Source: Catenulispora acidiphila DSM 44928 (lineage in GTDB: Bacteria > Actinomycetota > Actinomycetes > Streptomycetales > Catenulisporaceae). Taken from it: a DNA stretch of 64,000 nucleotides. The position numbers and the translations under genes were made by a program. The notes below the pieces were generated by a model. The model did no database searches. It was given only the letters and a program-made list of their open reading frames with translations, and was not told the origin of the DNA. Below, in pieces: positions 1 to 64,000 of the stretch. Location: positions 9,652,229 to 9,716,228 of the forward strand of contig NC_013131.1 in NCBI RefSeq assembly GCF_000024025.1, written 5' to 3'. Within the stretch, counting starts at the first letter, position 1. Every line of letters starts with the position of its first letter.

Positions 1-998
1 GAGGCGTAGGCCTCGACCTCGCCGAGCACCAGGTCGCGGACCGCGCCTATCTCCTGGGCGGCGCCGGCGGCCTGCGCGCTGCCGTCCTGGGCGACCCGTT
101 CCAGGTCCACGACGTGCACGCCGGCCAGCTCCCGGACCGCCGGGTCGACGTCGCGCGGCAGCGCCAGGTCGACCAGCGCCACCGGGCGGCCGGGCGCGGA
201 ACGCTCCAGCATGTCGCCGGTGATCACGTACCCCGGCGCGCCGGTGCAGGCGACCACCAGGTCGACCTCGGCGAGCGCCGGCGCGATCTGGGCCATCGGC
301 ACGGCGACGCCGCCGTACTGCGCCGCCAGATGCTCGGCCCTCTCGTGCGTGCGATTCGCCACGACCATATGACGGACGCCGGCCCGATTCAGTGACGCGG
401 CCGCCAAAGCGGCCATGGAACCGGCGCCGATGATCAGGACCCGCAGATCGTCCGGGCCCTCGACGCCGAGCGCCGCGTACGCGGCCTCCAGCGCCACCGA
501 CACCACCGACTGTCCGGCCCGGTCCAGGCCGGTCTCGCTGTGCGCGCGCTTGCCGACGCGCAGCGCCTGCTGCATCGCGTCGTTCAGCGCGCGCCCGGCG
601 GTGCCGTGCTCCTGGGCGGTGGCCAGGGCGGTGCGGATCTGGCCGAGGATCTGCGGCTCGCCGACCACCATGGAGTCCAGGCCGCAGGCGACGGTGAACA
701 GGTGCTGCACCGCGCGGCCGTCGTAGTGCACGTACAAGTGCTGGGTCAGCTCCGCCGGCGCCACGCCGGTGTGCACCGACAGCAGCTCGGTGATCTCGGT
801 CACCGCGGCGTGGAACTTCTCGACGCCGGCGTAGACCTCGATGCGGTTGCAGGTGGCCAGGGCCGCGGCCTCGTGCACGTTCGGGGACGCGGCGAGGTCG
901 GCCAGGAGTTTTCCGGTGCGCTCGGTGCTCAGGGCCGCGCGCTCCAGAAGCGCGTGCGGTGCGGACCGGTGAGACAGTCCTACGGCTAGAAGGCTCAC
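1..998 (-). CDS. hemA: Glutamyl-tRNA reductase (3' end cut by window edge)
   Basis: Reduces glutamyl-tRNA to glutamate-1-semialdehyde, the first committed step of tetrapyrrole synthesis by the C5 pathway, in the cytoplasm. The protein starts VSLLAVGLSHRSAP, typical of the N-terminal catalytic domain. It has the catalytic Cys in ALATCNRIEVY, then the conserved SMVVGEPQILGQ segment and the NADPH-binding Rossmann glycines in LIIGAGSMA. The GTG start overlaps the rex stop codon by 4 nt (GTGA), so translation is probably coupled to rex. The C-terminal dimerisation domain lies outside the window. The rex-hemA order matches Streptomyces and implies redox control of haem synthesis. Confidence 0.95.
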   Translation of the reverse strand, partial: MSLLAVGLSHRSAPHALLERAALSTERTGKLLADLAASPNVHEAAALATCNRIEVYAGVEKFHAAVTEITELLSVHTGVAPAELTQHLYVHYDGRAVQHLFTVACGLDSMVVGEPQILGQIRTALATAQEHGTAGRALNDAMQQALRVGKRAHSETGLDRAGQSVVSVALEAAYAALGVEGPDDLRVLIIGAGSMAALAAASLNRAGVRHMVVANRTHERAEHLAAQYGGVAVPMAQIAPALAEVDLVVACTGAPGYVITGDMLERSAPGRPVALVDLALPRDVDPAVRELAGVHVVDLERVAQDGSAQAAGAAQEIGAVRDLVLGEVEAYA

Positions 999-1846
999 GA
1001 GGGAATCCCGGTGTCGATCAAGGAGGAGTCGAGCTCTGAACGGTCGGGGGACGCCGCGGCCGGTCCGCCGGCGGTCTTCCCGCCGCCGTCGGGAGCCGCC
1101 GGGTCCGCCCCGGCCTGCGGCAGCGCGTGCCCGCCCTTGCGCTGCTCATGGAAGGCGAGGATCTGCAGCTCGATGGACAGGTCCACCTTGCGCACGTCCA
1201 CTCCCTCGGGCACGTTCAAGACCACCGGCGCGAAGTTCAGGATCGAGGTGATCCCGGCCGCGACCAGCCGGTCGGCGACGGGCTGGGCGGCGGGCGCGGG
1301 GGTGGAGATCACGAAGATCGAGATTCCAAGGCCGCGGATCGCCGATTCCAGTTCGTCCGCATGCCGGACGCGCACCCCGGCCACCACCGAGCCGGTGAGG
1401 GCGGGGTCGGCGTCGAACAGGGCCGCCACCCGGAAGCCGCGCGAGGCGAACCCTCCGTAGTTGGCCAGCGCGTGGCCCAGGTTGCCGATGCCGATGATGG
1501 CCACGGCCCAGTCCTGGGTCAGCCCGAGTTCCCGGGAGATCTGGTAGACGAGGAAGGAGACCTCATAGCCCACCCCGCGCGTCCCGTAGGAGCCGAGGTA
1601 GGAGAAGTCCTTGCGGAGTTTGGCGGAGTTGACGCCCGCGGAGGCTGCCAGCTCTTCGCTGGAGACGGTGATGATCCCGCGCTCCTGCATGCTGATCAGG
1701 GCCCGCAGGTAGACCGGGAGCCGCGCGACCGTGGCCTCCGGGATGCCCTGCCGGTGGGAACGCAGCGAGGATCCGTTTCCGGAACGGGAGTCCGGACCTG
1801 TGCCGCCCGACGCGTTGCTGCTCGTGCTGGCCACGCTGCTCCTCAT
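995..1846 (-). CDS. rex: Redox-sensing transcriptional repressor Rex
   Basis: DNA-binding repressor that senses the NADH/NAD+ ratio and normally controls respiratory and haem genes. An N-terminal winged helix (GIPEATVARLPVYLRAL ... SAKLRKDFSYLGSYG) is followed by a Rossmann NAD(H) domain with GIGNLG and a C-terminal swapped helix (SIELQILAFHEQRK). The frame is open up to 2035, but that ATG lies inside the Rex operator at 2019-2038, so I place the start at the ATG at 1846 (283 aa). This leaves a Ser/Gly-rich N-terminal tail of about 30 residues. A GTG at 1834 is possible. Its stop overlaps hemA. Family identity is firm; the start is less sure. Confidence 0.93.
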   Translation of the reverse strand: MRSSVASTSSNASGGTGPDSRSGNGSSLRSHRQGIPEATVARLPVYLRALISMQERGIITVSSEELAASAGVNSAKLRKDFSYLGSYGTRGVGYEVSFLVYQISRELGLTQDWAVAIIGIGNLGHALANYGGFASRGFRVAALFDADPALTGSVVAGVRVRHADELESAIRGLGISIFVISTPAPAAQPVADRLVAAGITSILNFAPVVLNVPEGVDVRKVDLSIELQILAFHEQRKGGHALPQAGADPAAPDGGGKTAGGPAAASPDRSELDSSLIDTGIPS

Positions 1847-2018
1847 CGCGCTCGCGCCCGGCGTTGCCGTCGTGCTGTGGTTCCAAGTGTCTGGCAGCTG
1901 TGAAGCTCGACGACCGCGCGGTCTCGGGCCCCCTCGGGGTGCCCTGGCCAAATATGCGGCCGCAGAGGCGTCCGCGCCGTGGTTGCGCGCTTGTTCCTCC
2001 TGCCATGCACGATAGGCG

Positions 2019-2038
2019 TTTGTGAACGCATGCACAAA
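2019..2038. promoter_or_regulatory. Rex operator (ROP)
   Basis: The 20-bp site TTTGTGAACG/CATGCACAAA has perfect TTTGTG...CACAAA outer arms, matching the Streptomyces Rex operator form TGTGAAC-N-TTCACA as I recall it. It lies about 175 bp upstream of the chosen rex start and 113 bp downstream of the glutaredoxin stop. Rex therefore probably autoregulates rex-hemA. The rest of the 1847-2150 stretch shows no other gene. Confidence 0.75.
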
Positions 2039-2150
2039 GTCTCGGCGGTCACACGATGGCGGGATGCCCTAATTGTCGGGACAACTGACGGCTGAATGGT
2101 TACCAAATCGGGCAGCCAGTGCTGTGGATCACTCTGCTCCAGAGGCTTTT

Positions 2151-2441
2151 TCAGCCGCGCGCGGCGGCGCCGATCGCCTTGCGGAGCCGCTCGGCGTCGA
2201 CCCGCCAGAAGTCGTGTCGCCGGCCGTTCACCAGGGTGACGGGGATCTGTTCCCAGTACTCCGCTTTCAGCGCGGGGTCGAAGTCCTCGGCGGTGATGTC
2301 TAGCTCCTCGACATCGGCGCCGGTCTCGGCGGCCACCGTCCGCACGACGGCACGCGCGTCGTCGCACAGGTGGCAGCCGGGCTTGCCGACGAGGGTCACG
2401 GTCACGGGGGAGCCGCCGGGGCGCTTGAAGAGTCTCATCAC
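2151..2441 (-). CDS. Glutaredoxin-family thiol-disulfide protein
   Basis: A 96-residue thioredoxin-fold protein. It has the active-site motif GKPGCHLCDDA (Cys23-x2-Cys26), a cis-Pro segment IPVTLVNGR and the overall size of actinobacterial glutaredoxin-like (DUF836) proteins. It probably reduces disulfides or mixed disulfides in the cytoplasm. In actinomycetes, where mycothiol replaces glutathione, its electron donor is uncertain. It sits directly upstream of the Rex operator and rex on the same strand, a redox-themed neighbourhood. The start MMRLFKRP is the only sensible one. The specific substrate is unknown. Confidence 0.85.
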   Translation of the reverse strand: MMRLFKRPGGSPVTVTLVGKPGCHLCDDARAVVRTVAAETGADVEELDITAEDFDPALKAEYWEQIPVTLVNGRRHDFWRVDAERLRKAIGAAARG

Positions 2442-2508
2442 GGCGAAAGCCTACGGAGAACACGCGCGCGACATCTATCAGTCACGCAGGGGGCTTAGGC
2501 TTGGCCGC

Positions 2509-3309
2509 ATGGGCACCGAGACTGCTGGGCGCATTGTGCACTCCGCGGCGTTCTTCGACCTGGACAACACACTGGTCCAGGGAGCCTCCCTGTTCCATCT
2601 CGCCCGCGGACTGACCGCGCACGGCATGGTGACCAAGCGCGAGATCGCCGGGCACGCCATGCGCCAGGTCCGGTTCCGGGTCTTCGGCGAGCAGTCCGGA
2701 CTGCTGGACGACGTGCAGGAGCACGCGCTGGACTTCGTGAAGGGCCATGAGGTGGCCCGCATGGAGAAGATCTGCGAAGCGGTCTTCGACGACTACCTGG
2801 CGGACAAGATCTGGCCGGGCACCCGCGCGCTGAGCGAGGCGCATCTGCTCAACGGCAAAGAGGTGTGGCTGGTGACCGCCGCGCCGATCGAACTGGCGCA
2901 GGTGATCGCCCGGCAGCTCGGGCTCACCGGCGCGCTGGCGACCCGGCCGGAGGCCGTGGACGGCGTCTACACCGGCCGCATCGCCGGCCCGCTGCTGCAC
3001 GGTCCGGACAAGGCCCGGGAGGTCGCCAGGCTCGCCCGGGAGCGGGCTCTGGACCTCGCACACTGCTACGCCTACAGCGACTCCGCGAACGACCTGCCGC
3101 TGCTGTCCCTGGTGGGACACCCGGTGGCGGTGAACCCCGACCGCGCGCTGCGGCGACACGCGCGGCATCACGACTGGGCGGTCGTCGACTACCGGACGAC
3201 GCGGCGCGCCGGCGTCGGCCTGCCGGTCGCCGGTGCCGCCGCGGCGGTCGGCGCGGTCGCCGCCGGAGCCGCCGCGGCCGCGGCGCACTGGTCCGGCGAC
3301 CGCGACTGA
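2509..3309 (+). CDS. HAD-IB family phosphatase, C-terminally membrane-anchored
   Basis: A SerB-like HAD superfamily phosphohydrolase of 266 aa. Motif I is FFDLDNT (Asp17 nucleophile, Asp19), the region around VTAAP supplies motif II Thr, and YSDSANDLPLL is motif IV. The C-terminal 30 residues are Ala/Val/Gly-rich and hydrophobic, probably a membrane helix. The frame is open from 2119, but the HAD domain begins just after the ATG at 2509. A TAGGCT hexamer at 2496-2501, 7 nt before this ATG, suggests a leaderless transcript. Substrate unknown. It is transcribed divergently from glutaredoxin-rex-hemA and followed by bldN. Confidence 0.87.
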   Translation: MGTETAGRIVHSAAFFDLDNTLVQGASLFHLARGLTAHGMVTKREIAGHAMRQVRFRVFGEQSGLLDDVQEHALDFVKGHEVARMEKICEAVFDDYLADKIWPGTRALSEAHLLNGKEVWLVTAAPIELAQVIARQLGLTGALATRPEAVDGVYTGRIAGPLLHGPDKAREVARLARERALDLAHCYAYSDSANDLPLLSLVGHPVAVNPDRALRRHARHHDWAVVDYRTTRRAGVGLPVAGAAAAVGAVAAGAAAAAAHWSGDRD

Positions 3310-3388
3310 CAGCGGCTCACGGCGACTGAGAGCGACGGCTCGTCACCGTCCGTCGACAACACCCTCATGCCCCCGACCTCCTGAAGGT

Positions 3389-3412
3389 CCCCTGCGCAAC
3401 CCTTGCGCGGGG
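3389..3412 (+). terminator. Hairpin after the HAD gene
   Basis: CCCC-TGCGCAA pairs with TTGCGC-GGGG around a CCC loop, with one bulged T. It is 80 nt past the HAD stop and upstream of bldN. There is no T-tract, as is common in high-GC actinomycetes. Confidence 0.5.
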
Positions 3413-3666
3413 CCGCTGGAAGTCCTCTAAAGTCCTCCGGACACACGTGGTCCAGTGAGCGGACCTAAACCGGACTTCCTGTACAGGAGGGTGTTTCCTG
3501 TGGGTGTAATAGCCGGAATCACCCGCACGGGTCCACCCTGATTCCGTACGATGGGGAACCCTACGATCGGTGATCGAGGCGGAACACTCTGCTACTAGAG
3601 GCTTCTCAATGAGCTACAAGGCCATCTGAAAACAGGCCCGCTATAGAACCGAGCCACGGGAGACAC
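3413..3666 (+). promoter_or_regulatory. bldN upstream region
   Basis: Long leader/promoter region for bldN without a gene. Two TACGAT hexamers (3547-3552 and 3562-3567) are possible -10 elements. A pseudo-palindrome at 3519-3535 (TCACCC-N4-GGGTCC) resembles a BldD half-site pair, and bldN is a known BldD target in Streptomyces. A clear -35 was not found. These assignments are tentative. Confidence 0.35.
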
Positions 3667-4515
3667 GTGTACCGGGACAACTTCGGACTCAACGGATACA
3701 GCGCGAAGGTGGGGGGCGACCCGTTCGCCGGCACCGGCTCGCTGTCCACGCAGGTGCTGTCCACGCACGTGCCCATGCCGTCGTCGGCGTCGCTGCTGGA
3801 CCGCCAGGAGCGCGGCCTGCTCATGCTGCGCGAGGCCATCCGGGTCGTGGCCGGGGACGGCACGGGGCGCGGCGCGCACGCCGCGGGCACCCGCTCCGGC
3901 GGCGCCCGGCACGGCGGCGGCTCGGGCACCGCGGACCGCTCCGGCGGCCCGGTCGCCGGCGACGGCGAGTCCGAGGCGATGGTGCACCTGGTCCGCCAGG
4001 CGCAGGAGGGCAGCGCCGACGCCTTCGGCGAGCTCTACCGCATCTACTGCGACACGGTCTTCCGGTACATCTACTACCGCGTGTCGACCCGGGCCCTGGC
4101 CGAGGACCTCACCAGCGAGACCTTCGTCCGCGCGCTGCGCCGCATCACCACCTTCAGCTGGCAGGGCCGGGACTTCGGGGCGTGGCTGGTGACCATCGCC
4201 CGCAACCTGGTCGCCGACCACTTCAAGTCCAGCCGGCACCGCATGGAGGTCTCCACCGGGGAGATGCTCGACTCCAACGAGGTCGAGGCCTCCCCGGAGG
4301 ACTCGGTGCTGGAGCACCTGTCCAACGAGGCCCTGCTGCACGCCGTCCACCGGCTCAACGACCAGCAGCGCGAGTGCGTCACGCTCCGCTTCCTGCAGGG
4401 GCTCTCGGTGGCCGAGACCGCCGACATCATGGGCAAGAACGAGGGCGCGATCAAGACCCTGCAGTACCGCGCGGTCCGCACGCTCGCCCGACTCCTGCCG
4501 GCCGAGGCCCTCTGA
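3667..4515 (+). CDS. bldN: Developmental ECF sigma factor BldN
   Basis: ECF sigma factor that in Streptomyces directs aerial-hypha genes (chaplins, rodlins, bldM). Region 2 (AFGELYRIYCDTVFRYIYY ... TSETFVRALRRI ... FGAWLVTIARNLVADHF) and region 4 (LNDQQRECVTLRFLQGLSVAETADIMGKNEGAIKTLQYRA) closely match my memory of Streptomyces BldN. It carries the diagnostic N-terminal extension of about 100 residues, which in Streptomyces is a pro-sequence removed by proteolysis. Here the extension is Gly/Arg/Ala-rich and not conserved. The GTG start (VYRDNF, with GGGAG upstream) mirrors the known gene. A terminator follows at once, and the cognate anti-sigma gene rsbN lies 285 bp downstream. Confidence 0.93.
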   Translation: MYRDNFGLNGYSAKVGGDPFAGTGSLSTQVLSTHVPMPSSASLLDRQERGLLMLREAIRVVAGDGTGRGAHAAGTRSGGARHGGGSGTADRSGGPVAGDGESEAMVHLVRQAQEGSADAFGELYRIYCDTVFRYIYYRVSTRALAEDLTSETFVRALRRITTFSWQGRDFGAWLVTIARNLVADHFKSSRHRMEVSTGEMLDSNEVEASPEDSVLEHLSNEALLHAVHRLNDQQRECVTLRFLQGLSVAETADIMGKNEGAIKTLQYRAVRTLARLLPAEAL

Positions 4516-4543
4516 GAGCGTGCGCGGGCACCGCGCACGCTCT
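4515..4543 (+). terminator. bldN terminator
   Basis: Perfect 13-bp stem (AGAGCGTGCGCGG / CCGCGCACGCTCT) with a GCA loop, beginning at the bldN stop codon. It separates bldN transcription from the rsbN promoter that follows. Confidence 0.8.
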
Positions 4544-4582
4544 AATACTCCTCAGGCAGGACCACCCGTATGCGGGACACGC

Positions 4583-4611
4583 CGTAACCCTCAAACTGGG
4601 ACGGTCGTTTT
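4583..4611 (+). promoter_or_regulatory. BldN-type promoter of rsbN
   Basis: CGTAAC (4583-4588), 17-nt spacer, CGTTTT (4606-4611). The sigma-BldN consensus as I remember it is CGTAAC-N16-CGTTGA. In S. venezuelae rsbN is itself BldN-dependent, so the position is as expected. The same layout recurs before the chaplin at 44353-44381. Confidence 0.65.
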
Positions 4612-4800
4612 CCCGGTAGCGGTCCAACAACTCACTCTGAAGGGTGAATGAAGGGCCGAAAGACATGCCGGTGGAAGCCGGGGGCACAACCTTTGTCGTC
4701 TGTCGGTGTCTAACACTGCGGCGAGCATCGTCACCTTCTGACGGGGCGGCGGTGGGCGACGGGTGGGGCTTCCCTGCGAACGGGACAGGAAGGATGACAG

Positions 4801-5961
4801 ATGGCCGCAGCATTCGGCGAGCGCCAGCGGGCCGAGCAGTTCGCCAGGCTGCTCGACGGCCTCGACGGCTCGCGGGACGGCGGCGGCGTCGCCACGCTCA
4901 TCCCGCCCCAGAAGACCGATCCCGAGCTCACGGCGATGCTGCGGGTGGTCGAGAGCGTCATCGACGAGGGGCGCGCGCACGCGCCAGCGGTGCGGCCGGA
5001 GTTCCGGGAACAGCTCGGCGCGCGCCTGCACCGCGACTTCATGGTCTTGTTCAACGCCGACATCGACGGCGGCGGCCCGGGGGACGGCGACGTGCTGGCG
5101 CGCGGACGCACCGCGTGGCGGCGCCGGCTGATCGGCGGCGGCGTCGCGGTCGGCGTGCTGTCCGGCGGCCTCGGCGGCGTGGCGTGGGCGGCGTCCAGCG
5201 CGCTGCCGGGCGACCCGCTCTACGGCGTCAAACGCAGCCTGGAGAACATGCGGGTCTCGGTCTCCGGGTCCGACCTGGAGCGCGGCGACCAGTACCTCGG
5301 GCAGGCCAAGACCCGCCTGGAGGAGATCCACAAGCTGCTGGGCCGGCACGACTCGAACGTCGACGGCTCCGACACCAGCAAGCTCATCGGCGAGACCACG
5401 GACAACATGTACAAGGACGTGGACAGCGCCGGCCAGCTGCTGGTGCCGCTGGCCGAGTCCGGGAACACCCAGGCGCTGGCCGACCTGCGCGGCTTCCTGA
5501 CCACCACCGAGCCGCAGATCCAGGACCTGGAGACGCTGCTGTCGCCGGACACCCAGGACGAGGCGCGCCGCCTGGTGGCGCTGATGGACGGACTGGACGC
5601 CCGGCTGACCACGGCACAGGCGAACCTGGACAAGCAGCGCGCGGCGCAGCAGCACCCGACCAGCGCGGACAGCACTTCGCACCACAGCGGCCTGCCGAGC
5701 ACCCCGACACCCACCGGCACCCCGTCCTCGCACCCGGTACCCGGCCAGCACGCCCCGAGCCAGGGCGCCCCGACCGGCACGCCCTCCAGCGACCCGTCGA
5801 GCGTGCACCTGTCGGTCCCGATCGGCTCCAGCGGCACCACGCTCAACGTGCCGACACTGATCAGCGGACTCCCGCCGATCGGCATCACGCTCGGGAACAC
5901 GGCGCCGGCCACCGGACCGACCACCGGCGGACCGCCGAACACCGACCCGAACCCGAACTAG
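4801..5961 (+). CDS. rsbN: Membrane anti-sigma factor RsbN
   Basis: Anti-sigma factor expected to hold BldN inactive at the membrane. The cytoplasmic N-terminus (about 1-108) is followed by one membrane helix at about 109-131 and an extracytoplasmic DUF5667-type segment (LPGDPLYGVKRSLE ... RGDQYLGQAKTRLEEI). A Pro/Ser/Thr/Gly-rich tail runs from about residue 285 to the end at 386. AGGAAGGA just upstream supports the ATG at 4801. Order and spacing relative to bldN match Streptomyces. The tail is longer and more low-complexity than I would expect, perhaps crossing the cell wall. Identity rests on synteny and domain layout. Confidence 0.87.
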   Translation: MAAAFGERQRAEQFARLLDGLDGSRDGGGVATLIPPQKTDPELTAMLRVVESVIDEGRAHAPAVRPEFREQLGARLHRDFMVLFNADIDGGGPGDGDVLARGRTAWRRRLIGGGVAVGVLSGGLGGVAWAASSALPGDPLYGVKRSLENMRVSVSGSDLERGDQYLGQAKTRLEEIHKLLGRHDSNVDGSDTSKLIGETTDNMYKDVDSAGQLLVPLAESGNTQALADLRGFLTTTEPQIQDLETLLSPDTQDEARRLVALMDGLDARLTTAQANLDKQRAAQQHPTSADSTSHHSGLPSTPTPTGTPSSHPVPGQHAPSQGAPTGTPSSDPSSVHLSVPIGSSGTTLNVPTLISGLPPIGITLGNTAPATGPTTGGPPNTDPNPN

Positions 5962-6005
5962 GCGCGCCGGGAGCGCCTTTCAGGGTTCGACGACGGACGA
6001 CACGC

Positions 6006-6036
6006 GAGCGGCCGGGTGCGATGCACCCGGCCGCTC
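6006..6036. terminator. Bidirectional terminator
   Basis: Perfect 14-bp stem (GAGCGGCCGGGTGC / GCACCCGGCCGCTC) with a GAT loop, between the convergent ends of rsbN and the membrane protein at 6061-7062. Confidence 0.8.
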
Positions 6037-6060
6037 TCGCTCGTCCTCCACGTCTCAGCC

Positions 6061-7062
6061 TCAGCGCGTCGAGGCCGGACTCTCCGAGCGCTCGAGGCGC
6101 CGGGCTCGCCACACCTTGAGGACGGCCAGACCGGCGACGCAGACCAGAGCACAGGCGAGAAACGCCAGGGGTATCTGATCCGCACCGCCGTATGTCGGCC
6201 GCACGGCGTTCTGCACGAAGACCGGCACCAGCGCCGCGACGGTGACGACGGCGAGCGCTGTCGGCCACACCGGCGACCGGTGGGCCAGGACGCCGACGGC
6301 GGCCGCTCCGACCGCGGCCATGACCATGGCGTGCCGGTTGTCGGTGTATCCCCACCCTTCGAAGGCCAGGGCGGCCTTCATCGGCGGTCCCCCGTGCCCT
6401 TCGTACAGCCACGCCCCGACTCCGACCGATGCGAGCACCGCCAAGGAGCCGGCGAGGAAGGTCGGCCGGGCGTGGACGCCCCGCGCCGCGAACAGCGCGC
6501 CGGTCACGACAGCCGCGAGCACCGTCTCCTGCTGGAGAACCTTCAACGTCCCGTCACTCAGGTACAGCGAGACCAGGAACACACCCAGCGCCAGCACCCT
6601 GGCAGCACGCCACCAGCCGACGGTGATCAGCGCCAGGACGAGCAGCCACAGGATCGGCACCTCGAAGGGGACGAGGCTGTATTTCGATTGCCCGGGGTAG
6701 TAGACCGTGAACGGGCGCCACAAGCCCCAGTGCGCGTATGGATTCTCCTGGATGCTCCGCGTGTTTATGGCTATCTGCGCAAGGCTCAGAAACGCCAGCA
6801 GCATGCTGCCGACGATCCCCACTGCCCGCACTGTCTCGCCGGTCCGGGTACTCGTCCGCGCGCCATCGGTCGCGGCACCCAGCCGCACCCGCATCCCCAG
6901 CCGCGCCAGACTCAGCGCTTCACGGAGTTCCGGCCACTGGCGCCCCTCCGTAGCGCCCTCCATCAGGACGCTGAGGAGTTCCTCCTCGCGCGCTTCTCTA
7001 TAGGGCTTCGGCAGTATGCGCAGAAGCCCTCTATAGCGCCGCTCCAGCTGTTCCCCGCTCAT
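6061..7062 (-). CDS. Polytopic membrane protein paired with PadR
   Basis: A 333-residue protein with a charged cytoplasmic N-terminus (MSGEQLERRYRGLLRILPKPYREAREEELLSVL) followed by about seven or eight hydrophobic segments. The N-terminal YR-LL-LP-YR-R-EE-L pattern is common in membrane proteins encoded beside PadR regulators. Function unknown. Its ATG overlaps the padR stop (ATGA, 7059-7062), so the pair is co-translated and PadR probably controls it. The first 50 bp of coding sequence use AGA and ATA codons, unlike the rest. Confidence 0.75.
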   Translation of the reverse strand: MSGEQLERRYRGLLRILPKPYREAREEELLSVLMEGATEGRQWPELREALSLARLGMRVRLGAATDGARTSTRTGETVRAVGIVGSMLLAFLSLAQIAINTRSIQENPYAHWGLWRPFTVYYPGQSKYSLVPFEVPILWLLVLALITVGWWRAARVLALGVFLVSLYLSDGTLKVLQQETVLAAVVTGALFAARGVHARPTFLAGSLAVLASVGVGAWLYEGHGGPPMKAALAFEGWGYTDNRHAMVMAAVGAAAVGVLAHRSPVWPTALAVVTVAALVPVFVQNAVRPTYGGADQIPLAFLACALVCVAGLAVLKVWRARRLERSESPASTR

Positions 7063-7415
7063 GACGTCCCTCCCAGGGACGCACGGGGCGCCCCCCGCTT
7101 CTTCAGCCGTTCGAGCGCCACCGCCGCCTGCCGGGCAAGCCGCTCCGCCTCGTCGCCGAGCACGCGCACGCCGGCGTCGGTGAGGCGGTAGTAGCGCCGC
7201 AGCCGTCCCGAGACCGTCTCCTCGCGGTCCAGGACCAGCAGACCCTCGCCGGACAGCCGGTCCAGTGCGCCGTAGAGCGTGCCCACGCGCAGCTGGGTCC
7301 GGCCGTCCGACAAGCGGCCCACTTCCTGGATGATCCCGTATCCGTGCAGCGGTCCGTCGACGAGGGCGGTCAGGATCTGGAACGTCTGCTCCGTCCGGCT
7401 ACTCGATGAACTCAT
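7059..7415 (-). CDS. PadR-family transcriptional regulator
   Basis: A 118-residue PadR winged-helix repressor. FQILTALVDGPLHGYGIIQEV, RVGTLYGALDRLSGEGLL and the wing GRLRRYYRLTDAGVRVL are characteristic. A C-terminal helix (LARQAAVALERLKKRG) would dimerise. It overlaps the downstream membrane protein by 4 nt and the end of the upstream cyclase-like gene by 17 nt (7399-7415). A perfect palindrome just before its start codon (7419-7430) is the likely self-operator. The effector is unknown. Confidence 0.9.
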   Translation of the reverse strand: MSSSSSRTEQTFQILTALVDGPLHGYGIIQEVGRLSDGRTQLRVGTLYGALDRLSGEGLLVLDREETVSGRLRRYYRLTDAGVRVLGDEAERLARQAAVALERLKKRGAPRASLGGTS

Positions 7416-8325
7416 GGTCGATATATATCGGCTGCCGAGCTATCGAGGCAAGCCCCGCGGCCAGCCCGGCCGCCCCGCCGACCAGGACCACGGTGCGCAC
7501 CCCGAGCCCGGCCAGTTCGTCGAGCAGCGAGGCCTCGTCGGCGAGCAGGACCGCCACCGGTCCCTCGCCTCCCCGCCCCGCGATAGCGGCCGGCTCCGTC
7601 TCCGGCACCGACCGCACCACCTGCAGCGGCACCGGGAGCACCGACCCGCCGCCGAACAGCTGGATCCAGCCAGGCACGTCGGCGGACTTCACCTGCACCC
7701 GGACCTGCTCGAACGCCGCGACGTCCAGACCGCCGTAGCCGTGGCGCAGCACCCCGTCGTGCACGCCCTCGGACACGATCAGACCCACGGTCGCCGCGCT
7801 GTGCTCCATCGCCTCGCGCAGCGGGCAGGCGTCGACCAGGCGGAAGGCCAGGTTGACGTCGTAGCCGGCGTAGCCGTGCGCGTCGTGGTGGACCTCTCCG
7901 GCGTGCACCACCACCCGCAGCCCGAACCGCTGCCGCGCGCTGCGCTTGGTGTTGCCGCGCTCCAGCAGTTCGGCCAGCCGCGCCGGCATCCGGCCGAGCA
8001 GCAGGACCTTGGAGACCTCGGCCGAGATGAAGATCAGCACGCCGTCCCCCCGGTCCTCCCGCACGGTCTGCCGCCACGGGATTCCGGAATCCTCGAATGC
8101 GTCGCGCAGTGTCTCGTAAAGCGCGGCGCGAATAGCCAGTTGATCGACGTTGTCCCTGTCCGGCCGCGTGAACGAGACGACGTCCACGACGACGATCGAC
8201 CGGTGGGTGGGCAGATTGGCGACGGCTTGCGGAAGTGGCTGGTGGCTGATCGGTTGCGCATACCGCCCGTGGAAGCTGCGCGCTGCCCTACCAGCGCGAC
8301 TACGCGGTTCCAGCGACGGATTCAT
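7399..8325 (-). CDS. Class III nucleotide-cyclase-like protein
   Basis: 308 aa from the ATG at 8325, chosen because AAGGG lies about 9 nt upstream. It resembles a class III adenylate/guanylate cyclase catalytic domain. VVVDVVSFTR and RGDGVLIFI carry the two metal-binding Asp residues, LRVVVHAGEV is the central strand, and GYDVNLAFRLVDA holds the transition-state Asn and Arg. The Lys that usually selects the base, three residues before the second GD, is replaced by Glu in REDRGDG, so substrate and activity are doubtful. The C-terminus has a Gly/Ala-rich helix (VVLVGGAAGLAAGLASIA). Its last codons overlap padR. Catalysis is inferred, not certain. Confidence 0.65.
   Translation of the reverse strand: MNPSLEPRSRAGRAARSFHGRYAQPISHQPLPQAVANLPTHRSIVVVDVVSFTRPDRDNVDQLAIRAALYETLRDAFEDSGIPWRQTVREDRGDGVLIFISAEVSKVLLLGRMPARLAELLERGNTKRSARQRFGLRVVVHAGEVHHDAHGYAGYDVNLAFRLVDACPLREAMEHSAATVGLIVSEGVHDGVLRHGYGGLDVAAFEQVRVQVKSADVPGWIQLFGGGSVLPVPLQVVRSVPETEPAAIAGRGGEGPVAVLLADEASLLDELAGLGVRTVVLVGGAAGLAAGLASIARQPIYIDHEFIE
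7419..7430. promoter_or_regulatory. Putative PadR operator
   Basis: CGATATATATCG is a perfect 12-bp palindrome 4 bp before the padR ATG, in strongly AT-biased contrast to its surroundings. PadR proteins bind such dyads and usually autoregulate. It lies within the last codons of the cyclase-like gene. Confidence 0.5.
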
Positions 8326-8397
8326 GAGAACAGGCCCTTGATGACGACCCTCCGTGCCCCCCGACATGTATCGCAAGGTACTCCGATGCGCAAGATC

Positions 8398-8437
8398 TCC
8401 GCACCAGATATTTTACTGGTGCGGAAACGGATCCGTT
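8398..8437. promoter_or_regulatory. Hairpin plus palindrome in 270-bp intergenic region
   Basis: A perfect 10-bp inverted repeat (TCCGCACCAG / CTGGTGCGGA) encloses an AT-only 8-nt loop. A perfect palindrome, AACGGATCCGTT (8426-8437), abuts it. The pair lies downstream of the Crp-family gene and upstream of the cyclase-like gene, both on the minus strand. It could terminate the former or act as an operator for the latter. Nothing else was seen from 8326 to 8595. Confidence 0.45.
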
Positions 8438-8595
8438 AAGCATTAAAGGTATCGGTCGCCACTGACAAAAACCGGGCTCGAAGGACCCGCACATGCGGTT
8501 TCACTAAGTCACAAGTACGCGCCGCGAACTGCGCGCGCGGCACGGGAGCCGGCCGTCCGCCCCGCGGGCGCCGGAAGAGCGTTGCGCGATAGTTA

Positions 8596-9273
8596 TCAGT
8601 CGGCGACGCGGCCGTTTTGCGCGACCTCGCGCAGGGACTTCTCATCGAGCACGAGGATGCGCTGCCGCGCGCTGCGGATGACCCCGGCTTCCCGCAGGGT
8701 CCGCAGGGAGCGTGCGAGGGCCGGCACGCTGACCCCGGCCCAGCACGCGATCTCTTCCTGGGTGAACACCGGCCGGTCCTGGCCGCTGTCGGCGTAGGAG
8801 TGGATCTCCAGGAGCTTGTCGGCGACCGCGCCGAGGGCCACGGAGCCGTGCAGCTGCGTACGGTGCCGGTCGGCGTCGTGGAGGCGGTCGGCCAGGATGC
8901 GGAACAGCGCCCGGGCTATGGAGGGGGTGCGCTCGGCGAGATCGATGAAGGCCTCTCCGCTCATCCCGCGCGCCTCGACGGTGCTGCGGGCCCTGACGGT
9001 GGCGCTGCGCGGCCGCTCGGACAAGCTGGCCAGCTCCCCCACCACGTCGCCGGGTCCGCGGACCGCGAGGATCCGGGTGGCGCCGACGGTGCTGTGCTGG
9101 ATCACCGAAACCCACCCGGACTGGATGAAGAACACGCGGTGCGTGTCCTCCCCCTCGCCGGTCAGCGAATCGCCGGTCCGGAACACTTGGTAGACGGTCC
9201 GCGCCCGGATCTCCTCGGCTGCCATAGCGTCGAGGAGATCCCAGAACCGCCATCCGTCTTCGTCACGCGCCAT
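8596..9273 (-). CDS. Crp/Fnr-family transcriptional regulator
   Basis: 225 aa from the ATG at 9273 (MARDEDGWRFWDLLDAM). An N-terminal cyclic-nucleotide-binding beta-roll (VYQVFRTGDSLTGEGEDTHRVFFIQSGWVSVI ... GDVVGELASLSERPRSATV) precedes a dimer helix and a C-terminal Crp helix-turn-helix (FTQEEIACWAGVSVPALARSLRTLREAGVI). The phosphate-binding cassette has GELA...RSAT, close to the cAMP-type GE(I/L)AL...RSA. The open frame runs up to 9504, but the extension is encoded by C-rich repeat DNA and is rejected. TATTTT lies 7 nt before the ATG, suggesting a leaderless mRNA. It neighbours a cyclase-like gene, but a functional link is speculation. Confidence 0.88.
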   Translation of the reverse strand: MARDEDGWRFWDLLDAMAAEEIRARTVYQVFRTGDSLTGEGEDTHRVFFIQSGWVSVIQHSTVGATRILAVRGPGDVVGELASLSERPRSATVRARSTVEARGMSGEAFIDLAERTPSIARALFRILADRLHDADRHRTQLHGSVALGAVADKLLEIHSYADSGQDRPVFTQEEIACWAGVSVPALARSLRTLREAGVIRSARQRILVLDEKSLREVAQNGRVAD

Positions 9274-9350
9274 TCCCCGGAAAATAGCCGAGCCCGGCCC
9301 GTTGGCAAAGCTCGGCCTGAGGAATGGCGCCTTCCGTGCACACGAATGTG

Positions 9351-9420
9351 CCCCCGTGACCCCCGTGTGTCCCCCCCGGTATCCCCCACGGATCCCGAGT
9401 CCCCCGTGACCCCCCGGCCG
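9351..9420. repeat. C-tract repeats upstream of the Crp-family gene
   Basis: Six runs of four to seven C on the plus strand, hence G-runs on the transcribed minus strand, with a near-exact direct repeat CCCCCGTGACCCCC at 9351 and 9401. It lies 78-147 bp upstream of the Crp-family start and could fold as a G-quadruplex. The remaining 9274-9661 stretch holds no gene. Confidence 0.6.
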
Positions 9421-9661
9421 CGCCCGCAGTTCCCCCCGGAACTCCCCCTCCGCAGGCGCGACGCGGACTATCTTCGGCTTTCCGATCACCGGGGTCCACG
9501 TCATCTGATAGGCAAGGGTGGGTCAGGGGAGGCACGCGGGGGCGGCGGTCCGCTGCGAGGCGGCCGCGCGCGATGACGATCTCGTGGCGAACCTATAGCG
9601 GCGCTCACGGAGCGCACAACGGAGAAAACCCGTAGTCCGCATTGAGCCTTGAGGGGAACTT

Positions 9662-10690
9662 TTAGAAGAACACTGACCGGCGCTGCAGCAGCACCCGGTA
9701 CAACGTGTCCTGGATCGTCTCGCGCACCTGGTCGGTCAGATCGAAGACGAGCATCGGGTCGTCGGCCGCGCCGGGGTCGTACCCGGAGGTCGGGATCGGC
9801 TCGCCGAAGGTGATGTGCCACTTGGTGGGCAGCGGCACCATGCCGAGCGGACCGAGCAGCGGGAAGGTCGGGGTGATCGGGAAGTACGGCAGCCCGATCA
9901 GGCGGGCCAGCGGCTTCAGATCCGCGATCTTGGGATAGATCTCCTCGGCGCCGACGATGGAGACCGGGATGATCGGCACGCCGGTGCGCAGCGCGGCGGA
10001 GACGAAGCCGCCGCGGCCGAAGCGCTGGAGCCGGTAGCGCTGGGAGAAGGGCTTGCCCACGCCCTTGAAGCCCTCCGGGAACACCGCCACCACCTCGCCG
10101 CCGCGCAGCAGGCGCTCGGCGTCGGGGTTGCAGGCCAGGGTGTGGCCCATCTTGCGGGACAGCTCGCCGACGAAGGGCAGGGTGAAGACCAGGTCGGCGG
10201 CCAGCATGCGCAGGTGCCGGCCGGCCGGGTGGTGGTCCAGGAGCGCCACCTGCGTCATCAGTGCGTCCACCGGGACCGTGCCGGAGTGGTTGGCCACTAT
10301 CAGCGCGCCGCCCTCGGACGGGACGTTCTCGATGCCGGAGACCTCGACGCGGAAGTACTTCTCGTAGAGCGGGCGCAGGACGCCCATCAGGACGTTGTCG
10401 TTGAGGTCGGGGTCGAAGCCGAACTCGTCGACCTCGTAGTCCCCGGTGACCCGGCGGCGCAGGAACGCCAGGGCGCCGGCCGCCTTCTGCTCCCAGCCGC
10501 CGGAACCCGCGGAGGGCTCGAGGGCTTCAGGAATTTCGGCGGTTGCGGCGGCTTCGGCGGCCGCGGAGGCTTCGGCGGTCGCGGCGGCGCCAGGAGTCTC
10601 GGGCGCCCCGGAAGCTTCAGAAGCTCCAGCGTCCTCGGCTCCGCCGGCTTCGGAAGTCTGCTCGGGGGCGGTCTCGGGCTTGCTCGCCAC
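9662..10690 (-). CDS. Lysophospholipid acyltransferase (PlsC-like)
   Basis: A 342-residue protein that probably transfers an acyl chain to a lysophospholipid or related lipid at the membrane. The PlsC fold is visible: NHSGTVPVDA (acceptor His, with the H-x6-D spacing seen in actinobacterial members), a conserved FPEG in VVAVFPEGFKG, and VPIIPVSIVGAEE. The N-terminal 65 residues are low-complexity Ala/Glu/Pro/Thr, probably disordered. The gene starts 1 nt after the SDR stop, so the two are an operon downstream of bS22. Acyl donor and acceptor are not predictable. Confidence 0.85.
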   Translation of the reverse strand: MASKPETAPEQTSEAGGAEDAGASEASGAPETPGAAATAEASAAAEAAATAEIPEALEPSAGSGGWEQKAAGALAFLRRRVTGDYEVDEFGFDPDLNDNVLMGVLRPLYEKYFRVEVSGIENVPSEGGALIVANHSGTVPVDALMTQVALLDHHPAGRHLRMLAADLVFTLPFVGELSRKMGHTLACNPDAERLLRGGEVVAVFPEGFKGVGKPFSQRYRLQRFGRGGFVSAALRTGVPIIPVSIVGAEEIYPKIADLKPLARLIGLPYFPITPTFPLLGPLGMVPLPTKWHITFGEPIPTSGYDPGAADDPMLVFDLTDQVRETIQDTLYRVLLQRRSVFF

Positions 10691-10691
10691 T

Positions 10692-11678
10692 TCAGTAGCC
10701 CTTCGTCCAGCCGGGCGCGACGGGCTTGAGCCCGGCGGCCTCGGCGTGCGCCCGCAGCGCGTCCGCGGTGGTGTACCCGGCTTCCCAGCCCAGCCGCTCC
10801 TTCACCCGCGCGGTGTCCAGGACCCGGCCGTAGCGGACCATCGCCACCTGGTCGGGCGTGAAGTCGACGATGCCGGCCCGGCGGATCAGGCTGCCGAAGA
10901 AGCCGGCGCCGAAGGACAGCACCGGCAGGGTCGGGCGGCCCAGGCGGCGGGTGATCTGGGACAGCGGCATGGCGCCGTCGCCGGCCACGTTGTAGATGCC
11001 CGGGTGGCCGCCTAGCGCGGCCAGCACCAGGGCCCGCACCGCGTCGTCGATGTGCACGAACTGCAGGCGCGGGTCGAAGCCCAGCACCGTGGGCACCAGG
11101 GGCAGCGTGAGGTAGTCCAGCAGCGGGGAGGCCACGCCGGGACCGGCGAACGGCGCGAAGCGCAACACCGACACCGCCACGTCGGGGCGCCGCCGGGCGA
11201 AGCCGCGGACGTACCCCTCGGCCTCCGCCACGTCCTTGCCGTACCCGGAGGTCGGCGGCAGGTGCGGGGGCGTGTCCTCGGCGAACAGAGCCGGGTCGCG
11301 GGGCGCGCAACCGTAGACCGCGCCGCTGGACTTGACGACCAGCCGCTTCAGTCCCGGCGCCCGGGAGGCGGCGGCCAGCAGTTGCATGGTCCCGATGACG
11401 TTGCGTTCCTTCATCGCCGCCCGGCCGCCGGCACGGGAGGGCCGGGGCTCCAGGCCCAGGTGGACCACGGTGTCGGGATCCGTGTCCGCGATGAGGCGGG
11501 CGATGGCGGGGGAACCGGAGGCATCGGCCCCGTCGGCGCCCGCGACGAAACGGACGCGGCCTTGCTCACGCAATGCCTCGACGACGGACCGCCCCAGACG
11601 GCTGTCCGCACCGATCACGAGCACGCGTCGGCCGCCGGACGGCTTCCCGTCCGCCCGAGTCCGACCCGCACCGGCCAT
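10692..11678 (-). CDS. NAD-dependent epimerase/dehydratase (extended SDR)
   Basis: 328 aa with an N-terminal Rossmann fold (RRVLVIGADSRLGRSVVEAL), VVHLGLEP, the catalytic Ser in VVKSSGAVYG and a Tyr-x3-Lys pair in SGYGKDVAEAE. This is the extended SDR signature. The C-terminal half would bind the substrate, probably a nucleotide sugar, though this is not visible in sequence. Co-transcribed with the acyltransferase, it may modify a lipid or glycolipid. It follows the bS22 gene by 29 nt. Confidence 0.83.
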   Translation of the reverse strand: MAGAGRTRADGKPSGGRRVLVIGADSRLGRSVVEALREQGRVRFVAGADGADASGSPAIARLIADTDPDTVVHLGLEPRPSRAGGRAAMKERNVIGTMQLLAAASRAPGLKRLVVKSSGAVYGCAPRDPALFAEDTPPHLPPTSGYGKDVAEAEGYVRGFARRRPDVAVSVLRFAPFAGPGVASPLLDYLTLPLVPTVLGFDPRLQFVHIDDAVRALVLAALGGHPGIYNVAGDGAMPLSQITRRLGRPTLPVLSFGAGFFGSLIRRAGIVDFTPDQVAMVRYGRVLDTARVKERLGWEAGYTTADALRAHAEAAGLKPVAPGWTKGY

Positions 11679-11707
11679 TGCCGCGGCCTTCCCCCGACGC
11701 GCCGGCG

Positions 11708-11809
11708 CTACTTCTTCTTGTTGCGACGCTGGATGCGCGTCTTCTTGAGCAGCTTGCGGTGCTTCTTCTTGGCCATACGCTTACGGCGCTTCTTGATGAC
11801 TGAGCCCAC
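11708..11809 (-). CDS. Small ribosomal protein bS22 (AURKAIP1/COX24-type)
   Basis: A 33-residue, extremely basic protein, VGSVIKKRRKRMAKKKHRK followed by LLKKTRIQRRNKKK. This is the conserved actinobacterial bS22 protein found on the 30S subunit near the decoding region. GTG start with GAGGG about 10 nt upstream. The gene is too short for standard ORF cut-offs. The BldC-like HTH gene is upstream and SDR/acyltransferase are downstream, an order recalled from Streptomyces. Confidence 0.92.
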   Translation of the reverse strand: MGSVIKKRRKRMAKKKHRKLLKKTRIQRRNKKK

Positions 11810-11946
11810 TCGGGTGCCCTCGCTCACTTCTGACGGGATTCGCGACTGGCCCAGAGTACCTGGTCGTCCGGCCCCGCCACCAAACGCCCGTCGGCTCCGG
11901 GTCCGGCGGGCCCGGCGCGATCGGCCGAAGCGTTGGTTTCGCGACG

Positions 11947-12192
11947 CTAAAGGGTGTCTGCCACGTAGGCGTCCCGCAGGTATTCCTGGACGGCTTGTTC
12001 GGGGACGCGGAACGAGCGGCCCACCCGGACCGCCGGCAGCTCCCCGCTGTGGACCAGCCGGTACACCGTCATCTTGGACACCCGCATGACCTGGGCGACT
12101 TCGGCGACCGTGAGGAACTTGACCTCGGAGAGCCGCGCGGCGTCGCCGCCCGTGCGAGCGCTCCCGTGCATGTCGGATATCTCAGAAGCCAT
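11947..12192 (-). CDS. BldC-like/excisionase-type HTH DNA-binding protein
   Basis: 81 aa from the ATG at 12192. A single MerR-like winged HTH domain (VKFLTVAEVAQVMRVSKMTVYRL ... HSGELPAVRVGRSFRVPEQAVQEYLRDAYV) belongs to the same family as BldC and phage excisionases. No phage genes are near, and the position close to bS22 and bldN matches a conserved Streptomyces gene, so a chromosomal regulator is more likely than an excisionase. TATCCT 6 nt before the ATG suggests a leaderless transcript. Target unknown. Confidence 0.85.
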   Translation of the reverse strand: MASEISDMHGSARTGGDAARLSEVKFLTVAEVAQVMRVSKMTVYRLVHSGELPAVRVGRSFRVPEQAVQEYLRDAYVADTL

Positions 12193-12339
12193 GTTATGAG
12201 GATAGGGGTGGATGATACATATGGGGAAGAGGATGCGGCATTCGTGTGATTTGCGGACTGTTACACCTGGGACGACCTGGGCGACCAGGCGTGTCCCGCC
12301 GCTCACTCTCCGACGTCGCCGGGCGGTCCCCGACGCCTC

Positions 12340-13149
12340 TTACAGAGCCCCTGACAGCCCGGCGCGCGCGAGAACGTACCGTGACATAGGCGTGTAGTGG
12401 CGCGGCGCGATGCCGTCGTCCAGCGGTACCGCCACCTGCACCATGCCCTCGGCTTCCCCGATGAACAGCGCCGGGTCGTTGGAGTCGGCGAACCCGATCG
12501 CGTCGATCCCGGTCTGCCCCGCGCCGCCGCACCAACCGTGGTCGGCGACCACCAGGTCCGGCAGCGGCTCGCCGTCCCCGGCCAGCGACGCCAGCGCGGC
12601 GCGGATCGGGCGCGCGGAGTGGGTGTGCACCAGCGATCCGCCCTCTGCCGTCACCCCCACGCCGCCGAAGTACGCGATCGACCTGCGCTTGCGCCCGACC
12701 TGCGCCGAGGCCTGATACGACCACCCGGCGCCGGCCTCTATCACCTCGCACCCGGCCTCGCGCAGCCCGGTGGCGAACGCCAGGTGCACGGCCAGCAGGG
12801 TACTGGGATGCCCGGTGGCCACCAGGACACGCTGACGGCGTTCGCGCGCCACGCCCAGCCGATCGGCGAACCGGTCCAGGCCGTCCAGCGTGAGATCGAC
12901 GTCGATGTGGTCCTGGCCCGCGCGGAACTTCGGGTCCGCCGACACACCCGCGCGGTCGGCCATCAGTTTGATGACGTCGCCCTGCGTCCAGACGCGCTCG
13001 GGCTCCAGCCCGAACAGGTGATAGGGATCCCGCTCGGCGAACATGGCGTACTTGCGCAGGTTGTCCTCCCGCGGAGTCGCTACAGCGCCCGCGATGCGGT
13101 GCGTCAGTAAGTGGTCGCGGAGTTCGTCGCGAGTGGGAGCGGCGGTCAT
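12340..13149 (-). CDS. Conserved actinobacterial putative phosphatase
   Basis: 269 aa from the ATG at 13149 (MTAAPTRDELRDHLLTHRIAG). Recognisable conserved patches are DNLRKYAMFAERDPYHLFGLE, LVATGHPSTLLAVHLAFATGL and VADHGWCGGAGQTGIDAIGF. I recall this family being annotated as phosphatase in Streptomyces. No classical phosphatase motif is obvious, so the function is a family-level guess. It lies between the BldC-like gene and the export operon, on the same strand, with gaps on both sides. Confidence 0.6.
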   Translation of the reverse strand: MTAAPTRDELRDHLLTHRIAGAVATPREDNLRKYAMFAERDPYHLFGLEPERVWTQGDVIKLMADRAGVSADPKFRAGQDHIDVDLTLDGLDRFADRLGVARERRQRVLVATGHPSTLLAVHLAFATGLREAGCEVIEAGAGWSYQASAQVGRKRRSIAYFGGVGVTAEGGSLVHTHSARPIRAALASLAGDGEPLPDLVVADHGWCGGAGQTGIDAIGFADSNDPALFIGEAEGMVQVAVPLDDGIAPRHYTPMSRYVLARAGLSGAL

Positions 13150-13217
13150 GAGGAGAAGGTAACGCCCACCCGCCACCCACCGCCGCCCGTTACGTCTACA
13201 TCACATGTCCCCGACAC

Positions 13218-14402
13218 CTATTCGGTCCGAAGCGCCACCACCGGATCGAGCTTCCCGGCTCTCCGCGCAGGCATCACCCCGAAGAACACCCCCACTGCGG
13301 CCGATACCCCGAACGCGAGCGCGATCGACCACCAGGCGAGGACCGCGGGTAGCGGCGTGAAGGAAGAGAGTACGTAGGACGCGCCTATACCGAGTCCGAT
13401 CCCTATGACGCCTCCGATACTCGTCAGCATCACGGCCTCTAAGAGGAACTGCGACAGGACGTCGCGTTGGCGCGCGCCCAGCGCTTTGCGCAGTCCGATC
13501 TCCTTGGTCCGCTCCCGGACCGACACCAGCATGATGTTCGACACCCCGACCCCGCCGACCAGCAGCGAGATGCCCGCGATCGCCGCGAGCACCAGGGTGA
13601 GCATCGACAGGATCTTGCCGATGGTGCCGAGGATCTCGGTCTGGGACACCGCCGTGAACTCGTCGCCCTGGTACTTCTGCTTCAGCGCGCCGACCATCGC
13701 GGCGCCGGTGGCGTCGACGTCCCCGGGGCTGTCGGCCCTGGTGGCGAAGCCGGAGATGGTCTGCATGCCGAACAGCCGCTGCGCGGCGGTGACCGGGATG
13801 TGCACCTCGCTGTCCGGGCTCAGGCCGAAGGCACCGCCCTTGGGCTGGAAGAGCCCGATCACCCGGAACTCGACGCCGCCCATGTCCACCTGGCGTCCGA
13901 TGGGATCGGCGTTCGGGAACAGCGCCGCGGCGGCGTCGGGACCCAGGACGATCACCCGGCGCGCGGTGGCGATGTCGGCCTTGGAGACGTACCGGCCCTC
14001 GGCGACCGGCCGGTCGAAGACGTCGACGACGTTCGCCGTGGTCCCCTGCACCGTCGCGTAGAACGTGTTGGTCCCGGCGCGCAGGTTCTCGGCCGAGGCC
14101 AGGGAGACGGCGACGGCGTCGGGCCGGCCGAGCACCCGGTCCAGGTAGTCGGCGTCGGCGAGCTGGAGCCGGGAGATGGCCGGGGAGGTGCCGAGCTGGA
14201 ACTTGCCGGGCGCGACGAACACGATGTTCGAGCCCAGGCCCTCGACCTCGGAGGTGACCAGCTGCTTCGCGCCGCCGCCGATCGCGACCAGGACGACGAC
14301 CGCGGCGACGCCGATGACCACGCCGAGCATGGTCAGCAGGGAGCGCAGCCGGTTGGCGAGCAGGGCGTCGAAGGCGACGCGGAAGGACTCGGTGATTCTC
14401 AT
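13218..14402 (-). CDS. ABC transporter permease, MacB/FtsX type
   Basis: A 394-residue permease with one N-terminal membrane helix (LLTMLGVVIGVAAVVVLVAI), a large extracytoplasmic MacB-type periplasmic domain (about 45-265) and three C-terminal helices. RTKEIGLRKALGA and PARRAGKLDPVVALR are family hallmarks. Its ATG overlaps the ATPase stop by 4 nt. With the ATPase and lipoprotein adaptor it forms a MacAB-like tripartite exporter. Substrate unknown; antibiotics, peptides or lipids are typical for the family. Confidence 0.92.
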   Translation of the reverse strand: MRITESFRVAFDALLANRLRSLLTMLGVVIGVAAVVVLVAIGGGAKQLVTSEVEGLGSNIVFVAPGKFQLGTSPAISRLQLADADYLDRVLGRPDAVAVSLASAENLRAGTNTFYATVQGTTANVVDVFDRPVAEGRYVSKADIATARRVIVLGPDAAAALFPNADPIGRQVDMGGVEFRVIGLFQPKGGAFGLSPDSEVHIPVTAAQRLFGMQTISGFATRADSPGDVDATGAAMVGALKQKYQGDEFTAVSQTEILGTIGKILSMLTLVLAAIAGISLLVGGVGVSNIMLVSVRERTKEIGLRKALGARQRDVLSQFLLEAVMLTSIGGVIGIGLGIGASYVLSSFTPLPAVLAWWSIALAFGVSAAVGVFFGVMPARRAGKLDPVVALRTE

Positions 14403-15103
14403 GAGGACACCGGCGCTTCCTCGATGAGACCGTCCCGCACACGGATGATCCGTTGTGCACGGGCAGCGATGTCTGCTTCATGGGTCACCAGGACCACCGC
14501 TACTCCGCGTTCCTTGTTGAGTCGCTCCAGGATGCCCATCACCTCGTCGCCGTTGACGGTGTCGAGGTTCCCTGTGGGTTCGTCCGCGAGAAGCACTGCG
14601 GGTTCCCCTACTAGAGCGCGCGCTATAGCAACCCGCTGCTGTTCCCCACCGGACATCTGCGTGGGGCGGTGCCCTAGGCGATGCCCCAAGTTCACGGCTT
14701 CCAGTGCCTCGGCGGCGCGCTTTCTGCGTTCCGCTCTGCGCACTCCTCTATAGACGAGCGGGAGTGCGACGTTCTCTAGAGCGGTAGTACGCGCCAGCAG
14801 CTGGAAGGACTGGAAGACGAAACCGATCGTCTGGTTCCTGAGTTCGGCCAGCTCGCTGTCGTCCAGGGAGCTCACGTCGCGTCCCCGGACCAGGAGCGTG
14901 CCGGACGTCGGCCGGTCCAGACAGCCGAGCAGGTGCATCAGCGTGGACTTCCCGGAGCCCGACGGTCCGATGATCGCCGCGTAGTCGCCCTCTTCGATGG
15001 TCAGCGAGACCCCGCGCAGGGCGTCCACGGACACCCCGTCCATCCGGTAGGAGCGGGTGACGTCGACTGCCTCTATCTGCGCCTTCGGAATGTCGGAGGC
15101 CAT
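14399..15103 (-). CDS. ABC transporter ATP-binding protein, MacB/LolD type
   Basis: A 234-residue ATPase with Walker A GPSGSGKST, Q-loop FVFQSFQL, signature MSGGEQQRVAIARAL, Walker B VLLADEP and the switch His in VTHE. It energises the adjacent permease. It lies 3 nt downstream of the adaptor gene and overlaps the permease by 4 nt. The middle of the gene (about 14560-14780) switches to rare codons (AGA, ATA, CTA, GTA), unlike its ends. Confidence 0.95.
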   Translation of the reverse strand: MASDIPKAQIEAVDVTRSYRMDGVSVDALRGVSLTIEEGDYAAIIGPSGSGKSTLMHLLGCLDRPTSGTLLVRGRDVSSLDDSELAELRNQTIGFVFQSFQLLARTTALENVALPLVYRGVRRAERRKRAAEALEAVNLGHRLGHRPTQMSGGEQQRVAIARALVGEPAVLLADEPTGNLDTVNGDEVMGILERLNKERGVAVVLVTHEADIAARAQRIIRVRDGLIEEAPVSS

Positions 15104-15106
15104 CGG

Positions 15107-16495
15107 CTAGAGCTTCTGCCCGTCGTGGACCTTGTCGGCCCCCGAGGTCACGATCACGTCTCCGGGGTTCAGCCCCGACGAGACCTCCACCGTGGTGTCG
15201 CCCTGCGCGCCGAGCCGGACCACGTGCCGGTGCGCGGTGCCCGAGGCCACCAGCCACACCGTGTCCTGGTTGCCGACGTGCACGACCGCCGCCGACGGCA
15301 CGGCGAGCACGTGCGCCTTGTTCGCGACCTGGAGATCCGCCACGGCGCTCATCCCGGGACGCGGGACCGGAGCCGCGGAGCCGTCCCCGAGCTTGCCGGC
15401 GCCCAGCGAGAGCCGGACCCGGTAGGTGACGCCGCCCCGGCTGGAGGACTGGCCCTGGCTGTCGATGGAGATGACGCTCGCCTGGTAGTCGGCGTCGGGG
15501 ACGGCGTCCAGCTGGACGTCCGCGGTGATGCCCGGGGTGATCTGGAGGATCGAGGTCTCGTCGACCTGCGCGGTCAGCGTTAGCGTCGAGGAGTCGGTGA
15601 TGACGAGCAGCGCTGCGCCGGAGTCCACTGGAGAACCCTGAGTGATCACGGTGTCGTCGCTCGGATCGGTGCTTCCGCCGCCGGAGGCGGCCGACCCGAG
15701 GCTACCCCCTGCGGCACCGGCCAGAGAACCGAGGTTCCCGCCGAGTTGGGACAGCAGCGAGGAGACATCCACTCCGGAGGCACTGGCGCCGCCGACTCCG
15801 CTGCGCAGGGAGATGTCCCCGGCTATAGAGGCCTTCATAGTGAGGGAGTCCACTGTCTTCTGCGCTATAGCGACCGCAGCTTGTGTCTGGGTCCGTTGCG
15901 CGCCGCTTAGCGAACCCACTACGTCCGAGGCGGAAGCGAGCCCATTGTTGAAGTTCGCTATGGTGCTCCGCACGTCGGAGGACGCCGTGGCGTACTGGTT
16001 GCGCGCACTGGTGATCTGCTTAAGGATCGAGGCCTTGATCGCCGGATCGGCGATCTGCTCGGCCGTGGTCTGCGCGGCGTCGAAGGACTTCTGGGCGTTG
16101 GCGTCGGCCAGCGACTCCGACTCGGAGAAGTCGATCGCACTGCTCCCGCTGGAGGAGCGCTTGCCTTGCGCCGCCGCCTGCGCGTCCGCCGCCTTCGCCG
16201 CGTTCAGCTGCGCTTGGGCGTCCGGCGAGTCGATCCGCAGGAGGGTCTGGCCGGCGGTGACGTGCTGTCCGTCGGCGACCATCAGCTGCGCGACGGAACC
16301 GCCGGCGGTCGCGTTGACGGTGATCTGTGTTTTCGGCGTGACGGTCGCGGGAGCCTCGACGACTTGCGTGACCGCTCCGTACGCCACCGGCGCCTTGGTG
16401 ACTCCGGAGGGACCGCCGCTGCCGCAGGCGGTCAATCCGGCTGTGAGAAGTGAACTGAGAACCAACCCCGCTAATGCCGTGCCACGTTTGGTCAC
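15107..16495 (-). CDS. Lipoprotein membrane-fusion/adaptor protein (HlyD/MacA-like)
   Basis: 462 aa from the GTG at 16495, which overlaps the MFS stop (GTGA). A signal peptide ends in lipobox LTAC (Cys24), so it is a membrane lipoprotein. A biotinyl-lipoyl-like half (VNATAGGSVAQLMVADGQHVTAGQTLL) is followed by a long Ala/Gln/Ser coiled-coil-like hairpin (about 100-250), a Gly/Ser loop, then beta-barrel segments (DTVWLVASGTAHRHVVRLG). It would couple the MacB-type exporter to the cell envelope. Codons in about 15600-16000 are locally atypical. Confidence 0.88.
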   Translation of the reverse strand: MTKRGTALAGLVLSSLLTAGLTACGSGGPSGVTKAPVAYGAVTQVVEAPATVTPKTQITVNATAGGSVAQLMVADGQHVTAGQTLLRIDSPDAQAQLNAAKAADAQAAAQGKRSSSGSSAIDFSESESLADANAQKSFDAAQTTAEQIADPAIKASILKQITSARNQYATASSDVRSTIANFNNGLASASDVVGSLSGAQRTQTQAAVAIAQKTVDSLTMKASIAGDISLRSGVGGASASGVDVSSLLSQLGGNLGSLAGAAGGSLGSAASGGGSTDPSDDTVITQGSPVDSGAALLVITDSSTLTLTAQVDETSILQITPGITADVQLDAVPDADYQASVISIDSQGQSSSRGGVTYRVRLSLGAGKLGDGSAAPVPRPGMSAVADLQVANKAHVLAVPSAAVVHVGNQDTVWLVASGTAHRHVVRLGAQGDTTVEVSSGLNPGDVIVTSGADKVHDGQKL

Positions 16496-17730
16496 GTCCC
16501 CAATGTAGGTACCGTTTCCGCGCCGCCGACGGCCGGGGTGGGCAGCCCGCCGGTGCGGACCGGCGCGCGCCGCGGATCGAAGGCGTAGGCGAGCAGGACG
16601 ATGACCGCGATCATCACCATCGGGACGGCCATGCCCTCCCGGTGGCTGACGCCCGCGCCCCACAGGCCGGTCACCAGCGGGGCGCCGAGCAGGAAGCCCA
16701 GGTAGTTGAAGACGTTGATGCGCGCGACGGCGACGCCGGAGCCGGTCGGGTCGTTGGCGTAGGCGGCCGTGAACGCCACCGGCACCAGCGGGGACAGGCC
16801 GAAGCCGGCGATGAGGAAGCCGACGAGCGCCATGTACGGGCCTGAGGCGCCGACCACGATCGCGAAGCCGGCGGCGCAGACGACCGCGCCGGCGCGCACG
16901 ACCTTCACATTGCCGAAGCGCTGCACAGCCAGGTCGCCGCGGAACCGGCCGAGCACCTGACCCACGGTGTACGCGCCGACCACCAAGCCGCCGAAGGTGT
17001 CAGAGGACTTCAGGCCCTTGGTGAGGTAGTCGCTGCCGGCGGCGGTGATGCTGGACTCGCCGATGTAGGCGAGCGTCATGACCACGCAGAGCAGGAGCAT
17101 CGGGCGCCAAGGGATGTGCGGCAGCCTGCCTTCGGCGTCCTTGACGATCGTCTCGTCGCGCAGGTTCTTCAACAGCATGGGACCGGCGTACAGGGTCGCG
17201 GCGACGCCGACCACGGCGGCCACGGCGTAGGTGACGCTCAGATGCCAGCCGGCCGCCGAGCCGAGCGCGCCCCAGCCCGAGCCGACGATGGCGCCGGCGG
17301 CCCAGAGCCCGAAGAAGGCCAGGATGATCGAGCGGCCGTACCGCCGTTCCAGTCCGCAGGCCTGCATGTTCATGGTGGCATCGGCGGCGCCGACGGCCAG
17401 GCCGAAGACCATCAGGACCGGCATCGCCTGATAGAGGTTGCGGGTGTGCGGGACGATCACCAGCACCCCGATCACCGTGGGTTCGGCGATGCGCAGGACC
17501 GCCGCCGAGGTGGTCCAGCGCATCGCCGCGCCGGCCAGGACCGAGCCGACCCCGGCCAGGACCGGGACCAGCGCCAGCAGGACGGCCAGCGTGCCGTCGG
17601 AGACGTGCAGCTGTTTCTGGATGACCGAGACCTTCGATGTCAGCAGGGAGAAGGCGAAGCCCTGAACCCCGAAGAACACGAAGGTCGCTATCCGGTTCCG
17701 GGTCAGCCCGCCCGGCTCTACCTGCGGCAT
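16492..17730 (-). CDS. MFS transporter
   Basis: A 412-residue, 12-helix major facilitator protein. The family-typical GxxA-DA segment (GLAVGAADATMNMQACGLERRYGRSIILAFFGLWAAGAI) resembles sugar- and drug-efflux-like MFS proteins. It is the first gene of the export operon and overlaps the adaptor gene by 4 nt, so it is probably co-expressed with the MacAB-like exporter. This is an unusual pairing of two transporter types. Substrate unknown. Confidence 0.88.
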   Translation of the reverse strand: MPQVEPGGLTRNRIATFVFFGVQGFAFSLLTSKVSVIQKQLHVSDGTLAVLLALVPVLAGVGSVLAGAAMRWTTSAAVLRIAEPTVIGVLVIVPHTRNLYQAMPVLMVFGLAVGAADATMNMQACGLERRYGRSIILAFFGLWAAGAIVGSGWGALGSAAGWHLSVTYAVAAVVGVAATLYAGPMLLKNLRDETIVKDAEGRLPHIPWRPMLLLCVVMTLAYIGESSITAAGSDYLTKGLKSSDTFGGLVVGAYTVGQVLGRFRGDLAVQRFGNVKVVRAGAVVCAAGFAIVVGASGPYMALVGFLIAGFGLSPLVPVAFTAAYANDPTGSGVAVARINVFNYLGFLLGAPLVTGLWGAGVSHREGMAVPMVMIAVIVLLAYAFDPRRAPVRTGGLPTPAVGGAETVPTLGT

Positions 17731-17810
17731 GCCCGCAGCGTAGGCGACGTGATCTTCGATGGGAAGGGGTTGCGTGGTCCCGGCGCGGGCACGGGTGTAA
17801 CGTGCGGAAA

Positions 17811-18053
17811 GTGCCAGACGAGGCGGTCATCGGATGCGTGGGGGAACTGCACGTCGGGACGCGCGGCGCACGGGGGCCCGGCGAAGCGGTGGTACGGGTG
17901 CGAGGCGGCACCGAGGCGTTCCTGGCCTGGTCGGAGCAGCCGCTGCCGAAAGGCACCCGGATCCTGGTCGTGGAGTCCCGCGGACAGCGCGCGGTCGACG
18001 TCATCGCGTTCCCCGAGTCCACCGACCCGCTGGACGAACTGGACAGGCTGTGA
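17811..18053 (+). CDS. NfeD-like OB-fold protein
   Basis: 80 aa (VPDEAVIGCVGELHVGTRGARGPGEAVVRV ... LPKGTRILVVESRGQRAVDVIAF), a small soluble OB-fold like the C-terminal domain of NfeD proteins, without a membrane segment. NfeD proteins usually accompany SPFH/flotillin genes, as here (38 nt upstream). The start is chosen at the GTG at 17811 because TAACGT at 17798-17803 would place the transcript start at that codon. GTG 17802 is an alternative. It is divergent from the MFS operon. Confidence 0.72.
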   Translation: MPDEAVIGCVGELHVGTRGARGPGEAVVRVRGGTEAFLAWSEQPLPKGTRILVVESRGQRAVDVIAFPESTDPLDELDRL

Positions 18054-18090
18054 ACATCCATCTCAGCTCACGGGAAGAAGGCTGACCACC

Positions 18091-19242
18091 ATGTTCGGCT
18101 ACCGAGTACCCGCCCCTGACCAGGCGATGCTCATCTCCGGCGGCCGCCGGGGGCAGGGCGGTGCCCCGTTCCGGGTCGTCACCGGCCACGGCAAGTTCAT
18201 CCTCCCGGTGTTCCGCAAGACCCGCTTCCTGACGCTGTCCATGCAGGAAGCCGAAGTCTCCGAGACCTGTGTGACCAAGCAGGGCATCGCCCTGACCGTG
18301 ACCGCGGTCATCGCCTTCAAGGTCGGCAACGACACCGAGAGCATCGTCAACGCCGGCCAGCGGTTCCTGTCCGACCAGAACCAGATGTCGACCCTGACCG
18401 CCCGCATCTTCGCCGGCCACCTGCGCTCCATCATCGGCTCGATGACCGTCGAGGAGATCGTCACCGAGCGCCAGAAGCTGGCCGAGGAGGTGCTCGACAC
18501 CTCCAAGTCCGAGATGGGCAAGATCGGCCTGACCGTCGACTCCCTGCAGATCATGTCCATCGACGACATGAAGACCGGCTACATCGACGCCATGGCCGCC
18601 CCGCACAAGGCCGCCATCCAGCGCCAGGCCCAGATCGCCCAGGCCCAGGCCACCCAGGCCTCGGTCGAGGCCCAGCAGGAAGCCGAGCGCAACAAGGCCG
18701 AGTACGCCCGCCAGACCGCCATCGTGCAGGCCAAGTACAAGGCCGAAGTCGACCAGGCCCAGGCCATAGCGGCCCAGGCCGGCCCGCTGTCCGCGGCCCA
18801 GGCCCAGCAGGAAGTCCTGATGGCCCAGACCGAACTGGCCCAGCGCAACGCCGAACTCCGCCAGCAGCAACTCGTCGCCGAGGTCGTCAAGCCCGCCGAA
18901 GCCGAAGCCGAACGCGTCCGCATCACCGCCGCCGCCGAAGCCGAACGCATGCGCGTCCAAGCCGAAGCCGCCGCCAGCTACGACCGCGTAGCCCTCGACC
19001 GCATGATCATCGACCAGCTCCCCCTCATCGTCGAAAAGGCCGCAGCAGGCCTCAACGGCGCCAACATCAACGTCCTGAACGGCGCCGACGGCCTGTCCGA
19101 AATCGCCGCCGGCCTCGTCGGCCAAGGCCTGGCCATCCTGGAGTCGGTGAAGAAGGGCATCGCCGACGAGGACGGCACCGCCGCGAAGAACACGCCGAAG
19201 CCGCAGGTGATCGAGCGGGTGCAGATCGAGAACGAGAAGTAG
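18091..19242 (+). CDS. SPFH/flotillin-like protein
   Basis: 383 aa. An N-terminal SPFH (band 7) domain (about 1-165: MLISGGRRGQGGAPFRVVTG, GKFILPVFRKTRFLTLSMQE) is followed by a long Ala/Gln/Glu coiled coil (about 170-310) and a C-terminal tail (NVLNGADGLSEIAAGLVGQG) typical of flotillins. Such proteins scaffold membrane microdomains with an NfeD partner. There is no clear hydrophobic N-terminus, so attachment is probably peripheral. The ATG at 18091 follows GGGAAGAAGG. The upstream NfeD-like gene is co-transcribed. Confidence 0.9.
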   Translation: MFGYRVPAPDQAMLISGGRRGQGGAPFRVVTGHGKFILPVFRKTRFLTLSMQEAEVSETCVTKQGIALTVTAVIAFKVGNDTESIVNAGQRFLSDQNQMSTLTARIFAGHLRSIIGSMTVEEIVTERQKLAEEVLDTSKSEMGKIGLTVDSLQIMSIDDMKTGYIDAMAAPHKAAIQRQAQIAQAQATQASVEAQQEAERNKAEYARQTAIVQAKYKAEVDQAQAIAAQAGPLSAAQAQQEVLMAQTELAQRNAELRQQQLVAEVVKPAEAEAERVRITAAAEAERMRVQAEAAASYDRVALDRMIIDQLPLIVEKAAAGLNGANINVLNGADGLSEIAAGLVGQGLAILESVKKGIADEDGTAAKNTPKPQVIERVQIENEK

Positions 19243-19259
19243 CCCACAGCTCTCGCGCG

Positions 19260-19309
19260 AGCCCCCCAAGTCAGCAGCCTGAGGTAGTCGGGCTACGGCT
19301 CGGGGGGCT
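19260..19309. terminator. Convergent terminator
   Basis: AGCCCCCC (19260-19267) pairs with GGGGGGCT (19302-19309) across a 34-nt interior that can fold further. It lies between the flotillin and htrA-like genes. Confidence 0.55.
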
Positions 19310-19322
19310 TCGTGCTGTCCGG

Positions 19323-20240
19323 CTACTTCCGCTCGGCCAGCCGCCTCGGCACCACGTCGAAAGCGACCCGCTTGCCCTCACGCACAACCTCGACCGGCGT
19401 CTCCTTGCCGATCAGCGCCGCGTCCAGGAGGTCGAACAGTCCTGCGTGCCCGTCGATGTCCTGGCCGGCGAGGCTGATCAGGACGTCGCCGGGGTGGAAG
19501 GGGCTGTCGGTGTCGCGTGCTCGGGTCACGATCTCGCGCTTGGTGGTGCGTCCGTCCACTTCGGCGTCGCGGATGTGGACGGCGATGCCGAGGGAGGCGC
19601 GGGTGACGCGGCCCTCGGCGATCAGCTGCGGGATGACGCGGGCGACGGTCGCCGCCGGGACGGCGAAGGCCATGCCCTGGGCGTCGTCGCGGATCATGGT
19701 GTTGACGCCGATTACGGCGCCGTCCAGGTCGACCAGCGGGCCGCCGGAGTTGCCGGGGTTCACCGCGGCGTCGGTCTGGATCAGGCGTTGCAGGGGGCGT
19801 TCGTGCTGGGCGGCCTGGAGTTGGCGGGACAGGCCGCTGACGATGCCCACCGAGACTGATTCCGGGTAGTCGCCGAGCGGGTTGCCCATCGCCAGGACGA
19901 ACTCGCCGAGCCGGACCGGGCGGTCGCGCAGCGCGAGTGCCGAGGCGTGTGGTTCGGAGAGCTCGACCACGGCGAGGTCGGTCAGGGGGTCGCGGCCCAG
20001 GATCCGGATCGGCTGGGTGGGAAAGCCGTGGATCGCCGCGGTCCAGGTGAACCCCTCCGGCTGGTCCACGACGTGGTTGTTGGTCACGACGTGGCAGGCG
20101 TCGTCCAGGACGAATCCGGAGCCCGCGGTCCAGGAGTCCGGGCCCTGCTCGCCCCGAATGGCCACGACGTTCGGCATCACCTGCTCGATCAGGTCGGCCA
20201 GTCCGCCGCTGAACGCGGCCATCGCCGAGATCGCGCTCAT
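19323..20240 (-). CDS. HtrA-like serine protease with PDZ domain, no membrane anchor
   Basis: 305 aa from the ATG at 20240. The trypsin-like triad is visible: His56 in VVTNNHVV, Asp88 in DPLTDLAVV and Ser165 in NPGNSGGPL. A C-terminal PDZ domain (SPFHPGDVLISLAGQDIDG) follows. Unlike typical HtrA/DegP proteins it has neither signal peptide nor N-terminal helix, so it is probably cytoplasmic. The start follows the YbjN stop by 4 nt with GAGGCG as ribosome site, implying coupled translation. Confidence 0.88.
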   Translation of the reverse strand: MSAISAMAAFSGGLADLIEQVMPNVVAIRGEQGPDSWTAGSGFVLDDACHVVTNNHVVDQPEGFTWTAAIHGFPTQPIRILGRDPLTDLAVVELSEPHASALALRDRPVRLGEFVLAMGNPLGDYPESVSVGIVSGLSRQLQAAQHERPLQRLIQTDAAVNPGNSGGPLVDLDGAVIGVNTMIRDDAQGMAFAVPAATVARVIPQLIAEGRVTRASLGIAVHIRDAEVDGRTTKREIVTRARDTDSPFHPGDVLISLAGQDIDGHAGLFDLLDAALIGKETPVEVVREGKRVAFDVVPRRLAERK

Positions 20241-20244
20241 CGCC

Positions 20245-20703
20245 TCAGACCTCCACCGAGTCGTCGTCGCCGGGGTCGCCGTCGAAGACGGTGTGGCCGG
20301 CACCGACCAGCTCCTTGAACCGGTCGTCGTACTCGTCGGCGATCCGGCCGATCTGCGCGCACGCCCCGGTCAGCTGGTCGGCGGTGAGCGTGTCGGCGGC
20401 CAGGTCGCGGGCCACGGTCAGCCGGCCCTGCGCCCAGTAGCAGCGGACCCACAGGTACCCGCTGTTGATCTCGTTGACTGCGGTCAGCAGCTTCTTGGAC
20501 AAGGGCACGTCCTCCAGCACGACGCCGAAGACCTGCACCAGACCGAGCCCGTCGTCGGCCTCGCCCGCGGACACCCAGTACAGGGCGCTGCCATACCGGA
20601 GTTGGTAGTCGCCGTCCGAGTCGGCCTCGGCACGGCCGTCGACCAGACCGCCGTCCTCCAGAACCCGCGCTATGAAAGCGCGGATCATCTCTACGTTCGC
20701 CAT
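20245..20703 (-). CDS. YbjN-domain protein
   Basis: A 152-residue acidic protein resembling the YbjN / type III secretion chaperone-like fold (YWVSAGEADDGLGLVQVFGVVLEDVP, LTAVNEINSGYLWVRCYWAQGRLTVARDL). Such proteins are soluble and poorly understood, sometimes binding partner proteins. It is the first gene of a pair with the htrA-like protease and may be its regulator or a substrate adaptor. That is inference from the 4-nt spacing alone. Confidence 0.75.
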   Translation of the reverse strand: MANVEMIRAFIARVLEDGGLVDGRAEADSDGDYQLRYGSALYWVSAGEADDGLGLVQVFGVVLEDVPLSKKLLTAVNEINSGYLWVRCYWAQGRLTVARDLAADTLTADQLTGACAQIGRIADEYDDRFKELVGAGHTVFDGDPGDDDSVEV

Positions 20704-20756
20704 GCGCAGACTTTAGGGAAAACGGCGATCCGGCCGGCCTCAGCCTCAACGAACGT

Positions 20757-22379
20757 TCAGCCGTCGCTCCGCTTGCGGCTCAGCGTGAACGTCTCCAGCG
20801 GCGCGATCTTCCCGTCGGGCTGGCCCACCGTGTAGTACGTGACGTGGATGCGGGTCAGGCCGCCGGCGTGGGTGCCGGGGTCGACGTCGAAGGCGGCGAA
20901 GCCGTAGGGGTGCTTCTCGTCGCGGACGCCGATCCAGGGGGCGTCTTCGAAGACGTAGGTCGGGGTCTTCTTGCCGTTGGAGCCGACGGCGCCGACGCTC
21001 ATCAGGACCTTCGCCTTGCTGCCGGCGAAGAACTTCTGGTTGCTGGGGCTGGAGGTTCCGCCGCCGCCGAGGACCATGTGGACTGTGCCCTTGGAGGAGT
21101 CGATGTTGTCCGTGTCGGTGGCCACGGGGTTGGGGGTCAGGGTCTCGCTGCCGGAGACGACGCCGCGGACCGGGTGGGAGCGCTCGTAGTCGTGTTCGTG
21201 GCCGCAGACGACGAGGTCGACTTCGTACTTGTCGAACAGCGGTCCCCACTGCTCGCGGATGCCGATGTCGGCGCCGTTGGCGTCGGAGCTGGAGATCATC
21301 ACCTGGTGCATGCACACCACGATCCAGTCGATGCCGTGGTTCGCGCGGGCGGCCTTCAGGGTGCGCTCGAGCCAGGCGCGCTGGCGGCCGGCGCTGTAGC
21401 CGCTGACGTAGGTGTCGCCGCCGTCCTGGAGGGCGATGTCGTCGTTCTGGACGACGACGAAGCGGACCGAGCCGACGGTGAAGGCGTACCAGAGGCCTGC
21501 GAACTCCGCGTCCTCGCCGTTGGGCGGGAGGGCGAAGCGGGTCTGGAAGGCGGAGTAGCCCAGCGGGCCGTTGCCCTTCTCGTTCTCGTGGTTGCCGGCG
21601 GCGGGCATCCAGGGGCGGAAGCGCGCCGAGCGGGTGTTGTTCTGGAAGAACGAGTCCCAGGTGCGGAGGCGGTCGGGGTTGATGTTGGCGTAGCACAGGT
21701 CGCCGTTGAGGAGGTGGAACAGCGGCGCGACCTGCTCGACGCCGGCGACGATGTCGGACGCCGCCGGGGTGGCGATGGTCGCCGGGACCGCGGTGAGGCT
21801 GCCGTCGGTGGCCGTGCCCCAGGTGGTTCCGGGGGTGGCCTGGTCGCCGAAGCTGGTGAAGGTGAACGGCTTGCGGCCCGAGGGCGCGGTGCGGAAGGCG
21901 GCCGAGTCCGGCAGGACGCCGTCGTGCAGGGCGCTGTAGACGTAGGTGGAGTCCGGACGCAGGCCGCTGATGTGCGCGTGGTGGACGTACACCTCGCGGC
22001 CAGAGGCGCCGTCGGTGTAGGTGCGGGTCTCGGCCTGGACGGTGTCCCCGTGGCCGCCCTCGAGGCTGCCGAAGCGGACGCGCGGGTGCCGCACCGGCGT
22101 CGTGGTGGTCCACGACGCGTACATCTCGCGCGTGGGATCCGCGCCGAACGTCAGGTGCAGACCGTCGACCGGCGGTGCGCCGAGCGCGCCGGGCGTGGTG
22201 AGCAGCAGGGGGGAGCCGGACGAAGCCGGAGCCTGGGCGGGACCCTGGGCCGGCGCGGACGGTGCCGCCTCAGCGGCGGCGGCAGGCGAGGCCAGCAGCG
22301 GCGCGGCGGCGAGCGCGGCGCCGGCACTCCCGGCGGCGAGCAGAGCGGTACGGCGGTCGACGGGCATCCGATCGGTCAT
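20757..22379 (-). CDS. Tat-exported purple-acid-phosphatase-like metallophosphoesterase
   Basis: 540 aa. The N-terminus is a twin-arginine signal (VDRRTALLAAGSAGAALAAAPLLA) followed by a Pro/Ala spacer. A fibronectin-like N-terminal domain (LTFGADPTREMYASWTTTTP) and a metallophosphoesterase domain carry the dinuclear metal motifs: FGDQ, NGDLCYAN, AAGNHEN, VVCMHQ and CGHEHDYER. It should release phosphate from organic esters outside the cell. The gene appears monocistronic. Family assignment is firm, substrate open. Confidence 0.9.
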   Translation of the reverse strand: MTDRMPVDRRTALLAAGSAGAALAAAPLLASPAAAAEAAPSAPAQGPAQAPASSGSPLLLTTPGALGAPPVDGLHLTFGADPTREMYASWTTTTPVRHPRVRFGSLEGGHGDTVQAETRTYTDGASGREVYVHHAHISGLRPDSTYVYSALHDGVLPDSAAFRTAPSGRKPFTFTSFGDQATPGTTWGTATDGSLTAVPATIATPAASDIVAGVEQVAPLFHLLNGDLCYANINPDRLRTWDSFFQNNTRSARFRPWMPAAGNHENEKGNGPLGYSAFQTRFALPPNGEDAEFAGLWYAFTVGSVRFVVVQNDDIALQDGGDTYVSGYSAGRQRAWLERTLKAARANHGIDWIVVCMHQVMISSSDANGADIGIREQWGPLFDKYEVDLVVCGHEHDYERSHPVRGVVSGSETLTPNPVATDTDNIDSSKGTVHMVLGGGGTSSPSNQKFFAGSKAKVLMSVGAVGSNGKKTPTYVFEDAPWIGVRDEKHPYGFAAFDVDPGTHAGGLTRIHVTYYTVGQPDGKIAPLETFTLSRKRSDG

Positions 22380-22448
22380 GCCCGGGACGCTAGTCAGAGG
22401 GCCGCCCCCGCCGGGTGAACGCCCGATGAGCGCCGGACGAAGTCTCGC

Positions 22449-23846
22449 TCACGCCAGCGGCGGCGGACCCGGCCAGCCGAGATCGGCGCCCGCGACGCTG
22501 CCCGGGAAGCGCACGTGTGTCAGGGTTCCGGCGGCACTCGGCGTACGCAGCAGAAGATCGTCGATGTCTGACAGCGCCGGATCGTCGACCGCCAATCCGA
22601 CAGCCGGATCCAGCCGCCCCAGAGCGTCCAAGGCGTGTCCGACCCCGGCAAGGCTCACATCCACCGCCAGCCCGCCGCCCCGGCGCAGCGCCTCGACCGC
22701 CCCCGCCGCCGCGAGCCACCCGGCGCCGTGGTCCAGCACCTGCGCGGGCAACGGCACCGGTACCGGCTGCTCGGCGCCGGTGGCGAGCATCCCCTCCCGC
22801 GCGATGCCGACAGCCATCTGCACCAGCGAGTCGAAGCCGCGCCGGCCGCCCCACGGACCGTCGGAGCCGTAGGCGGAGATCGAGACATGCACCAGGCGCG
22901 GGTTGACGGCGGCCAACTCGGCGGGACCGAGGCCGAGCCGGGCCAGCGCGCCGGGACGGTAGGACTGGAGCACGACGTCCGCCTCGCGAACGAGGTCGAG
23001 GAAAGCAGCGCGCGCCGCGGCGGTCCGCAGATCGAGGTATCGCAGGGCCTTGCCGAAGTTCAGATCCAAGTCCAGACCGCGGATCGTCGGCAGGTGCGGC
23101 GCGCGGACCATGGTGACGTCGGCGCCGTAACCCGCCAGCACCCGACCGGCGTTGGGACCGGCGATGATGCGGGTCAGGTCAAGGACGCGAATGCCGGACA
23201 GCGGCCGCGTGCTCGGAGCGAGACCGGAACCGGCATACGAGGATCCGGAAGCGGAATCGGCATGCGAGAAGCCGGAAGCGACAGCAAGAGCAAGATCGAG
23301 ATCGACGTCGGATGAACCCGCTGCACTCCCACACTCCCCCGCGAAAACCTCCCCGCCGGCCAACGGAGCCATCGCCACCAAAGGCCGCCCCGCGACCACC
23401 GCACTCTGCGGATGCGCCAGCCACTCCTGCCGCGTCCGCATCGCCGCCGCGACCCCGCCGGCCTCGGCGATCGCGTCCTCCAGCTCGAAGCGCCCGCGCC
23501 GCCGAACCGCGGCCTCCACGGCCGCGCGTTCCTGCGGCACCTCGAGCACCCGGCACGCGATCTCCGCATGGTGCTCGAAGTTGCAGTGCAGCCGCACCCA
23601 GCCGTCGGCCGCCTCGTAGTCCCCGGACAGCGGCGCCCACTCGAACGCGGCCTCGCCGTCCACCCGCAGGTAGCGCTCGCTCCGGAAGGCGATCGCCGCC
23701 TCCCGCACTCCGACCGCGACCTCAGGCGTGGCCGCCAAGCCGTTGCGCGCCGCGAACAGCGCGCCGGCTTGCTGATGCGCCGCCGCCACCGCCCACGCCG
23801 CGAACTCCCCCACCCGGAACACCGACGGCAGACCGAGATCATCCAT
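22449..23846 (-). CDS. CoA-transferase family III protein with rearranged halves
   Basis: 465 aa from the ATG at 23846. The C-terminal half begins LSGIRVLDLTRIIAGPNAGRVLAGYGADV, normally the N-terminus of family III CoA-transferases. It contains GFDSLVQ, whose Asp aligns with the acylated Asp of the family. The N-terminal 200 residues (EWAPLSGDYEAADGWVRLHCNF ... RTRQEWLAHPQ) resemble the small/C-terminal part of the usual enzyme. The halves are joined by a Ser/Ala/Asp-rich linker (about 190-220). This may be a circularly permuted or truncated two-unit enzyme. Acyl substrate unknown. Monocistronic. Confidence 0.78.
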   Translation of the reverse strand: MDDLGLPSVFRVGEFAAWAVAAAHQQAGALFAARNGLAATPEVAVGVREAAIAFRSERYLRVDGEAAFEWAPLSGDYEAADGWVRLHCNFEHHAEIACRVLEVPQERAAVEAAVRRRGRFELEDAIAEAGGVAAAMRTRQEWLAHPQSAVVAGRPLVAMAPLAGGEVFAGECGSAAGSSDVDLDLALAVASGFSHADSASGSSYAGSGLAPSTRPLSGIRVLDLTRIIAGPNAGRVLAGYGADVTMVRAPHLPTIRGLDLDLNFGKALRYLDLRTAAARAAFLDLVREADVVLQSYRPGALARLGLGPAELAAVNPRLVHVSISAYGSDGPWGGRRGFDSLVQMAVGIAREGMLATGAEQPVPVPLPAQVLDHGAGWLAAAGAVEALRRGGGLAVDVSLAGVGHALDALGRLDPAVGLAVDDPALSDIDDLLLRTPSAAGTLTHVRFPGSVAGADLGWPGPPPLA

Positions 23847-23860
23847 GCTCCCTACCGTAA

Positions 23861-23897
23861 AGCGGCGGCCCGCGCGAAGAACATGCGGGCCGCCGCT
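23861..23897 (-). terminator. Terminator after the sigma-factor operon
   Basis: Perfect 13-bp stem (AGCGGCGGCCCGC / GCGGGCCGCCGCT) with an 11-nt loop, 17 bp past the membrane-protein stop. Confidence 0.7.
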
Positions 23898-23913
23898 GCA
23901 AAGGGCAGATGTG

Positions 23914-24837
23914 TCAGGGATTACACGAAGTGTGGGGCTGGAAGCCGTCCGCGAAAGGCAGCGGCAGCGACACGCCGCCCACGATCGCGCCCAGCTGCGC
24001 GGCGGTGTACGGGAACGGGTTCGTCGGCTGGGTCTTGACGTTCGGAGCGGTCGAGCCGTCCAGGGCGCGGACGAGAATCTGCTGGCCGTTGCCCATGGTC
24101 CGGACCGCCTGCACCCGGTGCCCCCCGGCCGTCGCGCCGGTCTCGACCACGGAGTGGTCCGGCAGGGAGGTCCTCGTGAGCGGTCCCCAGTCTTGCGAGG
24201 CGCCGAACTGGTCCACGTTCTTCCCCGGGGCGAACACCTCGACCGACACATCCACGTACGGCGAGGTGGCATCTACGTGGCGGGGAAAAGGATCCTGGCC
24301 GGTGACCGTCCAGTCCATATTGAAGCCATAGGAAACCTGGAGCTTTGTCTTCTCAACGCACACCCCGGTGTTGGGCGCGAAGGCGTCCTCCTTGCCGACG
24401 CGCACCCCCGAGGGCGTGAGGTGCTTCCCACCCGGATCGAGCTTGCCGGCCACCTCGGCGAAGACCGCGGCGGCCAGCTTCCGCTCGGCGAGCGTCCGCT
24501 CGTCGTCCGTCAAAGGCTGCTTCGCAGTGTCCGTCGTCGTGAGCGCGGGCCGCGGACTCGTCGTCACCGACGCCCCCGGCGCCACCGCGGCCGTCCCGGA
24601 CCCGCCGCCTCCGGCGAACGCCGCCGCCGCGACCGCCACCACCGCGACCGATGCCGTGCTCCCCACGACCGCGGCCATCCGCCGGCGCCGCACCCGCCGC
24701 CGGCCCTCGGCCACCAGATCGTCGGCGGTGAACGCCAGCCGGGGGTAAGCCTGGACCGCGGTGCGCGCGAACAGCTCGCGGGTCTGCGAGCCGTCCTCCT
24801 CGGCGCCTTGGTCCGCACTGTCTTCGAACTCTGTCAT
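23914..24837 (-). CDS. Membrane protein encoded with SigE-family sigma factor (putative anti-sigma)
   Basis: 307 aa: cytoplasmic N-terminus (about 1-52, ending RRRVRRRR), one membrane helix (MAAVVGSTASVAVVAVAAAAF) and an extracellular domain with two Cys in FAPNTGVCVEK and PHTSCNP that could form a disulfide. No zinc-binding ZAS motif is visible. Its ATG overlaps the sigma gene stop by 1 nt (TGATG). Position and topology suggest a sensor or anti-sigma factor for that sigma, not proven by motif. Confidence 0.72.
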   Translation of the reverse strand: MTEFEDSADQGAEEDGSQTRELFARTAVQAYPRLAFTADDLVAEGRRRVRRRRMAAVVGSTASVAVVAVAAAAFAGGGGSGTAAVAPGASVTTSPRPALTTTDTAKQPLTDDERTLAERKLAAAVFAEVAGKLDPGGKHLTPSGVRVGKEDAFAPNTGVCVEKTKLQVSYGFNMDWTVTGQDPFPRHVDATSPYVDVSVEVFAPGKNVDQFGASQDWGPLTRTSLPDHSVVETGATAGGHRVQAVRTMGNGQQILVRALDGSTAPNVKTQPTNPFPYTAAQLGAIVGGVSLPLPFADGFQPHTSCNP

Positions 24838-25358
24838 CAGGACTCCTTCTCCGCGCGGCCCAGGGCCGTCGCCTGCTGGTCGAGGAGGATCCCGCGCAGG
24901 GTGGCCAGCCCTCGCGCGGTCTGTGAACGGACGGTGCCGGATGAGCAGCCGAGCAGATCCGCGGTCTGCTCGATGGACAGGTCCTCCCAGAACCGGAGGA
25001 CCAACGTGGCCCGTTGGCGCGGCGCCAGCTGCGCCAAGGCTTGGAGAACGGCGTCCCGCTCCCCGATGTCCGGGCCGTCCGGCGCCGGCGATTCCGGCAC
25101 CGCCGCCACCGAGCGCTCACGGCGCCAGCCGCGGCGCTTCTCGTCGATGACACAGCGCACCAGCACGCGGCGCACGTACGCGTCGCGGTTCTCGGCGCGC
25201 TCGACCCGGTGCCAGGCCACGTACAGCTTCAGCAAAGCCGTCTGCACCACGTCTTCGGCCTGATGGGCGTCGCCGCACATCAGGAACGCGGTGTGCCACA
25301 GCGCGTGGGAACGCGCTGTGACGTAGTTCTTGTACTCCGCTTCGGCAGAAGCTCGCAT
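24837..25358 (-). CDS. SigE-family RNA polymerase sigma-70 factor
   Basis: 173 aa. Region 2 (ALWHTAFLMCGDAHQAEDVVQTALLKLYVAW ... YVRRVLVRCVIDEKRR) and region 4 (LAPRQRATLVLRFWEDLSIEQTADLLGCSSGTVRSQTARGLATL) match the actinobacterial SigE-family (ECF-type) pattern. The start has a strong GGGGAGG 8 nt upstream. It is cotranscribed with the downstream membrane protein, its likely regulator. Unrelated to BldN beyond the fold. Confidence 0.92.
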   Translation of the reverse strand: MRASAEAEYKNYVTARSHALWHTAFLMCGDAHQAEDVVQTALLKLYVAWHRVERAENRDAYVRRVLVRCVIDEKRRGWRRERSVAAVPESPAPDGPDIGERDAVLQALAQLAPRQRATLVLRFWEDLSIEQTADLLGCSSGTVRSQTARGLATLRGILLDQQATALGRAEKES

Positions 25359-25412
25359 CGTCCGTCCTCCCCTTCTGGTGGTAGGACGGAGCGAGTCATC
25401 TCCGGCGCTGCA

Positions 25413-26219
25413 TCACGCCCCGGAAGCCAGCTCCCGCGACCGATCGCGCGCTGCCTCCAGCGCGGCGATCATCGCTGCGCGGACTCCGTGGTCCTCCATC
25501 GTGCGGATCGCGGAGATGGTGGTGCCGGCCGGGGAGGTGACCGCCTCGCGCAGCTTCACCGGGTGCTCGCCGGAGTCGCGCAGCATCACCGCGGCGCCGA
25601 TGGCGGCCTGGACGATCAGGTCGTGGGCGGCGGCGCGGGGCAGGCCGAGGAGGATGCCGGCGTCGGTCATCGCCTCGACGAGGTAGTAGAAGTACGCCGG
25701 GCCGGAGCCGGACAGCGCCGTGACCGCGTCCTGCTGGGCCTCCGGGACCCGGATCGTCTTGCCGACCGGGGAGAAGATCTCCTCGGTGCGGACCAGGTGC
25801 TCCTCGGTGGCCAGGGCGCCGGCCGAGATCGCGGACATCGCCTCGTCGACCAGGACCGGGGTGTTCGTCATGACGCGGACCACCGGGACGCCCTCGGCCA
25901 GCCGCGAGGCGATGAAGTGGGTGGTGATGCCCGCGGCGCCGGTGATGACCAGCTTGCCGGCCGGGACGTGCGGAGTCAGCTCCTCCAGCAGCGCGGCCAT
26001 GTCCTGCGGCTTGACCATCAGGATCAGCGTGTCCGCCTTGGTCGCCGCCACGGCGTTGCTGACCGCCTCGACGCCGTACGTGGCCTTCAGAGCCGCCGCG
26101 CGCTCCGGGCGCCGCGCCGTCACCACCACCTCGTCGGGGCGTTTGCCGGCCCGCAGCAGACCCGAGACCAGGGCCTCGCCGATCTTTCCGGTACCGAGGA
26201 CGGCGACGCGCTGGGTCAT
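25413..26219 (-). CDS. proC: Pyrroline-5-carboxylate reductase
   Basis: 268 aa from the ATG at 26219 (MTQRVAVLGTGKIGEALVSGLL). Catalyses the last step of proline synthesis, P5C to proline with NAD(P)H. N-terminal Rossmann GxGxxG, LMVKPQ, VRVMTNTPVLV and the C-terminal signature ALSGSGPAYFYYLVEAM ... REAVTSPAGTT are diagnostic. It lies 35 bp downstream of the proline dehydrogenase gene on the same strand, placing synthesis and breakdown side by side. Confidence 0.95.
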   Translation of the reverse strand: MTQRVAVLGTGKIGEALVSGLLRAGKRPDEVVVTARRPERAAALKATYGVEAVSNAVAATKADTLILMVKPQDMAALLEELTPHVPAGKLVITGAAGITTHFIASRLAEGVPVVRVMTNTPVLVDEAMSAISAGALATEEHLVRTEEIFSPVGKTIRVPEAQQDAVTALSGSGPAYFYYLVEAMTDAGILLGLPRAAAHDLIVQAAIGAAVMLRDSGEHPVKLREAVTSPAGTTISAIRTMEDHGVRAAMIAALEAARDRSRELASGA

Positions 26220-26254
26220 GGGGTCCGGTCTCCTCACATCAGCCGCAGGCTGAC

Positions 26255-27184
26255 TCAGTCTTTCGAGAGCAGCGACCGCGCGAAGAAGCCGAGATTCGCC
26301 GGGCGCTCCGCCAATCGTCGCATGAGGTAGCCGTACCACTCGCTTCCGTACGGCACGTACACCCGCATGCGTTCGCCGGCGGAGGCTAAGCGCTTCTGCT
26401 CGTGCGGCCGGACGCCGAAGAGCATCTGGAACTCATAGCTGCCGATGCCGCGGCCGTTGCGGACGGCCAGCGCGCCGCCTATCTCGATCAGCCGCGGGTC
26501 GTGGGTGGCCAGCATCGGGTAGCCCTCGCCGGCCATCAGAGTGCGCATGCAGCGGACGAAGGACAGGTCCACGTCCTGGGTCGTCTGGTACGCCACCGAT
26601 TCCGGCTCGCGGTAGGCGCCCTTGCACAGCCGCACCCGGGATCCCGGGGTCGCGAAGTCCTTGCAGTCCGCCTCGGTCCGGCGCAGGTACGCCTGCAGCA
26701 CGATGCCCGCCCACGGATAGTCCCGCCGCAGCTCGGCCACTATCTTCAGGGTCGAGTCGGTGGTGCTGTGGTCCTCCATGTCGAAGGTGACCGTCGTCCC
26801 GGCGCGCTGCGCGCCTTCACAGATCGCGTGCGCGTGCTCGAGGGCTATCTTCTCCCCGTCGCTGCTCAGCGACTGGCCGATGGCCGAGAGCTTCACCGAG
26901 ACCTCGGCGTGCGGGGTCAGCCCGGCCGCCGCCAGCCGCTCCAGCAGGAGCAGGTACGCCTCCTTGACCAGGATCGCCTGGTTGGCGTCGGTGGTGTCCT
27001 CGCCCAGATGGTCCAGTGTGGCCAGCAGGCCGTCCTCGATCAGGGCGTCGGCCACGGCGACCGCGTCGTCGGTGGCGGGACCGGCGACGTAGCGCTTCAC
27101 CACCTGGCGCGATCCAGGGGACCGCTCGACCAGGGCGCGAGTGCGATCACTGCCCGCCGCCGCCAGCAACGTCCGACGCAACAC
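26255..27184 (-). CDS. Proline dehydrogenase (PRODH)
   Basis: 309 aa from the GTG at 27184, which follows a strong GGAGGG. A FAD-dependent TIM barrel that oxidises proline to P5C. Recognisable motifs are VSVKLSAIGQ, TFDMEDHSTTDSTL, VLQAYLRRTEAD, RVRLCKGAYREP and YEFQMLFGVR, with the C-terminal RVYVPYGSEWYGYLMRRLAERP. It is the short, monofunctional actinobacterial form without the P5C dehydrogenase domain. Possibly co-transcribed with proC. Confidence 0.95.
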   Translation of the reverse strand: MLRRTLLAAAGSDRTRALVERSPGSRQVVKRYVAGPATDDAVAVADALIEDGLLATLDHLGEDTTDANQAILVKEAYLLLLERLAAAGLTPHAEVSVKLSAIGQSLSSDGEKIALEHAHAICEGAQRAGTTVTFDMEDHSTTDSTLKIVAELRRDYPWAGIVLQAYLRRTEADCKDFATPGSRVRLCKGAYREPESVAYQTTQDVDLSFVRCMRTLMAGEGYPMLATHDPRLIEIGGALAVRNGRGIGSYEFQMLFGVRPHEQKRLASAGERMRVYVPYGSEWYGYLMRRLAERPANLGFFARSLLSKD

Positions 27185-27323
27185 CGCAGACCCTCCTTGA
27201 CCGTGTGGACCCCAGCAGGCCAAGCCTAGGACCAGATCGGGCACGCGGCCGGATCGGTGAGCCGCGCGGGCGACGGCGTGCGCCCGGGGAGCGAACGGGC
27301 CCGCCGCGGTATCGGGTCCGCCG

Positions 27324-28088
27324 CTAGGGCCGGCTGACCACTCCGAGCCAGGTCGTGTACTCCTCGAGCACCATCCCGTCCGGGAAGTGCTTGAGCAGGA
27401 ACGCGCGCTCGTTGTCCAGGAAGGTTTCCAGCCGCTGCGGCGCGACGTCGCTGATGTACGACCGCGACATGACGTTGGTGATCCGCTGCTCCAGCGTGAC
27501 GCGCCGGGACCAGGACGTCTCGAAGACCCGCACCGGCAGGTGCGACCGCCGCATGCCGAGTTCCAGGCGCGTCTCCTGGTCCAACGCCGTGCTGTCGTTG
27601 CCGTAGTCGGGATCGCCGCCGATCAGTTCCCTGATGCGGTCGTTGTATCCCAGCCTCCATGGCGCGTCGACGGTCGGCATGTTCCAGAAGCAGGCCAGCG
27701 CCCCGCCGGGCTTGAGCACCCGCAGGACCTCCGGGACCGCCAGGTCCGGGTTCACCCAGTGCCAAGACTGCGCGAAAGTCACGAAGTCCACCGAGGCGTC
27801 CCGCAGCGGCAGCGCGTTGGCACTGCCCAGCACCGCGCCGACCCCCGGCGAGCCCGCGAGCAGCTGGCGCAGCATCGGTTCGGACAGGTCGACCGCGGTC
27901 ACCTGCGCGCCGCGCTCGCGCAGCTGCCGGGAGGAGATGCCGGTCCCGGCGCCGACGTCGGCGATCCGGGCGCCGGACAGCGCGCGCCCCGACAGCTCCT
28001 GCATCGCGTCGAAGATCTCGGCCGGATAGGTAGGGCGGGACTTGGCGTACGCGGACGCCAGCGTGTCGAACTTCGATGACTCGGCCAA
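27324..28088 (-). CDS. SAM-dependent methyltransferase (type 11)
   Basis: 254 aa. FDTLASAYAKSRPTYP leads into motif I (IADVGAGTGISSRQL), acidic VTAVDLSEPML, VLGSANALPLRDASVDFVTFAQSWHW and VLKPGGALACF, the standard class I methyltransferase order. The AxSWHWV variant is common in a family of small-molecule methyltransferases. Substrate unknown. It stands 99 bp after the TIM-barrel gene with a repeat between them. Confidence 0.88.
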   Translation of the reverse strand: MAESSKFDTLASAYAKSRPTYPAEIFDAMQELSGRALSGARIADVGAGTGISSRQLRERGAQVTAVDLSEPMLRQLLAGSPGVGAVLGSANALPLRDASVDFVTFAQSWHWVNPDLAVPEVLRVLKPGGALACFWNMPTVDAPWRLGYNDRIRELIGGDPDYGNDSTALDQETRLELGMRRSHLPVRVFETSWSRRVTLEQRITNVMSRSYISDVAPQRLETFLDNERAFLLKHFPDGMVLEEYTTWLGVVSRP

Positions 28089-28163
28089 CGCTGCTCCCCT
28101 GTGTGCTTGTGCTCATACCGCGTGCCCTCGCGTGCGTGCTCGGGCTCACGGCCGCTCGTCCCA

Positions 28164-28197
28164 CTCCGACTACTCCGGCTACTCCGACTACTCCGAG
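28164..28197 (-). repeat. 9-bp tandem repeat carrying serial stop codons
   Basis: CTCCGRCTA repeats three times plus a partial fourth. Read on the minus strand each unit holds an in-frame TAG (28188-28190, 28179-28181, 28170-28172), the first being the stop of the TIM-barrel gene. Confidence 0.75.
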
Positions 28198-29105
28198 ACC
28201 GGCAAAGCGCGCTGCTCGGCTTCGTCGTGCACGCGGGCCAGCGCGCGCCGGGCGAAGACCAGGGATTCGCGGAGGTCTTCCTCGCGCTGCAGATCGGTCT
28301 CCGCGCGCCGGGTACTCACCTCCAGCACGACGGCGCCGGCGAGCCCGCGGCGCGCGATCCGTTCCAGGACCTCCTGGCACGGCTGCGAGCCGCGGCCGGG
28401 GACCAGGTGCTCGTCCTTGTTCTGCCCGCTGCCGTCGGCCAGGTGCAGGTGGACGAGCTTGTCGCCCATGCGGTCGTACATCGCCAGCGCGTCGTTGCGC
28501 GCGGTGGCGGTGTGCGACAGGTCCAGGACGTAGTGCTCGTACCCCTTCTCCGTGGGGTCCCAGCCCGGGAAGTAGGCCTCGCCCTCGCGCTCCATGCGCG
28601 GCACCTTGATCCGCGGGATGCGCCCGAAGATGTCGGGGGTGGAGGCCCGCCACGGGTACATGTTCTCGACCGCGAACCGGACTTCCGACTCCTGATTCAG
28701 GCGTCTGATGCCCTCGGCGAACTCCTCGGCGTAGGGCTGCTGCCAACGGAACGGCGGGTGCACCACGACGACCTTGGCGCCGACCCGCTCGGCGGCCTCG
28801 CGGGACTTCTTCAGTTTCTCCCACGGATCCGAACCCCAGACCCGCTTGAGGTTCAGCCAGAACAGCGTCGGGGCGTGGATCGACAGCACGGGGACCTGGT
28901 ACTCCTCGACGTACTCCAGGATCTTGTCCGGGTACTGGCTCGCCGGGTCGACCGAGACCATCACCTCCACGCCGTCGTACCCCAGCCGGTTGGCCAGGTC
29001 GAAGGCGTAGCGGGTGGGCTCGGGGTAGACCGACGACGTCGACAGGCCCACTTTCGGCGTGGTGACCTGCTCCGTCGTCCCGGTGCTGTCGGTCCTGAAG
29101 GTCAC
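28188..29105 (-). CDS. Sugar phosphate isomerase/epimerase-like TIM-barrel protein
   Basis: 305 aa from the GTG at 29105. Xylose-isomerase-like TIM-barrel fold: VGLSTSSVYPEPTRYAFDLANRLGYDGVEVMV, LSIHAPTLFW, VVVHPPF, FAVENMYPW, LDLSHTATARND, LVHLHLADG and GAVVLEVSTR. Metal ligands (Glu in AVENMY, Asp in LDLSH, His in HLHLADG, Glu in VLEV) appear conserved. Substrate unknown. It starts 5 nt after the Ppx stop, so the two are co-transcribed. The stop lies in a 9-bp repeat. Confidence 0.85.
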   Translation of the reverse strand: MTFRTDSTGTTEQVTTPKVGLSTSSVYPEPTRYAFDLANRLGYDGVEVMVSVDPASQYPDKILEYVEEYQVPVLSIHAPTLFWLNLKRVWGSDPWEKLKKSREAAERVGAKVVVVHPPFRWQQPYAEEFAEGIRRLNQESEVRFAVENMYPWRASTPDIFGRIPRIKVPRMEREGEAYFPGWDPTEKGYEHYVLDLSHTATARNDALAMYDRMGDKLVHLHLADGSGQNKDEHLVPGRGSQPCQEVLERIARRGLAGAVVLEVSTRRAETDLQREEDLRESLVFARRALARVHDEAEQRALPVSE

Positions 29106-29110
29106 GCCGC

Positions 29111-30040
29111 TCAGCTTACAAGGGTGTCCAGCCGCCGGAGGATGACGCCTTCGCGCAGCGCCCACGGGCACAGGTCGGCGACCTCGACGTTGAACAGGTC
29201 GAACGCCGCGTCGGCGACGACCGCGCCGGCGAGCAGCTGCGCGGCCCGGCCCTCGGAGACCCCGGGGAGCCCGGCGCGTTGGGCCGTCGACATCTGCGCC
29301 AGCCGCGGTACCCACTCGGTCAGGTCCCGGGCGCGCAGCGAGCGCGGCGCGTACAGGCCCTGCGCCGAGGGCGCCGCGCCGGCGATGCGCGCGAGCTGCC
29401 GGAAGGTCTTGGAGGTGATCACCACGCGGTCCGGACGGCCGACGCGCGCCACGCGGGAGACGCCCTTGGCGATCTCGTGCCGCACGTACCGGCGCAGCTC
29501 CCGGAGTTCCTCCGGTCCGGGCGGGTCGCCCTTGAGGCGGTCGTGGGTCAGGCGCGAGGCGCCCAGCGGCAGCGACTCCATCACGTCGGGCAGCTCGTCC
29601 AGGCCCACCGCGATCTCCAGCGAACCGCCGCCGATGTCCAGTACCAGCAGCCGGCCGGCGGACCAGCCGAACCAGCGGCGCACGGCCAGGAATGTGAGCT
29701 TCGCCTCGTCCGGGCCCGGCAGCACCTCCAGCTCGACCCCGGTCTCCTCGCGGACCTTGGCCAGGACCTCGTCGCCGTTGGCGGCCTCGCGGACCGCGGA
29801 GGTCGCGAAGGCGAGCATCTCCTCGGCGCCCTTGTCCTCGGCGACCCGCAGGGCGTGCGCGACCACGTAGCACAGGCGCTCGATGCCGCTGGGGACGATC
29901 GCGCCCTGCTCGTCGGTGAGCTGGGACAGGTGCAGTTCGACCTTGTGCGAGAAGGCCGGAATGGGGTGGGCGCCGGCGTGTGCGTCCAGCAACAACAAGT
30001 GGACCGTGTTCGATCCGACGTCCAACACTCCGAGGCGCAT
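29111..30040 (-). CDS. Ppx/GppA family exopolyphosphatase / pppGpp phosphatase
   Basis: 309 aa from the ATG at 30040 ([19 protein letters not shown]). Actin-like ATPase fold: phosphate-1 loop [21 protein letters not shown], and phosphate-2 loop [14 protein letters not shown]. It hydrolyses polyphosphate or (p)ppGpp; which one cannot be told. It is the short actinobacterial form without a C-terminal HD domain. TAACGT 8 nt before the ATG suggests a leaderless transcript. Co-transcribed with the downstream TIM-barrel gene. Confidence 0.9.
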
Positions 30041-30100
30041 ATCGCGATACGTTACCCGCACCTCCCACGGCCGAGCGCGCCGACCGCATAGGCTTGCCCG

Positions 30101-30844
30101 GTGCCTGAAGTACCGCTCGACTTCCCCCGCGAATGGGTGGAGTTCAACGACCCCGACAACGCCGCCCAGCTCTACCGGGCCGATCTGACCTGGCTGTGCT
30201 CGCGCTGGACCTGTATCTGGGGCGCGGGCTGCGGCGGGATCCGCCCCGGCCGGGCCTCCGACGGCTGCTGCACCCTGGGTGCGCACTACTCGGACAAAGC
30301 CGACCGCAAGCGGGTCGAGAAGGCCTCCGAGCGGCTCACGGACGAGACCTGGCAGTTCCGCTCGGTCGGCCTGGAGCTCGGAATCACTCAGAAGGATGAG
30401 GACGGCGACAAGCAGACGCGGGTCGTCGAAGGCGCCTGCATCTTCCTGAACCGGCCGGGGTTCGCCGGCGGCGAGGGCTGTTCGCTGCACGCGCTGGCGC
30501 TGCGCGAGGACGTGCATCCGTTGACCACCAAGCCGGACGTCTGCTGGCAGCTGCCGGTGCGCCGCTCCTACGACCGCGTCGAGCGGCCCGACGGGACCGA
30601 GGTCCTGGTGGTCTCGATCGGCGAGTACGACCGGCGCGGCTGGGGCGGCGGCGGACACGACCTGAACTGGTGGTGCACCGGCGCCACCGAGGCGCACGTC
30701 GGGCGCGAGCCGGTGTACGTGTCCTACGGTCCGGAGCTGACCGAGATGATGGGCGAGAAGGCCTACGAGGTGCTGGTCGGGTTGTGCGAGGCGCGGGACG
30801 CCTCGCGGGTGCTGGTCGCGCCGCACCCGGCCGATCCGGCGTGA
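30101..30844 (+). CDS. Cys-rich YkgJ/DUF3109-like metal-cluster protein
   Basis: 247 aa from the GTG at 30101. The Cys pattern is C33-x4-C38-x5-C44-x11-CC(56,57), then [29 protein letters not shown] and NWWCTG. It resembles the zinc/iron-chelating YkgJ and DUF3109 families, in which clustered Cys bind a metal or Fe-S centre. Function unknown. TAGGCT 6 nt before the GTG suggests a leaderless mRNA. Divergent from ppx. Confidence 0.75.
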
Positions 30845-30868
30845 CACGCCTTGAATCAACGGTGATTC

Positions 30869-30912
30869 AGCACTGAAACAGCGCTAAAACAGCGCTGAAT
30901 CGGCGCTAAATC
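30869..30912. repeat. Four 11-bp tandem repeats
   Basis: Units AGCACTGAAAC, AGCGCTAAAAC, AGCGCTGAATC and GGCGCTAAATC follow without gaps. The period equals about one helical turn and three of the units contain the palindrome AGCGCT or GGCGCT. Noncoding, between convergent genes. Confidence 0.8.
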
Positions 30913-30972
30913 AGAGTATTGCCATGCGGAAATCAGGATTCTGAATTCCCCGAGATTTCCATAGCGGCAAAG

Positions 30973-31011
30973 GGAAGGCGCCCGACGGGCTGGGACCGTC
31001 GAGCGCCTTCC
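30973..31011. terminator. Convergent terminator
   Basis: GGAAGGCGC-CCGACGG pairs with CCGTCG-A-GCGCCTTCC, a stem of about 15 bp with one mismatch and a 7-nt loop. It sits 44 bp past the stop of the large sigma-fusion gene and 129 bp past the YkgJ-like gene. Confidence 0.75.
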
Positions 31012-31054
31012 GGAGCTCCGGCACGGCGGGTACCGGAGCGTTCGTGGGCCGCTT

Positions 31055-34000
31055 TCAGTGATGCGGCTTGGTGGACCCTGAGGGTCGCGGTGAGGGATCC
31101 GGGCCCTTGGAATGCCTCGGCGGATTCGGGGATTTCGAAGAGCTGGAAGAGCCCGAGGAGCCAGGACCGCTCGGCGAAACCGGACTGCGCGTGGGCCCGC
31201 TCCCGCTCTGGCCCGAGGGCATCGAGCTGGCCGAGCTGTGCGGCGCGCTCGGGCTGCTGACCGGACTGGTCGGCGTCCCGGACGGCGTGCTGCTGCTCGG
31301 CGGCGAGGACGGCGTGCTGGAGCCGCCGCCGGACGGGGAGCTGCTGGTCGGGCCGCCCGGACTGCTCGGCTTGCTCGGACCGCTCGGGCTGCCGCCGCCG
31401 GAACCGCCGCCGACACCGTTGATGGAGACCATCTGTCCGCTGGGGTCGAAGCGCACGTGCGCGGTCCACGGGCCCTTCGGCTCGCCCGCGGCGTCCACCA
31501 GGACGTGCAGCGAGGTCTGGGCGCCGCCGGCCAGCATGCCGGAGGTGGCGCTCGGGGTGAGCCAGGCGGCGTCGGGGGTCGCGGTCCAGCTGACCGGCGA
31601 GGTGCCGGAGTTCCAGAGCGTGACGACCACGTCGTGCGGGTTGTTCGAGCGCTGCGAGACGCTGATGTGCAGCTGCCCGCCGTCGCTCGGAGCCTGCGAG
31701 GGGTCGGTCTGCGAGGGCGGCGGGTCGATCGGGCCGTTGAACGGCAGCGTGTCCGTCGCGACGGGCGCCGCGGCCGACGTCGGCGTCGTCGGCGCCGTCG
31801 GCAGTTCCGCCGCGACCACCTGCGCGGTCACGGTGTCCTCGCCCGGCATCCCGCTCGCGCGCGCGCCGCCGGCGACCGGCAGTGCCGGTCCGGCGTCCGC
31901 GCTGGAACTGGGACGCGGGTAGTCCGGCGTCTGCGCGGAGTTGGCACCGGGATCCGGCGGCGAGAACAGCGTCTTGTTGCTGCCGGGCGAGGACGGCACG
32001 AAGAGCACGAACGCCGTCACCCCGGCCGCGCCGACCCCGCTGAGCACGGCGGAACTGGCGAGCGCGGACTTCACACCCGACTTCCGCCTCCGCGCGTCCT
32101 GCGCACCGCCGACGGGCCGCTGGAACACCCGCGCGTTGTCGCGCGGCGCCCGGCCGCCGGGCATCATCCCGAGCGGCATGACGGCGGTCGGCATGACCCC
32201 CGCCGGCGCGATCGGCGGCACCTGCGCGCCGGCATCCCCGGCCGCCACCGACGCCGCGACGGTCGCAGCAGCCTCATACGCGTCGCCGACCGGCGCGACA
32301 CCGCGCTGCGCGTCCTCGACGCCGCGCCGCCGGCCTTCGACAGCGGCGGCGACAGAGCTGCGGGGAACCGGTTTCCGGGTGCGGGTGGGAGTCGGGCGGA
32401 CAGGCCGGACGTCGTCGAAGACGCCGGGCCGGCGCTCGGTGCGGGCGGTGATCAGCGTGTCCTCGACGGAGGAGTTCCGCGCCGGACCGAAGGAGGCGAT
32501 GAGGTCTTCGGGGCGGAGAGCGCCGATGATTTCGGTCGGTTCGTCGCCAGTGGTGTCGGCGCCGCCGTGGGGCGCGCTCGTCGAGAGGTCTTTCCGCTCG
32601 CCCTCACGACCACGCTCGGCGCCCAGTTCCGCGAGCACATCCGCGGCGAGCGATCCCGCCGCCCGATTCCCGCGTTCGAGCCCTTCGCGGCGCGGCTCCG
32701 CAGCCGGGCCGCCGAGCAGGTCCTCGGCCAGTCCGCCGCGCTCGGCACCGAACTCCGCCGTCCTCGGGCTCCGTTCGACACCGGATTCCGCATTCCTCAA
32801 ATCCCGCGTGTCCCCGGTCGCCGCACCACCCCGCTGCGGCGTCCCGGAATCGCCCGCAAGCCCCCGGCGCGCGGCGATCGGGCCCTCGTCCAGCTCCGCC
32901 GAACCGCGGCGCAGCCACCGGCGCCGGTCGTTCCCGGCGGTCACAACAGCAGCATCGAAAGCACTTCTCTCGGGCATCGTGTTCGCCGGCTGCTTCGCGT
33001 CCGGAGACGCGGCAGCCGGGGTGCGTAATCGTTCCGGAACCGTGGCCACCTCGCCGGCGACCGCTTCGGCGGCGGCCGAGGAGACCCGGCCGGCCAGCAG
33101 GGCGCTCAGCCGCCTCGGACGGCGCTCCACCGGCATCGGCGCGGCGGCGCGGTGCGGGTGCTGCGGCCGCGCCGACGGCGGCCGCGTCGTCGCTATCGCC
33201 GGGAACCCGAAGGGGTCGAAGCGCGTCAGCCGGGTGGCGATCGCGTCCTTCTCCGCCGCCTTCTCCGGGGTGCTGTCCAGCAGGTCGCCCAGGACCCGCT
33301 CGCGCAGCTCCTTCGGCGCCGGGACGTGCGGCAGGATCGACGGAGCCTGCGGCGCCCCGAGCACCTTGTGCAGGTAGTACTGGCAGCGCGAGCAGGCGTC
33401 GACGTGTGTGACCAGCGGTTCGCGGCGCTGTGCGGTGAGCCGCCCGGACCAGCCCTCGGCCAGCGCGGCCAGGTCCGAGCAGTGCGCGCGGGAGGTGCGC
33501 AGCAGCGCCAGCGCCGCCAGCGAGCGCTCCAGCTCGTGCCAGGCCTGCGACAGGACCTCGAACGACTCCGCCGCCGGCTTGCCGAGCATCATCCCGACCG
33601 CGCGGCTCTCCATCCCGTGGCGGACCGAGAGCTCCAGCACCTCGCGGTGCGCCGCGCTCAGCCCGTCGGTGTCCGGCCAGTCCAGGGAGGCCAGCTCCGC
33701 CGAGAGCAGGGTGCGCTCCAGCCCGGCCATCGCCGCGTCCTTAGGCGCCGGGACCGGAGCCGAGGAGGCGGTCAGGCGCAGCCGCGGCAGCTTCCCGGCC
33801 CGGCAGTAGTGCCGCGTGATCGCGTACAGCCACGGCCGCAGCATCTCGGCGTCGCCGAGGTGCGCCACATGATGGTCGGCGGCGACGAAGGCACAGTAGA
33901 CCGCCGAGGCGGCGGCTTCGTGGTGGCGCAGGCCGCCGAGGGCGTAGGTGTGCAGACCGTCCGCGTAGGCGTCATAGGCCGCCGCGCGCCCCCAACTGTC

Positions 34001-34072
34001 GGAGACGCTGTCCCGGTTCACCGGGTCCGCGGGATCGCGGGGATCCGTGGCGTTCGAGTCGTGGTCTTTCAC
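31055..34072 (-). CDS. Membrane-spanning sigma/anti-sigma fusion with BACON-like ectodomain
   Basis: 1005 aa. Residues about 30-95 look like sigma-70 region 2 (AYDAYADGLHTYALGGL ... LRPWLYAITRHYCR) and about 138-190 like region 4 (LSAAHREVLELSVRHGMESRAVGMMLG). Then comes a ZAS-type zinc motif, His223-x3-Cys227-x2-Cys230 (HVDACSRC), a long disordered Arg/Ala/Glu linker (about 290-665) and one membrane helix (669-692). An immunoglobulin-like BACON-type domain (about 800-886) and a Ser/Pro/Gly tail follow. The chain joins sigma factor, anti-sigma and receptor. GTG start with TAACGT 8 nt upstream. Related ECF groups with C-terminal zinc-finger/TM extensions are known in actinobacteria, but few have been studied. 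Confidence 0.8.
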   Translation of the reverse strand: MKDHDSNATDPRDPADPVNRDSVSDSWGRAAAYDAYADGLHTYALGGLRHHEAAASAVYCAFVAADHHVAHLGDAEMLRPWLYAITRHYCRAGKLPRLRLTASSAPVPAPKDAAMAGLERTLLSAELASLDWPDTDGLSAAHREVLELSVRHGMESRAVGMMLGKPAAESFEVLSQAWHELERSLAALALLRTSRAHCSDLAALAEGWSGRLTAQRREPLVTHVDACSRCQYYLHKVLGAPQAPSILPHVPAPKELRERVLGDLLDSTPEKAAEKDAIATRLTRFDPFGFPAIATTRPPSARPQHPHRAAAPMPVERRPRRLSALLAGRVSSAAAEAVAGEVATVPERLRTPAAASPDAKQPANTMPERSAFDAAVVTAGNDRRRWLRRGSAELDEGPIAARRGLAGDSGTPQRGGAATGDTRDLRNAESGVERSPRTAEFGAERGGLAEDLLGGPAAEPRREGLERGNRAAGSLAADVLAELGAERGREGERKDLSTSAPHGGADTTGDEPTEIIGALRPEDLIASFGPARNSSVEDTLITARTERRPGVFDDVRPVRPTPTRTRKPVPRSSVAAAVEGRRRGVEDAQRGVAPVGDAYEAAATVAASVAAGDAGAQVPPIAPAGVMPTAVMPLGMMPGGRAPRDNARVFQRPVGGAQDARRRKSGVKSALASSAVLSGVGAAGVTAFVLFVPSSPGSNKTLFSPPDPGANSAQTPDYPRPSSSADAGPALPVAGGARASGMPGEDTVTAQVVAAELPTAPTTPTSAAAPVATDTLPFNGPIDPPPSQTDPSQAPSDGGQLHISVSQRSNNPHDVVVTLWNSGTSPVSWTATPDAAWLTPSATSGMLAGGAQTSLHVLVDAAGEPKGPWTAHVRFDPSGQMVSINGVGGGSGGGSPSGPSKPSSPGGPTSSSPSGGGSSTPSSPPSSSTPSGTPTSPVSSPSAPHSSASSMPSGQSGSGPTRSPVSPSGPGSSGSSSSSKSPNPPRHSKGPDPSPRPSGSTKPHH

Positions 34073-34117
34073 ACCAGCCGACGTTAGACACCTGTCGGTG
34101 AGCCGATGAGTGGAACG

Positions 34118-34158
34118 GGCCCAGGTTGCCCCCTTCGAGGGGTTCTGCGACCTGGGCC
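34118..34158 (-). terminator. Terminator between the two sigma-fusion genes
   Basis: Outer arms GGCCCAGGT / ACCTGGGCC enclose an inner hairpin CCCC-TTCGA-GGGG. It lies about 75 bp past the 34235-35551 gene, so the two fusions are probably separate transcripts. Confidence 0.7.
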
Positions 34159-34234
34159 GTAACCAAACGCCGGGGTCACCCGGCCGAGCGACGCGCGGGG
34201 CTCGGGCCGACGCCGCGACCGGGCGAGCAGGTGA

Positions 34235-35551
34235 TCAGCCGGTGCCGGTGCTGGTGGTGGTCGTCGGCGGAGTCACCGACGAGGTGGTGTTGCTCGGCAG
34301 TCCCGGGCCCGTGGGCAGCGACGGCGTCGTCGACGGCGGGGGCGGGACGCTGCTCGGCGTGGTCGCCGACGTGGTCGGCTTCCTGCTCGGCGTGGACGTG
34401 GTGTGCGAGGCCGAGGTGGTCCGCCGGGTGGTCGCCGTGGTGTGGTGCGTCGCCCCTCCGGTGTCCTGCCCGCCGGTCGTCGCGCCGGCGGTGTCCGTCG
34501 GGGTACCGGTCGCGGAGTCCGTGGCCTGCTGCGTCGGCGTCGAGGGCGCACCGTCCGTGGCGGTGCTGCTGTCCGCGCCGGACGCCGAGCTCGACGTCGA
34601 CGTCGTGGCGCCGGTCCCGGCCGGTCCGCTGGGCTTGCTGCCCCCGCCGCCGACCATCGCCACCGCGACGCCGCCGACCGCCAGCACGCCCAGCACGATG
34701 CCGGCTATCGGCAGCAGCTTGCGCGCGCCGCCGACACCGGACTTGCCGCCGGCGTGGGGGAATCCGGACTCGTCGAAGGCGCCGGCCCGGGTCGCGATGC
34801 GCTGGCAGAAGGCCTCGCCGGCCGGGTCGCGCAGGGTGTCCAGCACCCGGGCGCGCACGCCCGGCGGGACGAAGGCGGTCGGCAGCTCCTCGAACAGCCG
34901 CAGCGGACGCCGGTTCTCTATGTGGTCCGCGCACGCCTGGTCGGCCTTCACGTGCCGGGAGACCGAATCCAGCCAGGGCTCGACGGCCTTGCCGTCCAGC
35001 CGGTCGAAGCGCTTGCCCAGCTCGGCGATCTCCGCGCAGCGCGGGTCGCCGACCCGGTTGGCCAGCACCGCGGTCAGACCGTTCTCCAGGTCCTCCTGGG
35101 CGTCCTGGACGACCTGCCCGATCTGCTCCTCGGACATGTCCATGACCAGCGCCAGGTCCCCGTCGACCATCCGGTGCCGGAAGGCCAGGTCGAGGATCTC
35201 GCGGGTCTCCGGCGGCAGCATCGCGTAGACGTCCAGCGCGGCCCGGGCGAACCGGTCGTTGCGGGTGCCCTGCGCGGCGTCGGCGGGGATGTCGTCGGAG
35301 ACGCCCAGGCGCAGCGCCTCGTTGCGGCTCAGCGCGTAGAGCCAGGCGCCGAGCTCGTCGGGGTTGGCCAGCTCGCGGATCCGGTTGTTGGCGACGATGA
35401 ACGCATCACGCAGCGCGTCGGCGGCCAGCTCATGATCGGCGAGCAGGTCGTAACAATATGCATACAAGCGCGCGCCGTATGTGTCGTAGATCTGCCCGAT
35501 GGCGAGCTGATCCCCCGCGCGCAGCGCCGTCACCATTTCCCGGTCTGTCAC
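34235..35551 (-). CDS. Membrane-spanning sigma-70/anti-sigma fusion, Ser/Thr-rich ectodomain
   Basis: 438 aa. Sigma region 2 (about 17-82: AIGQIYDTYGARLYAYCYDLL ... LGAWLYALSRNEALR) is better preserved than in the neighbouring paralogue. Region 4 (about 112-160) reads LPPETREILDLAFRHRMVDGDLALVMDMS. A degenerate zinc-type motif follows (His200-x6-Cys207-x2-His210), then one membrane helix (about 278-300) and a 135-residue Ser/Thr/Pro tail, probably outside and possibly glycosylated. GTG start with TAACGT 8 nt upstream, the same layout as the paralogue. Probably a self-contained sensing sigma factor; release would need proteolysis. Inference from architecture. Confidence 0.8.
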   Translation of the reverse strand: MTDREMVTALRAGDQLAIGQIYDTYGARLYAYCYDLLADHELAADALRDAFIVANNRIRELANPDELGAWLYALSRNEALRLGVSDDIPADAAQGTRNDRFARAALDVYAMLPPETREILDLAFRHRMVDGDLALVMDMSEEQIGQVVQDAQEDLENGLTAVLANRVGDPRCAEIAELGKRFDRLDGKAVEPWLDSVSRHVKADQACADHIENRRPLRLFEELPTAFVPPGVRARVLDTLRDPAGEAFCQRIATRAGAFDESGFPHAGGKSGVGGARKLLPIAGIVLGVLAVGGVAVAMVGGGGSKPSGPAGTGATTSTSSSASGADSSTATDGAPSTPTQQATDSATGTPTDTAGATTGGQDTGGATHHTTATTRRTTSASHTTSTPSRKPTTSATTPSSVPPPPSTTPSLPTGPGLPSNTTSSVTPPTTTTSTGTG

Positions 35552-35732
35552 GGCCCCAGACGTTAAGCCATCCGAGCGACAACTAGCCAGTGGATCAGGC
35601 CATTCGACCAGAGGTTGCCGCCGGAATCATCCTGTTTATACCGATAAGCGCAGCCCAAAAGTTCCCCGCGCCTGCTTGAGGCGCCCTCGCGGCGGCCCGG
35701 TCCGTGTCGGAGCGGACCGCTACCGTGGCCTC

Positions 35733-37139
35733 ATGCCCACCGCCAACTCCCGCGCCCGGAAGCCCGATTCCGCGGCCTCGTACCAGTGCACCGAGTGCGG
35801 CACACAGTACGCGAAATGGGTCGGCCGCTGCGGGGAGTGCCAGACCTGGGGCAGCGTCGAGGAACGCGGCGCGGCCAAGTCGGCGCCGAAGACCGTGGCC
35901 ACCATGCCCACCCAGAAGGCCCGCCCGATCGGCGAGGTGGCGGTCGACGACGCCGCCGCGGTCCCGACCGGCGTCGGCGAGCTGGACCGGGTGCTCGGCG
36001 GCGGGATCGTGCCCGGCGCGGTGGTGCTGCTGGCCGGCGAGCCCGGCATCGGCAAGTCCACCCTGCTGCTCGAGGCCGCGGCTTCCTACGCCGCCTCCGG
36101 CGCGACCACCCTGGTGATCACCGGCGAGGAGTCGGCAGCCCAGGTCCGGCTGCGCGCCGACCGCATCAACGCGGTGCACCCGAACCTGCTCCTGGCCGCC
36201 GAGACCGACCTGGGTTCGGTGCTCGGGCAGATCGAGGCGGTGCGGCCGCGCCTGGTGATCGTGGACTCGGTGCAGACCATCGCCTCGGCGGCGGTGGACG
36301 GCACGCCCGGCGGCGTGACCCAGGTCCGCGAGGTCGCGGCGTCGCTGATCCGGGACGCCAAGGAGCGCAACATGGCGTGCGTGCTGGTCGGGCACGTCAC
36401 CAAGGACGGCAGCATCGCCGGCCCGCGCATCCTGGAGCACCTGGTCGACGTGGTCCTGCAGTTCGAGGGCGACCGCGCCTCCTCGCTCCGCCTGATCCGC
36501 GCTGTGAAGAACCGGTATGGCGCCAGCGACGAGATCGGCTGCTTCGAGATGCACGACACCGGCATCCGCGGCCTGTCCGACCCCTCGGGGCTGTTCCTGT
36601 CCCGCCGTCCGGTGCCGGTCCCGGGGACCTGCGTCACCGTCACGTTGGAAGGCCGGCGTCCGCTGGTCGCCGAGGTGCAGGCGCTGGTCACCAAGTCCAG
36701 CGCCCCGACACCGCGCCGGGCCTCCTCCGGTCTGGACACCAACCGGGTGGCGATGATCCTGGCGGTGCTCCAGCAGCGCGGCGGCATCGGCGGGCTGGCG
36801 ACCTCCGAGATCTACAGCGCGACCGTCGGCGGGGTACGGCTCACCGAGCCCGCCGCGGATCTGGCGCTGATGCTGGCGCTGGCCTCGGCCACGGTGAACG
36901 AGCCGGTCGGCGAGGGCGTGGTGGCCATCGGCGAGGTCGGCCTGGCCGGCGAGGTGCGGCCGGTGACCGGGGTGCGGCGGCGGCTCACCGAGGCCGCGCG
37001 GCTGGGCTTCAAGACCGCGCTGGTCCCGCCCGATCCGGACGGCAAGGACTACGGCGGGAACCTTGCGGGGCTGTCGATCGTCGAAGTGGGCGACGTCCGG
37101 GCAGCGCTTCACGCCGTGGCGACCGGCGCGCGCCGGTAA
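35733..37139 (+). CDS. radA: DNA repair protein RadA
   Basis: 468 aa. RecA-like branch-migration ATPase in recombinational repair. N-terminal zinc finger (Cys19-x2-Cys22 ... Cys33-x2-Cys36), Walker A GEPGIGKST at about 102-110, Walker B LVIVDSVQT, the RadA-specific KNRYG motif (KNRYGASDEIG) and a C-terminal Lon-like domain. The ATG at 35733 is preferred because the zinc finger follows and TACCGT lies 6 nt upstream (leaderless). disA follows 117 bp downstream; RadA and DisA are functionally linked in Bacillus and mycobacteria. Confidence 0.96.
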   Translation: MPTANSRARKPDSAASYQCTECGTQYAKWVGRCGECQTWGSVEERGAAKSAPKTVATMPTQKARPIGEVAVDDAAAVPTGVGELDRVLGGGIVPGAVVLLAGEPGIGKSTLLLEAAASYAASGATTLVITGEESAAQVRLRADRINAVHPNLLLAAETDLGSVLGQIEAVRPRLVIVDSVQTIASAAVDGTPGGVTQVREVAASLIRDAKERNMACVLVGHVTKDGSIAGPRILEHLVDVVLQFEGDRASSLRLIRAVKNRYGASDEIGCFEMHDTGIRGLSDPSGLFLSRRPVPVPGTCVTVTLEGRRPLVAEVQALVTKSSAPTPRRASSGLDTNRVAMILAVLQQRGGIGGLATSEIYSATVGGVRLTEPAADLALMLALASATVNEPVGEGVVAIGEVGLAGEVRPVTGVRRRLTEAARLGFKTALVPPDPDGKDYGGNLAGLSIVEVGDVRAALHAVATGARR

Positions 37140-37256
37140 GGTTGAGCCACTACAGGCCGTTTGGTTCCGCCCGCCCGCGGAGATCGGGAACCCGCGGCGC
37201 GCGCCGGGTCCGCCGACCGCCGGTGCAGAACACGAGAGCAGGATGGGAATCGCACA

Positions 37257-38345
37257 GTGACAGGTGAGGCCTCCGAACGCGCCGCCCTGTCGGCGATCCT
37301 GTCCACCGTCGCGCCGGGCACGGTCCTGCGCGACGGCCTCGAGCGCATCCTGCGCGGCAACACCGGCGGACTCGTGGTCTTCGGCTTCGACAAGCTCGTC
37401 GACGAGATGTCCACCGGCGGCTTCGTGCTCGACGTCGAGTTCTCCCCCCAGCGGCTGCGCGAGCTGTGCAAGATGGACGGCGCCGTCGTCGTCTCCAGCG
37501 ACGGCTCCCGCATCGTGCGCGCCGGCGTGCAGCTGGTCCCGGACGCGGCGATCCCCACCGAGGAGACCGGCACCCGGCACCGCACCGCCGACCGCGTCGC
37601 CAAGCAGACCGGCTTCCCAGTGCTCTCGGTGTCCCAGTCGATGCGCATCATCGCGCTGTATCTGCGCGGCCAGCGCGTCGTCCTGGAAGACTCCGGCGCG
37701 ATCCTGTCCAAGGCGAACCAGGCGCTGGCCACCCTGGAGCGCTACAAGCTGCGCCTGGACGAGGTCACCGGAACCCTGTCGGCGCTGGAGATCGAGGACC
37801 TGGTGACGGTCCGCGACGTGGCAGCCGTGGCGCAGCGCCTGGAGATGGTGACCCGCATCGCCGACGAGGTGGCCGGCTACGTGGTCCAGCTCGGCGTCGA
37901 CGGCCGGCTCCTCTCCCTCCAGCTCGACGAGCTGATGGCCGGCGTGGACCCGGACCGCGACCTGATCGCCCGCGACTACCTGCCCGAGCGCACCGGCAAG
38001 AAGGCCCGCACCGTCGCCGACGTCTCCGACGACCTCGGCAGCCTGGACCGCACCCAGCTGCTGGACCTGCTCCAGGTGGCCAGGGCGATGGGCTTCGGCG
38101 GCGGCGTGGAAGTACTGGAATCAGCGGTCTCCCCGCGCGGCTACCGCCTGCTGGCCAAGGTCCCCCGGCTCCCCGGCGCGGTCATCGACCGGCTGGTGGA
38201 GCACTTCGGCGGCCTGCAGAAGCTCCTCGCAGCCTCCATCGACGACCTCCAGCGCGTCGAGGGCGTCGGCGAGACGCGCGCCCGCTCCGTGCGCGAGGGA
38301 CTGTCGCGACTGGCGGAGTCCTCGATCCTCGAGCGTTATGTCTGA
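37257..38345 (+). CDS. disA: DNA-integrity scanning diadenylate cyclase DisA
   Basis: 362 aa. Makes the second messenger c-di-AMP from two ATP and scans DNA for branched structures. The DAC domain contains the catalytic Asp74-Gly75-Ala76 (MDGAVVVS) and Arg107-His108-Arg109 (GTRHRTADRVA). A helical spine and a C-terminal helix-hairpin-helix DNA-binding domain (IDDLQRVEGVGETRARSVREGL) follow. GTG start with AGGATGG upstream. Paired with radA, which represses DisA activity in Bacillus. Confidence 0.96.
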   Translation: MTGEASERAALSAILSTVAPGTVLRDGLERILRGNTGGLVVFGFDKLVDEMSTGGFVLDVEFSPQRLRELCKMDGAVVVSSDGSRIVRAGVQLVPDAAIPTEETGTRHRTADRVAKQTGFPVLSVSQSMRIIALYLRGQRVVLEDSGAILSKANQALATLERYKLRLDEVTGTLSALEIEDLVTVRDVAAVAQRLEMVTRIADEVAGYVVQLGVDGRLLSLQLDELMAGVDPDRDLIARDYLPERTGKKARTVADVSDDLGSLDRTQLLDLLQVARAMGFGGGVEVLESAVSPRGYRLLAKVPRLPGAVIDRLVEHFGGLQKLLAASIDDLQRVEGVGETRARSVREGLSRLAESSILERYV

Positions 38346-38411
38346 GCCGACGGCGGCTTGAGGAAACTCGTGGCCGACCGCGATCCCGACGTTGGCCGCG
38401 GAGACCGCTTC

Positions 38412-39224
38412 TCAGCCCTGCGAACCGAAGAACTCGATCAGCGTCGGCGCCAGCGCCTCGGGCTTCTGCAACACGCTGTGGTCCTCGCCGGGCAGCACGA
38501 CCAGCCGGGCGCCGGGCACCGAGTCCGCCACGACCTTCGCACCGGCCATCAGGTTCGGCGAGGTCTTGTCGCCGTAGACGGCCAGTGTCGGCATCCGCAG
38601 CGCCGCCAGCCGGTCGCGGTCGACCATCTCCCACGGCCGCGACAGCGCCACGTCGTACGGGAGTGTCAGGGCCTTGTCGAGGAGGAAGGCCCACGCCGGA
38701 CCGTGCTTCATGCCCGACACGATCTCCGGCGGCAGGCCGATGGCCTCGCCCAGGAAGGTGCTCGCCGCGGCGTCGCGGTCGCCCTTGTCGGCGTAGTCCG
38801 TGAGGCGGTCGAGGATGTCGGCCGGCGGGTGCGGGAGGTCCGGGTCGGCGCGGTAGGGCGACTCGTAGACGGCGACGGAGTCCACCGGCAGGCCGCGCAT
38901 CGCGCCCTCCAGGACCAGGATCGCGCCCGAGGAGTGGCCGAACAGGTGCGCCCGGCCGCCGACGTGGTCGATGACGGCGGCGAGGTCGTCGATCTCGGTG
39001 CGGACGTCGAAGCCGCCGCCGGCTTCGCGCACCGCGTCCGTGCTCTCGCCCCGGCCGCGGCGGTCGTAGGTGACGACGGTGAAGCGCGGCGCCAGTTCCC
39101 CGGCCAGCCCGGCGACCGTGCCGCGGTCGTTGAAGGCGCCGCCGACGAGGACCACGACCGGTCCGGAGCCGGCGGAGTCGACCGCGATGGTGGAGCCGTC
39201 CTGGGAGGTGATGTGGTCGGTCAT
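38412..39224 (-). CDS. Alpha/beta hydrolase
   Basis: 270 aa. Alpha/beta fold with the nucleophile elbow GHSSG (Ser), oxyanion segment LVGGAFNDRG, DRRGRGES, acid Asp in LAVYGDKTSP and His in LPGEDHSVLQKP. Substrate unknown. It follows the RibD-like reductase gene on the same strand by 5 nt, so they are co-transcribed. Typical size for the small actinobacterial hydrolases of this group. Confidence 0.87.
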   Translation of the reverse strand: MTDHITSQDGSTIAVDSAGSGPVVVLVGGAFNDRGTVAGLAGELAPRFTVVTYDRRGRGESTDAVREAGGGFDVRTEIDDLAAVIDHVGGRAHLFGHSSGAILVLEGAMRGLPVDSVAVYESPYRADPDLPHPPADILDRLTDYADKGDRDAAASTFLGEAIGLPPEIVSGMKHGPAWAFLLDKALTLPYDVALSRPWEMVDRDRLAALRMPTLAVYGDKTSPNLMAGAKVVADSVPGARLVVLPGEDHSVLQKPEALAPTLIEFFGSQG

Positions 39225-39229
39225 GCCGG

Positions 39230-39871
39230 TCAGCCTTCCTGGGAGCGCGGGATGCGGTAGCTGAGGTGCATGACGCCGGACTCCGCCTCGATGACGCGGG
39301 TCGCTTCGAGCTCGGTCATCCGGTCGGGCAGGCCGTCGAACAGCCGGTTGCCCTGGCCGACCAGGACCGGCGTGATGTGCAGGTGGAGTTCGTCGACCAG
39401 GTCGGCGGCGAGCGCCTGCTGGACGACCGCGGCGCCGCCGGAGAGGTGCACGCGCTTGCCGGGCGGGCAGACCGCCTTGGCGGCGGCGATCGCGGCCGGG
39501 ACGCCGCCCTCGGTGACGAAGTGGAAGACCGTGCCGTCCTTGAGCTCGATGTTTTCCTGCGGGCGGTGGGTGACGATGAAGACGTGCGTCCGGTAGGGCG
39601 ACTCGACGCTCCAGTAGTCGCCGGCCGAGTCGTACATCCGGCGGCCCATGACGTAGGCGCCGGTGTTGTCGACGCGCTCAGCGTGCATGAGCTTGGTCGC
39701 GTCCTCGCCGTCGAAGACCCAGCTGGTGATCCGGTGGAAGCGGTCGTCGCGGAACGGCGGCTTCTGCGCTTCGAGGCCGGTGGTGAAGCCGTCGACCGAG
39801 ATCGCCATGTCACAGCGGACGATCGGGGCGGGTGCGGACGCCGGGGTGGGTGCGGGTGCGGAGCTGGTCAT
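39230..39871 (-). CDS. Dihydrofolate-reductase-like (RibD C-terminal) protein
   Basis: 213 aa. DHFR-like fold: VRCDMAISVDGFTTG, NTGAYVMGRRMYDSAGDYW, HVFIVTHRP, GKRVHLSGGAAVVQQALAADLVDELHLHITPVLVGQGNRLFDG. This is the RibD_C group of stand-alone reductases, whose substrate is usually unknown. The N-terminal 17 residues are Pro/Ala-rich. First gene of a two-gene operon with the alpha/beta hydrolase. Confidence 0.87.
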   Translation of the reverse strand: MTSSAPAPTPASAPAPIVRCDMAISVDGFTTGLEAQKPPFRDDRFHRITSWVFDGEDATKLMHAERVDNTGAYVMGRRMYDSAGDYWSVESPYRTHVFIVTHRPQENIELKDGTVFHFVTEGGVPAAIAAAKAVCPPGKRVHLSGGAAVVQQALAADLVDELHLHITPVLVGQGNRLFDGLPDRMTELEATRVIEAESGVMHLSYRIPRSQEG

Positions 39872-39940
39872 GGGAATCTCCTGGGTGTGGGCTCTGGGTT
39901 GCTTTCACCAGGTAGTCGGAGCGGACTCCGCATTCTCTAC

Positions 39941-39971
39941 ACGGCTCGCCGATTTTTTCTCGGCGAGCCGT
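39941..39971 (-). terminator. Terminator after the lipoprotein gene
   Basis: Perfect 12-bp stem (ACGGCTCGCCGA / TCGGCGAGCCGT) with a T6C loop, 7 bp past the stop of the 39979-40851 gene. Confidence 0.75.
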
Positions 39972-39978
39972 GGAGAGA

Positions 39979-40851
39979 TCAGCTGCCGGTCTTCAGCTCG
40001 AAGGTCTTCGGCTGGCTCTGCGCGGCCGGAGCGTTCGGACCGCTGCCGGCGCCCAGGCTCACCACGCTGTAGTACGTGCCGAGCGCCGCCGAGCCGTTGG
40101 GGTGAGTGCATCCCGCGGCGGAGCGGGTACGGTCCCAGGTGTAGGTGACGGTCTGGACCGCGCCGGGGGCGATGCCGCGCACGTCCGGGCCGCCGGTCGC
40201 GCAGTCCGCCGAGGACCAGACGTGGTCCCGGCCGGAGTAGACGTTCAGGACCAGGGACTTCGGGCTGACGTCGACGTCGCAGTCGGCGGTGCCCTTGTTG
40301 ACCACGGCGACGGTGAACTGCGGGTCGACGCCGTTGGCGTAGGCCGCGGCCTGCGAGGTCAGGCTGAGATTGAGCTGGCAGCCCGGGCCGTTGGTGCCGC
40401 TCGGGCCGCTGGCGCCGCTCGCGCCGCCGGTGGCCGGGCCGGTGCCGGCGGTGCCGCCGGTCGTGCCGTTCGCGCCGCCGGTTCCTCCGGTGCCACCAGT
40501 GCCGCCGGTTCCGCCAGTGCCTCCGGTCCCGCCGTTGCTGCCGGTCGCGGAAGCCGTGCCGCCATTGCTGCCGGAGGGCGCACCCGCGCTGGAGGACGAG
40601 GCTCCGCCGGACGCGCCGCCGTTCGCCGCCGTCTGCGTGGAACTGCCGCCGGTGCCCGGCACCGAGGACTGCGACGCGACCGGGCCGCTGCTCGAGCCGT
40701 GGGCGGAGGGCTGCTTCTTCCCGGAGCCCGAACCCGAGCACGCGTAGAGGAGCAGCGCCAGCACGGCGAGGACAGCCAGCGCAACTAAAACGCGCCGCCG
40801 CCAATAGACGGCGGGCGCGAGAGATCCAACGGGATTTCGAAGCGAACCCAC
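39979..40851 (-). CDS. Secreted lipoprotein with Gly-Thr repeats and DUF4232-like domain
   Basis: 290 aa. RRRVLVALAVLAVLALLLYAC gives a signal ending in Cys38 (possible lipobox LYAC). A Gly/Ser/Thr linker contains the tandem GGTGGTGGTGGTGGTGG. The C-terminal domain (QLNLSLTSQAAAYANGVDPQFTVAVVNKGTADCDVDVS ... VTYTWDRTRSAAGC) resembles DUF4232-type beta-sandwich domains with paired Cys. Extracellular, function unknown. It is divergent from mutY, an arrangement I recall from other actinomycetes. Confidence 0.7.
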   Translation of the reverse strand: MGSLRNPVGSLAPAVYWRRRVLVALAVLAVLALLLYACSGSGSGKKQPSAHGSSSGPVASQSSVPGTGGSSTQTAANGGASGGASSSSAGAPSGSNGGTASATGSNGGTGGTGGTGGTGGTGGTGGANGTTGGTAGTGPATGGASGASGPSGTNGPGCQLNLSLTSQAAAYANGVDPQFTVAVVNKGTADCDVDVSPKSLVLNVYSGRDHVWSSADCATGGPDVRGIAPGAVQTVTYTWDRTRSAAGCTHPNGSAALGTYYSVVSLGAGSGPNAPAAQSQPKTFELKTGS

Positions 40852-40913
40852 GAGGGGTCACTCTACGGGGCCCGTGCCGCGGTGTGCGGCGCGCCTCGCC
40901 GTACGATCGTCAG

Positions 40914-41846
40914 ATGGCGGAAAGAACGACCGGGCGCGGCACCGGCCCGACCGAGCTCGCAGACTTCGAACATGGTGCTGAACTGGTCGAACGCGTCGTC
41001 GACTGGTTCCGGGCCGAAGCCCGCGACCTTCCCTGGCGGCGCCCGGACGCCTCGGCGTGGGCGGTGATGGTCAGCGAGTTCATGCTCCAGCAGACCCCGG
41101 TCGCGCGCGTGCTGCCGGTCTACGAGGCCTGGCTCGCCCGCTGGCCGACCCCGGCGGCGCTGGCCGCGGAGCCCGTGGGCGAGGCCGTGCGCGCTTGGGG
41201 GCGCCTGGGCTACCCGCGCCGCGCGCAACGGCTCCACGCCGCCGCCACGGCCGTCGAAGAGGCCTTCGACGGCACGGTCCCGGACGCCTACGACGACCTA
41301 TGCGCGCTGCCGGGCGTCGGCGAGTACACGGCCGGGGCGATCGCCTCGTTCGCGTACAAGAAGCGGCACATCGTGCTCGACACGAACGTCCGCCGCGTCC
41401 TGGCCCGCGTCGTCACCGGCACGGAGTTCCCCGCCGCCGCGACCACCCCGGCCGACCGCCGCATCGCCACCGCCCTGCTCCCGCAGAACGCCCCCGACGC
41501 CGCCGAATGGGCCGCCGCGAGCATGGAGCTCGGCGCGGTGGTGTGCACGGCCCGCGCGCCCCGCTGCGACGCGTGCCCGGTCGCAAAGCTCTGCCGCTGG
41601 GTCGCGGACGGCAAGCCCGCGTACGACGGCCCGCCGCGCCGAGGCCAGACCTACGAGGGCACCGACCGCCAGGCACGCGGCCGGCTCCTCGCCGTACTGC
41701 GCGACACCCACGGCCCGGTGCCCCGCGAAGAGCTGGAGGCGGCGTGGACACGCGACGTCACGCAGCGGGAGCGGGCACTGGCGAGCTTGGTAACTGACGG
41801 ATTGGTGACGGAGGTCGACGGTGAGATGTTCGCGCTCGCGCACTAG
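40914..41846 (+). CDS. mutY: A/G-specific adenine glycosylase
   Basis: 310 aa from the ATG at 40914 (TACGAT lies 6 nt before it, leaderless). Removes adenine mispaired with 8-oxoguanine. The catalytic Glu is in SEFMLQQTPV. The helix-hairpin-helix is LPGVGEYTAGAIASFAY and the catalytic Asp is in VLDTNVRRVLAR. The 4Fe-4S loop is Cys-x6-Cys-x2-Cys-x5-Cys (CTARAPRCDACPVAKLC). The C-terminal NUDIX-like 8-oxoG reader of E. coli MutY is shortened, as is usual in actinobacteria. Confidence 0.93.
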   Translation: MAERTTGRGTGPTELADFEHGAELVERVVDWFRAEARDLPWRRPDASAWAVMVSEFMLQQTPVARVLPVYEAWLARWPTPAALAAEPVGEAVRAWGRLGYPRRAQRLHAAATAVEEAFDGTVPDAYDDLCALPGVGEYTAGAIASFAYKKRHIVLDTNVRRVLARVVTGTEFPAAATTPADRRIATALLPQNAPDAAEWAAASMELGAVVCTARAPRCDACPVAKLCRWVADGKPAYDGPPRRGQTYEGTDRQARGRLLAVLRDTHGPVPREELEAAWTRDVTQRERALASLVTDGLVTEVDGEMFALAH

Positions 41847-41867
41847 GTCTGTGCCACGCTCGAACGC

Positions 41868-42464
41868 GTGACTGACGACGCCGCGAAACTGTTCCTGCAT
41901 CAGCGCTTGAAGAAGATCCGCGAGGTCCTGATCTGGAAGCTCGACGGCCTGTCCGAGTACGACGCGCGCCGCCCGATGACCGCGACCGGGACCAACCTCC
42001 TCGGCCTGGTCAAGCACGCGGCGACATGGGAGGCCCGCTACTTCGGCCAGGTCTTCGGGCGGCCCTTCCCGGAGCCGCTGCCCCGCTGGCAGGACTCTGA
42101 CGGCAGCGACCTGTGGGTCACCGAGGACGAGACCCGCGCGCAGATCATCGGGTTCTACCAGCGCGTCGCAGCGCACGCGGACGCCACGATCAGCGAGCTG
42201 CCGCCCGACGCCCCGGGCCACGTCCCCTGGTGGCCGCGCCCCGACATCGACCTGTTCACCATCGTGGTCCACCTCCTCGACGACCTCACCCGGCACGCCG
42301 GCCACGCCGACATCCTGCGCGAGCAGATCGACGGCCGCACCGGCGTGGCCGCCGAACACGAGGAGACGAGCGACGCCGCGGCCCAGGCCGCCCGGTGGGA
42401 GCGGATCGAGCAGGCGGCCAAGGCTGCCGAGCGGATCCAGTCGGGCGGTCGGGCAACCGATTAG
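41868..42464 (+). CDS. DinB-family (DUF664) protein
   Basis: 198 aa. A four-helix DinB/YfiT-like fold, with the first metal-ligand His in LLGLVKHAATWEARYFG and further His in VVHLLDDLTRHAGHADILREQI. Members are often thiol (mycothiol/bacillithiol) transferases; the specific role is unknown. GTG start 21 nt after mutY, so probably co-transcribed. The stop codon abuts a 12-bp minisatellite. Confidence 0.85.
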   Translation: MTDDAAKLFLHQRLKKIREVLIWKLDGLSEYDARRPMTATGTNLLGLVKHAATWEARYFGQVFGRPFPEPLPRWQDSDGSDLWVTEDETRAQIIGFYQRVAAHADATISELPPDAPGHVPWWPRPDIDLFTIVVHLLDDLTRHAGHADILREQIDGRTGVAAEHEETSDAAAQAARWERIEQAAKAAERIQSGGRATD

Positions 42465-42640
42465 GCAGCTGGTCAGGCAGCTGGTCAGCCGTCTGCCAGC
42501 CCGTCGGCCAGGCAGCCGGTCAGCCACCGGTCAGCCACCGGTCAGCCCGTCGGCCAGGCAGCCGGTTTGGCAATCGGTCAGCTGGTCGGCCAGGCAGCTG
42601 GTCAGACAGCTGGTCGGTCCACCGGTCGGCCAGCCTCTGC
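42464..42640. repeat. Degenerate 12-bp minisatellite
   Basis: About 14-15 units of 11-12 bp built on GGCAGCYGGTCA / GCCACCGGTCA / GCCCGTCGGCCA. Identical higher-order blocks (GCCCGTCGGCCAGGCAGCCGG) recur twice. Noncoding on the annotation used here, between dinB and the XRE gene (convergent). The adjoining 42641-42708 is C-rich with no gene seen. Confidence 0.8.
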
Positions 42641-42708
42641 CCAGGGTCGGCGGGTTACTCGACCACCGATTCACCCGCCGACTCACCGCCCGCTGCCCCG
42701 CCCCCACC

Positions 42709-43680
42709 TCACCCCGCCAACACCGCAGCCTTCTCCACTTTCTCCGCCTCCCCCACCCCGCTCTCGTCCCCCGCCTCGCGCGCGACCCGCCGCGAGTGCG
42801 CCGTCACCAACCCGCGCAGCCGTACCTCCGACTCCGCGTCGACCGGTGTCAGCACCATCAGCCGCTGCTCGGAGGCCTCCGGCGCCGAGAACATGTCGTA
42901 GGACACGGTCAGCACGCCGGCCGCCGGGTGCGCCACGCGCTTCACGCCGCTGCAGCGCTCGCCGACGGTGTGGTCGCCCCACCAGGCGGCGAAGTCGCGG
43001 TGGCCGGCGCGCAGGCGGGCGATCACCGCCTGCATGCGGGGGTCGTCGGGGTACTTCGCCGCGTTGGCCCGCAGGGCGCCGACCGTCTCGCGGGCGATCT
43101 GCTCCCAGTTCAGCTGGCCGCGGCGCGCGTCCGGGTCCAGGAACAACAGCAGCGCCACGTTGGAGGCGGTGCCGTGGCCGAATCCGTCGCCGAACATGGC
43201 GGTCGCCGCCGCGTTGTGCGCCAGGATGTCGAAGCTGTGGTCCACGACGTACGCCGGCAGCATCGGCATGCCGTCCAGGATCGCGCGCAGCGAGGTGGTC
43301 ACGCCGCCGCGCTGGTCGAGCAGCGGACGCGGCGGCGCCTCGCCGCGCGCCGTCAGGTGCAGGTACTCGCGCTCGACCGGCGATAGGCGCAGCGCCTCGG
43401 CGAGGGCGTCGAGCACCGCCGAGCCGGGTGCGCCGGCGCGTCCCTGCTCCAGCCGGATGTACCAGTCGATGCTGACCGCGGCGAGTTCGGCGACCTCCTG
43501 GCGCCGCAAGCCTGGTGTGCGCCGGCGGCCGACGCTGCGCAGCCCGACGTCTTCGGGCGCGAGACGGCCGCGCATGGCGGTGAGGAACTCCCCGAGCGTG
43601 CTTTGCCGGGTGGTACGCGGAATACCAGGTTTCGAAGACTCTCCCAGTGATTCCCCGTGGACTCGAAACTGTTGACCCAT
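42709..43680 (-). CDS. XRE-family regulator with MmyB-like ligand domain
   Basis: 323 aa. N-terminal XRE helix-turn-helix (LGEFLTAMRGRL ... RTPGLRRQEVAELAAVSIDWYIRLEQGR) and a C-terminal MmyB-like PAS-type domain (DHSFDILAHNAAATAMFG, RRGQLNWEQIAR, RDFAAWWGDHTVGER). MmyB-like domains bind small molecules, perhaps fatty acids. The start at 43680 is the last ATG before the LGEFL helix but overlaps the ATG of the divergent PEBP gene, so it is uncertain. Confidence 0.82.
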   Translation of the reverse strand: MGQQFRVHGESLGESSKPGIPRTTRQSTLGEFLTAMRGRLAPEDVGLRSVGRRRTPGLRRQEVAELAAVSIDWYIRLEQGRAGAPGSAVLDALAEALRLSPVEREYLHLTARGEAPPRPLLDQRGGVTTSLRAILDGMPMLPAYVVDHSFDILAHNAAATAMFGDGFGHGTASNVALLLFLDPDARRGQLNWEQIARETVGALRANAAKYPDDPRMQAVIARLRAGHRDFAAWWGDHTVGERCSGVKRVAHPAAGVLTVSYDMFSAPEASEQRLMVLTPVDAESEVRLRGLVTAHSRRVAREAGDESGVGEAEKVEKAAVLAG

Positions 43681-44278
43681 GCAGAAGAAGACGAAGATCG
43701 CCATCGCCGGGGTTGCGTCCGCCGCGATGTTCGCCGCCGGGGCGGCCACCGCGTACGCCGCCGTCCACGACCGTTTCGGCTACAGCCCGGTGCGCAGCGG
43801 CATCCCGCGCGACGCCGCGCACTTCCGCGTCAGCTCCCCTGACCTGACCAACGGCGGGGTGTTCCCGGCCTCCGAGGTCTGCGCCGACACCGCGACCGCG
43901 CCGCGGCTGAACTGGGCCGGGGCGCCGGCCGGGACGAAGAGCTTCGCCGTGGAGATGTTCGACCCGCAGGCGCCGACCGGCAGCGGGTTCTCGCACTGGC
44001 GCGCCTGGGACATCCCGGCGAGCGCGCGCACCTTCGGCGGGCAGGCCACGCCGCCGGCCGGGACCGTGGTCGGGCAGAACGACTTCGGCGACGCGTTCTT
44101 CGACGCGCCGTGCCCGCCGGCCGGCGACGTCGTGCACCACTACGAGATCAGGGTGCTGGCGCTGGACACCGCGAGCATCGGGCTGCCGAGCGAGGGGACC
44201 AGCACCGCCTATTCCGGATATGTGCTGGGGCAGCACATCATCGGGGTCGCGCAGATGACGGTCAACGCCCAGCAGTGA
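43679..44278 (+). CDS. Secreted PEBP / YbhB-YbcL family protein
   Basis: 199 aa. Signal peptide MQKKTKIAIAGVASAAMFAAGAATAYA, then a phosphatidylethanolamine-binding-protein fold: FRVSSPDLTNGGVFPASEVC, APRLNWAGAPAGTKSFAVEMFDPQAPTGSGFSHWRAWDIPA, and HHYEIRVLALDT. Ligand-pocket residues (Asp-Pro-x-AP and HW) are present. Exported, function unknown; bacterial members may bind small ligands or inhibit proteases. Divergent from the XRE gene with overlapping start codons. Confidence 0.85.
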   Translation: MQKKTKIAIAGVASAAMFAAGAATAYAAVHDRFGYSPVRSGIPRDAAHFRVSSPDLTNGGVFPASEVCADTATAPRLNWAGAPAGTKSFAVEMFDPQAPTGSGFSHWRAWDIPASARTFGGQATPPAGTVVGQNDFGDAFFDAPCPPAGDVVHHYEIRVLALDTASIGLPSEGTSTAYSGYVLGQHIIGVAQMTVNAQQ

Positions 44279-44322
44279 TCCGCTGACCCTGTAACAAAAA
44301 ACCTCGGTATCTGCCGGATGGT

Positions 44323-44353
44323 GGACATTCAGCCGTCTATCGGCTGGATGTCC
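44323..44353 (+). terminator. Hairpin between the PEBP gene and chaplin promoter
   Basis: GGACATTCAGCCG pairs with CGGCTGGATGTCC (13 bp, one G-T pair) around TCTAT. It ends where the -35-like CGTTAC starts, so it may terminate PEBP transcription and insulate the chaplin. Confidence 0.6.
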
Positions 44354-44381
44354 GTTACCGGAGTTCGGAAAGTGTCGTTGG
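44353..44381 (+). promoter_or_regulatory. BldN-type promoter of the chaplin
   Basis: CGTTAC (44353-44358), 17-nt spacer, CGTTGG (44376-44381), 57 bp before the chaplin ATG. It differs from the rsbN site by one -35 base and the last two -10 bases, with the same spacing. Chaplins are BldN targets in Streptomyces. Confidence 0.65.
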
Positions 44382-44437
44382 GGCCCGTGAGCCGACCCTT
44401 CGGCTCCTTCGAATTCGACGACATCTGAGGTACATCC

Positions 44438-45217
44438 ATGCACGCCTTTGTAAGGAAGGGCCTGTTGCTGTCGGCCGCGACCGGCACGCTGGTCATGGGC
44501 TACGCCGGCAGCGCGGCCGCGCAGGACTCGGCGACCACGCACGGCGCGGCCGCCGACAGCCCCGGCGCGGTCTCCGGGAACGTGGCGCAGCTGCCCGCCG
44601 ACGTCCCGATCCAGGTCTGCGGCGACGCCGGCGCGGCGGGCGCCGGTCTGGTCGGCGCCCGCGACAACGATTGTTGGACCGACAACGCCACCGCGGAGGC
44701 CGACGGCGTGGCCGCCGACAGCCCCGGCGCGATCTCCGGCAACGTCGGCTCGATCGCGGCGAACGTCCCGGTCCAGGCCTGCGGCCTGGCCGCCGGCGCG
44801 CTGGCCGCGGACGTCACGGCCCACGACAACGACTGTGTGGACCAGGGCACCCACGCCCTGGCCAAGGGCGCGGCGGCCGACTCCCCCGGCCTGGTCTCCG
44901 GCAACGTCCTGCAGCTGGCCGCCGACGCGCCGGTCCAGGCCTGCGGCGACTCGGTGGGCGTGCTGGCCTTCGGCGTCGGTGCCAAGGACAACCACTGCGT
45001 GAACGGCGCGCCGACGATGGCGCCCCCGCCGGTCATGCCCCCGCCCCCGGTCCCGTGCCCGCCCCCGGTGACCAACCCCTGCCCCCCGCCGCCCCCGGGA
45101 CAGTGCCCCCCGCCCGGCGCCGAGGGCTGGACCCCCTCCCACGAGGACGCCGCCACCGCCACCCCCCTCGCCTCGGAGATCCCGGCGCTGCTGATGCCGG
45201 CTCCGCCCGTCGACTGA
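44438..45217 (+). CDS. Three-domain chaplin with Pro/Cys-rich tail
   Basis: 259 aa. Signal peptide about 1-28 (ending SAAAQ). Three chaplin domains follow at an exact 54-residue period, each AADSPG-SGNV ... QxCG ... DNxC, with Cys pairs 61/79, 115/133 and 169/187 always 18 apart. Chaplins assemble into amyloid-like hydrophobic sheaths on aerial hyphae. Streptomyces forms have one domain, or two plus a sortase signal. Here a proline-rich tail has Cys207, 215 and 223, and no LPxTG/LAxTG motif or C-terminal helix is seen. GAGGT precedes the ATG. Expression is probably BldN-dependent. Confidence 0.88.
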   Translation: MHAFVRKGLLLSAATGTLVMGYAGSAAAQDSATTHGAAADSPGAVSGNVAQLPADVPIQVCGDAGAAGAGLVGARDNDCWTDNATAEADGVAADSPGAISGNVGSIAANVPVQACGLAAGALAADVTAHDNDCVDQGTHALAKGAAADSPGLVSGNVLQLAADAPVQACGDSVGVLAFGVGAKDNHCVNGAPTMAPPPVMPPPPVPCPPPVTNPCPPPPPGQCPPPGAEGWTPSHEDAATATPLASEIPALLMPAPPVD

Positions 45218-45356
45218 CCAGCCCCGGCGCACGGCGGCCGCGAGCGTAGGCCGCCCGGTTCTCCCGACAGGTCCAGCAGCGCAACCACGGGGACGCCCCC
45301 AGCCGGAGCCGACGTCACTCCGGAACGGGCCCGCGGTCAGGACACTGGACACGACG

Positions 45357-45401
45357 ACGGCCGTTCACCCGCGTACGGGGTGGGCGGCCGTTGGTTTTTT
45401 T
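45357..45401 (+). terminator. Chaplin terminator
   Basis: ACGGCCG-TTCACCC pairs with GGGTGGGCGGCCGT and is followed by TTGG and seven T (45395-45401), one of the few T-tract terminators here. Its 3' arm recurs inverted in the clpC terminator. The rest of 45218-45594 holds only the clpC terminator and a 24-bp repeat. Confidence 0.85.
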
Positions 45402-45494
45402 GCCCGCGGTTGGTGGGTGGGGGCCCGGCGGTGGTGGATGTTCACGACCGCTCGCCGGTCCGAGTCACTGCGATATCCGCGATACCCCACACGA

Positions 45495-45532
45495 ACGGCC
45501 GCCCACCCCGTTCCCGGGATGAGCGGCCGCGT
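45495..45532 (-). terminator. clpC terminator
   Basis: Read on the minus strand, CGGCCGCTCATCCC pairs with GGGGTGGGCGGCCG (mismatches near the loop). The arm at 45495-45511 is the exact reverse complement of 45375-45391. Confidence 0.65.
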
Positions 45533-45535
45533 GCC

Positions 45536-45583
45536 GTGCTGTCTTGCTGTCTTGCCGTCGTGCTGTCTTGCTGTCCTGCCGTC
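45536..45583. repeat. 24-bp tandem duplication
   Basis: GTGCTGTCTTGCTGTCTTGC + CGTC occurs twice in tandem with one change, itself made of 8-bp TTGCTGTC-like subunits. It lies 11 bp beyond the clpC stop. Confidence 0.75.
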
Positions 45584-45594
45584 TACCTACCGCG

Positions 45595-48147
<2,553 letters not shown>

Positions 48148-48463
48148 TCCTCATCGCTCCCCGGAGCGTCGCGGGCTGACGTATGGATCGATAGTGCAGA
48201 TCGTGCGCTTGCCCTGGTGTGTTGCTGGTTCCGTGCGGTGCCAAACCATCGGCTCCGCCCCTGTGGTGGCAGGCGGGCTCGCAACCGATGCTAGTCCCGC
48301 CGTCCCGTGCAGGTGGGGCGACTTCCCCGCTGTGTCCGGGGCCGTCACACCTCCCAAGGCTTTCAGTAGGTCCAACTCGCCGCCTCTGACGTGGTGTTCC
48401 CGGTAGCGGGGTCCCAGACCCGAATAGGCTGTACGCCAAGAGCGAACGGGGAGGTCGATCCAC
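48148..48463. promoter_or_regulatory. Divergent promoter region clpC / hypothetical gene
   Basis: 316 bp without a gene. On the plus strand TAGGCT (48425-48430) is a plausible -10 for the 48464 gene, and GGAGG lies just before its ATG. On the minus strand CTAGCAT near 48290 may be the clpC -10. No operator was recognised. Confidence 0.4.
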
Positions 48464-49030
48464 ATGCCGGACGTGGTCTCCGTACCGGAAGCCGCGGGGC
48501 GCGAAGCGCTGTCCAGGCTGCTGGGATACGGCCAGCCGGCGGTCGCGCCGGGACCGGTCGCCCTGTCGGCGGGCGGCCGGGTGCTGTTCTATGTGGCCGA
48601 CGGAGGCGCCCAGGACCTGCCCGAACTGCTGGAGTGGCTGGACTGGGGCGGGGTCCGGCTGGACCTCACCGCCGTCCCGGCCGAGGAGCTGGCCGATCCG
48701 CCGGTGCGCTGGCTGCACCCCTCCACCGTCCCGATGCAGCGTCCGGGGACCGACAGCCGGCGCGGGAGCGGCGTGAGCGGGTCGCACACCCCGAATGCCC
48801 CGCGCACCCTGAATGCCCCGGACACCCCGGACACCCCGGACAGCACTGACGCCACCGGCGATGCCGGCGGCGTCCGAGGAGCCCGTGAGGGCGTCGCAGC
48901 GGCCCTTCCCGGCACCGCGCGCCGCCCCGCCTACCCGACCCCGGGGTTGCCCGAAGCCCCGGAGCTGATCGCCCTGCTGGCCACCCTGGCCGCGGCCTGC
49001 CACCGGCTGGCGGTGGCCGCCGCGCGCTGA
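48464..49030 (+). CDS. Conserved hypothetical protein beside clpC
   Basis: 188 aa. The N-terminal part (GRVLFYVADGGAQDLPELLEWLDWGGVRLDLTAVPAEELADPPVRWLHP) looks folded. The middle is low-complexity, with NAP/DTP repeats encoded by 9-bp units (TPNAPRTLNAPDTPDTPDS). The C-terminus has a hydrophobic helix (APELIALLATLAAACHRLAVAAA). I recall a similar gene between clpC and lsr2 in Streptomyces. No known domain is recognised, function unknown. The ribosome site GGAGG supports the ATG at 48464. Confidence 0.7.
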   Translation: MPDVVSVPEAAGREALSRLLGYGQPAVAPGPVALSAGGRVLFYVADGGAQDLPELLEWLDWGGVRLDLTAVPAEELADPPVRWLHPSTVPMQRPGTDSRRGSGVSGSHTPNAPRTLNAPDTPDTPDSTDATGDAGGVRGAREGVAAALPGTARRPAYPTPGLPEAPELIALLATLAAACHRLAVAAAR

Positions 49031-49043
49031 GCACGGCCGGCCC

Positions 49044-49080
49044 GGGGCGCCCAGGGCGCCCCCGGCGCGGTCCGCGCCGG
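49044..49080. terminator. Tandem hairpins between convergent genes
   Basis: GGGGCGCC-CAG-GGCGCCCC (49044-49062) is followed at once by CCGGCGCG-GTC-CGCGCCGG (to 49080). They lie between the 48464 gene and lsr2. Confidence 0.6.
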
Positions 49081-49136
49081 TGCCGACACCCCCCGCGACG
49101 TCGGCCGAGTGCGGCTCGGCCGGGTACCGGGAGGCA

Positions 49137-49475
49137 TTAGTGGGCGGCGTTGTAGCGATTCATCAGGTCGGTCGGAATACGGCCGCGGTCGCTGATTTCC
49201 ACGCCCTCGACGTTCCGCAGCCATTCACGGATGTGCTTGGTGTCGCGGCGCGCCGGACCCGTGCCGTACTTCCGGCGGCCAGAGGCGGAGGCGGACTGCG
49301 CCGTCACCTGGGTCGCGGCACCGACGTACTTCTCGAGCGCCTTGCGCAATTCCTTCTCATGCGACTCGGACAGGTCGATCTCGTAGGACTTCCCGTCGAG
49401 ACCGAACTTCACAGTGCTCGCGCCCTCGGAGCCGTCGAGGTCGTCGTGGAACACCTCAATGGTGCGCTTGGCCAT
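49137..49475 (-). CDS. lsr2: Nucleoid-associated protein Lsr2
   Basis: 112 aa from the ATG at 49475 (MAKRTIEVFHDDLDGSEG), preceded by GGAGAAAGGCGG. H-NS-like xenogeneic silencer that bridges AT-rich DNA. N-terminal dimerisation domain (STVKFGLDGKSYEIDLSESHEKELRKALEKYVGAA) and C-terminal DNA-binding domain with the AT-hook-like Arg-Gly-Arg (HIREWLRNVEGVEISDRGRIPTDLMNRY). Standard length. It is next to clpC and lysS, as in Streptomyces. Its own promoter is likely in the 99-bp gap upstream. Confidence 0.95.
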   Translation of the reverse strand: MAKRTIEVFHDDLDGSEGASTVKFGLDGKSYEIDLSESHEKELRKALEKYVGAATQVTAQSASASGRRKYGTGPARRDTKHIREWLRNVEGVEISDRGRIPTDLMNRYNAAH

Positions 49476-49574
49476 CGGGCGGCCCGCCTTTCTCCAGTTC
49501 TGGGATATACCTCCAGTCAGCAAAGCGCATTCCGCTGATGAAATCAAATCCCGCACCGGTCCCGCGGTGAGGTC

Positions 49575-50089
49575 CTACAAGATCCGCAGCATGCGCGTAT
49601 TGCCCAGAGTGTTGGGTTTGACCTGCTCCAAGTCCAAAAACTCCGCGACCCCGCCGTCGGGGGACTTCGACAGTTCGGCTTCGATCTGCGGCGGGACCGG
49701 GACCCCGCTGATCTCGGAGAATCCGTGCGCGGCGAAGAAGTCCACTTCGAACGTCAGGCAGAACAGGCGGCGAACGCCGATCCTGGCGGCGGTACGGACT
49801 AGTTTGTCAAGGATTCGCGCACCTACCCCCATACCCCGGCATTCCGGGTCCACGGCCAGGGTGCGCACTTCCGCGAGATCCAGCCAGAAGACGTGCAAGG
49901 CGCCGCAGCCGACCACCCGGCCGTCGCCGTCGTGTTCGGCCACCCAGAACTCCTGGATGTCCTCGAAAAGCGTCACGTCCGGCTTCTGGAGCAGGATGTC
50001 TTTGTACCGGCCCAGCAGTTCGCGGATCGCGCCGACATCGTCGGTACGGGCCCGGCGCACGGTGATATCGGCGGCGGACAGAGGGGTCG

Positions 50090-50093
<4 letters not shown>
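49575..50093 (-). CDS. GNAT amino-acid N-acetyltransferase (short NAGS-like)
   Basis: 172 aa. GNAT fold with acetyl-CoA site RTLAVDPECRGMGVGARILDKLV and C-terminal AAHGFSEISGVPVPPQIEAELSKSPD. Size and sequence resemble the short actinobacterial N-acetylglutamate synthase (M. tuberculosis Rv2747, ArgA), which starts arginine synthesis. The ATG at 50093 overlaps the flavohemoprotein stop (ATGA). Substrate assignment is by similarity only. Confidence 0.78.
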
Positions 50094-51427
<1,334 letters not shown>

Positions 51428-51442
51428 GACATTAACAGGACG

Positions 51443-51631
51443 CTATGCGGTGTCCGACCGTGAGCCGGATTTCGGACCAAAGCGCGGATCATTGCGCTCT
51501 GCTTCCAGCTCGCGCGCCCGTGACTCAGCCCTCTTCTGAGGGTTCTGCGACACGACAATGAGCCTGATGACGTAGATGAACGCTACCGCCACCACGAACG
51601 ACGGTACATAAAGGCCCAGATTGCCCATCAT
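51443..51631 (-). CDS. Small single-pass membrane protein
   Basis: 62 aa. MMGNLGLYVPSFVVAVAF leads into one membrane helix (about 7-26), then a charged cytoplasmic tail (QNPQKRAESRARELEAERNDPRFG). Strong GAGGGGGAA upstream of the ATG at 51631. Conserved near lysS and lsr2 in related actinomycetes as far as I recall. Function unknown. Co-oriented with lysS (53 nt downstream of it) and the flavohemoprotein gene (15 nt upstream of it). Confidence 0.8.
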   Translation of the reverse strand: MMGNLGLYVPSFVVAVAFIYVIRLIVVSQNPQKRAESRARELEAERNDPRFGPKSGSRSDTA

Positions 51632-51684
51632 CGTGTCGCTTCCCCCTCGACTCAACGAGGTGTTTGTCGGTCCTGCCAGAGTAC

Positions 51685-53205
51685 CTACGCGGGCTTCACG
51701 AACGGGAACAGGATGGTCTCCCGGATCAGCCGCCCGGTGAGCGCCATCAGAATCCGGTCGATGCCGACGCCGATTCCGCCGGCGGGCGGCATCGCGTATT
51801 CCAGAGCCCGCAGGAAGTCCTCGTCCAACTGCATCGCGTCCGGGTCTCCCCCGGCCGCCAGCAGCGACTGCTCGGTGAACCGCTCGCGCTGGTCCACCGG
51901 GTCGATCAGCTCGGAGTAGCCGGTCCCGATCTCCGCGCCCCAGCCGACCAGGTCCCAGCGCTCGGCGAGCCGCGGATCGGTGCGGTGCGCCCGGGTCAGC
52001 GGCGAGACGTCCTTCGGGAAGTCCCGGTAGAACGTCGGCAGGACCGTCTTGTCCTCGACCAGGTGCTCGTACATCTCCAGCACCACCTGGCCGCGCGTCC
52101 AGCCCGGGGCGTAGGGGATGCCGGCGGAGTCGCACAGCTTCTTCAGCGCGCCGATCTCGGTGTCGGCGGAGATCTCCTCGCCGAGCGCGGCGGAGACCGC
52201 GTCGTTGACGGTGACCGACTTCCAGTCCCCGCTGATGTCGAACTCCTCGACCTCCCCCTCGGCGTTGAGCCGGCGGGCGACCTGGGAGCCGAAGATCGCC
52301 TCGGCGCCCTCCTGGATCGTCTGCTGCGTCAGCTTCTGCATGACGTCGTAGTCGCCGTAGACCTCGTAGGCCTCCAGCATGGTGAACTCCGGGCTGTGGG
52401 TGGAGTCCGCGCCCTCGTTCCGGAAGTTCCGGTTGATCTCGAAGACCTTCTCCACGCCGCCGACCAGCAGCCGCTTGAGGTACAGCTCCGGGGCGATGCG
52501 CAGGTAGAGCTTCATGTCGTAGGCGTTGATGTGGGTCTCGAAGGGCCGGGCGTTCGCGCCGCCGTGGATCGGCTGCAGCATCGGCGTCTCGACCTCGGTG
52601 TACCCGCGCCGGCCCAGGCTGGAGCGCAGCGAGCGGACCAGGTCCGAGCGTGTGAACAGCATCCGCCGCGCCTCGGGGTTCACGATCAGGTCGACGTACC
52701 GCTGGCGCACGCGCGCCTCCGGGTCGTTGAGTCCCTTGTGCTTGTCCGGCAGCGGCCGCAGGCACTTCGCGGTGATGGCCCAGCTCTCGACCATGATGGA
52801 GAGCTCGCCGCGCCGCGAGGTGATGATCTCACCGGTGACGCCGACCAGGTCGCCGAGGTCGACGTCGCCCTTCCAGTTCTCCAGCGACTCCGCGCCGAGC
52901 CGGTCCAGCGAGAACATCGCCTGGATCTCGAACTCGCCCTCGCGCAGCGTGGCGAAGCACAGCTTGCCGCCGGTGCGCGAGAGCACGACGCGCCCGGTGA
53001 TCCCGGCGCGCTGCCCGGTGGCGACGTCCGCCTCCAGATCGCTGTATTCGGCCCGGAGCTCCGCGACGGTCGCGGTCCGCGGGTACCCGACCGGGTACGG
53101 GTCCACGCCGCGCTCGCGCAGTTTGTCCAGCTTCTCCCGGCGGATGCGGATCTGCTCAGGGAGGTCGGACTCGGGCTGCGCCGGAGGCGGGGTGGTTTCG
53201 GTCAT
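51685..53205 (-). CDS. lysS: Lysyl-tRNA synthetase, class II
   Basis: 506 aa. Charges tRNA-Lys. N-terminal OB-fold anticodon domain (VVLSRTGGKLCFATLREGEFEIQAMFS), then class II motif 1 (YTEVETPMLQP), motif 2 (FEINRNFRNEGADSTHSPEFTMLEAYE) and motif 3 (GIGVGIDRILMALTG). Standard length, no C-terminal fusion. First gene of the lysS - small membrane protein - flavohemoprotein - acetyltransferase run. Confidence 0.96.
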   Translation of the reverse strand: MTETTPPPAQPESDLPEQIRIRREKLDKLRERGVDPYPVGYPRTATVAELRAEYSDLEADVATGQRAGITGRVVLSRTGGKLCFATLREGEFEIQAMFSLDRLGAESLENWKGDVDLGDLVGVTGEIITSRRGELSIMVESWAITAKCLRPLPDKHKGLNDPEARVRQRYVDLIVNPEARRMLFTRSDLVRSLRSSLGRRGYTEVETPMLQPIHGGANARPFETHINAYDMKLYLRIAPELYLKRLLVGGVEKVFEINRNFRNEGADSTHSPEFTMLEAYEVYGDYDVMQKLTQQTIQEGAEAIFGSQVARRLNAEGEVEEFDISGDWKSVTVNDAVSAALGEEISADTEIGALKKLCDSAGIPYAPGWTRGQVVLEMYEHLVEDKTVLPTFYRDFPKDVSPLTRAHRTDPRLAERWDLVGWGAEIGTGYSELIDPVDQRERFTEQSLLAAGGDPDAMQLDEDFLRALEYAMPPAGGIGVGIDRILMALTGRLIRETILFPFVKPA

Positions 53206-53315
53206 GGGTCAAGGCTACTTGGCGGGGTTCACCGGGCCGCAACCGAATACCATGTGGCGGGCTGATTCGGTCGGGGTGCGGTCGAGGACAAGCTCGATGG
53301 CGCGGTCAGCGGCGG

Positions 53316-53374
53316 TACCCGGTGAGGGCGCTGTCCGGTCCGGGCGCGCTACCCGGTGAGGGCCCTATCCGGTC
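53316..53374. repeat. 25-bp direct repeat, period 34
   Basis: TACCCGGTGAGGGC followed by SCTRTCCGGTC occurs at 53316-53340 and 53350-53374 with two differences. It lies between the start of lysS and the end of the kinase-like gene. Confidence 0.7.
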
Positions 53375-53387
53375 GTTCGCGCTCCGC

Positions 53388-54440
53388 TCAGGCGCTGAAC
53401 GCCGGGTAGCGCGGCAGATCCGGCACGAGCCAGTCCTCCGTCCGCGCCAGCAGCGCCCGGAAGACCGCCGCGGCGGCGGGCAGCTCCTCCGCGCGCTCCA
53501 ATGCGGCCGCCGTCACCTCCCACCGGTAGCGCAGCACCTGCCGCACGCTGGCGATCGGATCGCGCTTCCGGTTCATCGGCCGGTCCTCCTCCACGGCGCC
53601 CGGCATCAGCCACTGCGTCATCGCGACCACATAGGCGACCGACGCCAGCCGCACCCCGGGGCGCCAGATCCGGTCGTCGGCCAACTCCGGATAGACCCGC
53701 ACCACCTCGCCGCGATAAGCGCGCTCCGCTTCCATCGAGAAGCTTTTCGGCAGCCGGTACACACACCAGCAACTCCCGAACGGCATCCGGCTGTAGGAGG
53801 CGTCCAGGAAGACCGAGTGGAATCCCGCGCCCTCGAAATCGATCGGCCGCAGTCCTTCGGGCGTCAGCAGATTGTTGTCGGGGCAGATGTCGCCCGGCGA
53901 GAAGACCCGGAACCGGTCGTGGTCCAGGGCGGTCACCGCGTCGAGGTCGGCGGCCAGCCCTGGCGGCGCCGCGACGTCGAGCACCTTGAGGAGGTCCGGC
54001 AGCTTCGCCATGTCCTCGGTGACCCACTGCCCGGACGCCTGCCCCAGCTCGCTCTCGCGCCCCGCGGTCTGCACGGCGAGCCGCCCGTACGTCGTGGCCC
54101 ACTGGATGAGCGCCGCGCGGGCCTGTTCCGCATCGCCGCCGAGCAGCAGATCGGCGAGGTTCGGGGCGTCGCCGAGGTCTTCCATGACGATCAGCAGGTG
54201 CTCCGCGTCCTCCGCGAGCAGCCGGGGACCCAGGTCCGTCAGCCGCAGCCCGCCGGCCTCAGCGGCATAGGCGGCGTGCTCCTTATGGGCTTTGAGGATC
54301 ACCGTGTCTCCGGCGGCCGTGCGCACCCGCAGCACCGTGCTCCGGTGGCTCCCGCCGAGATCGACCGGGTCGGTCAGCTCCGTGCCGAGCACCGCCGAGG
54401 CCGCTGCGAGGATCTCCGTCGTTTCCACCCGGTCATGCAA
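53388..54440 (-). CDS. Aminoglycoside-phosphotransferase-like kinase fold protein
   Basis: 350 aa. Kinase-like APH fold: ATP-lobe strand TVILKAHKE (Lys), IVMEDLGD hinge, a catalytic loop FSPGDICPDNNLL (Asp and Asn of the Brenner motif present, the usual His replaced) and the metal-binding Asp in LRPIDFEGAGF. Small-molecule kinase, substrate unknown; resistance cannot be inferred. It lies downstream of the coaX operon terminator on the same strand, with its own start at 54440. Confidence 0.78.
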   Translation of the reverse strand: MHDRVETTEILAAASAVLGTELTDPVDLGGSHRSTVLRVRTAAGDTVILKAHKEHAAYAAEAGGLRLTDLGPRLLAEDAEHLLIVMEDLGDAPNLADLLLGGDAEQARAALIQWATTYGRLAVQTAGRESELGQASGQWVTEDMAKLPDLLKVLDVAAPPGLAADLDAVTALDHDRFRVFSPGDICPDNNLLTPEGLRPIDFEGAGFHSVFLDASYSRMPFGSCWCVYRLPKSFSMEAERAYRGEVVRVYPELADDRIWRPGVRLASVAYVVAMTQWLMPGAVEEDRPMNRKRDPIASVRQVLRYRWEVTAAALERAEELPAAAAVFRALLARTEDWLVPDLPRYPAFSA

Positions 54441-54450
54441 ACACGCGGAC

Positions 54451-54489
54451 GGGGCGGCGGCCGAACGGTTTTCCGTCGGCCGCCGCCCC
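54451..54489 (-). terminator. Terminator of the pan-nad-coaX operon
   Basis: GGGGCGGCGGCCGA-ACGG / CCGT-CGGCCGCCGCCCC with a TTTT loop and one bulged A, a stem of about 17 bp. It is about 95 bp past the coaX stop and just ahead of the kinase-like gene. Confidence 0.75.
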
Positions 54490-54510
54490 GCGTTCCGTCT
54501 AGCGTTCCGC

Positions 54511-54560
54511 GTATAGCGGTCCGTATAAGCCGTCCGTATAGCGGTCCGTATAGCGTTCTG
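54511..54560. repeat. 12-13-bp tandem repeat (GTATAGCGGTCC)
   Basis: Four units GTATAGCGGTCC, GTATAAGCCGTCC, GTATAGCGGTCC, GTATAGCGTTC. Locally AT-enriched, noncoding, between coaX and its terminator. Confidence 0.75.
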
Positions 54561-54584
54561 TGTTCTGCGTCCCGCCTCGCCGAA

Positions 54585-55373
54585 TCAGCTCGCGCTGTTC
54601 CGCTCGTACACCAGCCGCAGCCCGACCAGCGTCAGCCACGGCTCGTGCACGTCCACCACTTCGGACTCGTCCAGCACCAGCGCCGCGAGCCCGCCGGTGG
54701 CGACCACCGTCACGTCGTCCGGATCCTCGGCCATCTCCTCGGCCATCCGGTGCACCACTCCGTCGACCTGCCCGGCGAACCCATAGAGGATTCCCGACTG
54801 CATGCACTCGACAGTGTTCTTCCCGATGATGCTCCGCGGCTTCGTCAGCTCGATCTTGCGCAGCTGCGCCCCGCGCATCCCCAGCGCCTCGACCGATATC
54901 TCTATCCCGGGCGCTATCGCCCCGCCTAAGAACTCGCCCTTGGCCGAGACCGCGTCGAAGGACGTCGCGGTCCCGAAGTCGACCACGATCACCGGTCCGT
55001 CGTACAGGTAGTGCGCCGCGAGCGCGTTCATGATGCGGTCCGCGCCGACTTCCTTGGGGTTGTCGACCAGGATCGGCACCCCGGTCTTCACCCCGGGCTC
55101 CACCATCACCGTCGGGACGTCGCCGTAGTGCCGCTTGCTCATGTCCCGCATCTCGTGCAGCACCGAGGGCACCGTGGAACAGATCGACAACCCTGTGAGC
55201 CCGCCGGGCTTGCCGGCCGTCGAGTGCTGGCTCAGCAGTCCCTGCGTCATCACCGACAGCTCGTCCGAGGTCCGCCGCGGGTCCGTGGCGACCCGCCAGT
55301 GGTCGACGATCTCCTCGCCCTCGAACAGGCCGTAGACGGTCTGGGTGTTGCCGACGTCAATGGTCAGAAGCAC
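54585..55373 (-). CDS. coaX: Type III pantothenate kinase
   Basis: 262 aa. Phosphorylates pantothenate, the first step of CoA synthesis from vitamin B5. ASKHA fold: phosphate-binding DVGNTQT at 6-12, GADRIMNALAA, VVDFGTATSFD and GGAIAPGIEIS. Last gene of the cofactor operon, 4 nt after nadC. Its coupling with panC/panD makes a partial aspartate/pantoate-to-CoA route in one transcript. Confidence 0.95.
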   Translation of the reverse strand: MLLTIDVGNTQTVYGLFEGEEIVDHWRVATDPRRTSDELSVMTQGLLSQHSTAGKPGGLTGLSICSTVPSVLHEMRDMSKRHYGDVPTVMVEPGVKTGVPILVDNPKEVGADRIMNALAAHYLYDGPVIVVDFGTATSFDAVSAKGEFLGGAIAPGIEISVEALGMRGAQLRKIELTKPRSIIGKNTVECMQSGILYGFAGQVDGVVHRMAEEMAEDPDDVTVVATGGLAALVLDESEVVDVHEPWLTLVGLRLVYERNSAS

Positions 55374-55377
55374 AGAG

Positions 55378-56286
55378 CTACTTCCCTTCTTCGCGGAAGT
55401 CCGAGCCGACGTCCAGGATCGGCGCCGAGTGCGTCAGCGCCCCGACGGAGATGTAGTCCACACCGGTCTCGGCGACGGCGCGCGCCAGGTCCAGCGTCAG
55501 TCCGCCGGACGCCTCCAGCCGGGTCCGTCCGTACAGCTCATTGCGTCCGGTCACCTGGACCGCCGCTCGCATGCGCTCCGGCGTGAAGTTGTCCAGCAGG
55601 ATCAGCTCGGCGCCGGCCGCGAGCACCCCGGGCAGCTGCTCCAGCGAGTCAATCTCGACCTCGATCGGCAGTCCGGGATGCGCCTTGCGCACCGCCTCGA
55701 AGGCCTCGACGACGCCGCCGGCGGCCACCACGTGGTTGTCCTTCACCAGTCCGGCGTCGGACAGCGACATGCGGTGGTTCTCGCCGCCGCCGCACCGCAC
55801 CGCGTACTTCTCCAGGGCGCGCAGTCCGGGCGTGGTCTTGCGGGTGTCACGGATCTTCGTACCGGTGCCCTCTACCGCGTCCACCCATAGGCGGGTCTGC
55901 GTAGCGACCCCGGAGAGGTGGCACAGGAGGTTCAACGCTGTGCGTTCCCCGGTGAGGAGGTCCCGGGTGGCGCCGGTGACGGTGAGCAGCACGGTCCCGG
56001 GCTCGACCCGGTCGCCGTCCTTCACGGCCTGCCGGATCTTCGCCGTGCCCTGCGACACGAGATCGAACACCGCGGCGGCGACCGGGACGCCGGCGGCGAC
56101 GCCGACCGCGCGGGCGGCGAAGTCCGCGGTGTCGGTTGCGTCGGCGGAGACCGTGGCCTCGGTGGTGACGTCCGGACCGTCGGCCAGGTCCTCGTCCAGG
56201 GCCATCATGATCACCGAAGCCACGTACTCCGGGTCCAGGCCGCCGTCGGTCAGGGCTTTGGCGACGTCCGGGGACAACGAGCTCAT
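55378..56286 (-). CDS. nadC: Nicotinate-nucleotide pyrophosphorylase (QAPRTase)
   Basis: 302 aa from the ATG at 56286, which overlaps the nadB stop by 1 nt (TGATG). Converts quinolinate and PRPP to nicotinate mononucleotide. GERTALNLLCHLSGVATQTR, IRDTRKTTPGLRALEKYAVRCGGGENHR, LVKDNHV, IEVEIDSLEQL and DYISVGALTHSAP are characteristic. nadA (quinolinate synthase) is absent from this window. Confidence 0.95.
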   Translation of the reverse strand: MSSLSPDVAKALTDGGLDPEYVASVIMMALDEDLADGPDVTTEATVSADATDTADFAARAVGVAAGVPVAAAVFDLVSQGTAKIRQAVKDGDRVEPGTVLLTVTGATRDLLTGERTALNLLCHLSGVATQTRLWVDAVEGTGTKIRDTRKTTPGLRALEKYAVRCGGGENHRMSLSDAGLVKDNHVVAAGGVVEAFEAVRKAHPGLPIEVEIDSLEQLPGVLAAGAELILLDNFTPERMRAAVQVTGRNELYGRTRLEASGGLTLDLARAVAETGVDYISVGALTHSAPILDVGSDFREEGK

Positions 56287-57959
56287 CAGGGCTTCACTCC
56301 ATCCATCTCTGCGCTGCGCAGCGGCTGCTTCTCGGTGACCAGCTTGCCGGTCCCGGGGTCCAGGCGGGTCGCCAGCCGCACCAGCCAGCGGTCGGCGCTC
56401 TCCGGGAAGTCTTCGCGCCAGTGCGACCCCCGGGTCTCGTTGCGCAGGGACGCGCCCTTCACCAGCGCGCTGGCGAGCAGGTGCAGGTTCGTCGCCTCCC
56501 ACGCCTCCAGGTGCGGAGCCTCCGCGCCGCGCTCGGCGAGCCGCTCCAGCTCGTCGGTGGTGCGGTCCAGCGACTCCGCGCTGCGCAGCACTCCCGCGCC
56601 GGCGGTCATGGTGTGCTGCACCTCGGCCATCACCGACGGCTCCAGCAGCACGTCCACCACGTCCTCCGGTGCCTCGACCGGCACCGGGGTCTCCGTCCAG
56701 GGCAGGCGCTTGCCGAGGTCCGCGCCGATGCGCTCCGCGAACACCAGGCCTTCCAACAGGGAGTTGGACGCTAGGCGGTTCGCTCCATGCACTCCGGTAC
56801 AGGCGGCTTCTCCGCACGCGTACAAGCGGGGAATGGAAGTACGTCCCCATATATCCGTGCGCAGGCCGCCGGACGCAAAGTGCTGCGCCGGTGCGACCGG
56901 GATCAGATCCTTGGCCGGATCGATCCCGTGCTTGAGGCAGGACTCGCGGATAGTGGGGAACCGCGTACGCCAGAGCTCATCAGAGAACTCAGCTACGCCG
57001 GTCCGTGCGTCGAGCCACATATGCGGCTCTCCGGTCTCCGCCATACGCCGCATGATGCCCTTGGCGACGACATCGCGCGGCGCCAGTTCGGCTAGTGGAT
57101 GCTGCCCGACCATGAAGCGGACGCCGTCGCCGTCCACCAGGTGCGCGCCCTCGCCGCGGACCGCCTCGGAGATCAGCGGCTGCTGACCGCGCGCCGCGCC
57201 TCCCAGCCACATCACCGTGGGGTGGAACTGCACGAACTCCAGGTCCGCGACCGTCGCTCCGGCGCGCAGCGCCATGGCGACGCCGTCCCCGGTGGCGACC
57301 GAGGGGTTCGTGGTGGCGTCGAAGACCTGCCCCATGCCGCCGGTGGCCAGCACCACGGCCTTGGCGTGCACCGCGCCCACGCCGTCGCGCGCGCCCTCGC
57401 CCATGACGTGCAGCGTGACGCCGGCGGCGCCGCCGTGCTCGTCCTTGAGCAGGTCCAGCACCAGCGCGTGGTCGATGACCTCGATCTCGCCGATGGTGTG
57501 CTCCAGCGCCGCGATCAGCGCGCGGGAGATCTCCTTGCCGGTGGCGTCGCCGCCGGCGTGGGCGATGCGGTGGACCAGGTGCCCGCCCTCGCGGCCGAGC
57601 GCTATGTCGCCCTCCGCGGTCTTGTCGAACTCCGCGCCCAGGGCGATCAGCCGGCGCACCGCCGCCGGACCCTCGGTCACCAGGATCCGCACCGCGTCCT
57701 CGTCGCAGATGCCCGCACCGGCGACCAGCGTGTCCTGCAGATGCGCTTCGGTGGTGTCGCCGACGCCGAGCGCCGCGGCGATGCCGCCCTGCGCCCAGCG
57801 CGTCGAACCGTCCTGCAGGCGGGCCTTCGTCACCAGCAGCACGCTGCCGGCCTGCCGCGCCGCCAGCGCCGCCGTGATGCCGGCCACGCCGGAGCCCACC
57901 ACGACCGTGTCCGCGTACGCCCGCCACCCCGGATGGGGTGCCCTCAGCCGCTGGACCAT
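56286..57959 (-). CDS. nadB: L-aspartate oxidase
   Basis: 557 aa. FAD enzyme oxidising aspartate to iminoaspartate for NAD synthesis. N-terminal dinucleotide-binding GSGVAGITAAL, STRWAQGGIAAAL, the active-site segment FHPTVMW and SEAVRGEGAHLVD, and the conserved ACGEAACTGVHGANRLASNSLLEG. A C-terminal helical domain is present. The stretch about 56760-57060, encoding the most conserved part, is rich in rare codons. It is 38 bp downstream of panD. Confidence 0.95.
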   Translation of the reverse strand: MVQRLRAPHPGWRAYADTVVVGSGVAGITAALAARQAGSVLLVTKARLQDGSTRWAQGGIAAALGVGDTTEAHLQDTLVAGAGICDEDAVRILVTEGPAAVRRLIALGAEFDKTAEGDIALGREGGHLVHRIAHAGGDATGKEISRALIAALEHTIGEIEVIDHALVLDLLKDEHGGAAGVTLHVMGEGARDGVGAVHAKAVVLATGGMGQVFDATTNPSVATGDGVAMALRAGATVADLEFVQFHPTVMWLGGAARGQQPLISEAVRGEGAHLVDGDGVRFMVGQHPLAELAPRDVVAKGIMRRMAETGEPHMWLDARTGVAEFSDELWRTRFPTIRESCLKHGIDPAKDLIPVAPAQHFASGGLRTDIWGRTSIPRLYACGEAACTGVHGANRLASNSLLEGLVFAERIGADLGKRLPWTETPVPVEAPEDVVDVLLEPSVMAEVQHTMTAGAGVLRSAESLDRTTDELERLAERGAEAPHLEAWEATNLHLLASALVKGASLRNETRGSHWREDFPESADRWLVRLATRLDPGTGKLVTEKQPLRSAEMDGVKP

Positions 57960-57997
57960 GTTCTTTTCCCCTTACGTACCGGTTGGCCGGTACCCCG

Positions 57998-58417
57998 TCA
58001 GTTCGCGGTGACGTCGCCCCGGCTCAATACCTGTGAGCCCGGCACCGGCTCGGCCGGATCGGCGCCCAGGGCGACGATCCGGTTCTCGGTGTCGACGTGC
58101 ACCACCTTCGGCTGAAGACTACGCGCCTCGACGTCGTCCACCTGCATGTAGGAGATCAGAATGACCAGGTCCCCCGGGTGCACCAGGCGTGCCGCGGCGC
58201 CGTTGATGCCGATCACGCCGGTCCCCCGCTGCCCGGGTATGACGTACGTCTCCAACCGGGCGCCGTTGTCGATGTCGACGATCGCGACCTGTTCGCCGGA
58301 CAGCAGGTCCGCGGCGTCCATCAGGTCCTCGTCGATCGTCACCGAGCCCACGTAGTGCAGATCGGCCTGCGTGACGGTCGCGCGGTGGATCTTCGACTTG
58401 AGCATCGTGCGGTACAT
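57998..58417 (-). CDS. panD: Aspartate 1-decarboxylase
   Basis: 139 aa. Makes beta-alanine from aspartate. It is a pro-enzyme that cleaves itself at Gly24-Ser25 ([10 protein letters not shown]) to form a pyruvoyl cofactor. [55 protein letters not shown] are typical. Its ATG overlaps the panC stop by 1 nt. It competes with NadB for aspartate, and both are in the same operon. Confidence 0.97.
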
Positions 58418-59283
58418 CAGCGGGCTCCGTGGGGGGTGAGGGTGAGGGGCAGGTTGTCGATGAGGCGGGTGGTGCCGGCGCGCGCCGCCACCGCGAGCAC
58501 GGCTTGTCCGGTGAACGCCGGCGGGACCTCGGAGAAGTCCCGCGGGTCGACCAGTGCGAGGTAGTCCACGGTCAGCTCGCCGGTCGCGGTGGTCCGCTCC
58601 AGGACCGCGTTCGCTGCGTCCCGCACTGCGTCGGCGCCCTCTGTGGCTTTCTCCTGTCCGGCGAACAGTGCGCGCGACAGAGTGAGCGCTGTAGCGCGCT
58701 CCTCAGAGCTGAGGTACCGGTTGCGGCTGGACTTGGCGAGGCCGTCCTCGTCCCGGACTGTCGGGACGCCGATGATCTCCACCGGCATGTTCAGGTCCAG
58801 CACCATGCGGCGCACCAGAGCGAGTTGCTGCGCGTCCTTCTGCCCGAAGAACGCCTTGTCCGGGTCCGTCAGGTTGAGCAGCTTGTTCACGATCGTCAGG
58901 ACGCCGGTGAAGAAGCCGGGGCGGAAGGCGCCTTCCAGCGTCTCTCCCATCGGTCCCGGGGTGACCTTCACGATGGGCTGGCCGCCCGGGTAGACCTCCT
59001 CCACGGCGGGCGCATAGACGACGTCCACTCCGGCTTCCGCGCAGAGCTTCAGGTCGTCGTCGAGCGTCCGCGGGTAGCGGTCGAAGTCCTCGTTCGGGCC
59101 GAACTGGAGCGGGTTCACGAAGATGGTGGCGACGACAAGGTCGCAGTCGTGGCGCGCCTGCTTAAAGAGCTCTAGGTGGCCCTCATGGAGCGCCCCCATA
59201 GTCATGACGACTCCGCGCTTCCCATTGGCGAAACCGTCAAGGAAGGGCTGCAGTTCGGCGCGAGTGTGGACGAGCGCGGTCAT
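58417..59283 (-). CDS. panC: Pantothenate synthetase
   Basis: 288 aa. ATP-dependent ligase joining pantoate and beta-alanine. HIGH-type motif [12 protein letters not shown] (His33...His36), [37 protein letters not shown] and KMSKS-like [12 protein letters not shown] are conserved. Overlaps the DUF2520 gene by 4 nt and panD by 1 nt. panB and panE are not in the window. Confidence 0.96.
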
Positions 59284-60167
59284 GCGTCAGGCTCCTTGTT
59301 CAGAACTCCGAGCAGCGATTCGGCTTTCTCGGCGGAGAGCAGTCCGGAGGCCATGGCGCGGTCCGCGGTGAGGCGTCCTAGGGCGCGATAGCCACGGGCA
59401 GCCTGGGGGTCCCGCTCCGCAAGGACCTCCAGATGCGCCGCCACGGTTCCGGCGTCACCGCGCGCCACCGGACCGGTCAGCGCCAAGTCGCCGGAGCGCA
59501 AGGCGTTGTCCAGCGCGGCGCCGAGAAGCGGGCCGAGCATGCGGCCCGGCTCCCGGACGCCCGCCGCGGCGAGCAGGTCCTTGGCCTGCGCGACCAGAGT
59601 GACCAGGTAGTTCGAGCCGTACGCGAGGGCTGCGTGGTACAGCGGACGCGCCGACTCCTCGATCCACTCCGGCTCCCCGCCCATCTCCACCACCAGCGCC
59701 TCGGCGATGGGACGGAGCGGGTCCGGCGCGGTCACCCCGAAGGAGCACCCGGCCAGCCGCGCCACGTCCACCTCGGTGCCGGTGAAGGTCATCGCGGGGT
59801 GCAGCGCGAGCGGCAGGGCGCCGGCGCGTGTCGCGGCGTCCAGGACGGTGTAGCCGAAGCGGCCGGAGGTGTGGGCCAGTATCGTCCCCGGCTTGATCGA
59901 GCCGGTCGCCACGAGGCCCTCGATCAGGCCGGGCAGCGCGTCGTCGGGGACGGTGAGCAGCGCCAGGTCGGCGACTGCCAGCACTTCCTGCGGCGGTAGC
60001 AGGGGTACGTCGGGGAGGAGCTTGTCGGCACGTCGGACCGACTGCTCGGAGACGCCGGAGGCGGCGACCACGCGGTGGCCGGCGCGCTGGAGGGCGGCGC
60101 CGAGCGCCGAGCCGACGCGGCCGGTGCCGACGACCCCGACCGCCAGGCGGGACTCTGCGGAATCCAT
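59280..60167 (-). CDS. Rossmann-like / DUF2520 protein of the pan operon
   Basis: 295 aa from the ATG at 60167. N-terminal Rossmann fold ([37 protein letters not shown]) and a C-terminal helical DUF2520 domain ([27 protein letters not shown]). The layout resembles ketopantoate and other 2-hydroxyacid-type reductases. It overlaps panC (ATGA), and I recall this gene beside panC in many actinobacteria. A ketopantoate-reductase-like role is attractive but unproven. First gene of the cofactor operon. Confidence 0.82.
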
Positions 60168-60329
60168 GGGCTCTCTATCTGTCAACGATCCAGTCCGCTG
60201 GGGGTACCAGTCGTATCAAAATGATGGCGCGATCAGGGTATCCCGGAGTGAGCCTCAAGGTCACCATGCGCTGTCTCACGAAGGCGCCGCCTAGCGCCGC
60301 CGGCATGATCGGTCTGCCATGATTCCCCC

Positions 60330-61577
60330 ATGCCACGCTCCACGGACTCCGTAGGCGAGTTCACCAGGGAGTTGCTCGACCGTGGCAACATCACCCTGCG
60401 CTCCGGGATCGAGCACTCGGTGCAGGTCCTGCGCCTGCACGGGGTGCGGCACTGGTTCAGCCGCGAGCGCGACGCCTTCGCCCAGACGCTCAAGACCGCC
60501 CTGGCGTGCGCGGTCGCCTGGGAGCTCGCCAAGCGGGTGATCTATCACGGCCATCCCCAGTTCCACGCGGTCCTGGCGCCGGTGGCCGTCCTGATCACCA
60601 TGCAGGTCACCATCTACCAGACCTTCCGGCGCGGCCTGCAGCAGGTCGCGGCGGTCCTGCTGGGCGTCGTCGCGGCGCTGGTGATCGGCCGGTTCATCGA
60701 CCTGACCTGGTACACGCTGTCGATCCTGGTGATCACCGCGCTGATCATCGGCCGGACCCTGCGCCTGGGAACCCAGGTCAACCAGGTCGCGACCACCTCG
60801 CTGCTGGTCTACAGCCTGGGCAAGGGCTACGGCGTCGAGCGCATCTGGGACACCCTGCTCGGCGCCGGGGTCGGCGTGGTCGCCAACGCGCTGATCGCGC
60901 CGCCGACCTACAGCGCCACCGCCGCCAAGGACCTCGCGGACCTGGCCGACGACCTAGCACAGCTGTGCCGGGACGTCTCCAAGGCGCTGAGCACCAAGTG
61001 GTCCGGGACCGACACCCGCAAGTGGCTGGAGCGCTCCCGCGCCCTGGCCGGCGACAGCCACGACGCCGAGGACATCGCCGACCAGGCCGAGGAGGCCGTC
61101 CGCTACCACCCCCGGCGCTCCGCGCTCGAGCAGGAGGTCAACCGCGTCGACCAGGCGGCGATCTGCCTGAGCCACGTCTCCTCGCAGCTCAACAGCCTGC
61201 TGCGGGGTCTGAACGACCTGGCGAACGGCGCCCGCGGCCTGCCGGCCACCACCGAGGTCCCCGAGGCGCTGTCGATACTGCTGCTGGACGTCGGCCGGGC
61301 CCTGAACCGGTTCGGCCGTCTGCAGATCCCGGACCGGGACAGCCGGCAGGTCCTGGAGGAGCTGAAGGTCATCCTCACCGCTGCCGCGGACCATCAGCTC
61401 TCGGCGATAGAGGACATGCTCCCCATGGGAGCGAACGCAGTGGAGAAGTGGTCCGTGCACGGGTCCCTGTTGGACGAGGTGCGGCGGATGCTTTACGAAC
61501 TCGACCCTGTCGACGGTCCGCACTCCCTGGCGATCCCCGAGATCCTCCCCCCACCGGTACCGAGCGCCTCTACGTGA
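60330..61577 (+). CDS. FUSC-family aromatic-acid-exporter-like membrane protein
   Basis: 415 aa. About five or six N-terminal membrane helices (TLKTALACAVAWELAKRVI, AVLAPVAVLITMQVTIYQTFRRGLQQ, LGVVAALVIGRFIDL ...) match the FUSC/ArAE-type half-module. A large cytoplasmic helical domain of about 230 residues follows. QVTIYQTFRRGLQQVAAVLLGVV is the recognisable family segment. Possibly an efflux protein, substrate unknown. CATGAT 6 nt before the ATG suggests a leaderless mRNA. Divergent from the cofactor operon. Confidence 0.8.
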   Translation: MPRSTDSVGEFTRELLDRGNITLRSGIEHSVQVLRLHGVRHWFSRERDAFAQTLKTALACAVAWELAKRVIYHGHPQFHAVLAPVAVLITMQVTIYQTFRRGLQQVAAVLLGVVAALVIGRFIDLTWYTLSILVITALIIGRTLRLGTQVNQVATTSLLVYSLGKGYGVERIWDTLLGAGVGVVANALIAPPTYSATAAKDLADLADDLAQLCRDVSKALSTKWSGTDTRKWLERSRALAGDSHDAEDIADQAEEAVRYHPRRSALEQEVNRVDQAAICLSHVSSQLNSLLRGLNDLANGARGLPATTEVPEALSILLLDVGRALNRFGRLQIPDRDSRQVLEELKVILTAAADHQLSAIEDMLPMGANAVEKWSVHGSLLDEVRRMLYELDPVDGPHSLAIPEILPPPVPSAST

Positions 61578-61643
61578 GTAGCCGACTATAAGCGGGTTGT
61601 TTTGACCGCGCGCAGTCCCACCGATGTGGGGATGATGCGCGGT

Positions 61644-62417
61644 ATGACTTTCCTGGACCAGAGCGACCGGACCACTGCGGCCGCGGCGCGCCTCTTCGCG
61701 GAGCAGGAGGCCGACACTGTCGTCGGCGAGGACGCGGGGATGCTGATGGTGGCGTCAGCGCGTCCCTATCTGCGTTCGCTGTTCTACAGCTCCGCACGGC
61801 GGCTGGACCGCGCAGTCCCGCCAGAGAAGGCCATAGCGGCGTTCCAGTCCTTCGGTACGGAGCACGGTCAGCAGCTGAACCTCTGGGTGTCGGTCGACGG
61901 AGACACGGACCTTATAGCGGCAGCCGAGAGCGCGGGTATGCAGCGCGGTATAGAGCTGGAGGACATGGGGATCGCTTCGGCGCCCGCAGTCCCCACTCCG
62001 GGATTCGACGTCGAACTCGCCGAGGTCCGCGATATCGAGGAGGCGGACTCGTTCGCGGAGGTGCATAGGGCACTGCGGATAGAGGCGGAGCAGGACCCGG
62101 AGACAGTGCAGCACTTCGCGTCGCACGCAGTGCTCCTCAATCCGCGCGTCCATGCGTTCGTCGCGTACTTGGAGAGGAAACCGGCTGCCGCCGCCTTGGC
62201 GTTCCGGCATGAGGACTCCGCCGGGCTGTTCTGGGTCGCCACCAAGACCTCCGCCCGCAAGCGCGGGCTCGGTGCGCTGGTCTCCGCTGCCGCAGTGGAC
62301 GGCGCGTTCCGTGCCGGGGCGAAGAGCGCGACGCTGACCGCCACCGCGCTTGGCGCACCGGTGTACCGGCAGCTGGGATTCGAGCGGTTCTCGGGACGTG
62401 CGCGGTATTCCTTCTAG
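61644..62417 (+). CDS. GNAT-family acetyltransferase
   Basis: 257 aa from the ATG at 61644 (in-frame ATGs at 61632 and 61635 are alternatives). The C-terminal half is a GNAT domain (AAALAFRHEDSAGLFWVATKTSARKRGLGALVSAAAVDGAFRAGAKSATLTATALGAPVYRQLGFERF). The N-terminal half may be a degenerate second GNAT unit. Substrate unknown. Codon use between about 61740 and 62100 is unusual for the window (repeated ATA-G codons). Ends in a strong terminator. Confidence 0.8.
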   Translation: MTFLDQSDRTTAAAARLFAEQEADTVVGEDAGMLMVASARPYLRSLFYSSARRLDRAVPPEKAIAAFQSFGTEHGQQLNLWVSVDGDTDLIAAAESAGMQRGIELEDMGIASAPAVPTPGFDVELAEVRDIEEADSFAEVHRALRIEAEQDPETVQHFASHAVLLNPRVHAFVAYLERKPAAAALAFRHEDSAGLFWVATKTSARKRGLGALVSAAAVDGAFRAGAKSATLTATALGAPVYRQLGFERFSGRARYSF

Positions 62418-62426
62418 GGAAACCGA

Positions 62427-62466
62427 AAGCGGGGCGTACTCCTCAAATAAGGAGTACGCCCCGCTT
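62427..62466. terminator. Strong bidirectional terminator
   Basis: Perfect 17-bp stem (AAGCGGGGCGTACTCCT / AGGAGTACGCCCCGCTT) with a CAAATA loop, between the convergent GNAT and fba genes. Confidence 0.9.
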
Positions 62467-62492
62467 AGCGTTGTCTTCGCGGTCTCCGCGGA

Positions 62493-63518
<1,026 letters not shown>

Positions 63519-63576
63519 CGCTGTTGTCTCCTTGGGTGGGACGGTCGCATTCGGATTAGCGCTGCTGGGGCGCAGT

Positions 63577-64000
63577 TTACCGGCTGCGGTGCCGGCCGCT
63601 CGATGCGACCGAATCCTGGTCGTCGGCCGGGTAGCCGGCGGGCGCGGCCGGGCCGGCCTTGCGGGACTTGCGCCACTCGAAGAAGATCGGCAGCAGCGAG
63701 AGCACCACGATGACCAGGGTGATCGGGATGATGTACTTGTCGACCTTGTCGGCGCTGATCACGTTGGACGCCAGCCGGCCCAGCAGCAGCACGCCGTCGG
63801 CCCAGATGACCCCGCCGATCAGGTTCGCCACGAAGAACTTCTTGGCGGGCATCTCCAGCACGCCGGCGACCGGGTTCATGAACGTGCGCACGACCGGGAT
63901 GAAGCGCGCCAGCACCACGGCCTTGGTCTCGCCGTACTGGTGGAACACCTCCTCGGCCTTGTCGACGTGCTTGCGCTTGAACAGGCGGCTGTCCGGCTTG
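63577..64000 (-). CDS. DedA-family membrane protein (5' end cut by window edge)
   Basis: C-terminal 140 residues visible, beginning KPDSRLFKRKHVDKAEEVFHQYG. VLARFIPVVRTFMNPVAGVLEMPAKKFFVANLIGGVIWADGVLLLG is the DedA signature, with two membrane helices and a basic tail. DedA/SNARE-associated proteins are undecaprenyl-phosphate or phospholipid flippases. A GTG in VFHQYG (63948) might look like a start, but the conserved sequence continues upstream to the edge, so the gene is truncated by the window. Confidence 0.9.
   Translation of the reverse strand, partial: KPDSRLFKRKHVDKAEEVFHQYGETKAVVLARFIPVVRTFMNPVAGVLEMPAKKFFVANLIGGVIWADGVLLLGRLASNVISADKVDKYIIPITLVIVVLSLLPIFFEWRKSRKAGPAAPAGYPADDQDSVASSGRHRSR

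Follow-up and report, generated by a model that had tools for sequence, protein, structure and literature searches.

The 64,000-nucleotide stretch of Catenulispora acidiphila DSM 44928 DNA analysed here (the window; contig NC_013131.1) contains two neighbouring open reading frames, termed small and big. Each appears to join a sigma factor to its own zinc-binding anti-sigma factor and a membrane segment. Extended extracytoplasmic function (ECF) sigma factors of this kind have been termed one-component systems, and the original prediction was that both proteins are working sigma factors that are tethered to the membrane and released by cleavage. The locus raises the question of whether these proteins are still sigma factors, or whether the sigma fold has been kept for another purpose.

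Architecture and predicted fold of the two proteins

Domain parsing and structural models placed a sigma2-like domain, a sigma4-like domain, a zinc anti-sigma-like domain, a transmembrane (TM) helix and an outer part, in that order, in one chain for each of the two open reading frames (Table 1), confirming the proposed one-polypeptide fusion. The outer tail of small (residues 301-438) is rich in Thr, Ser, Pro and Gly. In big, a cytoplasmic linker (residues about 300-670) precedes the TM helix (about 671-692), the BACON-like ectodomain that had been suspected was recovered as a Pfam BACON_2 match, and the C-terminus beyond it is Ser/Pro/Gly-rich. The TAACGT that had been noted ahead of both genes belongs to a conserved element. 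Database names for the two genes are sigma factors, BACON-domain proteins or hypothetical proteins.

Table 1. Positions of the two genes, their encoded domains and their candidate promoter elements in the window.
Feature	Position	Strand	Basis
Small fusion protein, 438 aa	34235..35551	(-)	domain parse below
Small: sigma2-like domain, residues about 11-86	35294..35521	(-)	Pfam Sigma70_r2, 25.4 bits
Small: sigma4-like domain, residues 98-166	35054..35260	(-)	model and alignment
Small: anti-sigma-like zinc domain, residues 167-265	34757..35053	(-)	C172...H200-x3-D204-x2-C207
Small: TM helix, residues about 279-300	34652..34717	(-)	hydropathy; model helix 283-300 at low pLDDT
Big fusion protein, 1005 aa	31055..34072	(-)	domain parse below
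Big: sigma2-like domain, residues 27-95	33788..33994	(-)	model; region-2.2 Gln replaced by Tyr
Big: sigma4-like domain, residues 110-192	33497..33745	(-)	recognition helix net charge -3
Big: zinc anti-sigma-like domain, residues 193-292	33197..33496	(-)	C198-x24-H223-x3-C227-x2-C230
Big: BACON_2 domain, residues 809-867	31472..31648	(-)	Pfam, 27.8 bits (cut-off 25)
TAACGT, likely -10 box of leaderless promoter, small gene	35560..35565	(-)	conserved TAnnnT at -14
TAACGT, likely -10 box of leaderless promoter, big gene	34081..34086	(-)	conserved TAnnnT at -14

Profile searches barely recognised the sigma domains. The Sigma70_r2 score of small ranked 111th of the 113 matches in its own genome, no sigma profile of Pfam matched the sigma2 domain of big at E≤1, and neither gene was among the matches of a Sigma70_r4_2 search of the genome, an absence of little weight since 150 of 433 candidates were scored. 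A PHROGs search gave no match. The AF2 models nevertheless contained both the sigma2 and the sigma4 fold in each protein (VIA-align). Two outcomes had been named as contrary to the original prediction: loss of the sigma2/sigma4 fold, which was not seen, and loss of the residues that contact the promoter and the core polymerase, which was largely found, as described below.

Both proteins were modelled in a closed arrangement like that of the SigW/RsiW and CnrH/CnrY complexes. For the AlgU/MucA, sigma-E/RseA and SigK/RskA complexes the alignment was restricted to sigma2 or stood at 9 Å, and the closed arrangement is therefore of one kind only. Foldseek E-values were weak (best 9.6e-4 for small and 9.1e-3 for big), as was the match of RsiW to the family profile (residues 195-252, E = 0.0046).

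The zinc site of big is canonical, as had been claimed: the exact C-x24-HxxxCxxC spacing was found in 78 of 80 big-family rows, one further row had x27 and one was unmatched, so that the anti-sigma zinc (ZAS) ligands were complete in 79. For small, the zinc motif is indeed degenerate, but its proposed parse (His200-x6-Cys207-x2-His210) was wrong and is corrected in Table 1. The first Cys of HxxxCxxC is Asp in all 38 readable Catenulispora-like rows and is kept in 81/81 other rows of the small family, two further rows being unread; the small protein of the window thus lacks one ligand of the complete set, a loss that is genus-wide. A rebuilt pair formed by complementary loss, with small supplying the sigma factor and big the zinc site, was rejected as a general rule because the Cys-to-Asp change is limited to the Catenulispora-like rows and small has also lost DNA-contact charge.

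Loss of sigma factor determinants

In functional ECF sigma factors a basic sigma4 helix reads the -35 element. The net charge of this helix was -6 in small and -3 in big, compared to +1 to +6 in 102 control sigma factors from the same genome, a set in which the requirement for a sigma4 profile match favours canonical helices. These were the measurable members of 111 controls, comprising the 113 Sigma70_r2 matches minus the small gene and the weakest match (C1:4366321). Among the nine controls with no usable sigma4 profile match, the helices of L033, L066, L077 and L108, cut by motif, were +3 to +5, and those of L026 and L042 were +1 and +3, respectively; L057, L093 and L007 stay outside the counts. 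Neither window protein therefore has a basic recognition helix. Both proteins lack an intact sigma4 domain, and on this ground a split sigma factor of the SigO-RsoA type was also rejected.

Across the big family the helix was mostly about neutral (-1 in 31 and 0 in 26 of 75 rows), and extra residues were found in the helix-turn-helix (HTH) turn of 61 of the 75 readable rows, the turn of the window protein being of normal length. The small protein of f3, which lies on a long branch, has a very basic helix (+6). Relatives elsewhere with the same architecture had helices of 0 to +4, below the genome controls, which indicates that part of the charge shift is older.

Region 2.2 of sigma factors binds the core polymerase through Asp, Gln and Glu residues. 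The Gln was present in 92% of 103 controls, a set obtained by dropping eight primary or other non-ECF-like sigma factors chosen by eye; it was replaced by Arg in 121/121 small-family rows and by Tyr in 80/80 big-family rows, leaving the core-binding set incomplete in both. Asp, an acidic residue at the Glu position and the region 2.3 Trp were retained in all rows of the small family. The big protein of the window has Ser in place of Asp, which is present in 76% of big-family rows, and Cys at the Glu position. The segment after region 2.4 was acidic in all 121 small-family rows and basic (+5) in the big protein of the window, the 80 big-family rows spanning -1 to +5; such charges and single residues are proxies for binding.

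These data bear directly on the reading in which both proteins are true one-component ECF sigma factors, held at the membrane until proteolysis frees the sigma part to act at unusual promoters, as proposed for ECF52. Its architecture is that described for ECF48/52/53 in PMC8999054, SCO4117 offers a precedent in development, the fold and the sigma2 Trp are retained, and the same-architecture relatives elsewhere look functional. The acidic helices of both proteins, the acidic post-2.4 segment of small, the HTH-turn insertions and the replacement of the region-2.2 Gln throughout both families argue against it, and the original prediction of a working sigma factor was therefore poorly supported; this reading is considered unlikely.

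Conservation, selection and locus

The sigma2 and sigma4 domains are under strong purifying selection (omega 0.02-0.25), at a constraint about that of RadA/DisA, and few parts of the proteins are as constrained as sigma2. The linker and tails showed relaxed constraint, although alignments of these disordered segments are themselves unsure. Functionless, decaying relics would account for the lost determinants and for the near failure of Pfam to detect the domains, but such constraint, the clade-specific replacements fixed in every row and the retention of the gene across the order make decay scarcely credible.

The constraint on sigma2, together with the region 2.2 and 2.3 residues kept by small, could instead suit an RNA polymerase-binding adaptor or local anti-sigma factor, whose altered sigma2 would touch the polymerase clamp without promoter reading and would sequester polymerase at the membrane, or block other sigma factors, until a signal arrives. 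The change of the core-binding Gln to Arg or Tyr and the Ser of the window big protein count against this proposal, which is judged quite improbable. Weak core binding by small is possible, since its region-2.2 Asp, the acid for Glu and the 2.3 Trp are all kept. It is very improbable that the sigma-like domain is a partnerless intramolecular lid that keeps the zinc domain shut until a signal lets the latter bind a separate sigma factor. The complete zinc ligands of big and the closed predicted arrangement would fit a lid; in big, however, constraint is tighter on sigma2 (omega 0.02-0.14) than on the zinc domain (0.21-0.30), and the small protein of the genus lacks a Cys.

A match to the gene occurred in 59 of the 60 genomes sampled from the order; where read, the gene lies between Ppx and RadA-DisA. 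The predicted tandem arrangement was upheld, with the pair present in 15/15 genomes of two families; a single gene was found in 44/45 genomes of a third family, which is taken to be Streptomycetaceae, and its sigma part was degenerate in all 26 genes read. In the phylogenetic tree, big and the f2 genes formed one clade with P0080 (100/100). The small genes formed a separate clade, the attachment of which is not fixed; f3_small sits on a long branch. Recent tandem duplication within the genus was unsupported, small and big lying in separate clades. In searches at class and phylum level (at most 13 candidates scored per genome), many matches covered the sigma part only.

Proposed membrane-anchored sigma mimics and comparison with known systems

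The explanation favoured on balance is that both proteins keep the fold of an ECF sigma factor on its zinc anti-sigma factor, have lost much of the promoter and core chemistry, and are maintained for another purpose, namely signalling by protein contact. Because several of the residues that contact polymerase and promoter have been lost while the proteins stay tightly conserved, they probably work as sigma mimics and not as true sigma factors. A signal from outside or in the membrane, or else an alteration of the zinc/thiol site, would open the closed module, probably through intramembrane cleavage. Once freed, the sigma-like domain would work through contacts with other proteins: like the sigma-like domain of PhyR, it would compete for an anti-sigma factor and thereby release a genuine sigma factor.

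More tentatively, and with a likelihood somewhat short of even, the mimics may form an order-wide lineage spanning the Streptomycetaceae-like family and the Catenulispora-Actinospica group. In this lineage a membrane-tethered mimic adjoining radA-disA would no longer start transcription; selection would instead maintain it as a protein-binding decoy through which an envelope signal sets another sigma factor free, and in Catenulispora-Actinospica two mimics, of Arg and Tyr type, would act as a pair. If these proteins are mimics, a gene of nearly every sampled genome has been misread, in an order that presumably holds the main antibiotic producers. To our knowledge, sigma factor control by mimicry is represented only by PhyR, and it would gain a membrane-anchored counterpart. 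The locus would also be a test case for a one-chain sigma/anti-sigma fusion that loses transcription and keeps signalling. Among the titles and abstract openings listed for the literature on extended, fused or one-component ECFs, BACON domains with sigma factors in Streptomyces, sigma-like proteins (20 of 43 entries) and disA-radA, none describes the locus.

The one-chain architecture of sigma factor, zinc anti-sigma domain and TM helix is already known. As described in PMC8999054 and PMC5826349, ECF48, ECF52 (SCO4117) and ECF53 are actinobacterial groups with the same order of parts, a zinc finger, one or two TM helices and an outer extension, and predicted proteolytic activation. SCO4117 affects development (PMC5826349), and part of this effect was kept by a truncated form without the zinc finger, TM and outer module (PMC8999054, PMC5826349). 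Both window proteins share this layout, as the original prediction of relatives among extended ECF groups had it, with an incomplete zinc site in small. They differ from these groups, compared here by description, in being without several sigma determinants, in having BACON or a bare tail as the outer part, and in forming a tandem pair at the RadA-DisA locus.

IutY (ECF243) likewise combines a sigma factor and a membrane anti-sigma factor in one polypeptide, and its proteolytic activation has been shown (PMC8999054); likened here by description, it differs in belonging to Pseudomonas iron cell-surface signalling and in having a functional sigma factor. SigW/RsiW and CnrH/CnrY show the closed arrangement predicted here, but in each complex the sigma factor is functional and is a protein distinct from its anti-sigma factor.

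PhyR has in common with small and big an ECF fold in which promoter and core determinants have been lost, and PhyR-like mimicry by the two proteins is proposed by analogy. Pfam PhyR_sigma2 matches occurred in 3 of 11 rows; they are no evidence of likeness, because the best (E = 0.0015) belongs to a canonical relative, member 1. PhyR is an alphaproteobacterial response regulator with a receiver domain. In small and big, no receiver domain was matched by Pfam at E≤1, and its place is taken by a zinc domain and a membrane anchor.

Organization of the small and big genes

The genes encoding the two fusion proteins, designated small and big, were found head to tail and divergent from radA. As the original prediction had it, a TAACGT, here read as a TAnnnT box, lay 8 nt before each GTG, and the box, spacing and GTG were conserved in 7/7 small genes and 6/7 big genes (window counted in both); the big gene of locus L004 had no box count, its start not having been located by motif. 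This conservation fits separate leaderless promoters, and the two genes are probably transcribed in that way.

Features of the fusion genes and of the surrounding window
Feature	Position (nt)	Strand	Remarks
small gene	34235-35551	-	438 aa
TAnnnT box of small gene	35560-35565	-	exactly 8 nt upstream of GTG
big gene	31055-34072	-	1005 aa
TAnnnT box of big gene	34081-34086	-	exactly 8 nt upstream of GTG
radA	35676	+	
Sigma factor gene L027 (C1:9656261)	about 4033-4236	+	sigma2 presumably resembles BldN
ORF	39979-40851	-	hydrophobic N-terminus; last domain preceded by long Gly/Thr-rich repeat

Domains, zinc sites and membrane topology

Pfam matched each protein only once: Sigma70_r2 in small scored 25.4 bits against a cut-off of 24, and BACON_2 in big scored 27.8 bits against a cut-off of 25. 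The latter bears out the proposed BACON-like ectodomain. Small ranked 111th of the 113 Sigma70_r2 matches in the C. acidiphila genome and big was not among them (150 of 164 candidates scored). Structure prediction recovered a sigma fold in a closed arrangement in both proteins, showing a fused architecture with a closed predicted fold. Transmembrane helices were located near residues 279-300 (small) and 671-692 (big), the N-terminal flank being the more positive; the linker of big is on the cytoplasmic side, with the BACON domain then outside. The C-terminal tail of small was rich in Thr, Ser, Pro and Gly, and no Pfam domain was found there.

The zinc motif of big was canonical, as predicted (C198-x24-H223-x3-C227-x2-C230), with the same C-x24-HxxxCxxC spacing in 78/80 big-family rows; one row had x27 and one had no match. 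That of small was indeed degenerate, although its ligand positions were C172, H200, D204 and C207 rather than the suggested H200-x6-C207-x2-H210, with D204 where the first Cys was expected. This position was Asp in 38/38 readable Catenulispora-like rows (drawn from P0091-P0128, P0200 and the window) and Cys in the other 81/81 small-family rows; two of the 121 rows were unreadable at the zinc site.

Loss of promoter- and core-binding determinants

Of the 113 sigma2 matches in the C. acidiphila genome, 111 served as controls; the small gene was set aside, and so was the match with the weakest score. The region-2.2 Gln, which we take to be a contact residue for the beta-prime clamp, was present in 92% of 103 control rows; it was replaced by Arg in 121/121 small-family rows and by Tyr in 80/80 big-family rows. 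Small retained the nearby Asp and an acid, positions occupied by Ser and Cys in the window's big. The charge of the segment following region 2.4 was 0 to +6 in controls (n = 103), -4 to -1 in all 121 small-family rows and -1 to +5 in the 80 big-family rows; at +5, the window's big retained this basic feature.

The 18-residue recognition-helix segment of sigma4 carried a net charge of +1 to +6 (median +4) in the 102 controls measured, a set that favours canonical helices because a sigma4 profile match was needed; six of the nine others, read by other means, gave +1 to +5. The helix was -6 in small and -7 to 0 in 120/121 family rows (one unread). It was -3 in big and -4 to +1 in its family, mostly near neutral (31/75 rows at -1, 26/75 at 0). 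The helix-turn-helix turn, normally 12 residues, spanned 18 to 80 in 61 of the 75 readable big-family rows and was therefore broken up; it was 12 in the window's big and 13 other rows. Five of the 80 rows did not match the pattern and lay outside these counts.

These comparisons of residues and charges showed that several promoter- and core-binding determinants have been lost from the sigma part. The sigma fold stood, as predicted, but the acidic helices of both window proteins and the uniformly replaced Gln spoke against the suggestion that cleavage releases a working sigma factor.

Distribution and phylogeny

A big-type match was found in 59/60 genomes of the order. Small and big genes were adjacent on the same contig in 15/15 genomes of the tandem-pair families (f1 and f3), and a single gene was matched in 44/45 genomes of the third family (f2), one of these by only a short stretch. 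We infer that f2 is Streptomycetaceae because its named homologues come from Streptomyces (P0084) and Kitasatospora (P0087, P0089). The order isomerase-Ppx-DUF-fusion-RadA-DisA was present in all five f2 loci read and was matched in the f1 and f3 loci read as far as contigs extended, the f3 locus being without a DUF match. In the 26 sequences, out of the 44 f2 matches, for which the locus was retrieved, the region-2.2 Gln position was Gly or Ala, helix charge was -5 to -1 and the H, C and C of HxxxCxxC were retained (26/26 each). In f2 proteins, among them those of L131-L136, a Cys turned up repeatedly in what had been the recognition helix (ACEVE, SCEVE, ACELE) and might serve as a thiol site.

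A single exception on helix charge was tabulated among small- and big-type representatives: f3_small (L176, f3 genome, 9063-9842) had a very basic helix (+6), with Arg at the region-2.2 Gln position.

In a maximum-likelihood tree big, the f2 genes and P0080 formed one group (100/100), with small apart from it. Same-architecture relatives were scattered through the class and phylum. Among 24 tabulated outside the small, big and f2 clades, including two from C. acidiphila and g2_third, a canonical-looking third copy in one f1 genome, the region-2.2 position was Gln in 18, His in five and Ala in one (L191), with helix charges of 0 to +4.

A third same-architecture gene of one family genome, L184 (G005:C396, 9505-10398), had its Gln in place at region 2.2 with a helix charge of +1, and so may still be a true sigma factor. 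Far from the window, C. acidiphila also carried sigma-zinc fusions L026 (C1:1001506) and L042 (C1:2858195), frames of 640 and 707 aa with intact sigma2 motifs, which are possible functional relatives.

Selective constraint

Six relatives were used to compute omega: L001-L005, which carry the name Catenulispora, and L185 from the same genus. Values for sigma2 and sigma4 were 0.05-0.18 and 0.05-0.25 in small, and 0.02-0.14 and 0.04-0.17 in big, compared with 0.11-0.18 for RadA and 0.07-0.13 for DisA; the sigma part is under strong constraint. The zinc domains gave 0.12-0.27 (small) and 0.21-0.30 (big); wherever aligned codons sufficed, values were 0.41-0.93 in the linker, the outer part and the tails. 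That the replacements were fixed and clade-specific speaks for altered function and against decay.

Relation to known systems

The one-component idea for such fusions is already in print. The RadA-DisA-linked family is of the known fused-ECF kind, altered by loss of sigma determinants; no description of this loss across the branch was found in the literature searched. Related ECF groups with zinc and transmembrane extensions do exist, as the original prediction held: such proteins are described in ECF48, ECF52 and ECF53 (PMC8999054), and SCO4117 is another described example (PMC5826349), so the architecture of small and big is not new. The likeness to these groups is drawn from their published descriptions.

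By analogy with PhyR, a signal would open the closed sigma/zinc module, perhaps through regulated proteolysis, which has been demonstrated in IutY and is anticipated in ECF48, ECF52 and ECF53 (PMC8999054). In the opened module, either the zinc domain or the sigma-like part would then bind a partner, the weakest step of the proposal; we infer from this analogy that the sigma part may now work through protein contact. PhyR is described as having an ECF fold with degenerate promoter- and core-binding regions and as titrating the anti-sigma factor NepR (PMC8103513). It is the precedent for the proposed action of the sigma part of small and big by protein contact.
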